A DNA stretch of 46,519 nt from Arcicella sp. (GTDB taxonomy: Bacteria > Bacteroidota > Bacteroidia > Cytophagales > Spirosomataceae), in the NCBI GenBank assembly GCA_025354645.1, contig JANXML010000077.1, positions 1 to 46,519 of the forward strand. Reading direction: 5' to 3'. The notes below the pieces were generated by a model. The model saw nothing but the letters and a program-made list of their open reading frames with translations, did not search any database and was not told where the DNA came from. Below are positions 1-46,519 of this stretch, piece by piece. The first letter of the stretch is position 1. The number at the start of each line of letters is the position of its first letter. The position numbers were made by a program, and so were the translations under genes.

Positions 1-378
1 ATGAGCTTTTTCAGAAAACTATTTATTGGACTTCTTGTGATAGGATTATTAATCTTAGCCGCAGGATTTTTATCAACTCAAATGGCTTATTCCGAAGGCG
101 ACAGAGCAGGTGTTGTCTCTAAATTATCCAAAAAAGGATACGTTTTCAAAACGCATGAAGGAGAATTAAATGTTGGAGCCCAAGGACAGGTAGGCAATAT
201 GTCTAATAATTTATGGTCTTTCACGATTGCAGGAGGAGACGATAAACTTACAAAAGACATTGAAGATGCCATGACAACTGGAAAGCGAGTAAAACTTCAT
301 TACGAACAACGATACATGAAATTTTCTTGGATGGGCGATACGGAGTATTTTGTTACATCGGTGGAAGCGGCACAATGA
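1..378 (+). CDS. membrane-anchored conserved protein, function unknown
   Basis: Encodes 125 residues with one hydrophobic segment near the N-terminus (about residues 7-27), then a soluble, mainly polar domain that would face the periplasm. Homologues in Bacteroidota are, as far as I recall, often labelled 6-phosphogluconate dehydrogenase. Nothing here supports that: there is no nucleotide-binding glycine motif and the protein is far too short. The ATG is the very first base of the window, so a longer upstream form cannot be excluded. It is convergent with malate dehydrogenase, and a long inverted repeat fills the space between them. The reading frame looks real; the function is unknown. Confidence 0.75.
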   Translation: MSFFRKLFIGLLVIGLLILAAGFLSTQMAYSEGDRAGVVSKLSKKGYVFKTHEGELNVGAQGQVGNMSNNLWSFTIAGGDDKLTKDIEDAMTTGKRVKLHYEQRYMKFSWMGDTEYFVTSVEAAQ

Positions 379-388
379 TTTTTTTAAG

Positions 389-541
389 TATGAGGTGTTT
401 TTAGGTATGAGGTGTTTTTAGGTATGAGGTAGTAGGTATGAAGTAGTAGGTTGAGGTCATATTGTGATCATTTTTATCTCATAACTATTACCTACTACCT
501 CATATCTACTACCTCATACCTACCACCTAAAAATACCTCAT
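389..541. repeat. long word-based inverted repeat (TATGAGGTAG-type)
   Basis: The left half contains repeated forms of the word TATGAGGTAG. The right half contains the complementary word CTACCTCATA, so the whole can fold into a long imperfect hairpin. It lies between two convergent genes and could end transcription from both sides. Similar words recur at 14943-14974. Confidence 0.8.
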
Positions 542-550
542 AATTTGTAC

Positions 551-1489
551 CTACAACGAAAGCGTTGAAAGCACCTCATTCATATTTCTAACGGCAATCG
601 CAGATTTTGCGAAAGCCGCTTGCTCTTCTTCATTTAATTTATAGTCAATAATTTTCTCCCATCCAGTTCTTCCTAAAACCACGGGAACGCCCATACAGAT
701 GTCAGATTGACCATATTCTCCTTCCAAATATACAGAACAAGGAATTACTCTTTTCTCATCACGAATAATTGATTCAACCACAGCCAAACTCGCTGCACCT
801 GGTGCATACCAAGCGGAAGTTCCTAATAAACCAGTCAAAGTTGCCCCACCAACCATCGTGTCAGCCGCTACTTTTTTCAAGGTGTCAGCATCCAAATAAT
901 CTGCCACAGGAGTTCCATTCCAAGTAGCTAAACGTGTTAATGGAATCATGGTTGTGTCGCCGTGACCACCCACAACCGTTGCGTGCAAATCGTTTGGAGA
1001 AACATTCATTGCCAAAGACAAATAACATTTAAAACGAGCTGAATCCAAAGCACCTCCCATACCAATAATGCGGTTTTTAGGCAATCCAGAGGCTTTCAAG
1101 GCTAAATAAGTCATGGTATCCATGGGGTTGGAAACAATCACAAAAATCGCATCAGGGGAATATTTTAAGATATTTTCAACTACACTTTTCACAATACCAG
1201 CATTAACTCCTATGAGTTCTTCACGAGTCATACCTGGTTTGCGTGGAAGTCCAGAAGTAATCACAACTACATCCGAATTTGCCGTTTTTGAATAATCATT
1301 GGTTACACCCGTAAAAGTAGTATCCCACCCCAAAATTGCGGCAGTTTGAAACATATCTAAGGCTTTTCCTTCGGCAAAACCTTCTCTAATATCAAGGATT
1401 ACTACTTCGTCAGCTAATTCTTTTCTAACGATATTATCGGCAGTAGTAGCTCCAACAGCCCCTGCACCTACAACAGTTATTTTTGACAT
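551..1489 (-). CDS. mdh: malate dehydrogenase
   Basis: NAD-dependent oxidation of malate to oxaloacetate in the TCA cycle; cytosolic. The 312-residue protein has the Rossmann glycine motif GAGAVG close to the N-terminus and the acidic strand end VILDIREG. It also has the mobile substrate loop LPRKPGMTREEL with its arginines, VSNPMDTMTYLA, and the catalytic histidine motif GGHGDTTMIPL. Together these mark the LDH-like malate dehydrogenase class. The frame stays open 16 codons further upstream to 1537, but that extension would start on top of a good -7 promoter element (1537-1544). The ATG at 1489 (protein start MSKITVVGAG) is therefore preferred. Product identity is secure by family motifs. 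Confidence 0.95.
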   Translation of the reverse strand: MSKITVVGAGAVGATTADNIVRKELADEVVILDIREGFAEGKALDMFQTAAILGWDTTFTGVTNDYSKTANSDVVVITSGLPRKPGMTREELIGVNAGIVKSVVENILKYSPDAIFVIVSNPMDTMTYLALKASGLPKNRIIGMGGALDSARFKCYLSLAMNVSPNDLHATVVGGHGDTTMIPLTRLATWNGTPVADYLDADTLKKVAADTMVGGATLTGLLGTSAWYAPGAASLAVVESIIRDEKRVIPCSVYLEGEYGQSDICMGVPVVLGRTGWEKIIDYKLNEEEQAAFAKSAIAVRNMNEVLSTLSL

Positions 1490-1536
1490 AATTGAAATTG
1501 AATTTATTTTTAATGAAATACGTTTAAATCTTGACA

Positions 1537-1544
1537 CAAAAGTA
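1537..1544 (-). promoter_or_regulatory. -7 promoter element of mdh
   Basis: On the minus strand this reads TACTTTTG, matching the Bacteroidota -7 consensus TAnnTTTG. It lies about 48 bases before the chosen mdh start. A T-rich stretch with TTT sits at about the expected -33 distance. Pattern match only. Confidence 0.5.
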
Positions 1545-1773
1545 AGTTATTTGTAAATTCAGTAAACATTATTTATCTAATTTATAGAAAATAGATAAAG
1601 AAATGTTGGTAAATTGAAATATAAATTAAATTTGTTAACTCGACGATACAGAGAATTGGTTTTTATTATTCCCATTTTTCATTGAGATGACAAACATAAT
1701 AAACTAAGATTAACAAATCTGTAAATCCAAAATCAACGTAGATTAAACTATACGCCCTAAATACTATCAAACA

Positions 1774-2202
1774 ATGAACAAGCAAGATTTAGTAGCCCGA
1801 ATTCTGAAATCAATATTTTTTAAGACAGCTACTCGAAGAGCAAGTAAATACGCTGGCGGTGGTTTAGCCATTTTAGAATTACTCAGAGAGGCATTAACAA
1901 AAGCAAAAGATGTTGCTGGCAACGAAAGTAAAGGGGCTGGGCAGATTTTATTGGAAAAAGTTACCACCTTAAGTAGAATGGTGAAAGCATATTTCACGGG
2001 CGAATATAGAATAATTCCATGGGCTTCAATTGTAAAAATAATTGCAGTGTTGATTTATTTTATTTCCCCAATTGATGTTATTCCTGATTTTTTACCTTTT
2101 ATCGGATTGGCAGATGATTTAGCCTTAACAATGTGGTTGTTTTCATCATTATCAGAAGATTTTCAAAATTTTGAAGCTTGGGAACAAGGAAAATTTAAGT
2201 AA
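1774..2202 (+). CDS. DUF1232 (YkvA-like) membrane protein
   Basis: Encodes 142 residues. Residues about 75-130 hold the DUF1232 signature: a hydrophobic stretch followed by FISPIDVIPDFLPFIGLADD, then a second hydrophobic stretch. The N-terminal half is basic and polar. DUF1232/YkvA proteins are small membrane proteins of unknown function found widely in bacteria. The gene stands alone between mdh (divergent) and tatA (same direction, 125 bases downstream). Confidence 0.85.
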   Translation: MNKQDLVARILKSIFFKTATRRASKYAGGGLAILELLREALTKAKDVAGNESKGAGQILLEKVTTLSRMVKAYFTGEYRIIPWASIVKIIAVLIYFISPIDVIPDFLPFIGLADDLALTMWLFSSLSEDFQNFEAWEQGKFK

Positions 2203-2297
2203 CTTTTTATTAAATACGCTTATCCTTGACACGATATAGAACGATAATTTTCGTTAATATATAATTCATATTTTATTACTCATATTTCATAAAGTCG

Positions 2298-2305
2298 TAT
2301 CTTTA
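2298..2305 (+). promoter_or_regulatory. -7 promoter element upstream of tatA
   Basis: TATCTTTA followed by C, one base from the TAnnTTTG consensus, 22 bases before the tatA start. The region upstream is very AT-rich. Pattern match only. Confidence 0.4.
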
Positions 2306-2327
2306 CGCAAATTAAATACTCAAACAC

Positions 2328-2537
2328 ATGGAACTTAATTCAATTTATCTAATATTCAACATGGGAGCTCCAGAACTAATTTTAGTCGGATTAGCTATTT
2401 TGTTATTCTTCGGTGGTAAAAAATTGCCAGAATTGATGAAAGGCTTAGGAAAGGGCATGAAAGAATTCAAAGAAGCCCAGAAAGACGTTACAGACCAGAT
2501 TTCAAAAGGATTTGAAGACGAGCCTGTAAAAAAATAA
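2328..2537 (+). CDS. tatA: Sec-independent protein translocase TatA/TatE subunit
   Basis: Pore-forming subunit of the twin-arginine system, which moves folded proteins across the inner membrane. The 69-residue protein has the family layout: a short N-terminal transmembrane helix (about residues 14-30, ELILVGLAILLFFGGKKLPE), an FGGKKLPEL hinge, an amphipathic helix with GLGKGMKEFKEA, and a charged tail. An internal ATG at codon 12 is possible, but the longer form matches the short leader common in Bacteroidota homologues. No tatC is adjacent. A strong intrinsic terminator follows 20 bases after the stop codon, so it is probably transcribed alone. Confidence 0.9.
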   Translation: MELNSIYLIFNMGAPELILVGLAILLFFGGKKLPELMKGLGKGMKEFKEAQKDVTDQISKGFEDEPVKK

Positions 2538-2556
2538 TTTTCAGTAAATCTTATTG

Positions 2557-2604
2557 AAGCATATTCAAGATGAAATATCATCTTGAATATGCTTTTATTT
2601 TTTT
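2557..2604 (+). terminator. intrinsic terminator after tatA
   Basis: A 14-bp stem, AAGCATATTCAAGA paired with TCTTGAATATGCTT across a 10-base loop, followed by a run of T. Ends the tatA transcript just before the REP-like repeat at 2608. Confidence 0.85.
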
Positions 2605-2607
2605 AAG

Positions 2608-2662
2608 TAGGACAGGTTTCCAACCTGTTCTCGTTCTCTAACAGGTTGGAAACCTGTTGTAC
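2608..2662. repeat. REP/BIME-like double palindrome (GTAG foot), copy 1
   Basis: Begins with GTAG, then the self-palindromic unit ACAGGTTTCCAACCTGT, an 11-base AT/CT spacer and the inverted unit. The right end is degenerate (GTAC instead of CTAC). The same unit occurs at 30351-30408. The element stops three bases before the gatA ATG. Confidence 0.85.
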
Positions 2663-2665
2663 CAA

Positions 2666-4084
2666 ATGAAATATATCACATTAAAATCCATCCAATCTGA
2701 CCTTTACGCTGGAAATATTACCTGCCGTAATTTAGTAGAATTTTACTTGCAAAATATTAGCGAAAAGAATGATAAACTCAATGCTTTTCTTTCGGTTTAT
2801 GAGGATGAATCTCTTTTAAGAGCAGATGAAATTGATTTAAAAATTAAAAATAAATCAGCGGGCAAATTAGCAGGTATGGTATTGGGAATCAAGGATTTAC
2901 TTTGTTATAAAGACCACGTTTCACAAGCTGGAAGTAAAATTTTAGAAGGTTTTGAATCTCAATTTAATGCTACTGCCGTTCAACGAGTTTTAGATGAAGA
3001 TGCTATTATTATTGGAAGACAAAATTGTGATGAATTTGGCATGGGTTCAACCAATGAAAATTCAGCTTTTGGACCTTGCTTGAACGAAATCGGAGAAAAT
3101 CGGGTGTCGGGTGGTTCTTCGGGCGGTTCGGCGGTGGCAGTTCAAGCGGAAATGTGCTTTGCTTCTTTGGGAACAGACACGGGCGGTTCGGTTCGTATGC
3201 CCGCAGGATTTTGTGGCTTGGTTGGCTTGAAACCAACTTATTCACGAGTTTCACGTTGGGGATTAATTGCGTATGCTTCATCTTTCGACTGTATTGGACC
3301 GATTACAAAAACGGTTGAAGATGCTGCACTTTTGTTGGAAATTATTGCTGGGAAAGACGACCAAGATAGCACAGTTTCAAATTTACCCGTTGATAAATAT
3401 TCAGATTTCAGTTCTGAAAACAAAGTTTATAAAATTGCTTATTTGAAGGATGCCATTGAAAGTGAGGGATTACAATTGGAAGTTCAGTCGGAAACCGTTG
3501 CAAAAATAATTAATTTAAAATTGCAAGGGCATAAAATCGAAGCGGTTGAATTTCCTTTAATCAAAGCATTTTTACCGACCTATTATATTCTTACCACTGC
3601 AGAGGCAAGTTCAAATCTGAATCGTTTTGATGGTGTAAAGTTTGGACATCGTAGTTTGGAGGCAACAGATTTGATGTCTCTCTATAAAAAGACACGTTTT
3701 GAAGGTTTTGGTAAGGAAACAAAGAAAAGAATAATGTTGGGTACTTTCGTATTAAGTGCCAATTATTATGATGCCTATTATACCAAAGCACAGAAAGTCA
3801 GACGGTTAATAAAAGAATATACTGATAAATTATTAGAAACTTACGACTTCATCGTTTGTCCGACTACACCAACAACTGCTTATAAATTAGGAGAAAAAAC
3901 TGGCGACCCAATCCAAATGTATTTAGGAGATTTATTTACGGTTCAAGCGAATGTTGTGGGTTTACCCGCTATTTCAATTCCAAATGGTGTTGATAAAGAT
4001 GGTTTACCGATTGGTTTTCAAATCATGGCAGGAGCATTTAAAGAAAAAGAATTGTTAGATTTTGCGAAAAGTATTGAAATATAG
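2666..4084 (+). CDS. gatA: amidase family protein, Asp-tRNA(Asn)/Glu-tRNA(Gln) amidotransferase subunit A
   Basis: Hydrolyses glutamine and passes ammonia to mischarged Glu-tRNA(Gln) or Asp-tRNA(Asn) within the GatCAB complex. The 472-residue protein has the amidase catalytic triad: lysine in GIKD (K76), the cis-serine in SGGSSGGSAVAV (about 148-159) and the nucleophile in DTGGSVRMPAG (S175). The sequence MGSTNENSAFGP and later GLPAISIPNG are typical of GatA rather than a general amidase. A TTG nine bases upstream is in frame, but it lies inside the REP-like repeat, so the ATG at 2666 is chosen. gatB and gatC are not next to it. The repeat directly before the start leaves no room for a normal leader of its own. 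Confidence 0.9.
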   Translation: MKYITLKSIQSDLYAGNITCRNLVEFYLQNISEKNDKLNAFLSVYEDESLLRADEIDLKIKNKSAGKLAGMVLGIKDLLCYKDHVSQAGSKILEGFESQFNATAVQRVLDEDAIIIGRQNCDEFGMGSTNENSAFGPCLNEIGENRVSGGSSGGSAVAVQAEMCFASLGTDTGGSVRMPAGFCGLVGLKPTYSRVSRWGLIAYASSFDCIGPITKTVEDAALLLEIIAGKDDQDSTVSNLPVDKYSDFSSENKVYKIAYLKDAIESEGLQLEVQSETVAKIINLKLQGHKIEAVEFPLIKAFLPTYYILTTAEASSNLNRFDGVKFGHRSLEATDLMSLYKKTRFEGFGKETKKRIMLGTFVLSANYYDAYYTKAQKVRRLIKEYTDKLLETYDFIVCPTTPTTAYKLGEKTGDPIQMYLGDLFTVQANVVGLPAISIPNGVDKDGLPIGFQIMAGAFKEKELLDFAKSIEI

Positions 4085-4232
4085 CTTCACACAAAGTTTT
4101 TAATAATTAAATTTAATTTTCAAAAACAATGTTTATTTACATTTCTCATTTCTATGCCTCTTTTTTGTAATGCGTGAAGAAAGATAAAAAAGTCCAATAT
4201 AATAAAGGTTAGATTTTTTGGTTATATTTTCA

Positions 4233-4240
4233 TAATTTTG
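4233..4240 (+). promoter_or_regulatory. -7 promoter element upstream of the lytic transglycosylase gene
   Basis: TAATTTTG is an exact match to TAnnTTTG, 57 bases before the start codon. No clear -33 element at the best distance. Confidence 0.4.
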
Positions 4241-4297
4241 TTTAATCCTTACAAACTAATTAACCACTTAACATACTGTTAATTAACCCCTTACTTT

Positions 4298-5842
4298 ATG
4301 TCATTCGCCACCATCAAGTATTTCGCCGTGAGTTGCCTGTTCTTGACAGGATTATCTACTCATGCTCAAGTTACTGGTAGTACAGATGTACCAGTTTCAA
4401 CCGATTCAACCATTGTTGTAACCCCAGCCCCAATTGTTTTGGAGCAAACTTGGTTGATTGACCCTGCTATAATCCAGCCTCGATTGTTGGCTTTACAAAA
4501 AGAAATCCCCTTGACGTATAACTCCACGATTCATCAATTTGTGGAGTATTTTGCCTATCGTAAACCCTCATTTACGAAGACAATGTTGGAGCGTAAAGGC
4601 GTATATTTTCCTATTTACGAGAAATATTTAAAGAAATACGGTTTACCAGACGAATTGAAATATTTGTCATTAATTGAATCTGGACTAAATCCAAAGGTGA
4701 TTTCTCGTGCGGGTGCGGGTGGACTTTGGCAATTTATGCCTAAAACAGCTCGGGTTGATTTTGGCTTAAGAATTGACGAATACATTGACGAACGTTTCGA
4801 CCCAGAAGCGGCTACTGAAGCGGCTTGCAAGTATATGAAGCAATTGTACAGAATATTTGGAGATTGGCATTTGGTTTTAGCGGCTTATAATACAGGTCCA
4901 GGCAATGTTCGCCGTGCCATTCGTAGGTGTAATGGAGGACAAACTTTTTGGGCAATTTATGATTGTTTACCCCGTGAAACTCGTGGATACGTGCCTCAAT
5001 ATATAGGAATGTTATATATGATTAACCATGCTGATTCACACGATATATTCCCCGAAAACATCGAAACTGCCATTGCACACGATACTATTCACGTAAATTC
5101 ATATTTAGATTTGGATAGATTGGCAAGTTTGAGTTCTATCAATTTAGAAGAAATTCAGAAATTAAATCCACAAATTCTTACGCATATTTTGCCAGGATAT
5201 ACTCGTAATTTTGCTCTGCGTTTACCCAAAAATGATATGGCATTTTTTAAGGCAAATCGATCATCAATTCTTGATTCTGCCACAAAACTTCCTCCCGTTT
5301 TTGTTGAAATGCCAGCTCAAACTACTGAAGTTTATGCAAGTAATAATACAAGTAATGACGAAAAACCAATCATTATTACTACTCCTGTGATGGGAGCATC
5401 GAGTTCTGAACCCAAATTGGTTGTTGAACAAGAAATAATTGAAGATGATATTGAGGATGTGGTAATTAATAAAAAACCAAAGAAACAATATTACGTTGTT
5501 CGTAAAAAAGATAATTTGACTGAAATTGCTGATAAATTTGATGTTGAGCTTTATGATTTAAAGGTTTGGAATCATTTACAAAAATCAACAATTCAACCAG
5601 GTCAAAAATTAGTAATTCTGAAAGAAAAAGCAGTAACAAGTCAAATTAAATATGCCCACAACAATAGTCGTGAAAAAGAGTCAATCAAAAAAGGTAAAAC
5701 CAAATTTTACAGCGTTCAAAATGGTGATACCTTGTGGAACATTTCGCAAAGATATGGTGGAATTTCAATTGATAAATTAAAGAAACTGAACGGAATCAAA
5801 GGCAATGTGGTGAAGGCTGGAATGAAAATTAAAGTTTCTTAA
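4298..5842 (+). CDS. LysM-domain lytic transglycosylase (MltD-like)
   Basis: A secreted peptidoglycan-cleaving enzyme that cuts between MurNAc and GlcNAc to form an anhydro end. The 514 residues start with a signal peptide (to about residue 23, cut after THA). The SLT domain follows: catalytic glutamate in LIESGLNP (E127), then GAGGLWQFMP (140-148) and the AAYNTGPGNVRRAI motif (195-208). A low-complexity, acidic linker leads to two LysM peptidoglycan-binding repeats at about 403-447 (KKDNLTEIADKFDV) and 469-513 (NGDTLWNISQRYG). The layout equals MltD, but without an obvious lipobox. It is followed by a terminator at 5905, so it is probably a single-gene transcript. Confidence 0.9.
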   Translation: MSFATIKYFAVSCLFLTGLSTHAQVTGSTDVPVSTDSTIVVTPAPIVLEQTWLIDPAIIQPRLLALQKEIPLTYNSTIHQFVEYFAYRKPSFTKTMLERKGVYFPIYEKYLKKYGLPDELKYLSLIESGLNPKVISRAGAGGLWQFMPKTARVDFGLRIDEYIDERFDPEAATEAACKYMKQLYRIFGDWHLVLAAYNTGPGNVRRAIRRCNGGQTFWAIYDCLPRETRGYVPQYIGMLYMINHADSHDIFPENIETAIAHDTIHVNSYLDLDRLASLSSINLEEIQKLNPQILTHILPGYTRNFALRLPKNDMAFFKANRSSILDSATKLPPVFVEMPAQTTEVYASNNTSNDEKPIIITTPVMGASSSEPKLVVEQEIIEDDIEDVVINKKPKKQYYVVRKKDNLTEIADKFDVELYDLKVWNHLQKSTIQPGQKLVILKEKAVTSQIKYAHNNSREKESIKKGKTKFYSVQNGDTLWNISQRYGGISIDKLKKLNGIKGNVVKAGMKIKVS

Positions 5843-5904
5843 TTCAGTGAATAGTTACCAGTAAATAATTAATAGTTAGCTTTCAATTGGTTACTATTTT
5901 ATAG

Positions 5905-5942
5905 AAAAAATCCGCATTTCGGTCAAGATATGCGGATTTTTT
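5905..5942 (+). terminator. intrinsic terminator after the lytic transglycosylase gene
   Basis: Stem AAAAAATCCGCAT paired with ATGCGGATTTTTT across a 12-base loop, ending in a T run. The A and T runs on both sides make it usable from either direction. Confidence 0.85.
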
Positions 5943-6016
5943 ATGGATTAATTGTTCTCCGAAAACGTATCTTCTTTAACCGAAAATTGATAACTTATTA
6001 CTGATAAATAAAAAAT

Positions 6017-6616
6017 ATGATAGCTTACATTGACGGAAAATTAACTTACAAAGATCCTGCTTACGTAATCATTGACGTAAACGGAGTAGGTTACGAAATG
6101 AAAATATCCTTGCAAACATATGCTTCTCTTCAAGATGGAAATGAACGTTGTAAACTCTTTACATACCTCAGCATTAAAGAAGATTCTCATACACTTTTTG
6201 GCTTCAAAGAAATTGATGAAAAAATGCTTTTCATGGACTTGTTGAGTGTTTCTGGGATTGGACCAAGCACGGCTTTGGTTATGCTCTCTTCACTATCATC
6301 GGGCGAGATTCGTCATGCTTTGATGCACGAAGATGTCAAAACGATTCAAAGTATAAAAGGCATCGGAGCAAAAACAGCCCAACGAGCAATCATTGAATTA
6401 AAAGACAAATTCCGTAAAGAAAATATGTTGGGCGGAGCTTCGACAGCATCAACTATTTTCGGAGTATCAAATGCCAAAGTTAAGAATGAAGCGTTGGCAG
6501 CCTTAGTGACGTTAGGAATTCCCAAAAACGTGGCTGAAAAGAGTTTAGAGGCAATTTTAAAGAAAGAAGGCGATGATGTCACGGTTGAACAATTGATTAA
6601 ATTGGCGTTGCGATAG
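6017..6616 (+). CDS. ruvA: Holliday junction branch migration protein RuvA
   Basis: Binds four-way DNA junctions as a tetramer and loads the RuvB motor. The 199-residue length is normal for the family. The OB-fold N-terminus begins MIAYIDGKLTYKDPAYVIID with VNGVGYE, followed by a double helix-hairpin-helix region (VSGIGPSTALVMLSS and IKGIGAKTAQRAIIELKDK). A linker leads to the C-terminal three-helix domain (about residues 150-199), which contacts RuvB. Placement directly upstream of sprA is a known arrangement in Bacteroidota (established for Flavobacterium relatives). Confidence 0.97.
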   Translation: MIAYIDGKLTYKDPAYVIIDVNGVGYEMKISLQTYASLQDGNERCKLFTYLSIKEDSHTLFGFKEIDEKMLFMDLLSVSGIGPSTALVMLSSLSSGEIRHALMHEDVKTIQSIKGIGAKTAQRAIIELKDKFRKENMLGGASTASTIFGVSNAKVKNEALAALVTLGIPKNVAEKSLEAILKKEGDDVTVEQLIKLALR

Positions 6617-6619
6617 GTT

Positions 6620-6770
6620 TTTGGTTCTGGGTTCTTTGTTCTGAGTTCTATACTCTTAATGAAGAAAGTTTTTATTATTTCACTATTAAATTTTGCAAAT
6701 CAGTATGTTTTCTTAATCAAGAACATTGCATGAACAACAAAGAACCAAGAACAAAGAACTAAGAACTAAG
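6620..6770. repeat. word-based inverted repeat in the ruvA-sprA gap (GGTTCTTTGTTCT-type)
   Basis: The 349-base gap between ruvA and sprA holds no gene. The left arm (about 6621-6650) is made of GGTTCT/TTTGTTCT words; the right arm (about 6736-6770) is made of their complements (AAGAACCAAGAACAAAGAAC). It can form a long imperfect hairpin. Nothing further was recognised between 6771 and 6965 except AT-rich DNA that should hold the sprA promoter. Confidence 0.75.
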
Positions 6771-6965
6771 CAATTTTTCTAAATCTTTTATAATATTGGC
6801 AGGGTTTTAGACGTTTGAAAATTGGTAACGCTATTAAAATTTCCCTCTTTTTCTTTGATAACAAACAACCACCAAGAACACAGGACACATCATAAGATAT
6901 TAAAATTTCAAATTTTGCTTCTTCAATTCGTGAACTATGTTTTTATAATTTACTAAGCTAAAACT

Positions 6966-9900
6966 GTGCAACATAAAAAGTTTTACATAATTTCTGGATT
7001 TCTTGTTTTTTCGGTTTTTGCATCGCTCGCATGGGTGTCACCTCTGCACGATGTGGTTTTCAGATACAACGTCCATAAAAACCTTTTTCCTTCCTTAAAA
7101 GTAGATACTATTAAAAAATCTGGTAAACGTCCAAAGTTTAAATTGAAAGATCGTTATGCCAATAAATTTTCAGAAAAAACTTCTGCTTCTCCTTTTGTTC
7201 TTAAAGACCCCAAAAACATTAATACTGAGTTTAAATTAGATTCGGCTGGCAAGATTTCAGTCTATGAAAAAACGAAGGATTTAAAAGGAAATGATAATTA
7301 TCGTCCAGCAGAAAGAATGACGATTCAAGACTTCAATAATCGTCAAGAGGATCGTTTCATGCGTGATTATTGGAAAAAATTTGCAGCATCTCAAGATGGA
7401 AAAGATGAATCAAGTGGCAGAGGATTATTACCCAAAATTGAATTACCAGCCGCCATTGATCGTATATTCGGAGGTACAAAAATTGACTTTAAACCCAATG
7501 GAAACATTTTATTAGACATTGGCTACTTAACGCAATTTAACGACATCCCAACAATTCCAGTAGAATTAAGGAGAATAGGAAATTTAATTTTCAACGAACA
7601 GGCACAAATAAATTTTCAAGGGAAGATTGGCGATAAATTAAATCTTAATACAAACTTTGATACCAAAGCAAGTTTTAATTTCCAGAATCAATTAAAACTT
7701 AATTGGAGAACAAATGAAGAGGATATTTTACAAAATGTTGAAGTTGGAAATACCTCGTGGCAATTAAATAGCCAATTAATTCCTGGTGTTCAGAATTTGT
7801 TTGGTATCAAGACTTTAATGCGTTTTGGGAACTTGGACGTAACCTTAGTTGCTGCTCAACAACGTTCAAAACAAGATTGTATTACCTTGAGAGGTGGTTC
7901 GCAGGGTAAAAATTTTGAAATTAGAGGAAGTTTGTATGATGAAAATCGTCACTTTTTCTTAGCCCAATATTTTAGAGATAATTATGAGCGTTCGTTAAGA
8001 AATCTTCCCATGATTACATCGGGAGTAACCATTACTCGACTTGAAGTTTATGTAACCAATCGCACTCAAAACACGGAAACACTTAGAAATTTAGTCGCAT
8101 TTTCAGATTTAGGAGAAGGCAATCCATTCAATAAAGCCCAAGTAAAACCCCGAGGAGCAAAAAATAATTTAAGTCCCGTTGATAATCTTAACAATGATTT
8201 ATTTCAAAATCTTCGAGCAGATTCATCTATTTTAAGAAAAGCAAATCAGACTTCGTTTAGATTAGAATCAAAATTTAACTTACAGAAAGGAACAGATTAC
8301 GATTTACTTCGTGGTGCAAAACGTTTAACGGAAAGGGAATATCGTTTTCAACCAGAATTGGGTTATATATCTTTGATTACTCCTTTACGAAATGATGAAA
8401 TTTTGGCGGTTTCTTATGAATATACAAAAGATGGACAGCGTCATCAGGTAGGAGAATTAACGGAGGATTACCAAAGTTTGGAAGATAATAAAGTGTTGTT
8501 TTTGAAGTTATTGAAATCATCAACCATTCGGAATAATTTGGATAATCCAATGTGGAATTTGATGATGAAAAACATTTATTCCCTTAATGCTCAACAACTT
8601 ACAAGACAAGGTTTTCAATTTAGAGTAATTTATAAAGATGATCAAACAGGGATTGACAATCCAAATTTACAAGAAGGAGAAAAAATTGTTGATAGAGAAC
8701 GGAGCCTAAGATTGAAAGAGACTCCATTGCTCAGAGTGATGGGCTTGGATAGATTAAATGTTAACAATGACCCACAAGTTGACGGTAATTTTGATTACGT
8801 TGAGGGAGTTACGGTTGATAGTAAGAACGGGAAAATAATCTTTCCAGTCCTTGAACCTTTTGGTAAGTCGTTGAGGACTCAATTCAACCCTGATGAAGTT
8901 GGCTTAATTGATAAATATGTTTTTGATAAACTTTATACTTCTACGCAGACTGATGCCATTCAATTAACAGGAAAAGATAAATTCTTCTTAAAAGGTAGTT
9001 TTCAATCGGGCGTTGGAGGTGATGTTTCTTTGCCTTTTGGGGTTGATGGAAAATCTGTAACTGTAACGGCTGGTGGGGTTCCTTTATCGGCTGGAACGGA
9101 CTATATTGTTGAGCCTCAGTCTGGTAGAGTTAGAATTTTGAATGCAGGGGTTTCAAATTCGGGACGTGAGATTAAGGTTTGTTACGAAAAACCTGATTTA
9201 TTCAACAATCAAATTCGCACGCTTTTAGGAACGCACATAGATTATACTGTCGGGCAGAATTTGCACTTAGGAGCCACCATTCAACACATGAACGAAAGTC
9301 CTCCTGGCTATTTACGCCGTGTGCAAATGGGCAATGAACCCGTCAGCAACACTATTTTTGGATTTGATGCCGCTATACAGCAAAAATCTAATTTTCTAAC
9401 TCGAATGGTTGATGCCCTTCCATTGATTTCAACAAAAGAAACTTCGGCTTTTGATTTTAGTGGAGAATTTGCACAATTGATTCCAGCTGTTAATAATGAT
9501 GTTCAGAATAATGCGTTTATTGATGATTTTGAAGCCGCAAGAAATATTTTTAGTTTGAATAATCAACCAACGGCTTGGAGACCTGGCTCAACGCCTCAAA
9601 TGTTTCCCCTAGGCAATCCGACAAATTTAGAAAAACATTTTAGAAGAGCTAAAATTTCTGCTTATATCGCAGACTTCAGCTTATATGGTTCAGGGAATAC
9701 TAATTTAGACCCATTGGGAGTTAATCCCGAGGATATTTCAAAATATGCTTACGAAAGGGCGGTAACTGCTACTAATTTATTTCCGAATAGGGCACAACCA
9801 AATAATATAACAAACATTCCTATTGCCATAATGGATGTTTCTTATTTTCCATCTGAAAGAGGTATTTACAACTACAATACCAACCTAAACGCCAATGGAA

Positions 9901-12900
9901 CGCTTAAAAATCCAACGCAAAATTTTGGAGCAATAACTCGTGCTATCACTTCTGATACTGACTTTGATAATGCCAATATTGAAACCTTGGAGTTTTGGTT
10001 AATGAATCCTTTAATCCAAGGTGATGCTGGTATTGTGAGAGCAACTGGTGATTTGAATGTGGATAAAACAAACAGTCAAAGAAGAAATGACACTGGTGGA
10101 AAGTTAATTTTCAATATTGGTGATGTATCGGAAGATTTTGTGCCAGATGCTTTTTCAAATTTTGAGAACGGAATTCCTTCGGGTGAAAAAGTAAAAGAAG
10201 GCGTACCAAATAAAAGGCAAAATATTGAACAAACTATTTGGGGTATTGCCCCAACACAACAGTTTGTTACAAACGCTTTTTCTAATGGTGCGGACCAAAA
10301 TAGAACTGCACAGGATGTTGGTTTAGATGGTTTGGGAAATGTGAGTGTTTTGGAGAATGATACATACGATGAAAAACGGTTTTTTAAATCTTATACCGAT
10401 AGAATTAGTACGATTGTAACGGATACCAAAGCAAGACAAGCCATTTTGGACGACCCTTCTGGTGATGATTATCATGGTTATTTAAGTGAAAAATATAACA
10501 ATGTCTCGAGCTTAATTCTACGTTATAAAGATTATATGGGTTTGGAAAACAACTCTCCTGAATCGAATTCGGCTAATGCCAATAGTAGTAATACAAACTT
10601 TGGAAATACACAAACCAACACGCAGCAGCCCGATCGAGAGGATTTGAATCAAGATAATACAGTTAATGACAACGAAGCCTATTATCAATACGAAATAGAT
10701 ATAAAATCGGAAAAACTACGAGTTGGGCAGAACTACATTGTTGATAAAATTGTGGAGCCAAATGGCGTGGAGTGGTATTTATTTAGAATTCCACTTCGTT
10801 CTCCCACCAAAGCAGTTGGTGGAATCAATGGATTGAAGAGTATGCGTTTCATTCGTACTTTCTTGACAGATTGGGAACAACCTGTGGTTTGTAGATTCGC
10901 TGCTTTTCAATTAGCAGGTTTTCAATATCGTAAATTCACGGGTGATTTAACGCCAAGAGGTTTACAAAATGTTCCAGAGCCTTATGATGCAAAATTTAAA
11001 GTTACTGCCGTTAATATTGAAGAAAATGGTGATGTAAAAGGGGGAAGTAAAGGTCCTCAATCAGTTTCTTACGTTGTTCCGCCAGGCTTCGAGCGTGATA
11101 GAGATATTACGACTATAAATAATGCTCAATTGAACGAGCAATCAATGAGTTTATGCGTTGAAAATCTTCGTGCGGGCGATTCAAGGGCAGCTTTTAAGAA
11201 TACTTTAACGGATTTTATTAACTACAAAAATTTGAGAATGTTTATCAGTATGAACAGTCCAGATCTTTCAGTTGATGGAAAAGTAAAAGCATTTGTCCGC
11301 TTCGGAACCGATTTAACGGAGAATTATTATGAAATAGAAACGCAAGGATTATTGAGAACTGAATACGGAGTTCAATCACCAGAACAAGTTTGGAATTCTG
11401 CCAATGAGATTGATATTCCTTTTGATGCACTGAAAAGTGTTAAGTTGAAAAGAGACAGGAATAACGGAAAAATAACGGAATCTTTTTCTGATTCTGTCTT
11501 TTATAATGGACGTAGATACATCGTTTCAGTGGTTGGTCGTCCAGATTTGAGTACAGTTCTAAATACGATGATTGGTGTTAGAAATCCCCTTTCGTCAAAT
11601 GGTCAAGATAGAACATTTTGTATTTGGGTAAACGAACTTCGAGCAACGGGTTTTGAGCAAACTTCTGGGCAAGCCGCCATTGGGAAATTAAACTTAAAAT
11701 TAGCTGATTTTGCCAACATTACTGTGAATGGTTCATTCAAAAATTATGGTTTTGGCGGTGTTCAAACAAAGATTTCTGAACGTGCCAGAGAAACAACATT
11801 GGAATATGGTATTGCTGCTAATATTAATGTAGATAAACTTCTGCCAGAAAAATGGGGCGTTAAAATTCCTTTGTATGTTACTTACGACCGAAAAAACATA
11901 GCACCAAGATTTAATCCTCTTGACCCAGATGTTCCATTGGATAGTTCTTTGGCGAATTTGAATGGAAGTGAAACTGACCGAGCAAACTATAAGAAAAGTA
12001 CCGAAGATAATACCGAGAGAAAAGGAATAAACTTAACGAATGTTAGAAAAATAAAAACGGGTCAAAATACGGTTTCTCGTCCTTGGGATATTGAAAATTT
12101 CACGGCAACTTATGCGTATTCTGAACTTACAAGAACCAATACTTTAATTGACGAATACAAACAAACACAATACAAAGGTGGCTTAACTTATTCTTTTACA
12201 GGTAATCCAAAACCGTATGAACCTTTTAAGAATTTGAAGTCAAATCATCCTCTCTTGCGTTGGGTAAAGGATTTTAATATTACACCACTGCCAAATTCTG
12301 TTACATTAAGAGCAGATATGGATAGAAGTTTTATCAAAACACAACTCAGGAACATTGATCCAACTGCCGCACAAGGAACTGGCACCCCCAAATTAACTAC
12401 TAATGGTGTACCTCCACTTTTTGAGAAATATTGGTTTTTTAATCGTGCTTATAATCTAAATTGGAATTTGACGAAAAGTGTTGTCGTTGGATACGTCGCC
12501 ACTGCAAACGCTATCATTGATGAACCTTACGGAGAATTGGATACTCAGTTGAAAAGGGATTCAGTAAGTAATAATTTAAGACGGTTTGGTCGTACAAAAG
12601 GTTTTGACCAACAAGTGAATACTGTTTGGCGATTACCCTTAAACAAATCACCCTTAACCGACTGGATGTCAGCCGATTATAGTCACCGATTTGGTTATAC
12701 TTATTATGCAAATTCGTATGAGATAAAGGATGATGATGGTTATTTATTTGGAAATATCATTAAAAATACAAGAAACAGAAGCATTAACGGAAAGGTAGAT
12801 TTTGTTTCTTTATACAACAGAATTCGTGCCTTACGATTAGCAAATCAGCCAAGAGTCGAACGCAAAAACGTGGCTCGAAATCCTGGTGATGATGAAGATA

Positions 12901-14339
12901 TTATTAAACCACAACCTAATTTTGTCAGAAGCGTAACTCGTTTATTAATGGCAATCAGAGGTATTCAAGTGAATTACAGTATTGATGAATCTACATCATT
13001 AGCGGGGTTCCTACCAACACCAGGAATTTTAGGAATGAATAGTGGAAATTCTGCCCCAGGTTTAGATTTTATTACGGGGAGTCAAGATCCAAATATTCGT
13101 TTCAGGGCTTCAGATAATGGATGGTTAACAAAAAGTAGTGTGTTGAACATTCCATTTTTACAAGTTAGAACGCAAAATTTAACGTACAGAACAGCCATTG
13201 AACCTTTCAGAGATTTTAAAATTCAATTGGAAGGAAGATGGAGTCGCTCTGATAATTATCAAGAATTGTATCGTCAAGACAGTTTGCATACAGGTTTTAG
13301 AAATTTCAGTCCAGTTCGTTCAGGAAATTACAGTATGTCATTTTTGTCTTTTTTAACCGCTTTTGATAGTAATTCACCCGACGATAAATCGGTAATTTTT
13401 AATCGTTTTAGGAGTTACCGAAATATTATGTTAGAAAGATTAAATGCTAAAAACAGAACCGAAGGACTTGAGGGAAAATATGATTTGAATTCACAAGATG
13501 TATTGATTCCAGCGTTTTTTGCTGCTTACAGTGGTGTATCACCCGATAAAGTTGGCTTCTCTCCTTTCGTGAATATTCCCCTTCCAAATTGGCGGGTTGA
13601 TTACAATGGTTTGGCAAATATTGGTTGGTTTAAACGTAAATTTTCTAATATATCGATCCAACACGCCTATTCATCTACCTATAGTGTTGGAAATTTTGTA
13701 TCATCATTGGGTTACAAAGATGTTTCGTTATTGACTTTGGATAATATGATGTATAATACAGCAACGTTAAGCAAAGGGCAAATTGTTCGACAAGATGATA
13801 TTACTTACAAAGACCAAATTGGGGACCAATATTTGGTTCCAATTTATGCCATGAGTGTTATTACATTCCAAGAAAAATTCTCCCCTTTAATTGGCATAAA
13901 TGCAACAACAAAAAGTAAAATATCTATTCAAGTAAGTTATAATCAAGATAGAAATATTGGGTTAAATCTTGCTAATAGTTATGTTAATGAATTAAGTAAC
14001 AAGGATTTAGTTTTAGGATTAGGTTTCACAAGAGCAAATGTTTTAGTTCCTTTTAAAGTGAGAGGAAAACGAGTTAGATTAAAAAATGACTTGAAATTTG
14101 ATGCAAAATTAACCATCAGAGATACCAGAACAATTCAACGCAAATTAGACGAAGCACCAGTAGTAACGAATGGTTTCACGCAATTTCAATTCCGTCCGCA
14201 AGCAAGTTATAAGGTTACTGAAAGATTATCTGTGACAGCGTATTACGACAGAATGTTCAATAATCCGTTTGTTTCTAAACAGTATTATCGTTCCACTGAC
14301 CAAGCGGGCGTTCAAGTAAGATTCAGTTTATCAGAATAA
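6966..14339 (+). CDS. sprA: type IX secretion outer-membrane translocon SprA/Sov
   Basis: The giant outer-membrane beta-barrel through which the type IX secretion system exports adhesins and enzymes; needed for gliding in related bacteria. The product has 2457 residues, normal for SprA (about 2300-2500). It has a hydrophobic N-terminal leader (about residues 5-25), long runs of alternating hydrophobic/polar beta-strands, and a C-terminus ending in barrel-like strands (YRSTDQAGVQVRFSLSE). A conserved SprA-type segment lies near residues 860-950 (FIDDFEAARN, then a region rich in R, Y and N). The start is GTG at 6966: an in-frame stop lies 12 bases upstream and no ATG follows for a long distance. 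gcvH follows 89 bases downstream. Assignment rests on size, composition and synteny. Confidence 0.93.
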   Translation: MQHKKFYIISGFLVFSVFASLAWVSPLHDVVFRYNVHKNLFPSLKVDTIKKSGKRPKFKLKDRYANKFSEKTSASPFVLKDPKNINTEFKLDSAGKISVYEKTKDLKGNDNYRPAERMTIQDFNNRQEDRFMRDYWKKFAASQDGKDESSGRGLLPKIELPAAIDRIFGGTKIDFKPNGNILLDIGYLTQFNDIPTIPVELRRIGNLIFNEQAQINFQGKIGDKLNLNTNFDTKASFNFQNQLKLNWRTNEEDILQNVEVGNTSWQLNSQLIPGVQNLFGIKTLMRFGNLDVTLVAAQQRSKQDCITLRGGSQGKNFEIRGSLYDENRHFFLAQYFRDNYERSLRNLPMITSGVTITRLEVYVTNRTQNTETLRNLVAFSDLGEGNPFNKAQVKPRGAKNNLSPVDNLNNDLFQNLRADSSILRKANQTSFRLESKFNLQKGTDYDLLRGAKRLTEREYRFQPELGYISLITPLRNDEILAVSYEYTKDGQRHQVGELTEDYQSLEDNKVLFLKLLKSSTIRNNLDNPMWNLMMKNIYSLNAQQLTRQGFQFRVIYKDDQTGIDNPNLQEGEKIVDRERSLRLKETPLLRVMGLDRLNVNNDPQVDGNFDYVEGVTVDSKNGKIIFPVLEPFGKSLRTQFNPDEVGLIDKYVFDKLYTSTQTDAIQLTGKDKFFLKGSFQSGVGGDVSLPFGVDGKSVTVTAGGVPLSAGTDYIVEPQSGRVRILNAGVSNSGREIKVCYEKPDLFNNQIRTLLGTHIDYTVGQNLHLGATIQHMNESPPGYLRRVQMGNEPVSNTIFGFDAAIQQKSNFLTRMVDALPLISTKETSAFDFSGEFAQLIPAVNNDVQNNAFIDDFEAARNIFSLNNQPTAWRPGSTPQMFPLGNPTNLEKHFRRAKISAYIADFSLYGSGNTNLDPLGVNPEDISKYAYERAVTATNLFPNRAQPNNITNIPIAIMDVSYFPSERGIYNYNTNLNANGTLKNPTQNFGAITRAITSDTDFDNANIETLEFWLMNPLIQGDAGIVRATGDLNVDKTNSQRRNDTGGKLIFNIGDVSEDFVPDAFSNFENGIPSGEKVKEGVPNKRQNIEQTIWGIAPTQQFVTNAFSNGADQNRTAQDVGLDGLGNVSVLENDTYDEKRFFKSYTDRISTIVTDTKARQAILDDPSGDDYHGYLSEKYNNVSSLILRYKDYMGLENNSPESNSANANSSNTNFGNTQTNTQQPDREDLNQDNTVNDNEAYYQYEIDIKSEKLRVGQNYIVDKIVEPNGVEWYLFRIPLRSPTKAVGGINGLKSMRFIRTFLTDWEQPVVCRFAAFQLAGFQYRKFTGDLTPRGLQNVPEPYDAKFKVTAVNIEENGDVKGGSKGPQSVSYVVPPGFERDRDITTINNAQLNEQSMSLCVENLRAGDSRAAFKNTLTDFINYKNLRMFISMNSPDLSVDGKVKAFVRFGTDLTENYYEIETQGLLRTEYGVQSPEQVWNSANEIDIPFDALKSVKLKRDRNNGKITESFSDSVFYNGRRYIVSVVGRPDLSTVLNTMIGVRNPLSSNGQDRTFCIWVNELRATGFEQTSGQAAIGKLNLKLADFANITVNGSFKNYGFGGVQTKISERARETTLEYGIAANINVDKLLPEKWGVKIPLYVTYDRKNIAPRFNPLDPDVPLDSSLANLNGSETDRANYKKSTEDNTERKGINLTNVRKIKTGQNTVSRPWDIENFTATYAYSELTRTNTLIDEYKQTQYKGGLTYSFTGNPKPYEPFKNLKSNHPLLRWVKDFNITPLPNSVTLRADMDRSFIKTQLRNIDPTAAQGTGTPKLTTNGVPPLFEKYWFFNRAYNLNWNLTKSVVVGYVATANAIIDEPYGELDTQLKRDSVSNNLRRFGRTKGFDQQVNTVWRLPLNKSPLTDWMSADYSHRFGYTYYANSYEIKDDDGYLFGNIIKNTRNRSINGKVDFVSLYNRIRALRLANQPRVERKNVARNPGDDEDIIKPQPNFVRSVTRLLMAIRGIQVNYSIDESTSLAGFLPTPGILGMNSGNSAPGLDFITGSQDPNIRFRASDNGWLTKSSVLNIPFLQVRTQNLTYRTAIEPFRDFKIQLEGRWSRSDNYQELYRQDSLHTGFRNFSPVRSGNYSMSFLSFLTAFDSNSPDDKSVIFNRFRSYRNIMLERLNAKNRTEGLEGKYDLNSQDVLIPAFFAAYSGVSPDKVGFSPFVNIPLPNWRVDYNGLANIGWFKRKFSNISIQHAYSSTYSVGNFVSSLGYKDVSLLTLDNMMYNTATLSKGQIVRQDDITYKDQIGDQYLVPIYAMSVITFQEKFSPLIGINATTKSKISIQVSYNQDRNIGLNLANSYVNELSNKDLVLGLGFTRANVLVPFKVRGKRVRLKNDLKFDAKLTIRDTRTIQRKLDEAPVVTNGFTQFQFRPQASYKVTERLSVTAYYDRMFNNPFVSKQYYRSTDQAGVQVRFSLSE

Positions 14340-14428
14340 TAGAAGTTTAAAAAATTTCTCTTAAATTGCATCGAAATCATTAAATAAAAGAGATATCCCA
14401 TAACTTAACATTTTACAAATAATAAAAT

Positions 14429-14809
14429 ATGAATTTTCCAGCAGAATTACGTTACACAAAAGAACACGAATGGGTTAAATTAGAAGGCGATATTGCCACA
14501 GTAGGCATTACAGATTTTGCTCAAAGTGAGTTGGGAGACATCGTTTACGTTGAAATTGAAAGCGTTGGACAAACCTTGGCAAAAGACGAAATCTTTGGTT
14601 CGGTTGAAGCCGTAAAAACTGTTTCAGATTTATTTTTACCAATTGCTGGTGAGGTTTTGGAAGTAAATCCTGCCTTGAACGATCAACCAGAATTAGTAAA
14701 TTCGGATCCATTTGGTGAAGGTTGGATGATAAAAATGAAAGTCTCAAATCTTGCAGATGTTGATTCTTTGATGGAAGTTGATACTTACCAAGCTCATACA
14801 GGGCATTAA
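14429..14809 (+). CDS. gcvH: glycine cleavage system H protein
   Basis: Lipoyl carrier that shuttles the aminomethyl group between the P, T and L proteins during glycine breakdown. The 126-residue length is normal. The lipoylation site is K63 in the motif [13 protein letters not shown]. Also visible are the start region [13 protein letters not shown] and the conserved GEGWMIKMK near the C-terminus. The other gcv genes are absent from the window. In Bacteroidota, gcvH is commonly found directly after sprA, for reasons that are not clear. An intrinsic terminator follows 20 bases after the stop. Confidence 0.97.
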
Positions 14810-14828
14810 TATTAAAATATTTGTATTT

Positions 14829-14857
14829 AAAGCCCTGATTGTCAGGGCTTTTTTTTG
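14829..14857 (+). terminator. intrinsic terminator after gcvH
   Basis: Perfect 9-bp stem AAGCCCTGA / TCAGGGCTT with a TTG loop, followed by a run of T. Closes the sprA-gcvH unit. Confidence 0.93.
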
Positions 14858-14942
14858 ATAAATTTGTTAAAATAGTAAAAGATAATTAGACTATGGAGTA
14901 AAGAGATTTTGAAGATTAGAGAATTTTTTTTATTGAAAATAT

Positions 14943-14974
14943 CTCATAATTCATACCTCATAATTCATACCTCA
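14943..14974. repeat. tandem 14-bp direct repeat before the dihydroorotase-like gene
   Basis: Two head-to-tail copies of CTCATAATTCATAC plus a partial third (CTCA), ending four bases before the ATG at 14979. It uses the same CTCATA words as the inverted repeat at 389-541. Confidence 0.8.
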
Positions 14975-14978
14975 ATAA

Positions 14979-16247
14979 ATGAAAACCCTTATTCGTTCCG
15001 CTAAAATAATCTGTAAAACTTCTGACTACCACGGTCAGACAAAGGATATTTTTATTGAAAATGGCATTATTCAACAAATTGGTGATGCCTTGATTACGGA
15101 AACTGATGAAACGGTTGAAGGGGAAGATTTGCACATTTCCGTGGGTTGGTTTGATATGCGTGTACACGCCAAAGAACCAGGTTATGAATACAAAGAAAGC
15201 CTTGAATCAATGGAACAGACGGCTTTGACGGGAGGTTTCACAGAAATTGCATTATTGCCAAATACCAACCCAGTAGTACAAACACGTGAGAGTGTAAATT
15301 ATCTGAAACGCTCGGGTGAAAAAGTGAAATTTCATCCAATGGCAGCCGTTACGATGAATTGCGAAGGTAAAGATTTCACTGAAATGATTGACCTTCATGA
15401 GGCAGGTGCAGTTGCTTTTACCGATGGTGAAAATTCAATTCAAAATCCTGATATTTTTTTAAAAAGTCTTCAATATCTCACTCAATTTGACGGATTGCTC
15501 ATAAATCATCCAGAAGATACAAATCTTACCCATTACGGTCAAATGCACGATGGTTCAGTCAGTACATTTTTAGGAATGAAAGGAATACCACAAATGGCAG
15601 AGGAAATTATGTTGATGCGAGACATGAAATTATTGCAATACGTTATGGAAACCCCTTTTATTTCAAGATTTACGAATAAAAGTATCTTGCATTTTTCTTG
15701 TATTTCATCTCATGAAACCGTTAATTTGATTAGAATGGCAAAAGAAAAAGAATTGCCAATTACTTGCGATGTAGCAGCTCACCAACTATGTTTTACCGAA
15801 AATAATTTAATAGATTTTGATAGTACTTTCAAAGTAAATCCCCCTTTCCGTACACAGAAAGATGTTGATGCACTTTGGGAAGGTTTGGCAGATGGTACAA
15901 TCGATGTAATAGTTTCAGACCACAATCCCCAAGATGAAGAGTCGAAGAAATTAGAGTTTGATATGGCAGAATTTGGCGTGATTGGACTGGAAACCGTCTT
16001 TGCTTGTGTGAATACTTTAAATAAACAAATATTATTGGAAGATATTATCGAAAAAATTACGGACAACCCTCGAAAAATTTTACGATTAAACAACCCAAAA
16101 ATTGAGGAAGGTGCGAAAGCAAATTTAACTGTCTTTTCCCCAACTCAGGAATATATTTACGAAGAAAAAAATATTATTTCAAAATCAAAAAATTCACCTT
16201 TTATTGGTAAAACGTTGAAAGGTAGAGTTATTAAGGTTATTGCTTAA
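14979..16247 (+). CDS. dihydroorotase-family protein with degenerate metal site
   Basis: 422 residues, full length for class I dihydroorotase (pyrimidine synthesis). PNTNPV, FTDGE, the histidines in NHPED (H177) and HFSCISSHE (H238), and the aspartate in SDHNP (D314) are kept. However, the first metal-binding motif, usually DxHxHxREPG, reads DMRVHAKEPG (residues 59-68), so the first histidine is R61 and the substrate arginine is K65. The later DHxPH is SDHNPQ. The protein may be a non-catalytic relative (as with pseudo-dihydroorotases) or have altered activity. Two DUF4199 genes follow at 21 and 19 bases, suggesting one operon. The family is certain; enzyme activity is doubtful. Confidence 0.85.
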   Translation: MKTLIRSAKIICKTSDYHGQTKDIFIENGIIQQIGDALITETDETVEGEDLHISVGWFDMRVHAKEPGYEYKESLESMEQTALTGGFTEIALLPNTNPVVQTRESVNYLKRSGEKVKFHPMAAVTMNCEGKDFTEMIDLHEAGAVAFTDGENSIQNPDIFLKSLQYLTQFDGLLINHPEDTNLTHYGQMHDGSVSTFLGMKGIPQMAEEIMLMRDMKLLQYVMETPFISRFTNKSILHFSCISSHETVNLIRMAKEKELPITCDVAAHQLCFTENNLIDFDSTFKVNPPFRTQKDVDALWEGLADGTIDVIVSDHNPQDEESKKLEFDMAEFGVIGLETVFACVNTLNKQILLEDIIEKITDNPRKILRLNNPKIEEGAKANLTVFSPTQEYIYEEKNIISKSKNSPFIGKTLKGRVIKVIA

Positions 16248-16268
16248 ATAAAAGAATCCCTAAATAAA

Positions 16269-16808
16269 GTGTTTAACAATTCATTTCCTAAAAATATTTT
16301 GCTCTACGGAGTAATCGCAGGACTATTAACTTTAACGTATTGCCTCATTTTAGCAAATTTTGGGGGCGTTCCATTAGATGGTAAAAAAGCTCCAACTATC
16401 ATTTTTAGCTTGATTTGCATGGTTTTATCCGTGAAAGCATACCGCAAAAATAATCCCGATCAAACACTTCATTTTTGGGAAGGCTTAGTGGTTGCAAACC
16501 TCACAAATCTGATTGGAGCCTGTGTTAGTGCCATTGGTTTATACTTTTGGTTGAGTGGTAGTGGAAATTATGTACTTTCTACTTATATTTCAGAGAGTAT
16601 TCAGACACTCCAAATTCCTTCTGTAAAGGACGGTTATATCAAAGAAATGGGAGGACTATCTTTCGTTCAATTAATTCAAGGTTTCAAAGACTTATCACCT
16701 AAAAACATTGCGACGGACGAAATTACAGGCTTGAAAGGGAAATTGCCGCTGGGTATTTTAATCTCAATTATGATTTCATTGTATTACAGAAGAGGATATT
16801 TAAACTAA
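16269..16808 (+). CDS. DUF4199 integral membrane protein (first of a pair)
   Basis: 179 residues with about four membrane segments (approximately 12-30, 42-57, 72-95, 158-170). The pattern fits DUF4199, a Bacteroidota membrane family of unknown function. The start is GTG at 16269, directly followed by the sequence FNNSFPKN; no ATG is available in the right place. It lies 21 bases after the dihydroorotase-like gene and 19 bases before a second DUF4199 gene, so all three are probably co-transcribed. Confidence 0.8.
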   Translation: MFNNSFPKNILLYGVIAGLLTLTYCLILANFGGVPLDGKKAPTIIFSLICMVLSVKAYRKNNPDQTLHFWEGLVVANLTNLIGACVSAIGLYFWLSGSGNYVLSTYISESIQTLQIPSVKDGYIKEMGGLSFVQLIQGFKDLSPKNIATDEITGLKGKLPLGILISIMISLYYRRGYLN

Positions 16809-16827
16809 CATTATTAAAAAACAATTC

Positions 16828-17343
16828 ATGGAAAATCAAACAACTACAACTCGCACAGCCTTGAAATGGGGTGTAATTATTGGAATTATAAACATATTGT
16901 ACAGCACAGCTATTATGGTTTCTGGACAAATTGGAAATCAATCCTTAGTATATGTTTCTTATTTAATCATCGGCATTGGAATTTATCTTGCATTGAATGA
17001 TTTTAAAAAAGAAAACGCTGGCTTTTTGTCTTTCGGACAAGGACTTGGATTGGGTACCATGATGTCTGCAATTGTTGGTCTAATCTCAAGTTTTTACTCT
17101 TTTGCGTATGTGAAATTTATTGATTCTTCTATTATGGATCAGGCGTTGAAAAATGCAGAGCGAGAAATGGAGAAAAGAGGTTTGCCCGACGATCAAATTG
17201 ATCAAGCCATGGAATATTCTAAGATGTTTATGAGTCCAGGGGTTATGTTTGTTTCAAGCGTATTTATCATAACTCTCATAGGCTTTATACTATCATTAAT
17301 CATTTCAGCAATTATGAAAAAAGATAAGCCCGTATTTGATTAA
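16828..17343 (+). CDS. DUF4199 integral membrane protein (second of a pair)
   Basis: 171 residues, again with about four hydrophobic helices (approximately 13-30, 38-55, 70-95, 140-162) and a charged segment between the third and fourth (REMEKRGLPDDQIDQAMEYS). Such tandem DUF4199 genes are common in Bacteroidota and likely arose by duplication. Starts with a clear ATG. Function unknown. Confidence 0.8.
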   Translation: MENQTTTTRTALKWGVIIGIINILYSTAIMVSGQIGNQSLVYVSYLIIGIGIYLALNDFKKENAGFLSFGQGLGLGTMMSAIVGLISSFYSFAYVKFIDSSIMDQALKNAEREMEKRGLPDDQIDQAMEYSKMFMSPGVMFVSSVFIITLIGFILSLIISAIMKKDKPVFD

Positions 17344-17424
17344 TTTAACGACATAGATAAAAAAATACAGAAATAAAACTTTAATTTCAAGTAGCTAATT
17401 ACTATTAACCAGTAAATATTTTCC

Positions 17425-18147
17425 ATGTATCAAATCTTCAAAAAAGAACTTAATTCATTCCTTGATTCACTTATTGGATACATTGTCATTGGCGTATTTC
17501 TAACCGCAACGGGGCTTTTTACTTGGTTTTTTAAAGATAATATTCTCGATTTTGGGTATGCTGATATGAATTTATTTTTTCAAATTTCACCTTTCATCTT
17601 TCTTTTTTTAATCCCAGCCATCACCATGAGAGCGTTTTCTGAAGAAGTAAAATCTGGAACTATTGAGTTACTTTTTACGAAACCGCTGTCTAAATGGCAA
17701 ATAGTGTTAGGCAAATATTTAGCAAGCTGTTTTTTGATTTTGTTGTCATTACTTCCTACGATTTTGTATTATTATTCAGTTTATCAATTGGGAAATCCGC
17801 AAGGAAATATTGATTCAGCAGCAGTTTTTAGTTCTTATTTAGGGCTGTTTTTATTAGGATGTGTATTTGCAGCAATTGGTGTTTTGATGTCATCTTTTAC
17901 TGATAATCAAGTAACGGCGTTTGTACTCTCGTTCGTGATTTGCCTACTATTTTTTTACGGTATTGGACAAATATCTCAAATGCCTTTTATGGGAGATTTT
18001 GGCTATATTTTCAATCAATTAGCCCTTGATTATCAATATAATGCTCTTGGAAAAGGCTTATTAGATTCAAGAAATATAATTTATTTCTTGACGGTTATTT
18101 TCATAGCACTTTGGGCTACTAAACTTAAAATTTCTGCATTAAAATAA
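17425..18147 (+). CDS. gldF: gliding-motility-associated ABC transporter permease, GldF-like
   Basis: 240 residues with six hydrophobic membrane segments, of the ABC-2 permease type. The N-terminus MYQIFKKELNSFLDSLIGYI and the cytoplasmic loop AFSEEVKSGTIELLFTKPLS match the GldF family, which with the GldG auxiliary protein and GldA ATPase makes an ABC transporter linked to gliding. The usual partner gldG is not downstream; a WG-repeat gene and a 221-base gap follow instead. It may still be read from the DUF4199 unit (81-base gap upstream). The family call is good; a role in gliding is inferred from homology and from sprA in the same window. Confidence 0.88.
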   Translation: MYQIFKKELNSFLDSLIGYIVIGVFLTATGLFTWFFKDNILDFGYADMNLFFQISPFIFLFLIPAITMRAFSEEVKSGTIELLFTKPLSKWQIVLGKYLASCFLILLSLLPTILYYYSVYQLGNPQGNIDSAAVFSSYLGLFLLGCVFAAIGVLMSSFTDNQVTAFVLSFVICLLFFYGIGQISQMPFMGDFGYIFNQLALDYQYNALGKGLLDSRNIIYFLTVIFIALWATKLKISALK

Positions 18148-18221
18148 ATAAAGCAATTTAGTAATAGATTTATTTGTTAAAACTTAATTTATGTAACGTG
18201 TTGATTTCCAAATATTTACAA

Positions 18222-18242
18222 TTACATTCAGAGTGAATGTAA
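18222..18242. promoter_or_regulatory. 21-bp dyad, possible operator upstream of the WG-repeat gene
   Basis: TTACATTCA and its exact complement TGAATGTAA separated by GAG. No T run follows, so it is not a terminator. It lies 127 bases before the WG-repeat gene. The size and spacing suit a dimeric DNA-binding protein; no regulator can be named. Confidence 0.4.
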
Positions 18243-18368
18243 ACATCAAAAATCAAATTTTAGTTAAAGTTTTATTAAGACTTGATTTTCTTTAATAATA
18301 ACGGTAATTTAGTATTCATAAATTTATCAAAATCCTGACCAAAGTAATTAATATATTCACTAACTCAA

Positions 18369-20534
18369 ATGAAAAAAACTTTCCTAATCTTTTCCGCTCT
18401 AATATTTTCTAATACTCTCATTGCTCAACAAGATATTTTATTGGCTTCTGCAAGAAAAGACTCCACTGGTGTTTTTATAGGTGATATGCACGCCACTGAG
18501 CAAGTAGAATCGCCTGGCGTTGCCCGCAAATTTGCCATTACAAATCTTAAAAAAGACCTTGATGCACTTGATAAAAGTGGAAAAAATACACTCTTGAGTG
18601 ATGCAGGTAACAATAATGAACGCAATTTGAATAGCGAAATTTATGCCACTTATCTTTCTCGTTTAGATAAAAAATACAAAGGTGATGTCCGTTCAATTGA
18701 AACTGATAATATTCGGGATATTTTTCAAATCGAGCAAAAAAGTGAAATTAAAAGAAGACATTCAAGTGTTGTATCTGCACAATGTTTTAGCAGTAAAAAT
18801 GAAGGTCAATTTATTAAAATGAAGGATTTAGATGGTGAAGAAATTATAGGCTATCCACTTGAATCGTTTAAAGGTAATTCAAGGTATGGTTTAGTAGAGA
18901 ATTATCGTCAAGGATTCGCCCGTATAAAAAAAGATCAAGTTTTTGGATTTTTAAATTACTGCGGAGATGAAACAATCCCATGTCAATATGAGAAAGCAGA
19001 GCCATTCAATGACGGCAAAGCCTTAGTTAAGAAATTTGACTGGTATTTTGTGGATGTATATGGAATTGAAAGTGAGGCTCTTGAAAACATTACTGATGTT
19101 AAAGCTCTACGTTTAGGAATAAGCATCGCAAAATTCAAGAACGGCAAACAGGCTTTAATTGATAATACTTATGATGTAAGTAAAAAACCTCTTTCTGATT
19201 ATTATGATGAAGTAACGGTTTTTAATAATGAGTTATTTAGAGTTCGTTCTGGCAAAAATTTTGGCTTAATAAAAATTGATGGCTCAACAAAAATTGATGC
19301 CATTTATGATAATATTAATTCAACAACCGAAAAAGGTAAATGGATAATTATCGAGCAAAATAAGAAAGTTGGTTTGATGGATACAGATGGAAATATTAAA
19401 GTAAAACCTTCTTACGAATCAATTGCTAATATGACAATTGACCCTTCTGTTTCCCCTAACGCAAATTTAGGAATTGCGAAAGATGAAGCTGGAATAAGAT
19501 TAATTGACTTTAAAGATTTGAGAACCAGCAAAACCTATTCATCAATCGGTGATTTTAATAAATATGGATTAGCTCAAATAAAAGACGGAAAATACATTGG
19601 CTATATTAATCCTGAATTAAAAGTAGTTATTGAACCTATTTATAGTTCATTAGGCAATTTCAATCAATATGGCTTGGTCGCTGCATGCAGGGCTGGCGTA
19701 AATGGAGCGAATAACGGAACAAATAAATGCGGATATATTAAGTTTGATGGTAGTGAAATTGTTCCAATAAATTTTGATGAGGTAGCCCAATTTAATAAAT
19801 TTGGTTTGGTGGTAGTAAAAGAAAATCTAAAAAATTGTAGCCTTCCTGCGGGGAATTGCAGAGCGGATATGATTTATGATAAAAATGGTAATTTAGTGAT
19901 TGGTAAAACAAATGAAGTTGCTCCTATTGGCATAAAATACATTACTACTGACACGCTTTTTAATAGCAGTTTTATTGCAATCAAGACTTTCAATCCTCAA
20001 AAAAATGGTGATGATATGCCAGTTGAATATAATTTAGTTGAAAGAAACAGTTTGAAAAGGATAACTTCCCAGAGTTATATTTCAATCAAACGTTATGACT
20101 CAAATTTGATGTTCCCCGTTTTAAAAGATGGCAAATGGGGATTGATTGATACTACTGGTAAAATCGTTGCAAAACCTGCTTACAAGGATATTATGATAAC
20201 TACCGAAGGATTGTACGGCGTAAAATACGATAATAATAAATATGGATTTATTGACAAAAAAGGGAAAGTGCAAATAGCATTTGATTATGAAGAAGTTCGT
20301 CCTTTTAACAATGGACTTTCAATTGTATCGAGAGGGCAAGGTAAATTAGGCGTTATTAATCGTTTTAATGCTAAAATTGCCCCTTGTTATTTTGCGGAAG
20401 TGAATATTTTACCAGCAACCAAGCAATTTGAACTATTGGATGCTTCGGGCAACAAATTTGTGCTGAATAGTAATGGAGATTGCGTTACAAATTGCACAAA
20501 ATTCGACGAAATAAGAAAATTGGCGAATCAATAA
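18369..20534 (+). CDS. secreted WG-repeat protein
   Basis: 721 residues with a signal peptide (MKKTFLIFSALIFSNTLIAQ, cut about residue 19-20). From about residue 165 to 690 the sequence is built from repeated units of roughly 35-70 residues of WG type, for example FGFLNYCGDETIPCQYE, KWGLIDTTGKIVAKPAY, KYGFIDKKGKVQIAFDYEE and KLGVINRFNAKIAPCY. WG repeats form small beta-structured modules in surface or periplasmic proteins; their ligand is usually unknown. The N-terminal 150 residues are charged and unlike the repeats. Flanked by a 221-base gap upstream and a strong terminator downstream. Confidence 0.88.
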   Translation: MKKTFLIFSALIFSNTLIAQQDILLASARKDSTGVFIGDMHATEQVESPGVARKFAITNLKKDLDALDKSGKNTLLSDAGNNNERNLNSEIYATYLSRLDKKYKGDVRSIETDNIRDIFQIEQKSEIKRRHSSVVSAQCFSSKNEGQFIKMKDLDGEEIIGYPLESFKGNSRYGLVENYRQGFARIKKDQVFGFLNYCGDETIPCQYEKAEPFNDGKALVKKFDWYFVDVYGIESEALENITDVKALRLGISIAKFKNGKQALIDNTYDVSKKPLSDYYDEVTVFNNELFRVRSGKNFGLIKIDGSTKIDAIYDNINSTTEKGKWIIIEQNKKVGLMDTDGNIKVKPSYESIANMTIDPSVSPNANLGIAKDEAGIRLIDFKDLRTSKTYSSIGDFNKYGLAQIKDGKYIGYINPELKVVIEPIYSSLGNFNQYGLVAACRAGVNGANNGTNKCGYIKFDGSEIVPINFDEVAQFNKFGLVVVKENLKNCSLPAGNCRADMIYDKNGNLVIGKTNEVAPIGIKYITTDTLFNSSFIAIKTFNPQKNGDDMPVEYNLVERNSLKRITSQSYISIKRYDSNLMFPVLKDGKWGLIDTTGKIVAKPAYKDIMITTEGLYGVKYDNNKYGFIDKKGKVQIAFDYEEVRPFNNGLSIVSRGQGKLGVINRFNAKIAPCYFAEVNILPATKQFELLDASGNKFVLNSNGDCVTNCTKFDEIRKLANQ

Positions 20535-20559
20535 AAATTCCATAAAATACTTTTAAACG

Positions 20560-20593
20560 AAATCCACTACCTTTGTACGTAGTGGATTTTTTA
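20560..20593 (+). terminator. intrinsic terminator after the WG-repeat gene
   Basis: Stem AAATCCACTAC / GTAGTGGATTT with an 8-base loop followed by a T run. The loop side contains a promoter-like TACCTTTG. Confidence 0.88.
20568..20575 (+). promoter_or_regulatory. -7 promoter element inside the terminator, upstream of the DUF4286 gene
   Basis: TACCTTTG fits TAnnTTTG exactly and lies 35 bases before the DUF4286 start. Transcription starting just after it would exclude the left arm of the hairpin, so the new transcript would escape termination. Inference from pattern. Confidence 0.45.
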
Positions 20594-20609
20594 TTTTAAA
20601 CTTATTCTC

Positions 20610-20912
20610 ATGATAATCAGTAACATAACATACAGCGTTGATAAGACCTTAGAACAAGATTTTTTAGAATGGCTAAAAGCGGTTCATATTCCAGAAGTGA
20701 TGATGACTTTGAAACCAAAGACTTATAAAGTTATGAGGCTTTTGACAGAAATTGAAAATGCAGGAGCAACATTTTCGGTGCAATATAACTTTGAAAGTTT
20801 AGAAGATTTTGAAGATTTTGAGAATGAATTTCAAGAAGATTTAAACTATGAAGTTTATAAAAGATACAATGGACATTACGTATTCTTTCCAAGTCTTTTG
20901 GAAGAACTGTAA
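20610..20912 (+). CDS. DUF4286 family protein
   Basis: 100 residues, matching the small DUF4286 family of Bacteroidota. It begins MIISNITYSVDKTLEQDFLEWLK, and has HIPEVM in the first third and an acidic helix (FESLEDFEDFENEFQED) before the C-terminal beta strand GHYVFFPSLLEEL. The fold is probably a ferredoxin-like dimeric alpha/beta barrel (inference from the beta-alpha-beta pattern). Cytosolic, function unknown. Convergent with the TlpA-like gene. Confidence 0.85.
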   Translation: MIISNITYSVDKTLEQDFLEWLKAVHIPEVMMTLKPKTYKVMRLLTEIENAGATFSVQYNFESLEDFEDFENEFQEDLNYEVYKRYNGHYVFFPSLLEEL

Positions 20913-20973
20913 GAATAGAAATTTGATAGTTTGCGGCAGTTAAAAAAGACTATTACAAACCATAAAATTAAGA

Positions 20974-22422
20974 TTATTTTTCCTCTACCAGTTTCAAAAT
21001 ATCATTCATAATTTCAGAATCTCCAGGTCTTTTTGCGTCTGAATTAACAATTATGCCCTTTTTATTCATCAACATATATCTTGGAATGGATTGTAATTTA
21101 AAAAACTTTGCAGCATTGGAATCCCAACCGCCCACTGAATGTATGTTGGTGCCATTATCCAACTTCATATCAACCATAGCCTTACGCCAATTTTCTTCGA
21201 GTTCATCAATAGAAATATAGAGAAACACAACTTGTTTTTTTTGTTTTTCGTTTAGTCTGTCATGTAACATTCTTGAATTTGGAAATTCCTTTCTGCAAGG
21301 TCCACACCAAGATGCCCAGAAATCTAAATACACAACTTTACCCTTCAAATCTGCTAATGACAAAGTATCTCCTTTTGGCGTTACGGCTTTAAACCATTTT
21401 TTGCCATCATCTTTTTTCTTTATAACATCTTCGTCTTTCTTAGCCATCAATTCGCCACATTTTTCTTTTACCAAAGAAGCATATTTTTCAGAATTTGGTG
21501 TAATATTCAAAGCGGCAAAAGTATTACGAATCGTTGAAGGCAAACATGCAAGGCATTGATTTTCAAGCAAATAAGCTAAGTAGAACTGATACGATTTCGT
21601 AGATAAATGTTCACGAGCAAAAAGATGTTTATCATCCATTGCTTTGTTCATATCAGAATATTTTGCAAAATTGTGAATCTTTGAGTTGAAATAAGTAACA
21701 TAATAAATCAAAAAATTTCTGTAAGCAGATGAAATCATGGCTGTTTGGTCCTGAATCTTCTTATCATCTAACCCTTCTAAAATTGGAGAAGGAAGCGAAA
21801 TCACTTGCGTTTGTCCAGTGTTGGCGTTGCCCCGTATAACTGGATAGGCAAGTATGTAGTACCAATAATTCCAGCGAATTTGATTTTCAAGGTATTTTTT
21901 AAATTCTTCCGATAGTTTAGTTTGGTCAGGAAATGATTTATAAAAATCTGATTGTGCTTTTTTCGCATCAAAAAGACCCATTTCAAGTACATCAATAGGT
22001 TTATCAATAATTTTAGCAAACATAATTTGTGAACTAAAATCAGTTTTAAATTTTTGATAAAACTTCTCTAAAAAATCATTTTCAACTTCTCTATTCCCTT
22101 TAAATACAATATTTTTATGCACATCTTTTCCATCGAAACTCAATTCAATTTTATCGTCTTTTCCGACAAACAAAATAATTTGTTGTTTCTGATATTTTAA
22201 TTCAATAATGGCATATTTTTCAACGTCAATAGTAAATTTAAAATTCTTTTCTAAAGTAAAAATATGTTGTTGGATTTGAGGTTTAATGCCTAATAAAAGA
22301 GGGTCGTAAATTAATGTAAGGGTGTCTCCTTGGGCATTTTCAACAGTTCCAGAAATTGATACAGTCTGAGAAAAAGAAAAAAGGGGAATAAAAATCGATA
22401 TATACAGAAAAAGATTTTTCAT
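20974..22422 (-). CDS. TlpA-like periplasmic thioredoxin with DUF4369-type N-terminal domain
   Basis: 482 residues with a signal peptide (about 1-19, cut after FSFSQ). Residues about 20-110 form a beta-rich DUF4369-like domain (VSISGTVENAQGDTLTL). A helical middle region follows. The C-terminal thioredoxin fold has the active site WCGPC at 372-376 (two redox cysteines, C373 and C376) and the cis-proline in SIPRYM (P447). Proteins of this layout are common in Bacteroidota and are thought to act as periplasmic thiol-disulfide reductants; the partner is unknown. A CLAC pair (about 290-293) in the middle domain could be a second redox pair. It is followed upstream by the SGNH hydrolase gene, 116 bases away. 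Confidence 0.9.
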   Translation of the reverse strand: MKNLFLYISIFIPLFSFSQTVSISGTVENAQGDTLTLIYDPLLLGIKPQIQQHIFTLEKNFKFTIDVEKYAIIELKYQKQQIILFVGKDDKIELSFDGKDVHKNIVFKGNREVENDFLEKFYQKFKTDFSSQIMFAKIIDKPIDVLEMGLFDAKKAQSDFYKSFPDQTKLSEEFKKYLENQIRWNYWYYILAYPVIRGNANTGQTQVISLPSPILEGLDDKKIQDQTAMISSAYRNFLIYYVTYFNSKIHNFAKYSDMNKAMDDKHLFAREHLSTKSYQFYLAYLLENQCLACLPSTIRNTFAALNITPNSEKYASLVKEKCGELMAKKDEDVIKKKDDGKKWFKAVTPKGDTLSLADLKGKVVYLDFWASWCGPCRKEFPNSRMLHDRLNEKQKKQVVFLYISIDELEENWRKAMVDMKLDNGTNIHSVGGWDSNAAKFFKLQSIPRYMLMNKKGIIVNSDAKRPGDSEIMNDILKLVEEK

Positions 22423-22538
22423 TTAATTAGCTAAATCGTGGAATAATTAAATTACAACAAAACGCTGAAATTGCTATCTAACAGCTTTGCATTCATACAT
22501 AATTAAGATTAATATATTCTATTCAAAAATCATGCGAA

Positions 22539-23195
22539 TTAAGATTTAAAACGCTTTTTCAAAAATTTTCGTGTTGCTTTGGTCCAAATTTCATAACCTT
22601 TTTTATTTAAGTGTAATTTATCTGCTACGAAAACATCGGGCATCAAATCTCCATTCGGCAAAAAGTATTCCTTATAAATATCAATGAAATAAAACCCAAC
22701 ATTTTTTTTACAGAAATCTTTAATGAATTGATTTGTTTGAACTTGTTTAGCCCGCAAATTAGTACGAGCAATACTCGGGCGAATTGAGCAATATCCAACC
22801 TTTGAATCAGGTAATTGAGTTTTCACTTTTTCAGCAAAAATCTTAAAATCGTCAAAAACAATTTCTGGACTTTCACCTGCTGCCAAATCATTATCTCCTT
22901 CATAGACCAAAATCATTTTAGGCTTGTATTTTGATACGATTCTATCAAAATAATAATTTACATCACTCATCTGAGAACCACCGAACCCACGATTAATCGT
23001 TGGATATTCAAACAAATCCTCCTTTGAAGTTACCCAAAATCGAAAGGTTGAACTTCCAACCAAAAGAATTTGACCCGAAACAGGTAATGAGACAGAATCT
23101 TGCTTTTCAAAATTTTTTATTTCAGAGATAAAATTCTGAGAATAAGATAGTTGTATAATAAAAAAGCTAATAGTGGTTAGCAGTAATTTTTTCAT
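22539..23195 (-). CDS. secreted SGNH/GDSL-type hydrolase
   Basis: 218 residues with a signal peptide (about 1-20, cut after LSYSQ). The SGNH blocks are visible: nucleophile serine in LLVGSSTFRFW (S49), the oxyanion glycine region NRGFGGSQMSDV, the asparagine in YEGDNDLAAGE (N102), and the catalytic Asp-His pair in ADKLHLNKKGYEIW near the C-terminus. Enzymes of this family are esterases, lipases or carbohydrate deacetylases; the substrate cannot be told from sequence. The start lies only four bases after the ung stop codon, so the two are probably co-transcribed. Confidence 0.9.
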   Translation of the reverse strand: MKKLLLTTISFFIIQLSYSQNFISEIKNFEKQDSVSLPVSGQILLVGSSTFRFWVTSKEDLFEYPTINRGFGGSQMSDVNYYFDRIVSKYKPKMILVYEGDNDLAAGESPEIVFDDFKIFAEKVKTQLPDSKVGYCSIRPSIARTNLRAKQVQTNQFIKDFCKKNVGFYFIDIYKEYFLPNGDLMPDVFVADKLHLNKKGYEIWTKATRKFLKKRFKS

Positions 23196-23199
23196 ATTT

Positions 23200-23865
23200 T
23201 TACCATTTAATGGGTTCTAAACCTTTACTAATTAAATAATCGTTTGCCTGTGAAAAATGCTTTGTACCAAACCAACCGCCATAATTTGCAGCCATCGGTG
23301 AAGGATGTTTCGCCTTCAAAATTAAATGTTTAGAAGCATCAATAACAGCACCCTTATCCTGAGCATATTTACCCCAAAGCATGAAAACAACATTTTCTTT
23401 CTGGTCTGACACACTTTTAATAACCGCATCTGTAAACGTTTCCCAGCCCTTTTTTTGGTGCGAACCCGCTTCTCCTGCACGCACGGTTAGTGTTGAATTC
23501 AATAGTAATACACCTTGTTCTGCCCATCTTTCAAGATTACCACTTTTAGGGATTGGATTTCCTAAATCATCTCTAATTTCCTTAAATATATTCTGTAAAG
23601 ATGGAGGCATTGCCACTCCGTCATTCACGGAAAAAGATAATCCGTTCGCTTGATTATAGCCATGATATGGATCTTGCCCTAAAATTACGATTTTCGTGTT
23701 ATCAAAAGTACATTTATCAAAAGCATGAAAAATGAATTTTCCAGGAGGATAAACTTTCGTCGAAGAGAATTCTGTTTTTACAAATTCAATTAATGTACTG
23801 AAATAGGGTTTTTCAAATTCTTGGGTAAGGTGTTCTTTCCAAGATTGTTCAATTTTTACATCCAT
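23200..23865 (-). CDS. ung: uracil-DNA glycosylase (family 1)
   Basis: Removes uracil from DNA and starts base-excision repair. The 221-residue length is normal. The water-activating motif GQDPYHG is at 63-69 (catalytic D65), and a uracil-pocket region follows (ANGLSFSV). The DNA-intercalation/histidine motif is HPSPMAANYGGWFG near the C-terminus. Most homologues have HPSPLSAxRG here, so this is a minor variant. A small gene lies 22 bases upstream on the same strand. Confidence 0.97.
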   Translation of the reverse strand: MDVKIEQSWKEHLTQEFEKPYFSTLIEFVKTEFSSTKVYPPGKFIFHAFDKCTFDNTKIVILGQDPYHGYNQANGLSFSVNDGVAMPPSLQNIFKEIRDDLGNPIPKSGNLERWAEQGVLLLNSTLTVRAGEAGSHQKKGWETFTDAVIKSVSDQKENVVFMLWGKYAQDKGAVIDASKHLILKAKHPSPMAANYGGWFGTKHFSQANDYLISKGLEPIKW

Positions 23866-23887
23866 TATTTTAGAATTTAGGTTTAAA

Positions 23888-24070
23888 TTAAAATATTTTT
23901 AATTGATATTTGCGTCGTAACGGATTGATCAAAAATTTCTTTTGAGCCGTAAAACTCTCAGGATTCATTTGATTAAAAATAACCTTTAACGCTTGAAAAT
24001 GTTCTGGATTTTCCCATAAGAACTTTTCAGCGTCGATATTTTTTTGTTCAAGATATTGTTCAAAAATCAT
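23888..24070 (-). CDS. small hypothetical protein (60 aa)
   Basis: 60 residues, charged, with no membrane segment or signal. It ends in a basic tail (FLINPLRRKYQLKIF). It lies 22 bases upstream of ung on the same strand with an ATG start and would be the first gene of an ung-SGNH hydrolase unit. I do not recognise a family. The ordinary amino-acid composition and tight spacing favour a real gene. Confidence 0.55.
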   Translation of the reverse strand: MIFEQYLEQKNIDAEKFLWENPEHFQALKVIFNQMNPESFTAQKKFLINPLRRKYQLKIF

Positions 24071-24177
24071 TAGTACGTTCGTTCAAATTAATTATTAATA
24101 AAATTATGCCAGTAAAAATTTGAAATCTTTTAACAAAAATAAACGCTTTTCTAATAGTTACATCCATTCTTATATAA

Positions 24178-24235
24178 TAAAAAAGTCGCCAGCAATGCTA
24201 ACGACTTTTCTGATAACCCTAACCCATAAAAAATC
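24178..24235 (+). repeat. hairpin/leader repeat, copy 1 of 3
   Basis: Begins AAAAAAGTCGCCAGCA, continues with a variant inner hairpin (AGCA/TGCT) and CGACTTTT, then the shared tail GATAACCCTAACCCATAAAA. It is the most diverged copy. The 24071-24830 region holds no convincing gene; its only structure is this repeat set. Confidence 0.85.
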
Positions 24236-24283
24236 TAACAAACTATATGCTCTTTATTCTTTCCAAAAATTTATTTAAGAGAG

Positions 24284-24354
24284 AAAAAGAGTCGCCAGCA
24301 AAACCAGCGACTTTTTTGATAACCCTAACCCATAAAAAATCTATGAAAAACTAA
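24284..24354 (+). repeat. hairpin/leader repeat, copy 2 of 3
   Basis: AGTCGC / GCGACT stem with an 11-base CAGC-A-rich loop, followed by six T, then the shared tail ending in ATGAAAAACTAA (a three-codon open frame). About 106 bases after copy 1. Confidence 0.88.
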
Positions 24355-24411
24355 TTTTATACTTTTTAAAAATCTCTGTTTCCTTTGTTATCTACGTGCT
24401 TGTAAAGTTTA

Positions 24412-24483
24412 GAAAAGAGTCGCCAGCAGAACCAGCGACTTTTTTGGTAACCCTAACCCATAAAAAATCTATGAAAAAACTAA
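24412..24483 (+). repeat. hairpin/leader repeat, copy 3 of 3
   Basis: Same stem and T run as copy 2, tail with GGTAACCCTAACCCATAA and ATGAAAAAACTAA. Copies 2 and 3 share about 85 bases. About 128 bases after copy 2. The DNA from 24484 to 24830 is AT-rich, and I see nothing else in it. Confidence 0.88.
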
Positions 24484-24515
24484 ATTATACAATTAAAAAA
24501 ATCAGAAAAAAATAG
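24471..24515 (+). CDS. possible 14-residue leader peptide in repeat copy 3
   Basis: An ATG in the conserved tail of copy 3 opens a 14-codon frame giving MKKLNYTIKKIRKK, strongly basic. Copy 2 has the same ATG but stops after three codons. It could be a leader peptide, the stump of a lost gene start, or chance. Confidence 0.2.
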   Translation: MKKLNYTIKKIRKK

Positions 24516-24830
24516 TCGATTTGACTTGCCGAAAGGAATGAAAAGGATTAATCATTAAAAAAGATTAAATCCCGAATTTGAAGAAATTAGTGAATATTAA
24601 AAACTACTAATGGTTTCATTTATCATTACATCTGGCGGGATGATTTGCTGATGATTATTGAAATACAATTTGCGTGCCAATCTTTTTAATAATTAACGTT
24701 ATTTTATTTTAACTCTATATTATGCTAAAAAATCAAAATTTCGTGTTTGGTCAGTATTAATTCGTTTTCTGTCAATAACTGTTTCTCGATTTCTATTCAA
24801 TTTTGTATTATCAATTTAACAAAAAATAAA

Positions 24831-25778
24831 ATGAAATCAGAAATCTTAATCTTAGGTTCAACGGGCAGTATTGGATACGCCTTCGCCGACAATCTCATAG
24901 CTAAAAATATTGCTATCACCGTTTTAGTGCGTAATGTTGCCAAAGCAAATAATCTATTCAAATCAAACCCAAACGTCGAAATTATTAAAGGTGATGTACA
25001 AGATTTGGAATTATTGAAGAAAATATCTGCGGATAAAAATTACATTTTTCATGGAATAAATTATCCCTACGACAAATGGTTCGGGAATATGGACACTGCA
25101 ACTGTAAAAGTTATTGAGGCGGCTTCAATAAATAAAGCCCTGATAATTTTTCCTGGTAATGTTTATAATTTTGGAAATTTACTGCTCATAAAGGAAAATT
25201 CGACCCAAAATCCTTGCACTCGTAAAGGTGCATTGCGAGTCGAATTAGAAAAGAATTTATATGTTGCTGCCAACCAAGGAAAATGTAAAGTTTTGAATGT
25301 TCGACTACCAGATTTTTGGGGTTCAAATGTTTTAAATGAAGGAATGAAGCCTATTTTCGTAAATGCTTTAAATGAAAAAGCACTACCTTATATGATTGCT
25401 ACAAACATCCCACACCAAATGGTTTATACAAAAGATGCGGCTGAGATTATTGTTCGTTTGATGCAAAAAGGTCTTGAAAAACCCTATGAAAATTATAATT
25501 ATGGAGGATATGTTCATCCAACCGTGAAAGGATTTTTGAATCAAATCTCCAGAATCGCTAATGCCCCTGAAAAGATTACGGTTTATCCAAAATGGCTATT
25601 TAGCGTTTTAGGTATTTTCAATCCAGTCATGAAAGAAGTAAAAGAGATGACTTATTTATTTGAAAATACGGTAATTTTAGATGATTCAAAAGTAAGAAAA
25701 TTATTTCCAGATTTTACAGAAACTCCTTTGGATGAGGCAATTACGGAAACATTAGATTGGTTTCGTCAAAATTGTTAG
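24831..25778 (+). CDS. NAD(P)-dependent epimerase/dehydratase (extended SDR family)
   Basis: 315 residues. The N-terminal Rossmann motif is ILGSTGSIG (GxxGxxG), with basic residues in LVRNVAKAN after the second strand, suggesting NADP(H). GDVQDLELLKK follows as the usual aspartate motif. The classic YxxxK is not obvious (NVYNFGN region), so this is an atypical member. The frame is open 28 codons further up, but that part (FSVNNCFSISIQFCIIN) looks untranslated; the ATG at 24831 starts MKSEILILG. Convergent with an AraC-type regulator. Substrate unknown. Confidence 0.85.
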   Translation: MKSEILILGSTGSIGYAFADNLIAKNIAITVLVRNVAKANNLFKSNPNVEIIKGDVQDLELLKKISADKNYIFHGINYPYDKWFGNMDTATVKVIEAASINKALIIFPGNVYNFGNLLLIKENSTQNPCTRKGALRVELEKNLYVAANQGKCKVLNVRLPDFWGSNVLNEGMKPIFVNALNEKALPYMIATNIPHQMVYTKDAAEIIVRLMQKGLEKPYENYNYGGYVHPTVKGFLNQISRIANAPEKITVYPKWLFSVLGIFNPVMKEVKEMTYLFENTVILDDSKVRKLFPDFTETPLDEAITETLDWFRQNC

Positions 25779-25840
25779 ACTATTGACTTACACAGATAAG
25801 TTAAAATCGGTTTAATACGTTAAAATCCTTGGTTGAGTAA

Positions 25841-26845
25841 TCATGCAGATTTTCGATAAAAAGAGGGAGTTTGTCCAGTCCATTTTTTGAAAGAACGTTG
25901 AAAAACACTGGGTTCGGAATACCCTAAAAGATAGGCAATATCGGTAGTGCTTAGTTTGTCTTCCCTCAAATGTTTTGTGGCTAAATTCTTACGAATTTCT
26001 TCAAGGAGTTGCTGAAAAGTAACTCCTTCTTCTTTAAGTTTTAATTGAATAGAACGCACACCAATGCCCAATTTTCTGGAAATATTAGAAAGCGTTGGTT
26101 CTTCACCTTTCAGTTCTAAAACAATTTCTTTTTTGACTTTATCTGCAATAGAAGTATTTGATTTTAAGCTATTTAGAATATCTTTTGCATGAATTTCAAA
26201 TAATGAAAACAAACTTGGATTTGAGTTTAAAATGGGTATTTTCAAATATTTTTCCTCGAAAATCATTCCCGTAAAACTACTTTCAAATACTACGTTTTCG
26301 GTTTGAAAAATGCGTATATATTCTTGAATATCAACGTATTGTGGATAATTAAAATGAATAGATTTTAAAGGTAAAAATGCCCCAATCATATTTTTAGCGG
26401 CAGCATAATATATAGATAATTCAGATTCAAAAGCAAAGTGCGGGTAAAGAATTTCATCGCTGATTTGAGTTAATTCTAAATAAACTAAATCATCTTTTAT
26501 AGTCATAGTCGTTTTTGAACCATCACAAACAATGTCTTGGTATTGACAAAGTTTTTCTAAGGCTTTGCCAAAAGTTGGACAGTGCATCATCACATACGCC
26601 AAAATTCCAACGCCAATGGTATTGATTGATTCGCCCAAATGCAACGCCAAGTGTTCATCACCCGTCATTTCAACTGCTTCTTTCCAAAGTTTTTGTACTT
26701 GCGGAATTGGCAAACGTCCATCAGGATTTTGTAGTACAGAAGATTCCAATCCCAATTTCTGACAAAGTAAATCATAATCCGCCCCTTTTTGTTGAGCCGT
26801 AAAAAGAATTAAATTGAAGGAGGAAACGGAAAGGGTTTTAGACAT
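25841..26845 (-). CDS. AraC-family transcriptional regulator (OruR/ArgR-like layout)
   Basis: 334 residues. Residues about 20-200 match the Arabinose_bd-like ligand domain found in OruR-type regulators (ending near FESSFTGMIFEEKYLKIP). The C-terminal 95 residues are the double helix-turn-helix: the first recognition region is near LSNISRKLGIGVRSIQLKL and the second contains STTDIAYLLGYSEPSVFQRS, then FKKWTGQTPSFYRKS. Likely effector-controlled. Convergent with the epimerase gene and divergent from the downstream toxin-antitoxin pair, so its target is not clear from position. Confidence 0.92.
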   Translation of the reverse strand: MSKTLSVSSFNLILFTAQQKGADYDLLCQKLGLESSVLQNPDGRLPIPQVQKLWKEAVEMTGDEHLALHLGESINTIGVGILAYVMMHCPTFGKALEKLCQYQDIVCDGSKTTMTIKDDLVYLELTQISDEILYPHFAFESELSIYYAAAKNMIGAFLPLKSIHFNYPQYVDIQEYIRIFQTENVVFESSFTGMIFEEKYLKIPILNSNPSLFSLFEIHAKDILNSLKSNTSIADKVKKEIVLELKGEEPTLSNISRKLGIGVRSIQLKLKEEGVTFQQLLEEIRKNLATKHLREDKLSTTDIAYLLGYSEPSVFQRSFKKWTGQTPSFYRKSA

Positions 26846-26898
26846 TTTTGGAATATTTATGGAAAAAATTTCACGCTTGATAATTCAAATTTAATCAC

Positions 26899-26906
26899 TA
26901 TTTTTA
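26899..26906 (+). promoter_or_regulatory. -7 promoter element of the toxin-antitoxin pair
   Basis: TATTTTTA followed by C, one base from TAnnTTTG, 33 bases before the antitoxin start, within the 93-base divergent gap to the AraC gene. Confidence 0.35.
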
Positions 26907-26938
26907 CATTAGTAATATAAAATTAATGAAGCCAGATT

Positions 26939-27169
26939 ATGAAATTACAAGTTTTGCAAGATAATTTAGGAAATGAGATGGGGGTTTACTTACCGATGGA
27001 GGACTGGACATTGATAAAAACTAATTATCCAGATATTGAAACCGTTGGGCAAGATTTGCCTCAATGGGAAAAAGATTTAATTGATAAAAGGATAAATACT
27101 ATTCAAGTTAATCCTGAAAGACTTAAACCGATTGATGAACTTTTTGATGAACTTAACCGCAAAATTTAA
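26939..27169 (+). CDS. putative antitoxin of a RelE/ParE-type module
   Basis: 76 residues: a short N-terminal beta segment (MKLQVLQDNLGNEMGVYLP) and an acidic helical C-terminus, typical of small antitoxins of Bacteroidota. I do not recognise an exact family. The stop codon overlaps the next start as TAATG, which is tight translational coupling. Role inferred from the partner gene and size. Confidence 0.75.
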   Translation: MKLQVLQDNLGNEMGVYLPMEDWTLIKTNYPDIETVGQDLPQWEKDLIDKRINTIQVNPERLKPIDELFDELNRKI

Positions 27170-27471
27170 TGACTTATTCAGTCCAGTTTTTTGATGAAGT
27201 CATTAACGATATTCAAAAAGCAAAAATTTGGTACAAATCAAAAAGGGAAGGCTTAGAAATTGAATTTTCTTGGGCGATTGAAGATGCAATTGAACAAGTG
27301 ATCAAAATGCCCGTTTCTTATGCAATTAGATATAAAACAATCCGAATTGCTCATCCCAAGGTCTTTGCATACAACATTCATTTCTACATTGATGAAATTG
27401 AGAATGTTATCGTGATTACTGCCATTGTTCATAATAAACGTAATCAAGATTTTGTGGAAAATAGATTATAA
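27169..27471 (+). CDS. RelE/ParE-family toxin
   Basis: 100 residues with the RelE/ParE fold pattern: an N-terminal strand and two helices (EVINDIQKAKIWYKSKREGLEIEF), a strand with IRYKTIRIAHPKVF (basic and aromatic residues), then YNIHFYIDEIENVIVITAIVHNKRN, the usual final strands with a conserved histidine. RelE members cut mRNA at the ribosome; ParE members poison gyrase; which one applies cannot be told here. The gene looks intact, unlike two of the toxins at 32.8-34.3 kb. Its last three codons are inside a 26-bp perfect inverted repeat. Confidence 0.88.
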   Translation: MTYSVQFFDEVINDIQKAKIWYKSKREGLEIEFSWAIEDAIEQVIKMPVSYAIRYKTIRIAHPKVFAYNIHFYIDEIENVIVITAIVHNKRNQDFVENRL

Positions 27472-27516
27472 AGACAAAGGCTTCGATTCATCGAAGCCTT
27501 TGTCTTTATAATCTAT
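27461..27516. terminator. bidirectional terminator: 26-bp perfect palindrome spanning two stop codons
   Basis: The arms at 27461-27486 and 27491-27516 are exact complements with a TTCA loop. The palindrome includes the stop codon of the toxin (27469-27471) and of the convergent M42 peptidase (27513-27515). AT-rich outer parts give T-rich ends in both directions. Confidence 0.9.
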
Positions 27517-28583
27517 TTAATATACCGCCAATCTTCATCCCCTTTCAAAGCCAATAAAGTGCTGTAAATCAAGTCAATAACTTTCTGAACATCGTCTTTA
27601 TGAACTGTCTCGACGGTGGTGTGCATATATTTTAAAGGAAGTGAAATTAATGCCGAGGCAACACCTTCTGTAGCATACGCAAAGGCATCCGTGTCCGTTC
27701 CCGTTGAACGTGAAACCGCTTGTCTTTGAATCGAAATTTCTTTGTTTGCTGCTACTTCAAGAATAAAATCACGCACATTATTTTGCACCGCAGGACCATA
27801 ACAAATCACGGGACCGCTTCCACATTTCAAATCGCCTTGTTCTTTTTTGTTGTACATTGGTGATTGAGTATCGTGCGTAACATCGGTGACAATGGCAAGA
27901 TCTGGTTTCAATCTTTTCACAATCATTTCAGCCCCACGCAAACCAATTTCTTCTTGCACAGAATTGACAACGTACAAAGTAAATGGAAGCGTAACGCCGT
28001 TTTCTTTCAACATTCTTGCCACTTCTGCAATCATAAAACCGCCCATTCGGTTATCCAAAGCACGACCAACGTAAAATTTATCATTTAATTCCATCAAACC
28101 GTCCACAAAAGTGACCACCGTTCCCACATGAACGCCCATATCTTCGACTTCCTTTTTATTGGCAGCTCCCAAATCAATAAAAATATCATTGACGGTTGGG
28201 GCTTTATCCTTGGCAGTATCTCTAACATGAATGGCAGGATAACCAAAAACGCCACTTACTACACCTTTTTTTGTGTGCAAATTGCAACGCATGGAAGGAG
28301 CAATCACGGCATCTGAACCACCGTTTCGACGAACGAAAATATAACCGTTGTCGTCAATATAATTAACAAACCAAGAAATTTCATCGGCATGGGCTTCAAT
28401 AACCACTTTATAATCCGAACTTCCCTTGATAACGCCCACGGCAGTTCCGTAGGTATCAATAATGGTTTCATCAATGTATGGCTTCATATAATTCAACCAA
28501 ATTTGTTGTCCAGAGGCTTCAAAACCTGTTGGTGAAGCATTATTTAAGTATTCGTAAAGGAATTTTTTACTGTTTTCGTTCAT
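27513..28583 (-). CDS. M42-family metallopeptidase (glutamyl aminopeptidase-like)
   Basis: Two-zinc aminopeptidase, probably a large cytosolic oligomer. 356 residues from the chosen ATG. Metal and catalytic motifs: EAHADEISW (histidine ligand), GRALDNRMGG (bridging Asp), QEEIGLRGAE (catalytic and ligand Glu), VTDVTHDT (Asp ligand) and the C-terminal MHTTVETVHKDD (His ligand). The frame extends 23 codons upstream, but the start MNENSKKF at 28583 fits the family. Its ATG overlaps the stop of the DUF3226-like gene by four bases (ATGA), so translation is coupled to it, an unusual partner for a peptidase. Confidence 0.93.
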   Translation of the reverse strand: MNENSKKFLYEYLNNASPTGFEASGQQIWLNYMKPYIDETIIDTYGTAVGVIKGSSDYKVVIEAHADEISWFVNYIDDNGYIFVRRNGGSDAVIAPSMRCNLHTKKGVVSGVFGYPAIHVRDTAKDKAPTVNDIFIDLGAANKKEVEDMGVHVGTVVTFVDGLMELNDKFYVGRALDNRMGGFMIAEVARMLKENGVTLPFTLYVVNSVQEEIGLRGAEMIVKRLKPDLAIVTDVTHDTQSPMYNKKEQGDLKCGSGPVICYGPAVQNNVRDFILEVAANKEISIQRQAVSRSTGTDTDAFAYATEGVASALISLPLKYMHTTVETVHKDDVQKVIDLIYSTLLALKGDEDWRYIK

Positions 28584-29221
28584 GGTAATTTTTGAAAATA
28601 TTGGTCTAAAAATTGTTTTAAATTTACTAATGCTGGGGCGTTTAAATCCCAATGGTTCTGATTTTGATAATCTCGTTCTGTCTCTTTTATTTTCGTCTTC
28701 TGTTTTTTGCTTTCACCTAACAGTGCCTCTAAATAAGCATAAATCTTTGTCTTCCGAGCTGGTGTTGTAAATTCTCCTTCTTTTCGTTTAGAAGTTTTCA
28801 AGCAATTCTCATAACTATCCCAACATTCAAAAATTGCTTCGTTGTCTTGATTAATTATTCGCTCTAAAAGTGTTTCCAAATCGCCATCTGATTGATTATC
28901 TGGCAATAAAAAATGTTCAATAGGAAACTGAGACTTATATTTTTTAAAATTTTTTGATTCAATTTCAAAAGTATCTGCATCAAAAATGAAGAGATTTTTA
29001 ACTCCTTTTATATCATTGAATTTTAAAATTGGGTCAATCAATCTCATTTTAATTTCATCTTCAAAAACGCCTTTCCCTTCAACATTAAATATATCTCCAT
29101 TCGTTAAAACACCTTTTCGTACATCGCCAAAAGTTAATTTAGTATTATACCAAGCTATAATTAAATCTTGAAAGAACTTTTGGTCTGCAACACCTTCTAC
29201 AAAAATCTGAATCTTTTCCAT
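28580..29221 (-). CDS. DUF3226-like TOPRIM protein, partner of an AAA ATPase
   Basis: 213 residues. The N-terminus holds the TOPRIM glutamate in IQIFVEGVADQKFF (E9), with the DxD motif in NLFIFDADTFE (D81, D83), then a conserved LPDNQSDGDLETLLE region. This is the pattern of DUF3226, a TOPRIM family related to the nuclease part of OLD proteins. A GGAGG Shine-Dalgarno sits nine bases before the ATG, inside the end of the ATPase gene, and the ATPase stop overlaps the start as TAATG. The pair resembles split OLD/PARIS-type defence systems (ATPase plus separate TOPRIM). Family call is good; defence role is inference. Confidence 0.82.
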   Translation of the reverse strand: MEKIQIFVEGVADQKFFQDLIIAWYNTKLTFGDVRKGVLTNGDIFNVEGKGVFEDEIKMRLIDPILKFNDIKGVKNLFIFDADTFEIESKNFKKYKSQFPIEHFLLPDNQSDGDLETLLERIINQDNEAIFECWDSYENCLKTSKRKEGEFTTPARKTKIYAYLEALLGESKKQKTKIKETERDYQNQNHWDLNAPALVNLKQFLDQYFQKLP

Positions 29222-30339
29222 TAAAAACCTCCTCTTGTGTTATAACCTATTTCCATTGCGAATTCAAATTGTTTAAAGTCAAATGTTACAGATTTTACCT
29301 GTCCTTCTGAATTTTCAACTAAACTAATATTACGTGCTTCATTTTGATATTCTTCTCCTAATTCTGTGAAAGCATCCACAAAATATTTTTGACACTCCAA
29401 ACTATGAGTGGTAGCGAATAATTGAACATCATGTAGTTTACACATTTTTATAACAGTCTTCCAAAAATCTTTTAATCTTGAAAAATGTATGCCTGTTTCT
29501 ATTTCATCAATCATTAGGCGTTTGCCTTTTGCATCTAAAATTTCCAATAAAATGCGTGTAAGTTTGACAACTCCATCACCAAAATGGATAATTGGGTATA
29601 GTCCATTTCTATCTTCAAGACCAACCGCTAAGTATTCTATTTCACCTATTTTATGTGGTCGAATTTCATCTACTTTGGGTAAAATCATTTTCAAAGTTTT
29701 TAAAAATTCATTCCTTAATATTTTATCATCATTTAAAAATTTATAGAATAAAGAAAGTACATCAGTATTATATCCATCATTAAGATAAATCATATTTACT
29801 CTATATTTTTTCAAAAGAACTTCGCTAAGTGCTCTACCAAAATACCCATTATATATTTTACTGCCATTCAGTAATACCCCACTATCACTAAAATACCGAA
29901 GCCAATATTTCGCATTGGTATTGCCCATGATAGTATCTTCAATGATATTTTCACGTTCCGTAAGTGATAAATTGTCATATTCTTCAAAATCAATTGTTAT
30001 ATACTCTGTCTGAATACTTTCTTCTGTGAGATATTCAATCAAGTAGTGCTTAGAAATATCTTTTATAAGGATTTCAAATAAATTACTTTTTTGAAGGTCA
30101 TCAAACGGAGGAACAGTATTATTATTAAGATTTATCATTTTTCTTTTGATAAGAATGTTTATAAAACTCCATACCAAATATCCAAGATTTTTATCAAAGC
30201 ATAACCCCTCCAAAACACTCGTCTTCCCCACATTATTATCACCAACCAATAAATTATATTGACCAATATTTTCCATTTCAAAAGAATCAAATCTTTTAAA
30301 GTTTTCTATTTTGAAATATGTCAAATGGTTTTCGCCCAT
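29221..30339 (-). CDS. AAA_15/OLD-like ABC-type ATPase
   Basis: 372 residues. N-terminus YFKIENFKRFDSFEME, then Walker A GDNNVGKTSVLEGL (start of the RecF/SMC-type head). The Walker B region is KRLMIDEIETGIHFSR, and the histidine switch is FATTHSLECQKYF. This is the AAA_15/AAA_21 ATPase layout of OLD-family and PARIS-type systems, without a TOPRIM domain of its own; the TOPRIM is supplied by the next gene. The frame continues 15 codons upstream into the REP-like repeat (30351-30408); the ATG at 30339 gives the family start MGENHLTYFKIENF. Probably senses phage products and controls the partner (inferred). Confidence 0.88.
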   Translation of the reverse strand: MGENHLTYFKIENFKRFDSFEMENIGQYNLLVGDNNVGKTSVLEGLCFDKNLGYLVWSFINILIKRKMINLNNNTVPPFDDLQKSNLFEILIKDISKHYLIEYLTEESIQTEYITIDFEEYDNLSLTERENIIEDTIMGNTNAKYWLRYFSDSGVLLNGSKIYNGYFGRALSEVLLKKYRVNMIYLNDGYNTDVLSLFYKFLNDDKILRNEFLKTLKMILPKVDEIRPHKIGEIEYLAVGLEDRNGLYPIIHFGDGVVKLTRILLEILDAKGKRLMIDEIETGIHFSRLKDFWKTVIKMCKLHDVQLFATTHSLECQKYFVDAFTELGEEYQNEARNISLVENSEGQVKSVTFDFKQFEFAMEIGYNTRGGF

Positions 30340-30350
30340 AGTTTTTATAA

Positions 30351-30408
30351 GTAGGACAGGTTTCCAACCTGTCATTAGTATCAAAGACAGGTTGGAAACC
30401 TGTCCTAC
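30351..30408. repeat. REP/BIME-like double palindrome (GTAG foot), copy 2
   Basis: Two perfect 23-base complementary arms (30351-30373 and 30386-30408) around a 12-base spacer. Left arm starts GTAGGACAGGTTTCCAACCT and the element ends CTAC. Same unit as 2608-2662. It fills the gap between the carboxylase stop and the ATPase start. Confidence 0.93.
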
Positions 30409-30411
30409 ATA

Positions 30412-31968
30412 TTACAAAGGTATATTCCCATGCTTTTTTCTCGGCATATTTACCACCTTATTTTCTAACATTTTGAAGGCTCTGATAAGTTTCTGACGAG
30501 TTTCAGAAGGCATAATTACTTCGTCAATATAGCCTCTGTGAGCTGCACGGTAGGGATTTGCGAATTTTTCAGTATAATCATCCACCTTTTCTTGGAGTTT
30601 TTCTTCGGGGTTTTCTGCCGCAGCAATTTCTCTTTTGAAAATAATTTCGGCAGCACCTTTTGCTCCCATTACGGCAATTTCTGCTGATGTCCAAGCGTAG
30701 TTCATGTCTGCCCCGATGTGTTTGGAATTCATTACGTCATACGCACCGCCGTAAGCCTTGCGGGTGATGACCGTGATTCTTGGAACGGTTGCTTCGCAGA
30801 AAGCATACAACAATTTTGCTCCGTGCGTAATGATACCGCCCCATTCTTGATTTGTCCCTGGCATAAACCCTGGAACGTCCTCCAAAACCAATAGCGGAAT
30901 ATTGAAACAGTCGCAAAAACGCACAAAACGGGCGGCTTTCTGACTGGCTTGAATATCCAAAACACCCGCCATCACGGCTGGTTGATTTGCCACAATTCCG
31001 ATGCTACGACCCCCCAAACGGGCAAAACCGACAATGATATTTTCTGCGTAATTTTTATGAACCTCAAAGAAAGAATCTGCATCAGTGATGATGTCGATAA
31101 CTTCCTTCATGTCGTAAGGTTGATTGGGGTTTTCTGGAATGATTTTGTCTAAACTTTCTCTGATTTCGTTGTTAGCTTCGTAGGGCAAAAAAGGTGCTTG
31201 GTCTTCGCAATTTTGAGGAATGTATGACAATAATTTCTTGATGTCGTTGATACAAGTAACCTCATTGGCACACGAAAAATGCGTTACGCCCGACTTGGTA
31301 GAATGCGTAGAAGCACCGCCCAGTTCTTCGGAAGTTACTACTTCGTGCGTTACAGTTTTGACCACATTCGGACCCGTTACGAACATATATGAGGTATTTT
31401 CGACCATCATAATAAAGTCCGTAATGGCGGGAGAATATACCGCCCCACCCGCACAGGGACCCATAATGGCAGATATTTGTGGAATTACGCCCGATGCCAA
31501 AGTGTTTTTATAGAAAATATCGGCATAACCCGCCAAGGACATTACGCCCTCTTGGATTCTTGCCCCGCCCGAATCGTTTAGACCAATTAAAGGAGCACCA
31601 TTTTTCATGGCTAAATCCATGATTTTACAGATTTTCTCGGCGTGGGTTTCGGATAATGCTCCGCCAAAAATCGTAAAATCCTGAGCAAAAACATAGACCA
31701 TTCTGCCATGGATTGTGCCATAACCCGTGATGACTCCATCGCCCAAATAATATTCTTTATCCAAGCCAAAATCTTTGCAGCGGTGCATAACAAATTTGCC
31801 AATTTCCTCAAAACTGCCTTCATCCAATAACAACGTAACCCGCTCACGAGCCGTCAATTTGCCTTTTTTGTGTTGAGCCTCAATTCTCTTTTCTCCTCCG
31901 CCAAGCAACGCTTCGGCATTTTTCTTTTCTAAAATATTGAATTTATCTTGGTTTGTTTTGGGAGTCAT
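30412..31968 (-). CDS. pccB: acyl-CoA (propionyl-CoA) carboxylase carboxyltransferase subunit
   Basis: Transfers carboxyl from biotin to an acyl-CoA; in Bacteroidota mostly propionyl-CoA to methylmalonyl-CoA. 518 residues, normal length. Carboxyltransferase N-domain with [31 protein letters not shown], the oxyanion-forming GGARIQEG and [15 protein letters not shown]-domain with [16 protein letters not shown] and [14 protein letters not shown]. The motifs fit PccB/MmdA-type proteins; substrate specificity is not proven. No biotin-carrier or carboxylase subunit is adjacent. meaB, also of methylmalonyl-CoA metabolism, is 8 kb away. Confidence 0.93.
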
Positions 31969-32009
31969 TTGAGGTTTGGTTGATGGATTGATGGTCTAAT
32001 TTTTTTTGT

Positions 32010-32486
32010 TCAATCAAATAAAGTATGTCCTTTTTGAAGCCTTATATAATTTTTTACTTGTTGATTTATTTTATCTAAATAAGTTTGTCTATCATCAGAA
32101 TAAAAAAAACTAAAATTATAAGTTGGTTTAATCATAAAATAATAGCTCTCTCCATTGTTCAAGTGAAGAATATTGTAAAAGTCTAATATTCCACTTTTCT
32201 CTACACACTTAAATAAATCTATGTTTCTCCTATTCATTTTATAAATATTTTCAAAATATAATTTATCTTCTTCATACCAAATATTCCAAACTTTTGAATT
32301 GAAATATTGAGTTCCTAAAATAAAGAACAATCCAATGAACAATATAAAAAAAGCACCAAAAGAAAAGTTAAACACAAGTACAAATATCAATGGTATTAGA
32401 ATTATTAAGATTGTAAAACCTGCGATAAACCAACTAAGGAATTGTAGCACTTTAATATCTACATTACTGATGCGATTTTTATTCAT
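32010..32486 (-). CDS. hypothetical membrane protein (158 aa)
   Basis: 158 residues with two hydrophobic stretches (about 14-36 and 40-58; LIPLIFVLVFNFSFGAFFIL) and a C-terminal cytoplasmic or periplasmic domain rich in aromatic residues (YFENIYKMNRRNIDLFKCVEK, NFSFFYSDDRQTYLDKI). I do not recognise a family. It lies between the carboxylase subunit (41 bases downstream) and the toxin-antitoxin array. Its composition is ordinary for the genome. Confidence 0.7.
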   Translation of the reverse strand: MNKNRISNVDIKVLQFLSWFIAGFTILIILIPLIFVLVFNFSFGAFFILFIGLFFILGTQYFNSKVWNIWYEEDKLYFENIYKMNRRNIDLFKCVEKSGILDFYNILHLNNGESYYFMIKPTYNFSFFYSDDRQTYLDKINQQVKNYIRLQKGHTLFD

Positions 32487-32540
32487 CTGTTTTTAAAATT
32501 ACATTTAAACAACCCATTAATACGCTTTTCAACAAAAATA

Positions 32541-32628
32541 CCCACATTCTCCTTAAAAACCAACAAAGCCAAGTTTGCCTATTTTGTGTAGGTAAACTTG
32601 GCTTTGTTGGTTGGAGAGTTATTTGATT
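32541..32628 (-). repeat. toxin-antitoxin array hairpin repeat, copy A
   Basis: The 51-bp core (32560-32610) has 21-bp arms, CCAACAAAGCCAAGTTTGCC and its complement with one G-T pair. Left flank CACATTCTCCTTAAAAA, right flank TTGGAGAGTTATTTGATTTT. Read on the minus strand, the hairpin is followed by TTTTTAAGG, so it may end transcripts of the VapBC module. The shared right flank continues into the 3' end of the 56-residue ORF. Confidence 0.9.
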
Positions 32629-32799
32629 TTAAACGCTTACCAAATTTTTAGAATTCTGTTTTTGCTTTGTTATAAAATCAACAATCTTATCTCTAAACTC
32701 CCGAGATTCTTCGGTCAGTTTATAATTATGTATGTTCAGTTCTCCCGAAACTTCATAATCAGATTTTGAAACCTTCGGTAGTATTTTATATTTGCTCAT
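32629..32799 (-). CDS. small ORF (56 aa) downstream of vapC, linked to the repeat
   Basis: 56 codons from ATG at 32799, 16 bases after the vapC stop. The product starts MSKYKILPKVSKSDYE, continues with GELNIHNYKLTEESREFRDK, and ends in a basic tail (KQKQNSKNLVSV). Charged and small, like an antitoxin or accessory component. No family recognised. The last 23 codons lie in the conserved right flank of the hairpin repeat and recur, truncated, at 35041-35109 (nearly identical) and in traces at 34437-34448. It may be a real third gene of the module or part of the repeat element. Confidence 0.5.
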   Translation of the reverse strand: MSKYKILPKVSKSDYEVSGELNIHNYKLTEESREFRDKIVDFITKQKQNSKNLVSV

Positions 32800-32815
32800 G
32801 TTTTTGTGAAAACTA

Positions 32816-33189
32816 TTAGATATTATAAGGATTAATCACTTGTAAATCAGCAATTTGCTCAAAATCTTTTGAATTTCTTGTTATCAAAATCAGCCCATTT
32901 ACTATCGCTGTTGCGGCAATAATGGCATCTGGTAATTGAGTTTTATATTGTTGCCTTAATCTGATGGTCTGAGCAAATATTTCGTCATCAATGTGGTCAA
33001 AAATGGTTGCCAAATCAATGAATATTTCTAAGGTTTCTTTTCTTGCAAAGGAATTCTGGTACTCGCAAAAAGTTCAATACTGGTTATTACTGAAATCTTT
33101 GGTTCAATGCTGACTAACAAGTTTTTTGCATTGATGGGCAGTTTTGAGGTACAGAAATCTATGACTGTGTTTGTGTCTAATAAATACAT
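32816..33189 (-). pseudogene. VapC-type PIN-domain toxin, frameshifted
   Basis: Reads MYLLDTNTVIDF from ATG at 33189 (first catalytic Asp), then VITSIELFAS (Glu), then runs into TAG at 33028-33030. The second half is in the neighbouring frame: LEIFIDLATIFDHIDDE, then TQLPDAIIAATA and RNSKDFEQI (the remaining acidic residues), stopping at 32816. Adding one base restores a complete 124-residue PIN toxin. The missing base is between about 33031 and 33071; candidates are the A5 run at 33067-33071 (plus-strand numbering) or the stretch before the TAG. Either a true loss of the toxin or a sequencing error in a homopolymer. Confidence 0.85.
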
Positions 33190-33200
33190 AAATTTCAAAA

Positions 33201-33443
33201 TTACTTATTTAATCGTTCTCCCCAATCTTTCCGTCCTTCCTCTACTTTTTTATTTAATTCATTTCCTGTTTCTTCACTAAGTTTTCCCCATAAATCAGCC
33301 ATTGTTTTTTTAGGAGAAACAGCTTTTTCTTCGATTATTTCATCAAGTGAATAAAATAAAATCTCTATTTTTTTGCCAATGTATTTACTTGGAATAGCCA
33401 AATTATAGCTATTATTTTGAGGTATTGCGATTGTCTTATTCAT
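33201..33443 (-). CDS. VapB-type antitoxin (intact)
   Basis: 80 residues, ending 11 bases before the vapC start. The N-terminal part (TIAIPQNNSYNLAIPSKYIG) fits an AbrB/SpoVT-like DNA-binding beta strand pair or DUF2281-like type; the C-terminal half is acidic and helical (KTMADLWGKLSEETGNELNK), as expected for the toxin-binding tail. The frame is undamaged, although the toxin is broken. Confidence 0.8.
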   Translation of the reverse strand: MNKTIAIPQNNSYNLAIPSKYIGKKIEILFYSLDEIIEEKAVSPKKTMADLWGKLSEETGNELNKKVEEGRKDWGERLNK

Positions 33444-33513
33444 AGTATTTTGCTTCTATTGTTATTGTAATCAGTTTATCAATTAGGAAAACTGATTAAA
33501 TTCAAATGAACTA

Positions 33514-33597
33514 TACAAAAATACCCACATTCCCCTTAAAAACCAACAAAGCCAAGTTTGTCTATTTTATATAGGTAAACTTCGCTTTATAAAACTT
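33514..33597 (-). repeat. toxin-antitoxin array hairpin repeat, copy B (degenerate)
   Basis: Left flank ACCCACATTCCCCTTAAAAA and left arm CCAACAAAGCCAAGTTTG match the other copies. The right arm is damaged after AGGTAAACTT (CGCTTTATAAAA instead of GGCTTTGTTGG), so the base of the stem no longer pairs. It lies between higA and vapB. Confidence 0.85.
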
Positions 33598-33608
33598 TGA
33601 TTTAGACC

Positions 33609-33920
33609 TCAACTAATCGAAAATTCTAACTTCCGATTAAAACCTTGTTCGATTAAACGATACAGTGTAGATAACTGAATGTCTGCATGACCATTTTCAA
33701 TCCTTGAAATATAGCTTTTTTTCGTGCCTGTCTTCTCGGCTAATTGTGCTTGTGTGAGGTGTGCCTTTGCACGTTCTTCCTTCAACACTTCTGCCACCAT
33801 AAAAGTATGTGCTTTTACTTCAAAATCAGTACGTGAAGCGGTGCCACGTTCTCCGTATTTTTTATCTAAATGACTATCCCAAGAGACAATCTTATTTTTT
33901 GATTTTACTTCGTTTTTCAT
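33609..33920 (-). CDS. HigA-type antitoxin with XRE helix-turn-helix (intact)
   Basis: 103 residues from ATG at 33920 (MKNEVKSKNKIVSWD). The frame continues up to 33944, but the later start matches the family. Central helix-turn-helix: LTQAQLAEKTGTKKSYISRI with ENGHADIQLSTLYRLIEQG. N-terminal region WDSHLDKKYGERGT is typical of antitoxins in HigBA pairs where the toxin comes first. It overlaps the end of the higB frame by 29 bases. Undamaged, so it may still regulate its own promoter and protect against other HigB-like toxins. Confidence 0.9.
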   Translation of the reverse strand: MKNEVKSKNKIVSWDSHLDKKYGERGTASRTDFEVKAHTFMVAEVLKEERAKAHLTQAQLAEKTGTKKSYISRIENGHADIQLSTLYRLIEQGFNRKLEFSIS

Positions 33921-34266
33921 TTTCTTCGTCAATTTGTTTATCAATGAAATATTGTTTTTTCAACTGTTTCGCTAATTCTATTTCTTGCTTAGGCGTTTTC
34001 TGTGATTTCTTTTGAAACGAATTGATAAGTACCACCAAACGCCCAGCATCAAAAAAGCACATTATTCTGTAAATATTTCCTTCATATTCCACTCTAATTT
34101 CATAAAGCCCATCAGTGCCTTCTAAATGTTTGAAGAAACGTTTCGGAATAAAATCAAGTGTCTTTACTAATTCAAAAACGTAATCAATTTTTCCCTATAC
34201 ATCTTCATCCAAGGCTGAATAGAAATTTGGGAAATAATCTCCATAAGTAACAATAGTACGATTCAT
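33892..34266 (-). pseudogene. HigB/RelE-type toxin with a nonsense codon
   Basis: Begins ATG at 34266 (MNRTIVTYGDYFPNFYSALD) and hits TAG at 34195-34197 (codon 24). The frame then continues without damage: FVFE-like YVFELVKTLDFIPKRFFKHL, then GLYEIRVEYEGNIYRIMCFF (the Gp49/HigB core) and the basic tail KQLKKQYFIDKQIDEENEKR, ending at 33892. A single C to T change in CAG would explain the stop. Without readthrough only a 23-residue stub is made, and no good internal start exists (the next possible one is a GTG at 34092). A family member of HigB phage-Gp49-like toxins. Confidence 0.85.
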
Positions 34267-34350
34267 AAAGTAAAGGTAACGAATTCGTGAACATTATGCA
34301 ATATCTGTTAAATCAATTGATTCTTTTAGGCTAAAAATTCTTGTAACATT

Positions 34351-34447
34351 CTTAAAAACCAACAAAGCCAAGTTTACCTACAAAAAATAGGCAAACTTGG
34401 CTTTGTTGGTTGGTTGGAGAGTTATTTGATTTTAAATGTTTTTAGAA
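34351..34447 (-). repeat. toxin-antitoxin array hairpin repeat, copy C (core inverted)
   Basis: The 51-bp core is at 34359-34409. Its stem arms match copies A and D, but the loop and adjoining bases match only when read in reverse complement (one mismatch to copy A). The flanks (CTTAAAAA left, TTGGAGAGTTATTTGATTTT right) keep the normal orientation. It lies between the relE stop and the higB start. Confidence 0.9.
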
Positions 34448-34705
34448 TTAATCATAAATGTCTTTTCGATGCCCAAGTTTAATTACGTCTACGATAAGTT
34501 CATCATCAAAAACCTCATATATTACTCGATAATTACCAATTCTAATTCTGTATCCATCTCTATTTTTTAGGTTTTTATAACCATTTGGTCGAGGATTTTC
34601 GGATAAATCTTCAATGGCATCAATAATTGGTTCGGCTATTTTGTCTGGAAGTTTGTCTAATTGCTTTTCAGCTTTCTTAGTTAAACTAATGGTATATTTA
34701 AGCAT
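34448..34705 (-). CDS. RelE/YoeB-type toxin (intact)
   Basis: 85 residues, the usual size for RelE. The RelE pattern is complete: SLTKKAEKQLDKLPDKIAEP, then ENPRPNGYKNLKNRDGYRIR, GNYRVIYEVFDDELIVDVIK and the basic end LGHRKDIYD. These include the conserved R in YRIRIGNYRVIY and the H-R region that form the mRNA-cutting surface in RelE. Its start overlaps the antitoxin stop by eight bases. Only this toxin of the three in the array is intact. Confidence 0.93.
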   Translation of the reverse strand: MLKYTISLTKKAEKQLDKLPDKIAEPIIDAIEDLSENPRPNGYKNLKNRDGYRIRIGNYRVIYEVFDDELIVDVIKLGHRKDIYD

Positions 34706-34901
34706 TCTTAGCTTTGCGTTTTTTTAAATAATCACCAAATAATATACGTTTCCCATCATCAGTTCTTTTAAATTCATCATACGTTTGAATATCGTCTAAC
34801 TCTTCGAGAGCCTCGATCATTGAATCAAATTCTTTTGATGAAAGTACCACTAACTTACTTCCAGAAGTATCAGTAATATATTGTGGATGTATTGCAACCA
34901 T
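34698..34901 (-). CDS. antitoxin of RelE (RelB/Phd-like)
   Basis: 67 residues from ATG at 34901 (MVAIHPQYITDTSGSKLVVL); the frame is open eight codons further up, but with a poorer start. N-terminus has the Phd/YefM-like strand-helix (KLVVLSSKEFDSMIEALEEL), then an acidic, helical toxin-binding part (DDIQTYDEFKRTDDGKRILF). Overlaps the toxin start by eight bases. Confidence 0.88.
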   Translation of the reverse strand: MVAIHPQYITDTSGSKLVVLSSKEFDSMIEALEELDDIQTYDEFKRTDDGKRILFGDYLKKRKAKNA

Positions 34902-34953
34902 AATTTTAATTTTTAGTTTGTACAAATGTATAATTTTATTCTTAATATATCCA

Positions 34954-35040
34954 CCACATTCTCCTTAAAAACCAACCAAGCCAAGTTTGCCTATTTTGTG
35001 TAGGTAAACTTGGCTTGGTTGGTTGGAGAGTTATTTGATT
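34954..35040 (-). repeat. toxin-antitoxin array hairpin repeat, copy D (compensatory pair)
   Basis: The 51-bp core (34972-35022) matches copy A except that CCAACAAAG is CCAACCAAG and CTTTGTTGG is CTTGGTTGG: both partners of one base pair changed, so the stem is kept. Same flanks (CACATTCTCCTTAAAAA and TTGGAGAGTTATTTGATTTT). It lies upstream of the RelBE module, so it closes the array on that side. Confidence 0.92.
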
Positions 35041-35109
35041 TTAAACGCTTACCAAATTTTTAGAATTCAGTTTTTGCTTTGTTATAAAATCAACAATTTT
35101 ATCTCTAAA
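35041..35109 (-). pseudogene. truncated copy of the 56-aa ORF (C-terminal 22 codons)
   Basis: Reverse complement encodes FRDKIVDFITKQKLNSKNLV ending SV and TAA, one residue different from the intact copy at 32629 (K-Q-N to K-L-N). The upstream part is missing, cut off where the inverted repeat at 35111 begins. It shows the hairpin and ORF tail were copied together. Confidence 0.75.
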
Positions 35110-35110
35110 T

Positions 35111-35226
35111 TGTCATTGCGAGGCACGAATCGGAGTTTCGTTAAACCAATCTTTTAGCTTATTAGGAAAGGCATTCAAACACTATTCCATCATTCCAACA
35201 GATTGCTTCGTACCTCGCAATGACAA
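35111..35226. repeat. 116-bp inverted-repeat element (ATTGCGAGGCACGAA-type)
   Basis: Left end TGTCATTGCGAGGCACGAAT; right end ATTGCTTCGTACCTCGCAATGACA, complementary to the left. This end sequence belongs to a type of short repeat seen in many unrelated bacteria. It contains no gene. The rest of 34926-35304 holds the copy D hairpin, the ORF remnant and AT-rich DNA. Confidence 0.85.
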
Positions 35227-35304
35227 AGTTCATAGACTTTTGTTTTAATAATTCACACTGTCAATAAATATTCCGTCAGTTCACCCTCTATACCATTCAT
35301 ACAC

Positions 35305-36378
35305 CTACATTTTAAACCAAACAACAGCATTGTCATGGATTATTTTATTAACTACGCTCTTCGGTAATTTAAGCCCTTCAAAAGTTCCATTTACTCTTTC
35401 ATCAGTGATTTTTTCATCAGTAACAAAATACTTCCAATCCTTTATCCATCTTTCGTGAAGTTCTTTTTTTGCGTTGGAAGTCACTTTATTTTCATTCATA
35501 TCAACATCAGTACCGTAGATGATTCGGTCTTGATATTTGATCATAAAATCACGGACTTTCTTGTAATTTTTAATGGATTGATGTTGTAAATGACAAACTC
35601 TTTCCGCTAAATCAACTGCCATATTTGGATATTTGTCAAGTCGCAATGCCAATTCATCAACGCTCCATTCCAAACTGCCCAAATGAGCACCCACAAAACG
35701 CATTTTTGGGTGACGTTCAATAAAATTATCCCTCGCTTTAATTTGAGCCTCATAACTCGGAAACTCGGGGTGCAAATACATATAATATTCGGGATTTTCT
35801 TGGAAATATTCTCTATCATTATTCACTGTCATGGAATCCAAGGGCAACCAACAATTTTTGGGTTCAGCCAGATGTCCCATCACGGTTTTATCTTGACTAA
35901 TAATATATTCGATCACTTTATCAAAACGGGGATTATCAATCATAATCAACTGTTTTGATGAATCTCGGTAACTCATTCCGATATTTTTCCAAATTTTAAT
36001 GCCCAATGCTCCATTCGTAAAATCTGCTTTGAGTTTGGCAATCGTCTCCGATTCCCAATCGGGAGAATTCCATTTGTTTAACGTAAATGCGGTTAATTTT
36101 TCAACTTGCTCGGGGAATTTTTTTTGTTGAATTGTTGCATATTCAAATTGCTTATTTAGTGGTGGATATTCTTCTGGAATATCTACATTAACCGCCAAGA
36201 TTTTAAAATTATCCGTCTTTGCTTGCTCTGCAAGGGCAGTATTTGCCGAATTAAGATGAATATGCGTGTCAATTTTTTTTACGGAATTGAAATCTTTGAC
36301 GGTGTAATAATCTTCTTTACAACCATTTACAGCTAAATAAATACCAATAATTAGTATGAAATGGATATGTTTTTTCAT
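35305..36378 (-). CDS. putative lipoprotein, amidohydrolase family (PF04909-like)
   Basis: 357 residues. N-terminal signal with Cys at residue 20 (IYLAVNGC), a near-lipobox. The TIM-barrel metal motif HxH is in KIDTHIHLNS (H39, H41). Later strands carry VMGHLAEPKNCW (about 192-203), RFVGAHLGSLEW and the final aspartate in IIYGTDVDMNE. This is the amidohydrolase-2 layout (decarboxylases and hydrolases acting on carboxylates or lactones). Probably faces the periplasm as a lipid-anchored enzyme. The next gene, another lipoprotein, is 36 bases upstream on the same strand, so the two may work together. Confidence 0.85.
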   Translation of the reverse strand: MKKHIHFILIIGIYLAVNGCKEDYYTVKDFNSVKKIDTHIHLNSANTALAEQAKTDNFKILAVNVDIPEEYPPLNKQFEYATIQQKKFPEQVEKLTAFTLNKWNSPDWESETIAKLKADFTNGALGIKIWKNIGMSYRDSSKQLIMIDNPRFDKVIEYIISQDKTVMGHLAEPKNCWLPLDSMTVNNDREYFQENPEYYMYLHPEFPSYEAQIKARDNFIERHPKMRFVGAHLGSLEWSVDELALRLDKYPNMAVDLAERVCHLQHQSIKNYKKVRDFMIKYQDRIIYGTDVDMNENKVTSNAKKELHERWIKDWKYFVTDEKITDERVNGTFEGLKLPKSVVNKIIHDNAVVWFKM

Positions 36379-36414
36379 ATTGTTTTTTTGTTGAAATTTG
36401 ACAATAATCTACTT

Positions 36415-37515
36415 TCACTTTACCGCTCTCCTTGCATTAATCACCATATCAACCCACTCTTTTGGCATCTTGTTAGGTTCGAGCCAGCTATCATATTCCG
36501 TATAATACCAAACATATTTATCCGTGTTGTTTAGGGCGTTTGTAAGTGTTTTTTGCATGATTTGAACATTCATTGGATAATCTGGAAGCCAAGGTCTGTT
36601 ATAAACGCCGAAGGAAATGTTGATGTTATTGGGCCAATCAAGTCGCTGTTTGTAAGGAATAAACCACGAATTAGTCTCCTCAGAAGCAATTTCATATTTT
36701 CTCATATCATAAGAATTTTTGAATTCATCGTTGGTTCGGTATTGATATTGTTCACCGCCATCAATGATAGTGGCTTTCGTTCCTTTTCCTTGCATCATAC
36801 CCACAAAGAAAGGTCCCAATAATTCCTGTTGATCCCATGCACCCGCTTGCTTAATGTTTACGGAGGGAATTTTGTAGTTTGGCTCCGATAAATAAGGACC
36901 ATGATATGTAAAAATTTCTACCTCGGGAAACACCGCAACCATGGCTTCCATGATTTGTTTCCCTCTTAAAATTACTTGGTCTCGGTGTTGATTCAAATCA
37001 TATTTTGGGTTTTTGTAACTCTCGCCATAGTTCATCCATTTGCCTTTTAGATATTCTTCATTATCATAAATTAAACCTTTAAAATTCAATTCTTTTGCCA
37101 CTTTTGCCATATTTGCGAAATTATTGGCGGTTATTTTCCATGCGTTATCGTCCCAAAAATCTCCTGGAAAATCAGTAAAAACATAAAGAAAATTAGAATC
37201 GAATTTTTTAAAAACCCCTTTCAAAACTTTAAATTCATTGTACATTGAATCGTATGGAATGGGTTTGCCAGACATGATATGCCAACCAACCACTGAATTG
37301 ATGAACATTCCGTCAAATGGATAAGATTCAATAGAGGCAATATTGTTCACAATCACGGCTGGATAACCAGACGGCGTGGGTCTTTGAGCAATGATTAGTA
37401 AAGTTTTTTGTTCGATTTTTGTGGATTTAGATTTTTCGGAAGAACAACTTACTGAATAAAACAGAGAAATTACTACTAAATAATTTCTAAAATTGAATGA
37501 GTTAAGGCTTTTCAT
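36415..37515 (-). CDS. lipoprotein, TIM-barrel-like protein of unknown function
   Basis: 366 residues with a lipoprotein signal (lipobox YSVSC, Cys 24, then a short Ser/Lys-rich tether). The mature part looks like an alpha/beta (TIM-barrel-like) glycoside-hydrolase fold: FDGMFINSVVGWHIM, FLYVFTDFPGDFWDD and GLIYDNEEYLKG (acidic residues 151-154). Near the end is YVWYYTEYDSWLEPN. The paired acidic motifs at strand ends are what a retaining glycosidase would show, but I do not recognise the family. Upstream of the amidohydrolase lipoprotein, same strand, 36-base gap. Function unknown; a sugar-related role is an inference. Confidence 0.75.
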   Translation of the reverse strand: MKSLNSFNFRNYLVVISLFYSVSCSSEKSKSTKIEQKTLLIIAQRPTPSGYPAVIVNNIASIESYPFDGMFINSVVGWHIMSGKPIPYDSMYNEFKVLKGVFKKFDSNFLYVFTDFPGDFWDDNAWKITANNFANMAKVAKELNFKGLIYDNEEYLKGKWMNYGESYKNPKYDLNQHRDQVILRGKQIMEAMVAVFPEVEIFTYHGPYLSEPNYKIPSVNIKQAGAWDQQELLGPFFVGMMQGKGTKATIIDGGEQYQYRTNDEFKNSYDMRKYEIASEETNSWFIPYKQRLDWPNNINISFGVYNRPWLPDYPMNVQIMQKTLTNALNNTDKYVWYYTEYDSWLEPNKMPKEWVDMVINARRAVK

Positions 37516-37645
37516 TATTTTAAGTTTTAGATTAAACGGGTTCAGTTTACAGATAATTATACTTTTACTAATTTCAAAATTAATAATCTACACCTTCAAC
37601 AAAAAATCCTTTAATTTCTCCTCCAATTCGTTTTTGCAATATTCT

Positions 37646-40009
37646 TCACCCCAACATCCCCTCACTCTCCTTCTTGTTCAACGTCATCAAAAATGCTGGT
37701 AACAATACTAAATTACAAATCATTGCCATCAACAAGGTTATTGAAACTAATATACCCAAGGATTGCGTGCCTCTGAATGATGAGGCAGTGAAGATAAAAA
37801 AGCCTGTAAATAAGATGATAGCGGTATAAAACATGGATATGCCCGTGTTCAAAATGGTTTCAGAAATGGCTTCTTTTACGGTTCGTTTTTTGTTCAATAA
37901 TTCGTCTTTATACCTCGTCAGAAAGTAAATCGTACCGTCTGAGGATATACCAAAAGCAATTGAAAAGATTAAAATGGTGGAATATTTAAGATGAATATTA
38001 AAGAATCCCATCAAACCTGCCGTAATTAAAAGGGGAATTAAACTCGGTAAGGTTGAGATAATCACCATCTTCCACGAACGGAAAAGCAACGCCATAATCA
38101 AGCAAATTAGAACGATGGCTTGAAGCGTACTTTCAATCAAATTACTCTGGAGATAATCATTTTGCCAAGCGTAAATTACGCTATTACCCGTAATTTCTGC
38201 ATCATAACCACGTTTGTCTCCTCTCTTATAAAACTCATTGTTTTCAGCATTATAATTGAAAATTGAATCCACTTTTGGCTGTAACTCTTTGATAATCTGA
38301 TTGGTACGCACCGTTCCACAATCTGCAATTTGGAAACTTACACGAGTATATCTTTTGGTTGAATCAATAAAACCACTCGTAAAATTCTCTTTCCCTTTTG
38401 CACTTGAATTGTATTCTCTGAGTTTGGAAAGTTCATCAATTCCAGGCAAAACAAAATATTTTGGGTCGCCTCCACGCATGGATTGATATAAAAATTTTGC
38501 TGCCGTTACGATAGAAACAGGTTTAGTAAATTCAGGATATTTGGCAAATTCCCTTTCCATTTTTTTAATTTTAGTCAGCAATTCGGGCGAGGCTGTCACT
38601 CGACCTGTTTCGTAAGTATCAATCGCCACTTCAAATGGCATTATCCCTTTAAAATGCTTTTCAACATATTGTAAATCAGTTAAAATTGGGTTGTCTTCTG
38701 CCAAATCATCAACAATATATCCGACTGATTTAATTTGCGACATTCCCCAAATTGATAACAAAATAATGACGGTAATGACTGAATAAATTACTGACCTTTT
38801 TGTATTAACCAAATTGTCAATTTTATACAAAATTCTCGCAATTTGACCAGATTCTAACCGTGATGTTTCTTTTTCGGAAGGTGGATTTGAATAACTAAAA
38901 ACCAGTGGAATGAATATTAAAGAAACAACATAAGTGAGCATCACGTTAATGGCTGCCACAACCCCAAATTCTGCTAAAAAAGAACTACCTGTAAAAGCAA
39001 AAACCCCGAATCCAATGGATGTAGTTAAATTTGCTAAGAAAAGTGTTTGTCCAATTTTTTCAATTGTTGTTTGTAAAGCCAACATTTTATTGCTGTGTTG
39101 TGCATATTCCTCATGATATTTATTCAAGATAAAAATAGTATTAGGAACACCAATGACCACAATTAAAGAAGGAATCATCCCCGAAATAATCGTGATTTTA
39201 TACCCAAATAAAACAATAATTCCGAGGGATGAAACGATACCAATTAGCACCACGACAAGTGCAAAAAACATAATTTTGAAACTTCGGAAAAAAGCATACA
39301 AAATTAACATTGTCACCAGCAAAGCAAGTGTTACGAAAATGCCCAATTCATTCGTAATTTGAGCCGTCATTTCTGTCCGAATAAATGGCATTCCCGATAA
39401 ATGAACATTAATATTTTGCTCATTTTCAAACTTGTAGGCTATTTCTTTAATATCTCTAACCGCTGAAACTCTTGATTTGTCATTAATTGATTTTTGGTCG
39501 AAAGTAATAAGCATTAAGTGGGCTTTTTCGTTTTCATCAATCACTAATCCTTTGTAAACTGGTAGTCTGTTCAATCCATTTTTCACAGAATCAACTTCGT
39601 TCTGAGAAATCGCTCTGTGACTGATAAGTGGCTCAGTATCAAAACGTTTGATTGAATCATTTTTTATAATTCTGAAAACATTACCTGCATACACAACTTT
39701 TTCAATTCCTTTAACAGCCGCAATTTCTCTCGACAAATCTTGCCATTGTTGGAAGAAATTTAGTTGGAACATTTTATCGGTTTCAACGCCCAGAACCATA
39801 ACGGAACCGTCTTCACCAAAGCGTTTTTTGAAGGTTTCGTATAATTGAAATCGTGAATCAGTTTTAGGGAGGATTTTGGGTAATTCACTCGCTACTTGAA
39901 ATTTCGTTGCTAAAAATCCCATTGTAAGGGCTAAGAAAGCAACAAATGCCAAAAATATAGCTCTATTTTTCAGGATAAATACTGATAGGTTATGCCAAAT
40001 TGTGTTCAT
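37646..40009 (-). CDS. RND/MMPL-family transporter
   Basis: 787 residues from the ATG at 40009 (MNTIWHNLSVFILKNRAIF); the frame continues upstream through the G-rich inverted repeat, which is unlikely to be coded. Two half-repeats, each with one membrane helix, a large periplasmic loop and a five-helix bundle, give about 12 helices. Typical pieces are IPSLIVVIGVPNTIFILNKY and SIAFGISSDGTIYFLTRYKD, the conserved acidic/polar residues of MMPL helices 4 and 10. MMPL proteins export lipids, hopanoids or peptides by proton flow. Substrate unknown. Lies 79 bases downstream of meaB. Confidence 0.9.
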   Translation of the reverse strand: MNTIWHNLSVFILKNRAIFLAFVAFLALTMGFLATKFQVASELPKILPKTDSRFQLYETFKKRFGEDGSVMVLGVETDKMFQLNFFQQWQDLSREIAAVKGIEKVVYAGNVFRIIKNDSIKRFDTEPLISHRAISQNEVDSVKNGLNRLPVYKGLVIDENEKAHLMLITFDQKSINDKSRVSAVRDIKEIAYKFENEQNINVHLSGMPFIRTEMTAQITNELGIFVTLALLVTMLILYAFFRSFKIMFFALVVVLIGIVSSLGIIVLFGYKITIISGMIPSLIVVIGVPNTIFILNKYHEEYAQHSNKMLALQTTIEKIGQTLFLANLTTSIGFGVFAFTGSSFLAEFGVVAAINVMLTYVVSLIFIPLVFSYSNPPSEKETSRLESGQIARILYKIDNLVNTKRSVIYSVITVIILLSIWGMSQIKSVGYIVDDLAEDNPILTDLQYVEKHFKGIMPFEVAIDTYETGRVTASPELLTKIKKMEREFAKYPEFTKPVSIVTAAKFLYQSMRGGDPKYFVLPGIDELSKLREYNSSAKGKENFTSGFIDSTKRYTRVSFQIADCGTVRTNQIIKELQPKVDSIFNYNAENNEFYKRGDKRGYDAEITGNSVIYAWQNDYLQSNLIESTLQAIVLICLIMALLFRSWKMVIISTLPSLIPLLITAGLMGFFNIHLKYSTILIFSIAFGISSDGTIYFLTRYKDELLNKKRTVKEAISETILNTGISMFYTAIILFTGFFIFTASSFRGTQSLGILVSITLLMAMICNLVLLPAFLMTLNKKESEGMLG

Positions 40010-40013
40010 TATT

Positions 40014-40100
40014 ATTTGATTAGGGGTTAGGGGTTGGGGGTTAGGAATTAGGGCGTGAATAATAAAATCCATTCCTCAACCCTAAAACTTAAACCCTAAC
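40014..40100. repeat. G-rich word-based inverted repeat between MMPL gene and meaB
   Basis: Left arm (about 40020-40053) is TTAGGGG/TTGGGGG words; right arm (about 40077-40100) is CCCTAA words, pairing with it. The right arm covers the last codons of meaB (VRV and stop), so the repeat is partly coding. The left arm has four G runs within 31 bases. Confidence 0.8.
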
Positions 40101-41084
40101 TTTTTCATAAAATATTTCTAAAAGCTCTAATCCTGCATGAATTGGCAATTTTTTGCCTTCGCTCACGGCTTTTTGAATGTCTTTAATTTTAGTGGAAACG
40201 TTTAGATTTGTATAAAAATTTTGTTCTAAAGACTGTTTGATAAAATTGTGCATCCAAGCCAAATTTTGATTTTGCCGATTTTCTACAAATTTACCATTCT
40301 TCGTTAATATTTCCCGATACTTTTCGACCAGTTCCCATATTTCAGCGATGCCTTTTTTGTTAACTGCCGAACATACTACCACCGCTGGAAACCAACCAGA
40401 ACCATCAGGAGGAAAAGTATGCAAAGCACTTTCGTATTCACTCTTTGCCAGATTAGCTTGATGTTCATTTCCTGAATCCGCTTTGGTAATCGCAATCAAA
40501 TCTGCCATTTCCATAATTCCTTTTTTAATGCCTTGCAATTCATCCCCTGCCCCAGCTAACATCAATAAAAGGAAAAAATCAACCATTCCGTGAACATAAG
40601 TTTCTGATTGCCCCACTCCCACTGTCTCGATGATAATTACCTCAAAACCAGCCGCTTCACAAAGCAACATCGTCTCACGGGTCTTGTAGGTAACGCCTCC
40701 TAATGAAGTTCCAGTGGGTGAAGGACGAATGTATGCCAAAGGTTCATGGGCAAGTTCCTCCATTCGGGTCTTATCGCCCAAAATACTGCCTTTTGTGAGT
40801 TGAGAACTTGGGTCGATTGCCAAGACTGCAATCTTTTTGCCTAAGGACGTTAAATATTTTCCAAAAGTTTCAATGAATGTACTCTTCCCAACACCAGGAA
40901 CGCCCGTAATTCCAATGCGAATTGCCTTGCCAGTATGAGGTAAAATGGATTCTAAAACATCTTGGGCGAGTTGTATATCTTCTGGTAAGTTACTCTCTGT
41001 CAAGGTTATAGCACGACTTAGAATCATTCTATTGCCAGATATGATTCCGTTGGTATATTCTTGTATGGAGAGGCGTTTTTTCAT
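40089..41084 (-). CDS. meaB: methylmalonyl-CoA mutase-associated GTPase MeaB
   Basis: G-protein chaperone that loads and protects methylmalonyl-CoA mutase with cobalamin. 331 residues, normal length. P-loop GVPGVGKSTF at 61-70, VLAIDPSSQ (switch region), ETVGVGQSE (G3-like) and AITKAD (G4, NKxD-like). Fits MeaB/ArgK rather than other P-loop proteins. The start ATG overlaps the ispD stop by four bases. The mutase itself is not in the window; pccB, which makes its substrate, is 8 kb away. Confidence 0.94.
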   Translation of the reverse strand: MKKRLSIQEYTNGIISGNRMILSRAITLTESNLPEDIQLAQDVLESILPHTGKAIRIGITGVPGVGKSTFIETFGKYLTSLGKKIAVLAIDPSSQLTKGSILGDKTRMEELAHEPLAYIRPSPTGTSLGGVTYKTRETMLLCEAAGFEVIIIETVGVGQSETYVHGMVDFFLLLMLAGAGDELQGIKKGIMEMADLIAITKADSGNEHQANLAKSEYESALHTFPPDGSGWFPAVVVCSAVNKKGIAEIWELVEKYREILTKNGKFVENRQNQNLAWMHNFIKQSLEQNFYTNLNVSTKIKDIQKAVSEGKKLPIHAGLELLEIFYEKVRV

Positions 41085-41737
41085 TTTTTACTCAAAATAA
41101 CCTCAGCCCAAAGCAAATCCTCGGGCGTTGTTATTTTTATGTTTTCGTAATTCCCTTCGATTAAATGAATTTCAAAACCTGCGTTTTCTGCCACACTTGC
41201 ATCATCCGTAAAAGTGCTTAGTTCTTCCGTTTCAAAGGCTTTTTTAATTAATGAAATCTGGAAAGTTTGGGGAGTTTGAATGATTCTAACCGTTGAACGA
41301 TCAATGGCTTGACCATTTACACGAACAGAATCTTTGGAAGGAACACTGACAATTGCCGTACCTTTTTCAGCAGCGATTTTGAAACTTTCATTAATAATTT
41401 CAACCGAAACAAAAGGACGAACACCATCATGAATTGCCACAAGCCCTTCATTATCAATTACTTGCAAACCGTTTAGTCCAGATTGAAATCTTGTTTCTCC
41501 TCCTTTTACTAATTGAAGTTGAACGGTGGGATACTTTAAACAAAGTTCATCCCAATACTCAAATTGGTCTTCTGGTAAAACTAAAATTAATTCAATATCA
41601 GAATCAGCTTCTTTAAAACGTTTTAGCGTGTGCATTAAAATTGGCAGACCTCCTACTTCAATAAATTGTTTAGGAATATCAGATTTCATGCGACTTCCTG
41701 AACCACCAGCCACAATTATTGCGTATTTTTTTATCAT
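41081..41737 (-). CDS. ispD: 2-C-methyl-D-erythritol 4-phosphate cytidylyltransferase
   Basis: Third step of the MEP isoprenoid pathway: CTP plus MEP gives CDP-ME. 218 residues, normal. N-terminal nucleotide motif IIVAGGSGSRMKSDIPKQF (residues 7-25) with the conserved K23, then HDGVRPFVS (metal Asp), VPSKDSVR and the C-terminal substrate motif TDDASVAEN. Overlaps meaB by four bases. Confidence 0.96.
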   Translation of the reverse strand: MIKKYAIIVAGGSGSRMKSDIPKQFIEVGGLPILMHTLKRFKEADSDIELILVLPEDQFEYWDELCLKYPTVQLQLVKGGETRFQSGLNGLQVIDNEGLVAIHDGVRPFVSVEIINESFKIAAEKGTAIVSVPSKDSVRVNGQAIDRSTVRIIQTPQTFQISLIKKAFETEELSTFTDDASVAENAGFEIHLIEGNYENIKITTPEDLLWAEVILSKK

Positions 41738-41749
41738 TTTTTATTGTTG

Positions 41750-41813
41750 CTTGAAGTGGCACTTCGAGAATTTCAAAATTTGTTCAAACTCTCAAAGTGC
41801 CACTTAGAGCTAC
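41750..41813. repeat. REP/BIME-like double palindrome (GTAG foot), copy 3
   Basis: Two inverted units of CTTGAAGTGGCACTTCGAG type (each self-palindromic: AAGTG-G-CACTT), spaced by about 22 AT-rich bases. The right unit ends in CTAC, i.e. GTAG on the other strand; the left lacks it. Lies between the FAD oxidase stop and the ispD start. Confidence 0.8.
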
Positions 41814-41818
41814 AGTAG

Positions 41819-44800
41819 TTAATTCCCAATCAAAGCCTCCCACAAAATCTCTACGGGATGTTTGGCTTTTCTGCCTGTTCCGTCCATAATTTGATGGCGA
41901 CAACTTGTACCTGGGGCAGCAATAATTACATCTTCGGCTTGTTTTCTAATGGTTGGAAAAAGTACTAATTCACCAATTTGCATGGATATTTCATAATGCT
42001 CTTTTTCATACCCAAAAGAACCTGCCATTCCGCAACAACCCGATGGGATTAATTGCACTTCATAATTTTCTGGCAAAGACAAAATTTTCTTAGTTGGAAT
42101 CATAGAAGATAACGCTTTCTGATGGCAATGACCGTGCAATTTTATGAGTTTTTTCTCCTTAGTAAAAAGGTCTTTTGTAATCTTTTTCTTATCAACTTCT
42201 TGTGCCAAAAATTCGTCGATGAGATAGCAATTCTCTGCCACTCTTTCTGCGTCTGCCTTTAAATAGAAAGGGACTAATTCAAGATACTCATCTCGTAAAG
42301 TCAGAATGGCAGAAGGTTCAATTCCTAAGATTGGCGAATTGTCTTTAATTGCTTCTGTCAACATTCTAACATTCTGAATAGCAATACGTTGTGCATCTTT
42401 CACCAAGCCTTTTGAAAGATACGTTCGTCCACTTTCAAGGTGTTTTGGAATATGTACTTCATAACCCAAAGTTGTTAATAAATGAATGGCTTTTTGTCCA
42501 ATTTCAACGTCGTTATAATTGGTAAATTCATCACAAAAAAGGTAAACTTTTCCTTGCGGACGACGCTTTCCTAACCTTACAGGCGAGAAATGAACACTTT
42601 TTTTTTCTCTTTCTTTTTGAATATTTATTCGTCTATCTTGCCAACTTCTCAACGTTACTTTTCCAAGCGTTGGAATTGACCTTTCTTGAGCAAATCCTAA
42701 GATTTTTTTTGTAATACTGGATGTAAAACTATTGGTTACAAAGAAGTTATAAAGTCTCGGAAAATAAGAAGCCAATTCTTGCGATTTCGTAAAATTTCCA
42801 ATCATTTTTGTTCTAAAAGGAACGCCGTGTTCATCATAATAATGTTGCAAAAACTCCGCTTTCATTTTTCCAACATCAACTTTGGATGGGCATTCAGATT
42901 TGCAACCTTTACAGGATAAACACAAATCCATTACTTCCCTAATCTCTTCATGGTCGAAACGGTTTTCTTTTTCAGAATTTGTTAAGAAATCCCTTAAAAT
43001 ATTTGCTCTTGCCCTTGTTGTATCTTTTTCTAAACGAGTTGCCATATAACTTGGACACATCGTTCCACCCGTAACTTCCGTTTTCCTGCAATCCCCCGAA
43101 CCTGAACATTTTTCGGCTAACCTTAAAATACCTTCTTGATTGTCGAAATCAAAATACGTCTCAATTTCTGGATTCTTTTTACCCGCCTCATACCTCAAAA
43201 ACTCATTCATAGGAGGCGTATTGACAATTTTATTAGCATTAAAAATATTTTTAGGGTCAAAAATATTTTTAACTTCTTTCAATAAATCGTAAACATCTGT
43301 ACCCAAAACACTTTCAATAAATTCACCTCTTAATCGCCCGTCTCCATGTTCTCCGCTTAATGAACCGTTATATTTTTTAACTAATTCAGTTGTTTCTTGT
43401 AGTATCGTTCTGAATAATTCTTTGCCTTCCACGGTTTTCAAATTAATCATCGGTTCAACGTGCAATTCTCCCGCCCCTGCGTGTGCATAATAGGATGCGT
43501 TGGTATTATGTCTTTTCAGAAGTTGCTGTAAATCAGCAATATAGGCGGGTAAATCTTCGGGAGAAACTGCACAATCTTCAATTAAATTTACAGGTTGAGC
43601 GTCTCCTTTTAGATTACGAATTAATCCTAAACCTGCCTTTCTGACTTCCCAAGCAGGTTTTGTGTCTTCTCCTTTCACGACAGGATAAGCATATCCAATT
43701 CCTTCTTTTTGTAAATCTGAAATAACTAAACTTGTGATTTTATTTAACTCTTCATCCGTCTCAGCCATAAATTCAACCATCAAAATTGCAGCTGGGTCAC
43801 CTTCAATGAAGAAACGATTTTGATGATAAAGTTGATGCCCTTTCGTGAAATCTAAGATGTATTTATCAACCAATTCGGAAGCCATTGGTTTGTGGCGAAG
43901 AGCAACCAAATTGGCTTGTAAGGAGTCTTGAATGGAATTACAATGAATACAAATCAAAGCAATTTCTTTGGGTGGAAGTGGAATTAGATTCAGTTTTGCC
44001 TCGGTAATAAATGCCAAAGTTCCTTCCGACCCAGATAATAATTTACAAAAATTAAATTGCTTGTTTGAATCTTGATTGAACAATTCATTGTCACTCAACA
44101 TATCCAAGGCATAACCCGTATTTCTGCGTGTGAGAGACTTTTTTGGATAATTTTTCTCAATCGTTTCTTGAATTAAGGGATTATTCAAAATCTTGAAAAC
44201 TTGTCCGTATAATTTACCTTCAAGCGTATTTTCATAAGCCTTTTTGAAGAAATCTTCTTTGGTAATATTTCTGAATATTGTTTCAGAACCGTCACTCAAA
44301 AGCACATTGGCAGACAATAAATTACTTCTTGTATCGCCCCAAACAATTGAATGTAATCCACAAGAATTATTGCCAATCATGCCACCAATCATTGCCCGAT
44401 TTGAGGTTGAGGTTTCTGGACCAAACATCAATCCATAAGGTTTCAAAATCACATTCAAATCATCTCTAATCACGCCTGGCTGCACTCTGACCCACTTTTC
44501 TTCTTTATTAATTTCAATGACTTTATCAAAATATTTTGAAATATCTACCACAATTCCTCTCCCAACCACCTGTCCTGCCAACGAAGTTCCTGCCGACCGT
44601 GGAATTAAGGTAACTCCATATTCATTCGCAAATTTTATTAATAATTTCAAGTCATCAACGCCTTTTGGAATAGCAGCTGCCAAAGGTTTCTCTTGATAAA
44701 CCGAAGCATCCGTTGAATAAAGAATTTTCTGAGCATTGTGACTCGTTGAATTATCAAAGAAAAGTTCTCCTGCAAAGGATTCTTGCAGTATTTTAAAGTC

Positions 44801-44824
44801 AGTAATGGTTATTTTTGAGGACAT
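41819..44824 (-). CDS. FAD- and Fe-S-binding oxidoreductase (D-2-hydroxyacid dehydrogenase type)
   Basis: 1001 residues, about the length of E. coli YdiJ (a D-2-hydroxyglutarate dehydrogenase) and of GlcD-GlcF fusions. N-terminal FAD_binding_4 part (LIPRSAGTSLAGQ, GGMIGNNSCGLHS) and FAD-oxidase C part (SGEHGDGRLRGEF). Then an iron-sulfur part with CLSCKGCKSECP (4Fe-4S) and a C-terminal CCG part (GCCGMAGSFGYEKEHYE). The frame reads 26 codons further upstream, but that part is the REP-like repeat, so the ATG at 44824 is used. Only six bases separate that ATG from the repeat, leaving no leader. The exact substrate (lactate, glycolate or 2-hydroxyglutarate) is not clear. Confidence 0.92.
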   Translation of the reverse strand: MSSKITITDFKILQESFAGELFFDNSTSHNAQKILYSTDASVYQEKPLAAAIPKGVDDLKLLIKFANEYGVTLIPRSAGTSLAGQVVGRGIVVDISKYFDKVIEINKEEKWVRVQPGVIRDDLNVILKPYGLMFGPETSTSNRAMIGGMIGNNSCGLHSIVWGDTRSNLLSANVLLSDGSETIFRNITKEDFFKKAYENTLEGKLYGQVFKILNNPLIQETIEKNYPKKSLTRRNTGYALDMLSDNELFNQDSNKQFNFCKLLSGSEGTLAFITEAKLNLIPLPPKEIALICIHCNSIQDSLQANLVALRHKPMASELVDKYILDFTKGHQLYHQNRFFIEGDPAAILMVEFMAETDEELNKITSLVISDLQKEGIGYAYPVVKGEDTKPAWEVRKAGLGLIRNLKGDAQPVNLIEDCAVSPEDLPAYIADLQQLLKRHNTNASYYAHAGAGELHVEPMINLKTVEGKELFRTILQETTELVKKYNGSLSGEHGDGRLRGEFIESVLGTDVYDLLKEVKNIFDPKNIFNANKIVNTPPMNEFLRYEAGKKNPEIETYFDFDNQEGILRLAEKCSGSGDCRKTEVTGGTMCPSYMATRLEKDTTRARANILRDFLTNSEKENRFDHEEIREVMDLCLSCKGCKSECPSKVDVGKMKAEFLQHYYDEHGVPFRTKMIGNFTKSQELASYFPRLYNFFVTNSFTSSITKKILGFAQERSIPTLGKVTLRSWQDRRINIQKEREKKSVHFSPVRLGKRRPQGKVYLFCDEFTNYNDVEIGQKAIHLLTTLGYEVHIPKHLESGRTYLSKGLVKDAQRIAIQNVRMLTEAIKDNSPILGIEPSAILTLRDEYLELVPFYLKADAERVAENCYLIDEFLAQEVDKKKITKDLFTKEKKLIKLHGHCHQKALSSMIPTKKILSLPENYEVQLIPSGCCGMAGSFGYEKEHYEISMQIGELVLFPTIRKQAEDVIIAAPGTSCRHQIMDGTGRKAKHPVEILWEALIGN

Positions 44825-44828
44825 ATAT

Positions 44829-44893
44829 GTAGTACGGACAGCCTTGTCCGTCTGGAAAATTATTTTGACTACGGACAAGGCTGTCCGTACTAC
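44829..44893. repeat. REP/BIME-like double palindrome (GTAG foot), copy 4
   Basis: Two perfect 23-base arms (44829-44851 and 44871-44893): GTAGTACGGACAGCCTTGTC and its complement, ending CTAC. Each arm has its own inner palindrome (GGACA/TGTCC). Same GTAG-plus-palindrome plan as 30351-30408 with another sequence. Confidence 0.93.
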
Positions 44894-45066
44894 ATTTAAC
44901 ACGTAAAATTAGGTTATTGGCTCGTAATTCAACAATTTCTGAAAACTTTATTTCCAATCTTAACACTATTCCGCCTTTCAACCTATTGATAAACTCCTTT
45001 GGTCATTTCCTTGTTGTAACTCTTAAATTGAAAAACTAAATTTATGTTTCTAAATATCTTATCAAT

Positions 45067-46308
45067 ATGAAATTTCTCCGACAACTTTTTGAAAGTATTC
45101 GCTTTGCTTGGCAAGCCTTAATCAGCAATGTCTTGCGTACAACGCTATCTCTTTTGGGCGTAACGATTGGTATATTCTCAATTGTGGCAATTTTCACATT
45201 TATTGATTCCATGAATGCGAGCATAAGTTCAGAAATTGATTCTTTTGGTAAGGGCGTAATTTATGTAGGAAAATGGCCCTGGGTTTTTAGTAATAATTTT
45301 CCTTGGTGGAAATACATGAATCGCCCAAGTATGAAATATGGCGAATACAGATACTTAGTGGATAATGTAAAAAATGCCCAAGCAATTTCAATTTTGGATG
45401 GGAGAAATACGACCTTAAAAAATGGAAATAATAGTATAGAAACACAATTAACGGGTGTGAGTTACGATTACAATAGAATTTCAGATGTGCCGATTGAGTA
45501 TGGTCGTTATTTTTTAACGAATGAAACTGATAATGCAGCTTTTACGGTGATTTTGGGGGCAGAAGTTAAAGAAGCACTTTTCCCAACTATTGGAGATGCC
45601 GTTGGGCAAACCATGAAAATTAATGGGATTAAATTTAAAGTAATTGGTACTATGAAAAAGAAAGGAGAAGATTTATTAAGTTTTGGTGGCTCTCCTGATA
45701 AAAAAGCATATATTCCCTATACATCTTATTCAAGTCTTTTTCAGAAGGACGAACCCGAACCAGACATTGCCATGAAGGCTTTTGATTCGGATAAAGGACA
45801 ACAAACTTTGGAGGGCGAAGTGACAGGTTTGATGAGAAGTAGAAGAGGTTTAAAACCCGTTCAGGAAGATAATTTCTCTATAAATCGTTTGGATGGTCTT
45901 ACTAAATTCTTCGAAGGAATATTTTCAAGTTTGAATATAGGTGGGATATTTATTGCAGGCTTTTCGTTATTAGTAGGCGGTTTCGGAATTGCAAATATCA
46001 TGTTTGTATCTGTAAAAGAACGTACAAATATCATCGGAATTCAGAAATCTTTGGGAGCAAAAAATTACTTTATTCTCTTTCAGTTCTTGTTTGAAGCGGT
46101 TTTTTTGAGTCTAATCGGAGGCGGTGTAGGAATCTTACTGGTTTGGCTACTGTCCTTTGGGGATTTCGGTTCGCTGAAACTAATTCTGACTTATTCAAAC
46201 ATGATTAAAGGTATAATCACTTCATCTGTAATCGGTATTATTTCAGGAATTGTCCCTGCCTATTTGGCGGCAAAACTCGACCCTGTGGTGGCAATTCGGT
46301 CTAAATAG
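45067..46308 (+). CDS. ABC transporter permease, MacB/FtsX type
   Basis: 413 residues. N-terminal helix (about 20-45; RTTLSLLGVTIGIFSIVAIF) followed by a MacB_PCD periplasmic domain (about 50-270), then the FtsX domain with three helices (about 285-395; GFGIANIMFVSVKERTNIIGIQKSLGAKN is the coupling region). This is a half of a type VII (MacB-like) system; the ATPase partner is not in the window. Related proteins carry out mechanotransmission or lipoprotein release. Divergent from the FAD oxidase gene. Confidence 0.92.
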   Translation: MKFLRQLFESIRFAWQALISNVLRTTLSLLGVTIGIFSIVAIFTFIDSMNASISSEIDSFGKGVIYVGKWPWVFSNNFPWWKYMNRPSMKYGEYRYLVDNVKNAQAISILDGRNTTLKNGNNSIETQLTGVSYDYNRISDVPIEYGRYFLTNETDNAAFTVILGAEVKEALFPTIGDAVGQTMKINGIKFKVIGTMKKKGEDLLSFGGSPDKKAYIPYTSYSSLFQKDEPEPDIAMKAFDSDKGQQTLEGEVTGLMRSRRGLKPVQEDNFSINRLDGLTKFFEGIFSSLNIGGIFIAGFSLLVGGFGIANIMFVSVKERTNIIGIQKSLGAKNYFILFQFLFEAVFLSLIGGGVGILLVWLLSFGDFGSLKLILTYSNMIKGIITSSVIGIISGIVPAYLAAKLDPVVAIRSK

Positions 46309-46312
46309 TTTT

Positions 46313-46475
46313 AAGTTACTGGTTGATTAGTTGTTGGTTAATTGGTTACTAAAAAAGCACGATATTTCATATAATTTAGAAAATATCGTGCTTTTTTTAT
46401 TTTGGATATGTAAGACTTTTTCTATCTTTCCTACGAGTAATTAATAACCAATAACCCAATAACTAATCAATTAAT
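46313..46475. repeat. word-based inverted repeat (GGTTATTGGTTA-type)
   Basis: The left arm (about 46313-46350, words ACTGGTTGATTAGTTGTTGG) pairs with the right arm (about 46436-46475, ATAACCAATAACCCAATAAC). A terminator sits between the arms. Lies between convergent genes, as at 389-541. Confidence 0.75.
46351..46398 (+). terminator. intrinsic terminator after the ABC permease gene
   Basis: A 17-bp stem of AAAAAAGCACGATATTT and its complement, 13-base loop, T run. Symmetric, so it may also serve the convergent gene. Confidence 0.9.
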
Positions 46476-46518
46476 ACCCAATCGAAGTATCATCCGCTCT
46501 AACATCTGAACCACCTTC
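46471..46518 (-). CDS. C-terminal end of a gene cut by the window
   Basis: The minus strand reads EGGSDVRADDTSIGY and TAA at 46471-46473, open to the window end. Only 15 codons are visible, so no family can be given. The convergent position and the repeat before it suit a gene end. Confidence 0.45.
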   Translation of the reverse strand, partial: EGGSDVRADDTSIGY

Positions 46519-46519
46519 A

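Follow-up and report, generated by a model that had tools for sequence, protein, structure and literature searches.

Three tandem putative small-RNA genes in an Arcicella genome and a candidate conserved RNA family of the Arcicella/Flectobacillus group

Which strand of a triplicated, hairpin-bearing repeat between two Arcicella genes is the meaningful one, and does the repeat encode RNAs, control a neighbouring gene or merely occupy intergenic space? The window analysed here is the whole 46,519-nt stretch of contig JANXML010000077.1 (Arcicella sp., GCA_025354645.1). Its three repeat copies lie at 24179-24266, 24285-24372 and 24413-24500, the whole triplication thus covering 24179-24500. The triplication reported in a preliminary description of this DNA is real and has the start-to-start spacings of 106 and 128 given there; a 32-base tail has three matches in the window at up to three mismatches, and 0 of 100 shuffles reached three. 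The ATG described for two of the repeats is present in copies 2 and 3, where the frames stop after 3 and 14 codons and are therefore not genes. The region is almost, though not entirely, gene-free as had been stated: a 60-aa minus-strand ORF at 23888-24070, too short to enter the ORF list, has the array on one side and a uracil-DNA-glycosylase-type gene on the other, and shows 80-85% identity with its counterparts in the relatives G002, G005 and G007. The array is flanked by this uracil-DNA-glycosylase-type gene (23200-23865, minus strand) and by an NAD-dependent epimerase-like gene on the plus strand, which, judged from the relative in L086, starts at ATG 24831 rather than 24747. Scanning the window with Rfam 15 returned no family at gathering score, and a tRNA search of the window found none. 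Elsewhere in the window, positions 18369-20534 encode a 721-aa protein with WG_beta_rep repeats.

From the sequence comparisons below, the locus is likely to consist of three tandem small-RNA (sRNA) genes that would be read from the minus strand and would each end in a separate terminator. Each predicted RNA would be about 60-70 nt long and would comprise a conserved segment, UUUUUAUGGGUUAGGGUUA, followed by its own Rho-independent terminator. The parts of the array, including the three hairpins mentioned in the preliminary description, are located as follows:

24178-24235, minus strand: putative sRNA copy 1, model span from conserved block to U run (R1 79.4 bits, E 8.8e-16)
24284-24341, minus strand: putative sRNA copy 2, model span (R1 80.5 bits, E 4.7e-16)
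24412-24469, minus strand: putative sRNA copy 3, the first that would be transcribed, model span (R1 76.2 bits, E 5.5e-15)
24214-24232, minus strand: conserved block TTTTTATGGGTTAGGGTTA, copy 1
24320-24338, minus strand: conserved block, copy 2
24448-24466, minus strand: conserved block, copy 3
24184-24206, minus strand: predicted terminator stem-loop, copy 1 (-18.1 kcal/mol in a 39-nt fold; covariation)
24290-24312, minus strand: predicted terminator stem-loop, copy 2 (-13.9 kcal/mol; covariation)
24418-24440, minus strand: predicted terminator stem-loop, copy 3 (-13.9 kcal/mol; covariation)
24514-24539, minus strand: block upstream of the array, similar in four genus genomes by eye

The 5' end of copy 1 presumably lies 10-15 bases further upstream of the model span.

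The strand is indicated by the stem itself. Read on the minus strand, each unit runs from UUUUUAUGGGUUAGGGUUA(U/C) through the hairpin to a U run. Positions that oppose C to A in the plus-strand stems are G-U pairs on the minus strand. Thus, the hairpin and T run, rightly recognized at the outset as terminator-like but read on the plus strand, would close a minus-strand RNA whose body would be the apparent plus-strand leader. Likewise, the earlier suggestion of an array of small RNAs stands as an array of putative sRNA genes, on the opposite strand from the one proposed. Across the inner ten pairs of 24 copies, taken from the own genome and its relatives, the 240 cells comprise 194 Watson-Crick, 41 G-U, 2 A-C and 3 other combinations; a wider set of 38 distinct rows (380 cells) has 318 Watson-Crick, 47 G-U, 4 A-C and 8 other combinations and 3 gaps, all these cells being non-independent, as the sequences are related, and the test treating both strands alike. 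Folded alone, the hairpins of copies 1, 2 and 3 reach -18.1, -13.9 and -13.9 kcal/mol on the minus strand versus -10.2, -12.1 and -12.2 kcal/mol on the plus strand, the former being stabler in all three copies.

Comparison of the relatives, which the preliminary description had proposed as a check, revealed that the stem is kept by compensatory changes. In the 24-row alignment (22 distinct), 96.9% of the cells are paired, and nine pairs and 58 cells carry two-sided changes; 0 of 500 shuffles are as high in pairing or reach the number of such cells, their types or the score, whereas 15 of 500 reach the number of pairs. The wider alignment (38 distinct of 41 rows), which was fitted to the covariance model, is 96.3% paired and has 135 cells with two-sided changes; its number of two-sided-change pairs is attained in 148 of 500 shuffles, the other measures in 0 of 500. 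The 19-base block ahead of the hairpin is invariant in the 24 aligned copies except at one position. A conserved RNA stretch would be expected before a terminator, hardly after one.

The own genome contains four strong copies in the search with covariance model R1 (73.6-80.5 bits; next match 33.9), namely, the three of the array and one on another contig (C357:13378-13435). The weak own-genome matches look like plain terminators lacking the core, and the 187 of 200 family genomes that match R1 at E<=0.05 are for this reason left unused. At 60 bits or more, a copy is found in 16 of the 200 family genomes, spanning six genera. Of 59 relatives searched at the DNA level, 17 had a match at E<=0.001, and some of these matches are not the element. 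Where present in relatives, the element is kept as single copies or arrays: tandem arrays of two to five copies occur in four genus genomes (three copies in the window, five in G005, two each in G002 and G007) and single copies in related genera. Arcicella rosea (G001) has one copy, at another location, and Arcicella aurantiaca DSM 22214 (G007) has three copies in all. Searching 390 genomes of the order with model R2 yielded 42 matching genomes at E<=1e-5, 31 from the window's family and 11 from other families, the latter scoring 39-47 bits with altered cores, UUUAUUGGUUAAGGU being an example. When 395 genomes were drawn from the whole phylum, two matched at E<=1e-6, the own genome and one of the same family. 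Thus, the element is largely confined to one bacterial family; in the NCBI taxonomy Arcicella belongs to Flectobacillaceae, Cytophagales. Scanning viral contigs for the element gave nothing, and a scan of genome contigs gave 24 stretches, 17 of them from Arcicella/Flectobacillus-type or Cytophagales-MAG records. The other seven (Flexithrix, a Flavobacteriales MAG, Marinospirillum, Turicibacter, a Deltaproteobacteria MAG and two Legionella) lack the layout by eye and were set aside. The Rfam scan of 16 + 16 related loci found only tRNAs. Taken as sequences, the copies appear to form a conserved sRNA family of the Arcicella/Flectobacillus group that is not reached by any Rfam 15 family.

Sequence comparison divides the element into at least two paralogous classes. 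Class A is the array type and has no sigma-54 element, whereas class B is a single locus with a sigma-54-type -24/-12 element, present in six of eight genus genomes (own, G002, G004, G005, G006 and G007). Class B and several other-genus copies have TGGCAC/T-N5-TTGC, which we take to be the sigma-54 -24/-12 element, upstream on the minus-strand side; in the own class B copy the match has one mismatch (TTGGCACGGAGTTGGCA). The exact pattern with the core following within 38-65 bases occurs in 11 of 222 family genomes and 3 of 36 genera, and its reversed form in 0 of 222. Within 110 bases upstream of 51 hand-picked loci, an element with at most one mismatch is found in 19, at -44 to -71 and in six genera; 52 regions had been set up, L297 being dropped by the terminator filter, and five of the 51 scored loci were chosen through the sigma-54 pattern search, all five being listed by the R1 search as well. 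Among ten class A upstream regions, including that of the window array, none has the element at up to two mismatches, nor is a clear TAnnTTTG with a -33 element visible by eye upstream of the array. The block TCGGCAAGTC (24514-24539), some 70 bases ahead of the first sRNA copy, contains an imperfect AGTC/GACT dyad and is possibly a promoter or activator site.

The neighbouring genes, named from their N-terminal sequences, differ between loci. Class B copies and a YihY-type membrane protein gene point towards each other in six genus genomes and three other genera (L083, L093-L097, L138, L141 and L147). An enoyl-CoA-hydratase-like gene adjoins the class A-like copies in A. rosea, in G017 and at most of the Flectobacillus-group loci seen (L087, L089, L092, L134, L136 and L137; not seen in L135), the arrays of the window's closest relatives (L084-L086) are near the uracil-DNA-glycosylase gene, and copies in genus g28 adjoin other genes. 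No protein-coding gene is common to all the stretches seen, making the RNA the conserved unit. In L087 (A. rosea) and L092 (Flectobacillus group), class A copies are located a few genes from a gene that reads as rpoN; its proximity to class A while class B has the sigma-54 elements may be a coincidence.

How might such RNAs act? The closest described layout is that of FopS (RF04319) of Bacteroides, which is described as having 14 paralogs with a single-stranded 5' stretch, a terminator and sigma-ABfr promoters, as pairing near susC start codons and as being bound by the RRM-1 protein RbpB (PMC11697453). Like FopS, the array encodes a putative multicopy Bacteroidota sRNA in which a 5' stretch with a conserved segment precedes a Rho-independent terminator, and on alignment both contain GUUUUUCAU and UUARGGUUA-like pieces. 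An invariant block, a covarying hairpin and a U run follow each other in the expected order; the 5' stretch is only partly single-stranded, copies 2 and 3 folding with part of the conserved block also paired in a 5' hairpin. A consensus fold of class B supported no such hairpin, and the prediction of one in the own class B RNA was dropped for that reason. Unlike FopS, the predicted array sRNA has the core GGGUUAGGG, a tandem arrangement and a score far below the FopS cut-off. By analogy, the array sRNA may nevertheless work like FopS.

Other known RNAs are more distant. Rfp36 of Flavobacterium psychrophilum, likened here by description only, is another putative Bacteroidota regulatory RNA, listed under a sigma-54 (SM4) promoter, and thus provides a precedent for sigma-54 control of sRNAs in the phylum (PMC9723704). 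Among the literature matches listed for GGGUUAGGG are telomeric RNA, G-quadruplexes and other eukaryotic RNA. Yfr1-type sRNAs of cyanobacteria are short and have an ultraconserved unpaired motif ahead of the terminator; the array sRNA is from a different phylum and has a different motif. GlmY/GlmZ and CrcZ are sigma-54-dependent sRNAs of Gammaproteobacteria, some of which titrate a protein, and we know of no sequence relation between them and the array sRNA.

Our tentative proposal, possible rather than probable, is that the array encodes a trans-acting antisense sRNA that would pair, in the manner of FopS, around the start codons of mRNAs for envelope and secreted proteins and lower their translation, the tandem copies raising the sRNA dose. 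The tail had originally been likened to leaders of TonB-dependent receptor genes. This resemblance was not borne out for the conserved core: of 56 SusC-type matches in the own genome, 30 were fetched and 27 had usable leaders, and the core complement, sought as ACCnTAACC, lies within 60 bases of the start in 0 of these 27. The SusC-leader reading of the core was rejected. The looser likeness, an A-rich leader followed by ATGAAAAA, is what would be expected of the complement of a FopS-type antisense sRNA. Across eight genus genomes no conserved target was found, and the core complement near ATG recurs mainly at the sRNA loci themselves. Within 25 bases of ATG it occurs 5-23 times per genome versus 61-110 times for its commoner reversed form, a rough control because the dinucleotides differ from those of the true form. 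Beyond the sRNA loci, the recurring complement strings are three leaders that the closely related G003 and G006 have in common and one string that is similar in G001 and G005.

The start-codon proposal was also compared with pairing energies. The 5' region tested is the presumed 37 nt from a putative 5' end, as in the G005 copy, and includes GUUUUUUCAU, able to pair with AUGAAAAAC. Against the 27 own SusC-type starts it reaches a mean of -15.4 kcal/mol versus -11.6 (sd 0.8) when shuffled, and against 863 A. aurantiaca starts -13.3 versus -12.1 (sd 0.4) kcal/mol, with 0 of 40 dinucleotide shuffles as extreme in either set. For the core alone, 52 of 877 A. aurantiaca starts pair at -14 kcal/mol or better versus 34 (sd 7.7) in 100 shuffles. 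Four of the ten best core matches are low-complexity CCTAACCCC leaders, a kind found in both orientations. After removal of 14 repeat-bearing starts, 44 of 863 still reach -14 versus 28.7 (sd 5.9), a count reached in 0 of 40 shuffles, and the repeats thus explain only part of the excess. Intergenic low-complexity CCTAACCCCTAAA repeats, in both orientations, were observed in L235-L294 (A. aurantiaca contigs C1, C3, C4 and C6); they resemble the core complement and disturb target prediction. The core alone has no preference for SusC (12.5% of shuffles as extreme), and the A. aurantiaca set included just three SusC-type genes (p 0.05). Among the 27 own SusC starts 18 have CAU placed on the start codon, as do 398 of 877 A. 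aurantiaca starts. A. aurantiaca starts of the M[KNR][KN] type pair better (-15.5) than others (-12.9), implying that the signal is partly generic. For this reason, and because the signal depends on a presumed 5' end, we keep the start-codon mechanism tentative.

A protein-binding role is nearly as likely as this mechanism. Under such a role, the same sRNA genes would provide, through the GGGUUAGGG segment, a protein-binding site, and the RNA would be a multicopy decoy titrating an RNA-binding protein such as RRM-1, as CsrB does. A decoy would fit a core that is nearly invariant next to a flanking stem that changes freely, the lack of a conserved complementary mRNA site among the genomes compared, the amplification of copies in tandem and the RRM-1 protein encoded in all eight genus genomes (with two matches in G003). 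However, CsrB-type decoys usually carry many sites per RNA, whereas the array sRNA has one pair of GGG, and its pairing with start regions exceeds that of shuffles for the 5' region and, more weakly, for the core. On balance, the decoy is possible but somewhat doubtful. More doubtful still is a wider idea, in which a sigma-54-controlled single-copy gene and an amplified, differently controlled paralog sharing the ultraconserved GGGUUAGGG within one Cytophagales lineage would feed two signals into one protein-binding regulator buffering envelope-protein translation.

Could the copies instead be true, divergent members of FopS, inherited from a common Bacteroidota ancestor? We consider this improbable. 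With the FopS model, copies 1, 3 and 2 score 15.8, 16.9 and 19.1 bits, all far below the gathering score of 56, and the array sRNA is therefore not filed as FopS. Tested alone (79 bases), copy 2 aligns with the model end to end on the minus strand as the best of seven weak Rfam matches, but in a 391-base scan unrelated families score as high as or higher than FopS. Besides the pieces and terminator common to both, membership would be favoured by L320 (G321), a relative from another family with a UUUAUUGGUUAAGGU-type core, which scores 25.3 bits. However, a whole-genome FopS search, for which 150 of 1098 candidates were scored, lists 12 matches, none of them an array copy and the best (24.9 bits) elsewhere; a FopS match at E<=3 was obtained for just one of 20 short loci of the family; and class B has sigma-54 elements in place of the sigma-ABfr promoters described for FopS (PMC11697453). 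A variant with the core UUUAUUGGUUAAGGU was also observed in L305, L306, L312 and L315, from other Cytophagales families; a CCCUAUAUA..UAGGG hairpin precedes the core in three of these four loci, and the variant is a possible bridge to FopS.

A repetitive DNA element of the REP/MITE kind, acting as a bidirectional terminator and devoid of RNA function, is very unlikely. The element is multicopy, palindromic and intergenic, with A/T tracts flanking the hairpin, but there are just four strong copies in 5.36 Mb, they are kept at matching sites in several genera, the stem changes are compensatory and strand-asymmetric, and the class B promoter elements lie at a similar distance. The tandem attenuators, or duplicated receptor leader whose gene was lost, suggested in the preliminary description are hardly tenable: T runs follow the hairpins on the plus strand too, the hairpins fold there and an ATG follows the tail in two copies, but the G-U/A-C asymmetry points to the minus strand, on which the invariant block precedes the hairpin rather than sitting after a terminator, SusC leaders lack this block (0/27), single copies in relatives adjoin different genes, and sister copies have sigma-54-type elements on the minus-strand side.

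Three tandem minus-strand sRNA genes thus remain our favoured reading of the locus. A literature search, with most subscription papers outside its scope, found no paper on small RNAs of the Arcicella group. With a named strain, covariance models and a sigma-54 handle, sRNA regulation in this group is directly testable, and such work would tell whether FopS-style control reaches beyond Bacteroides.
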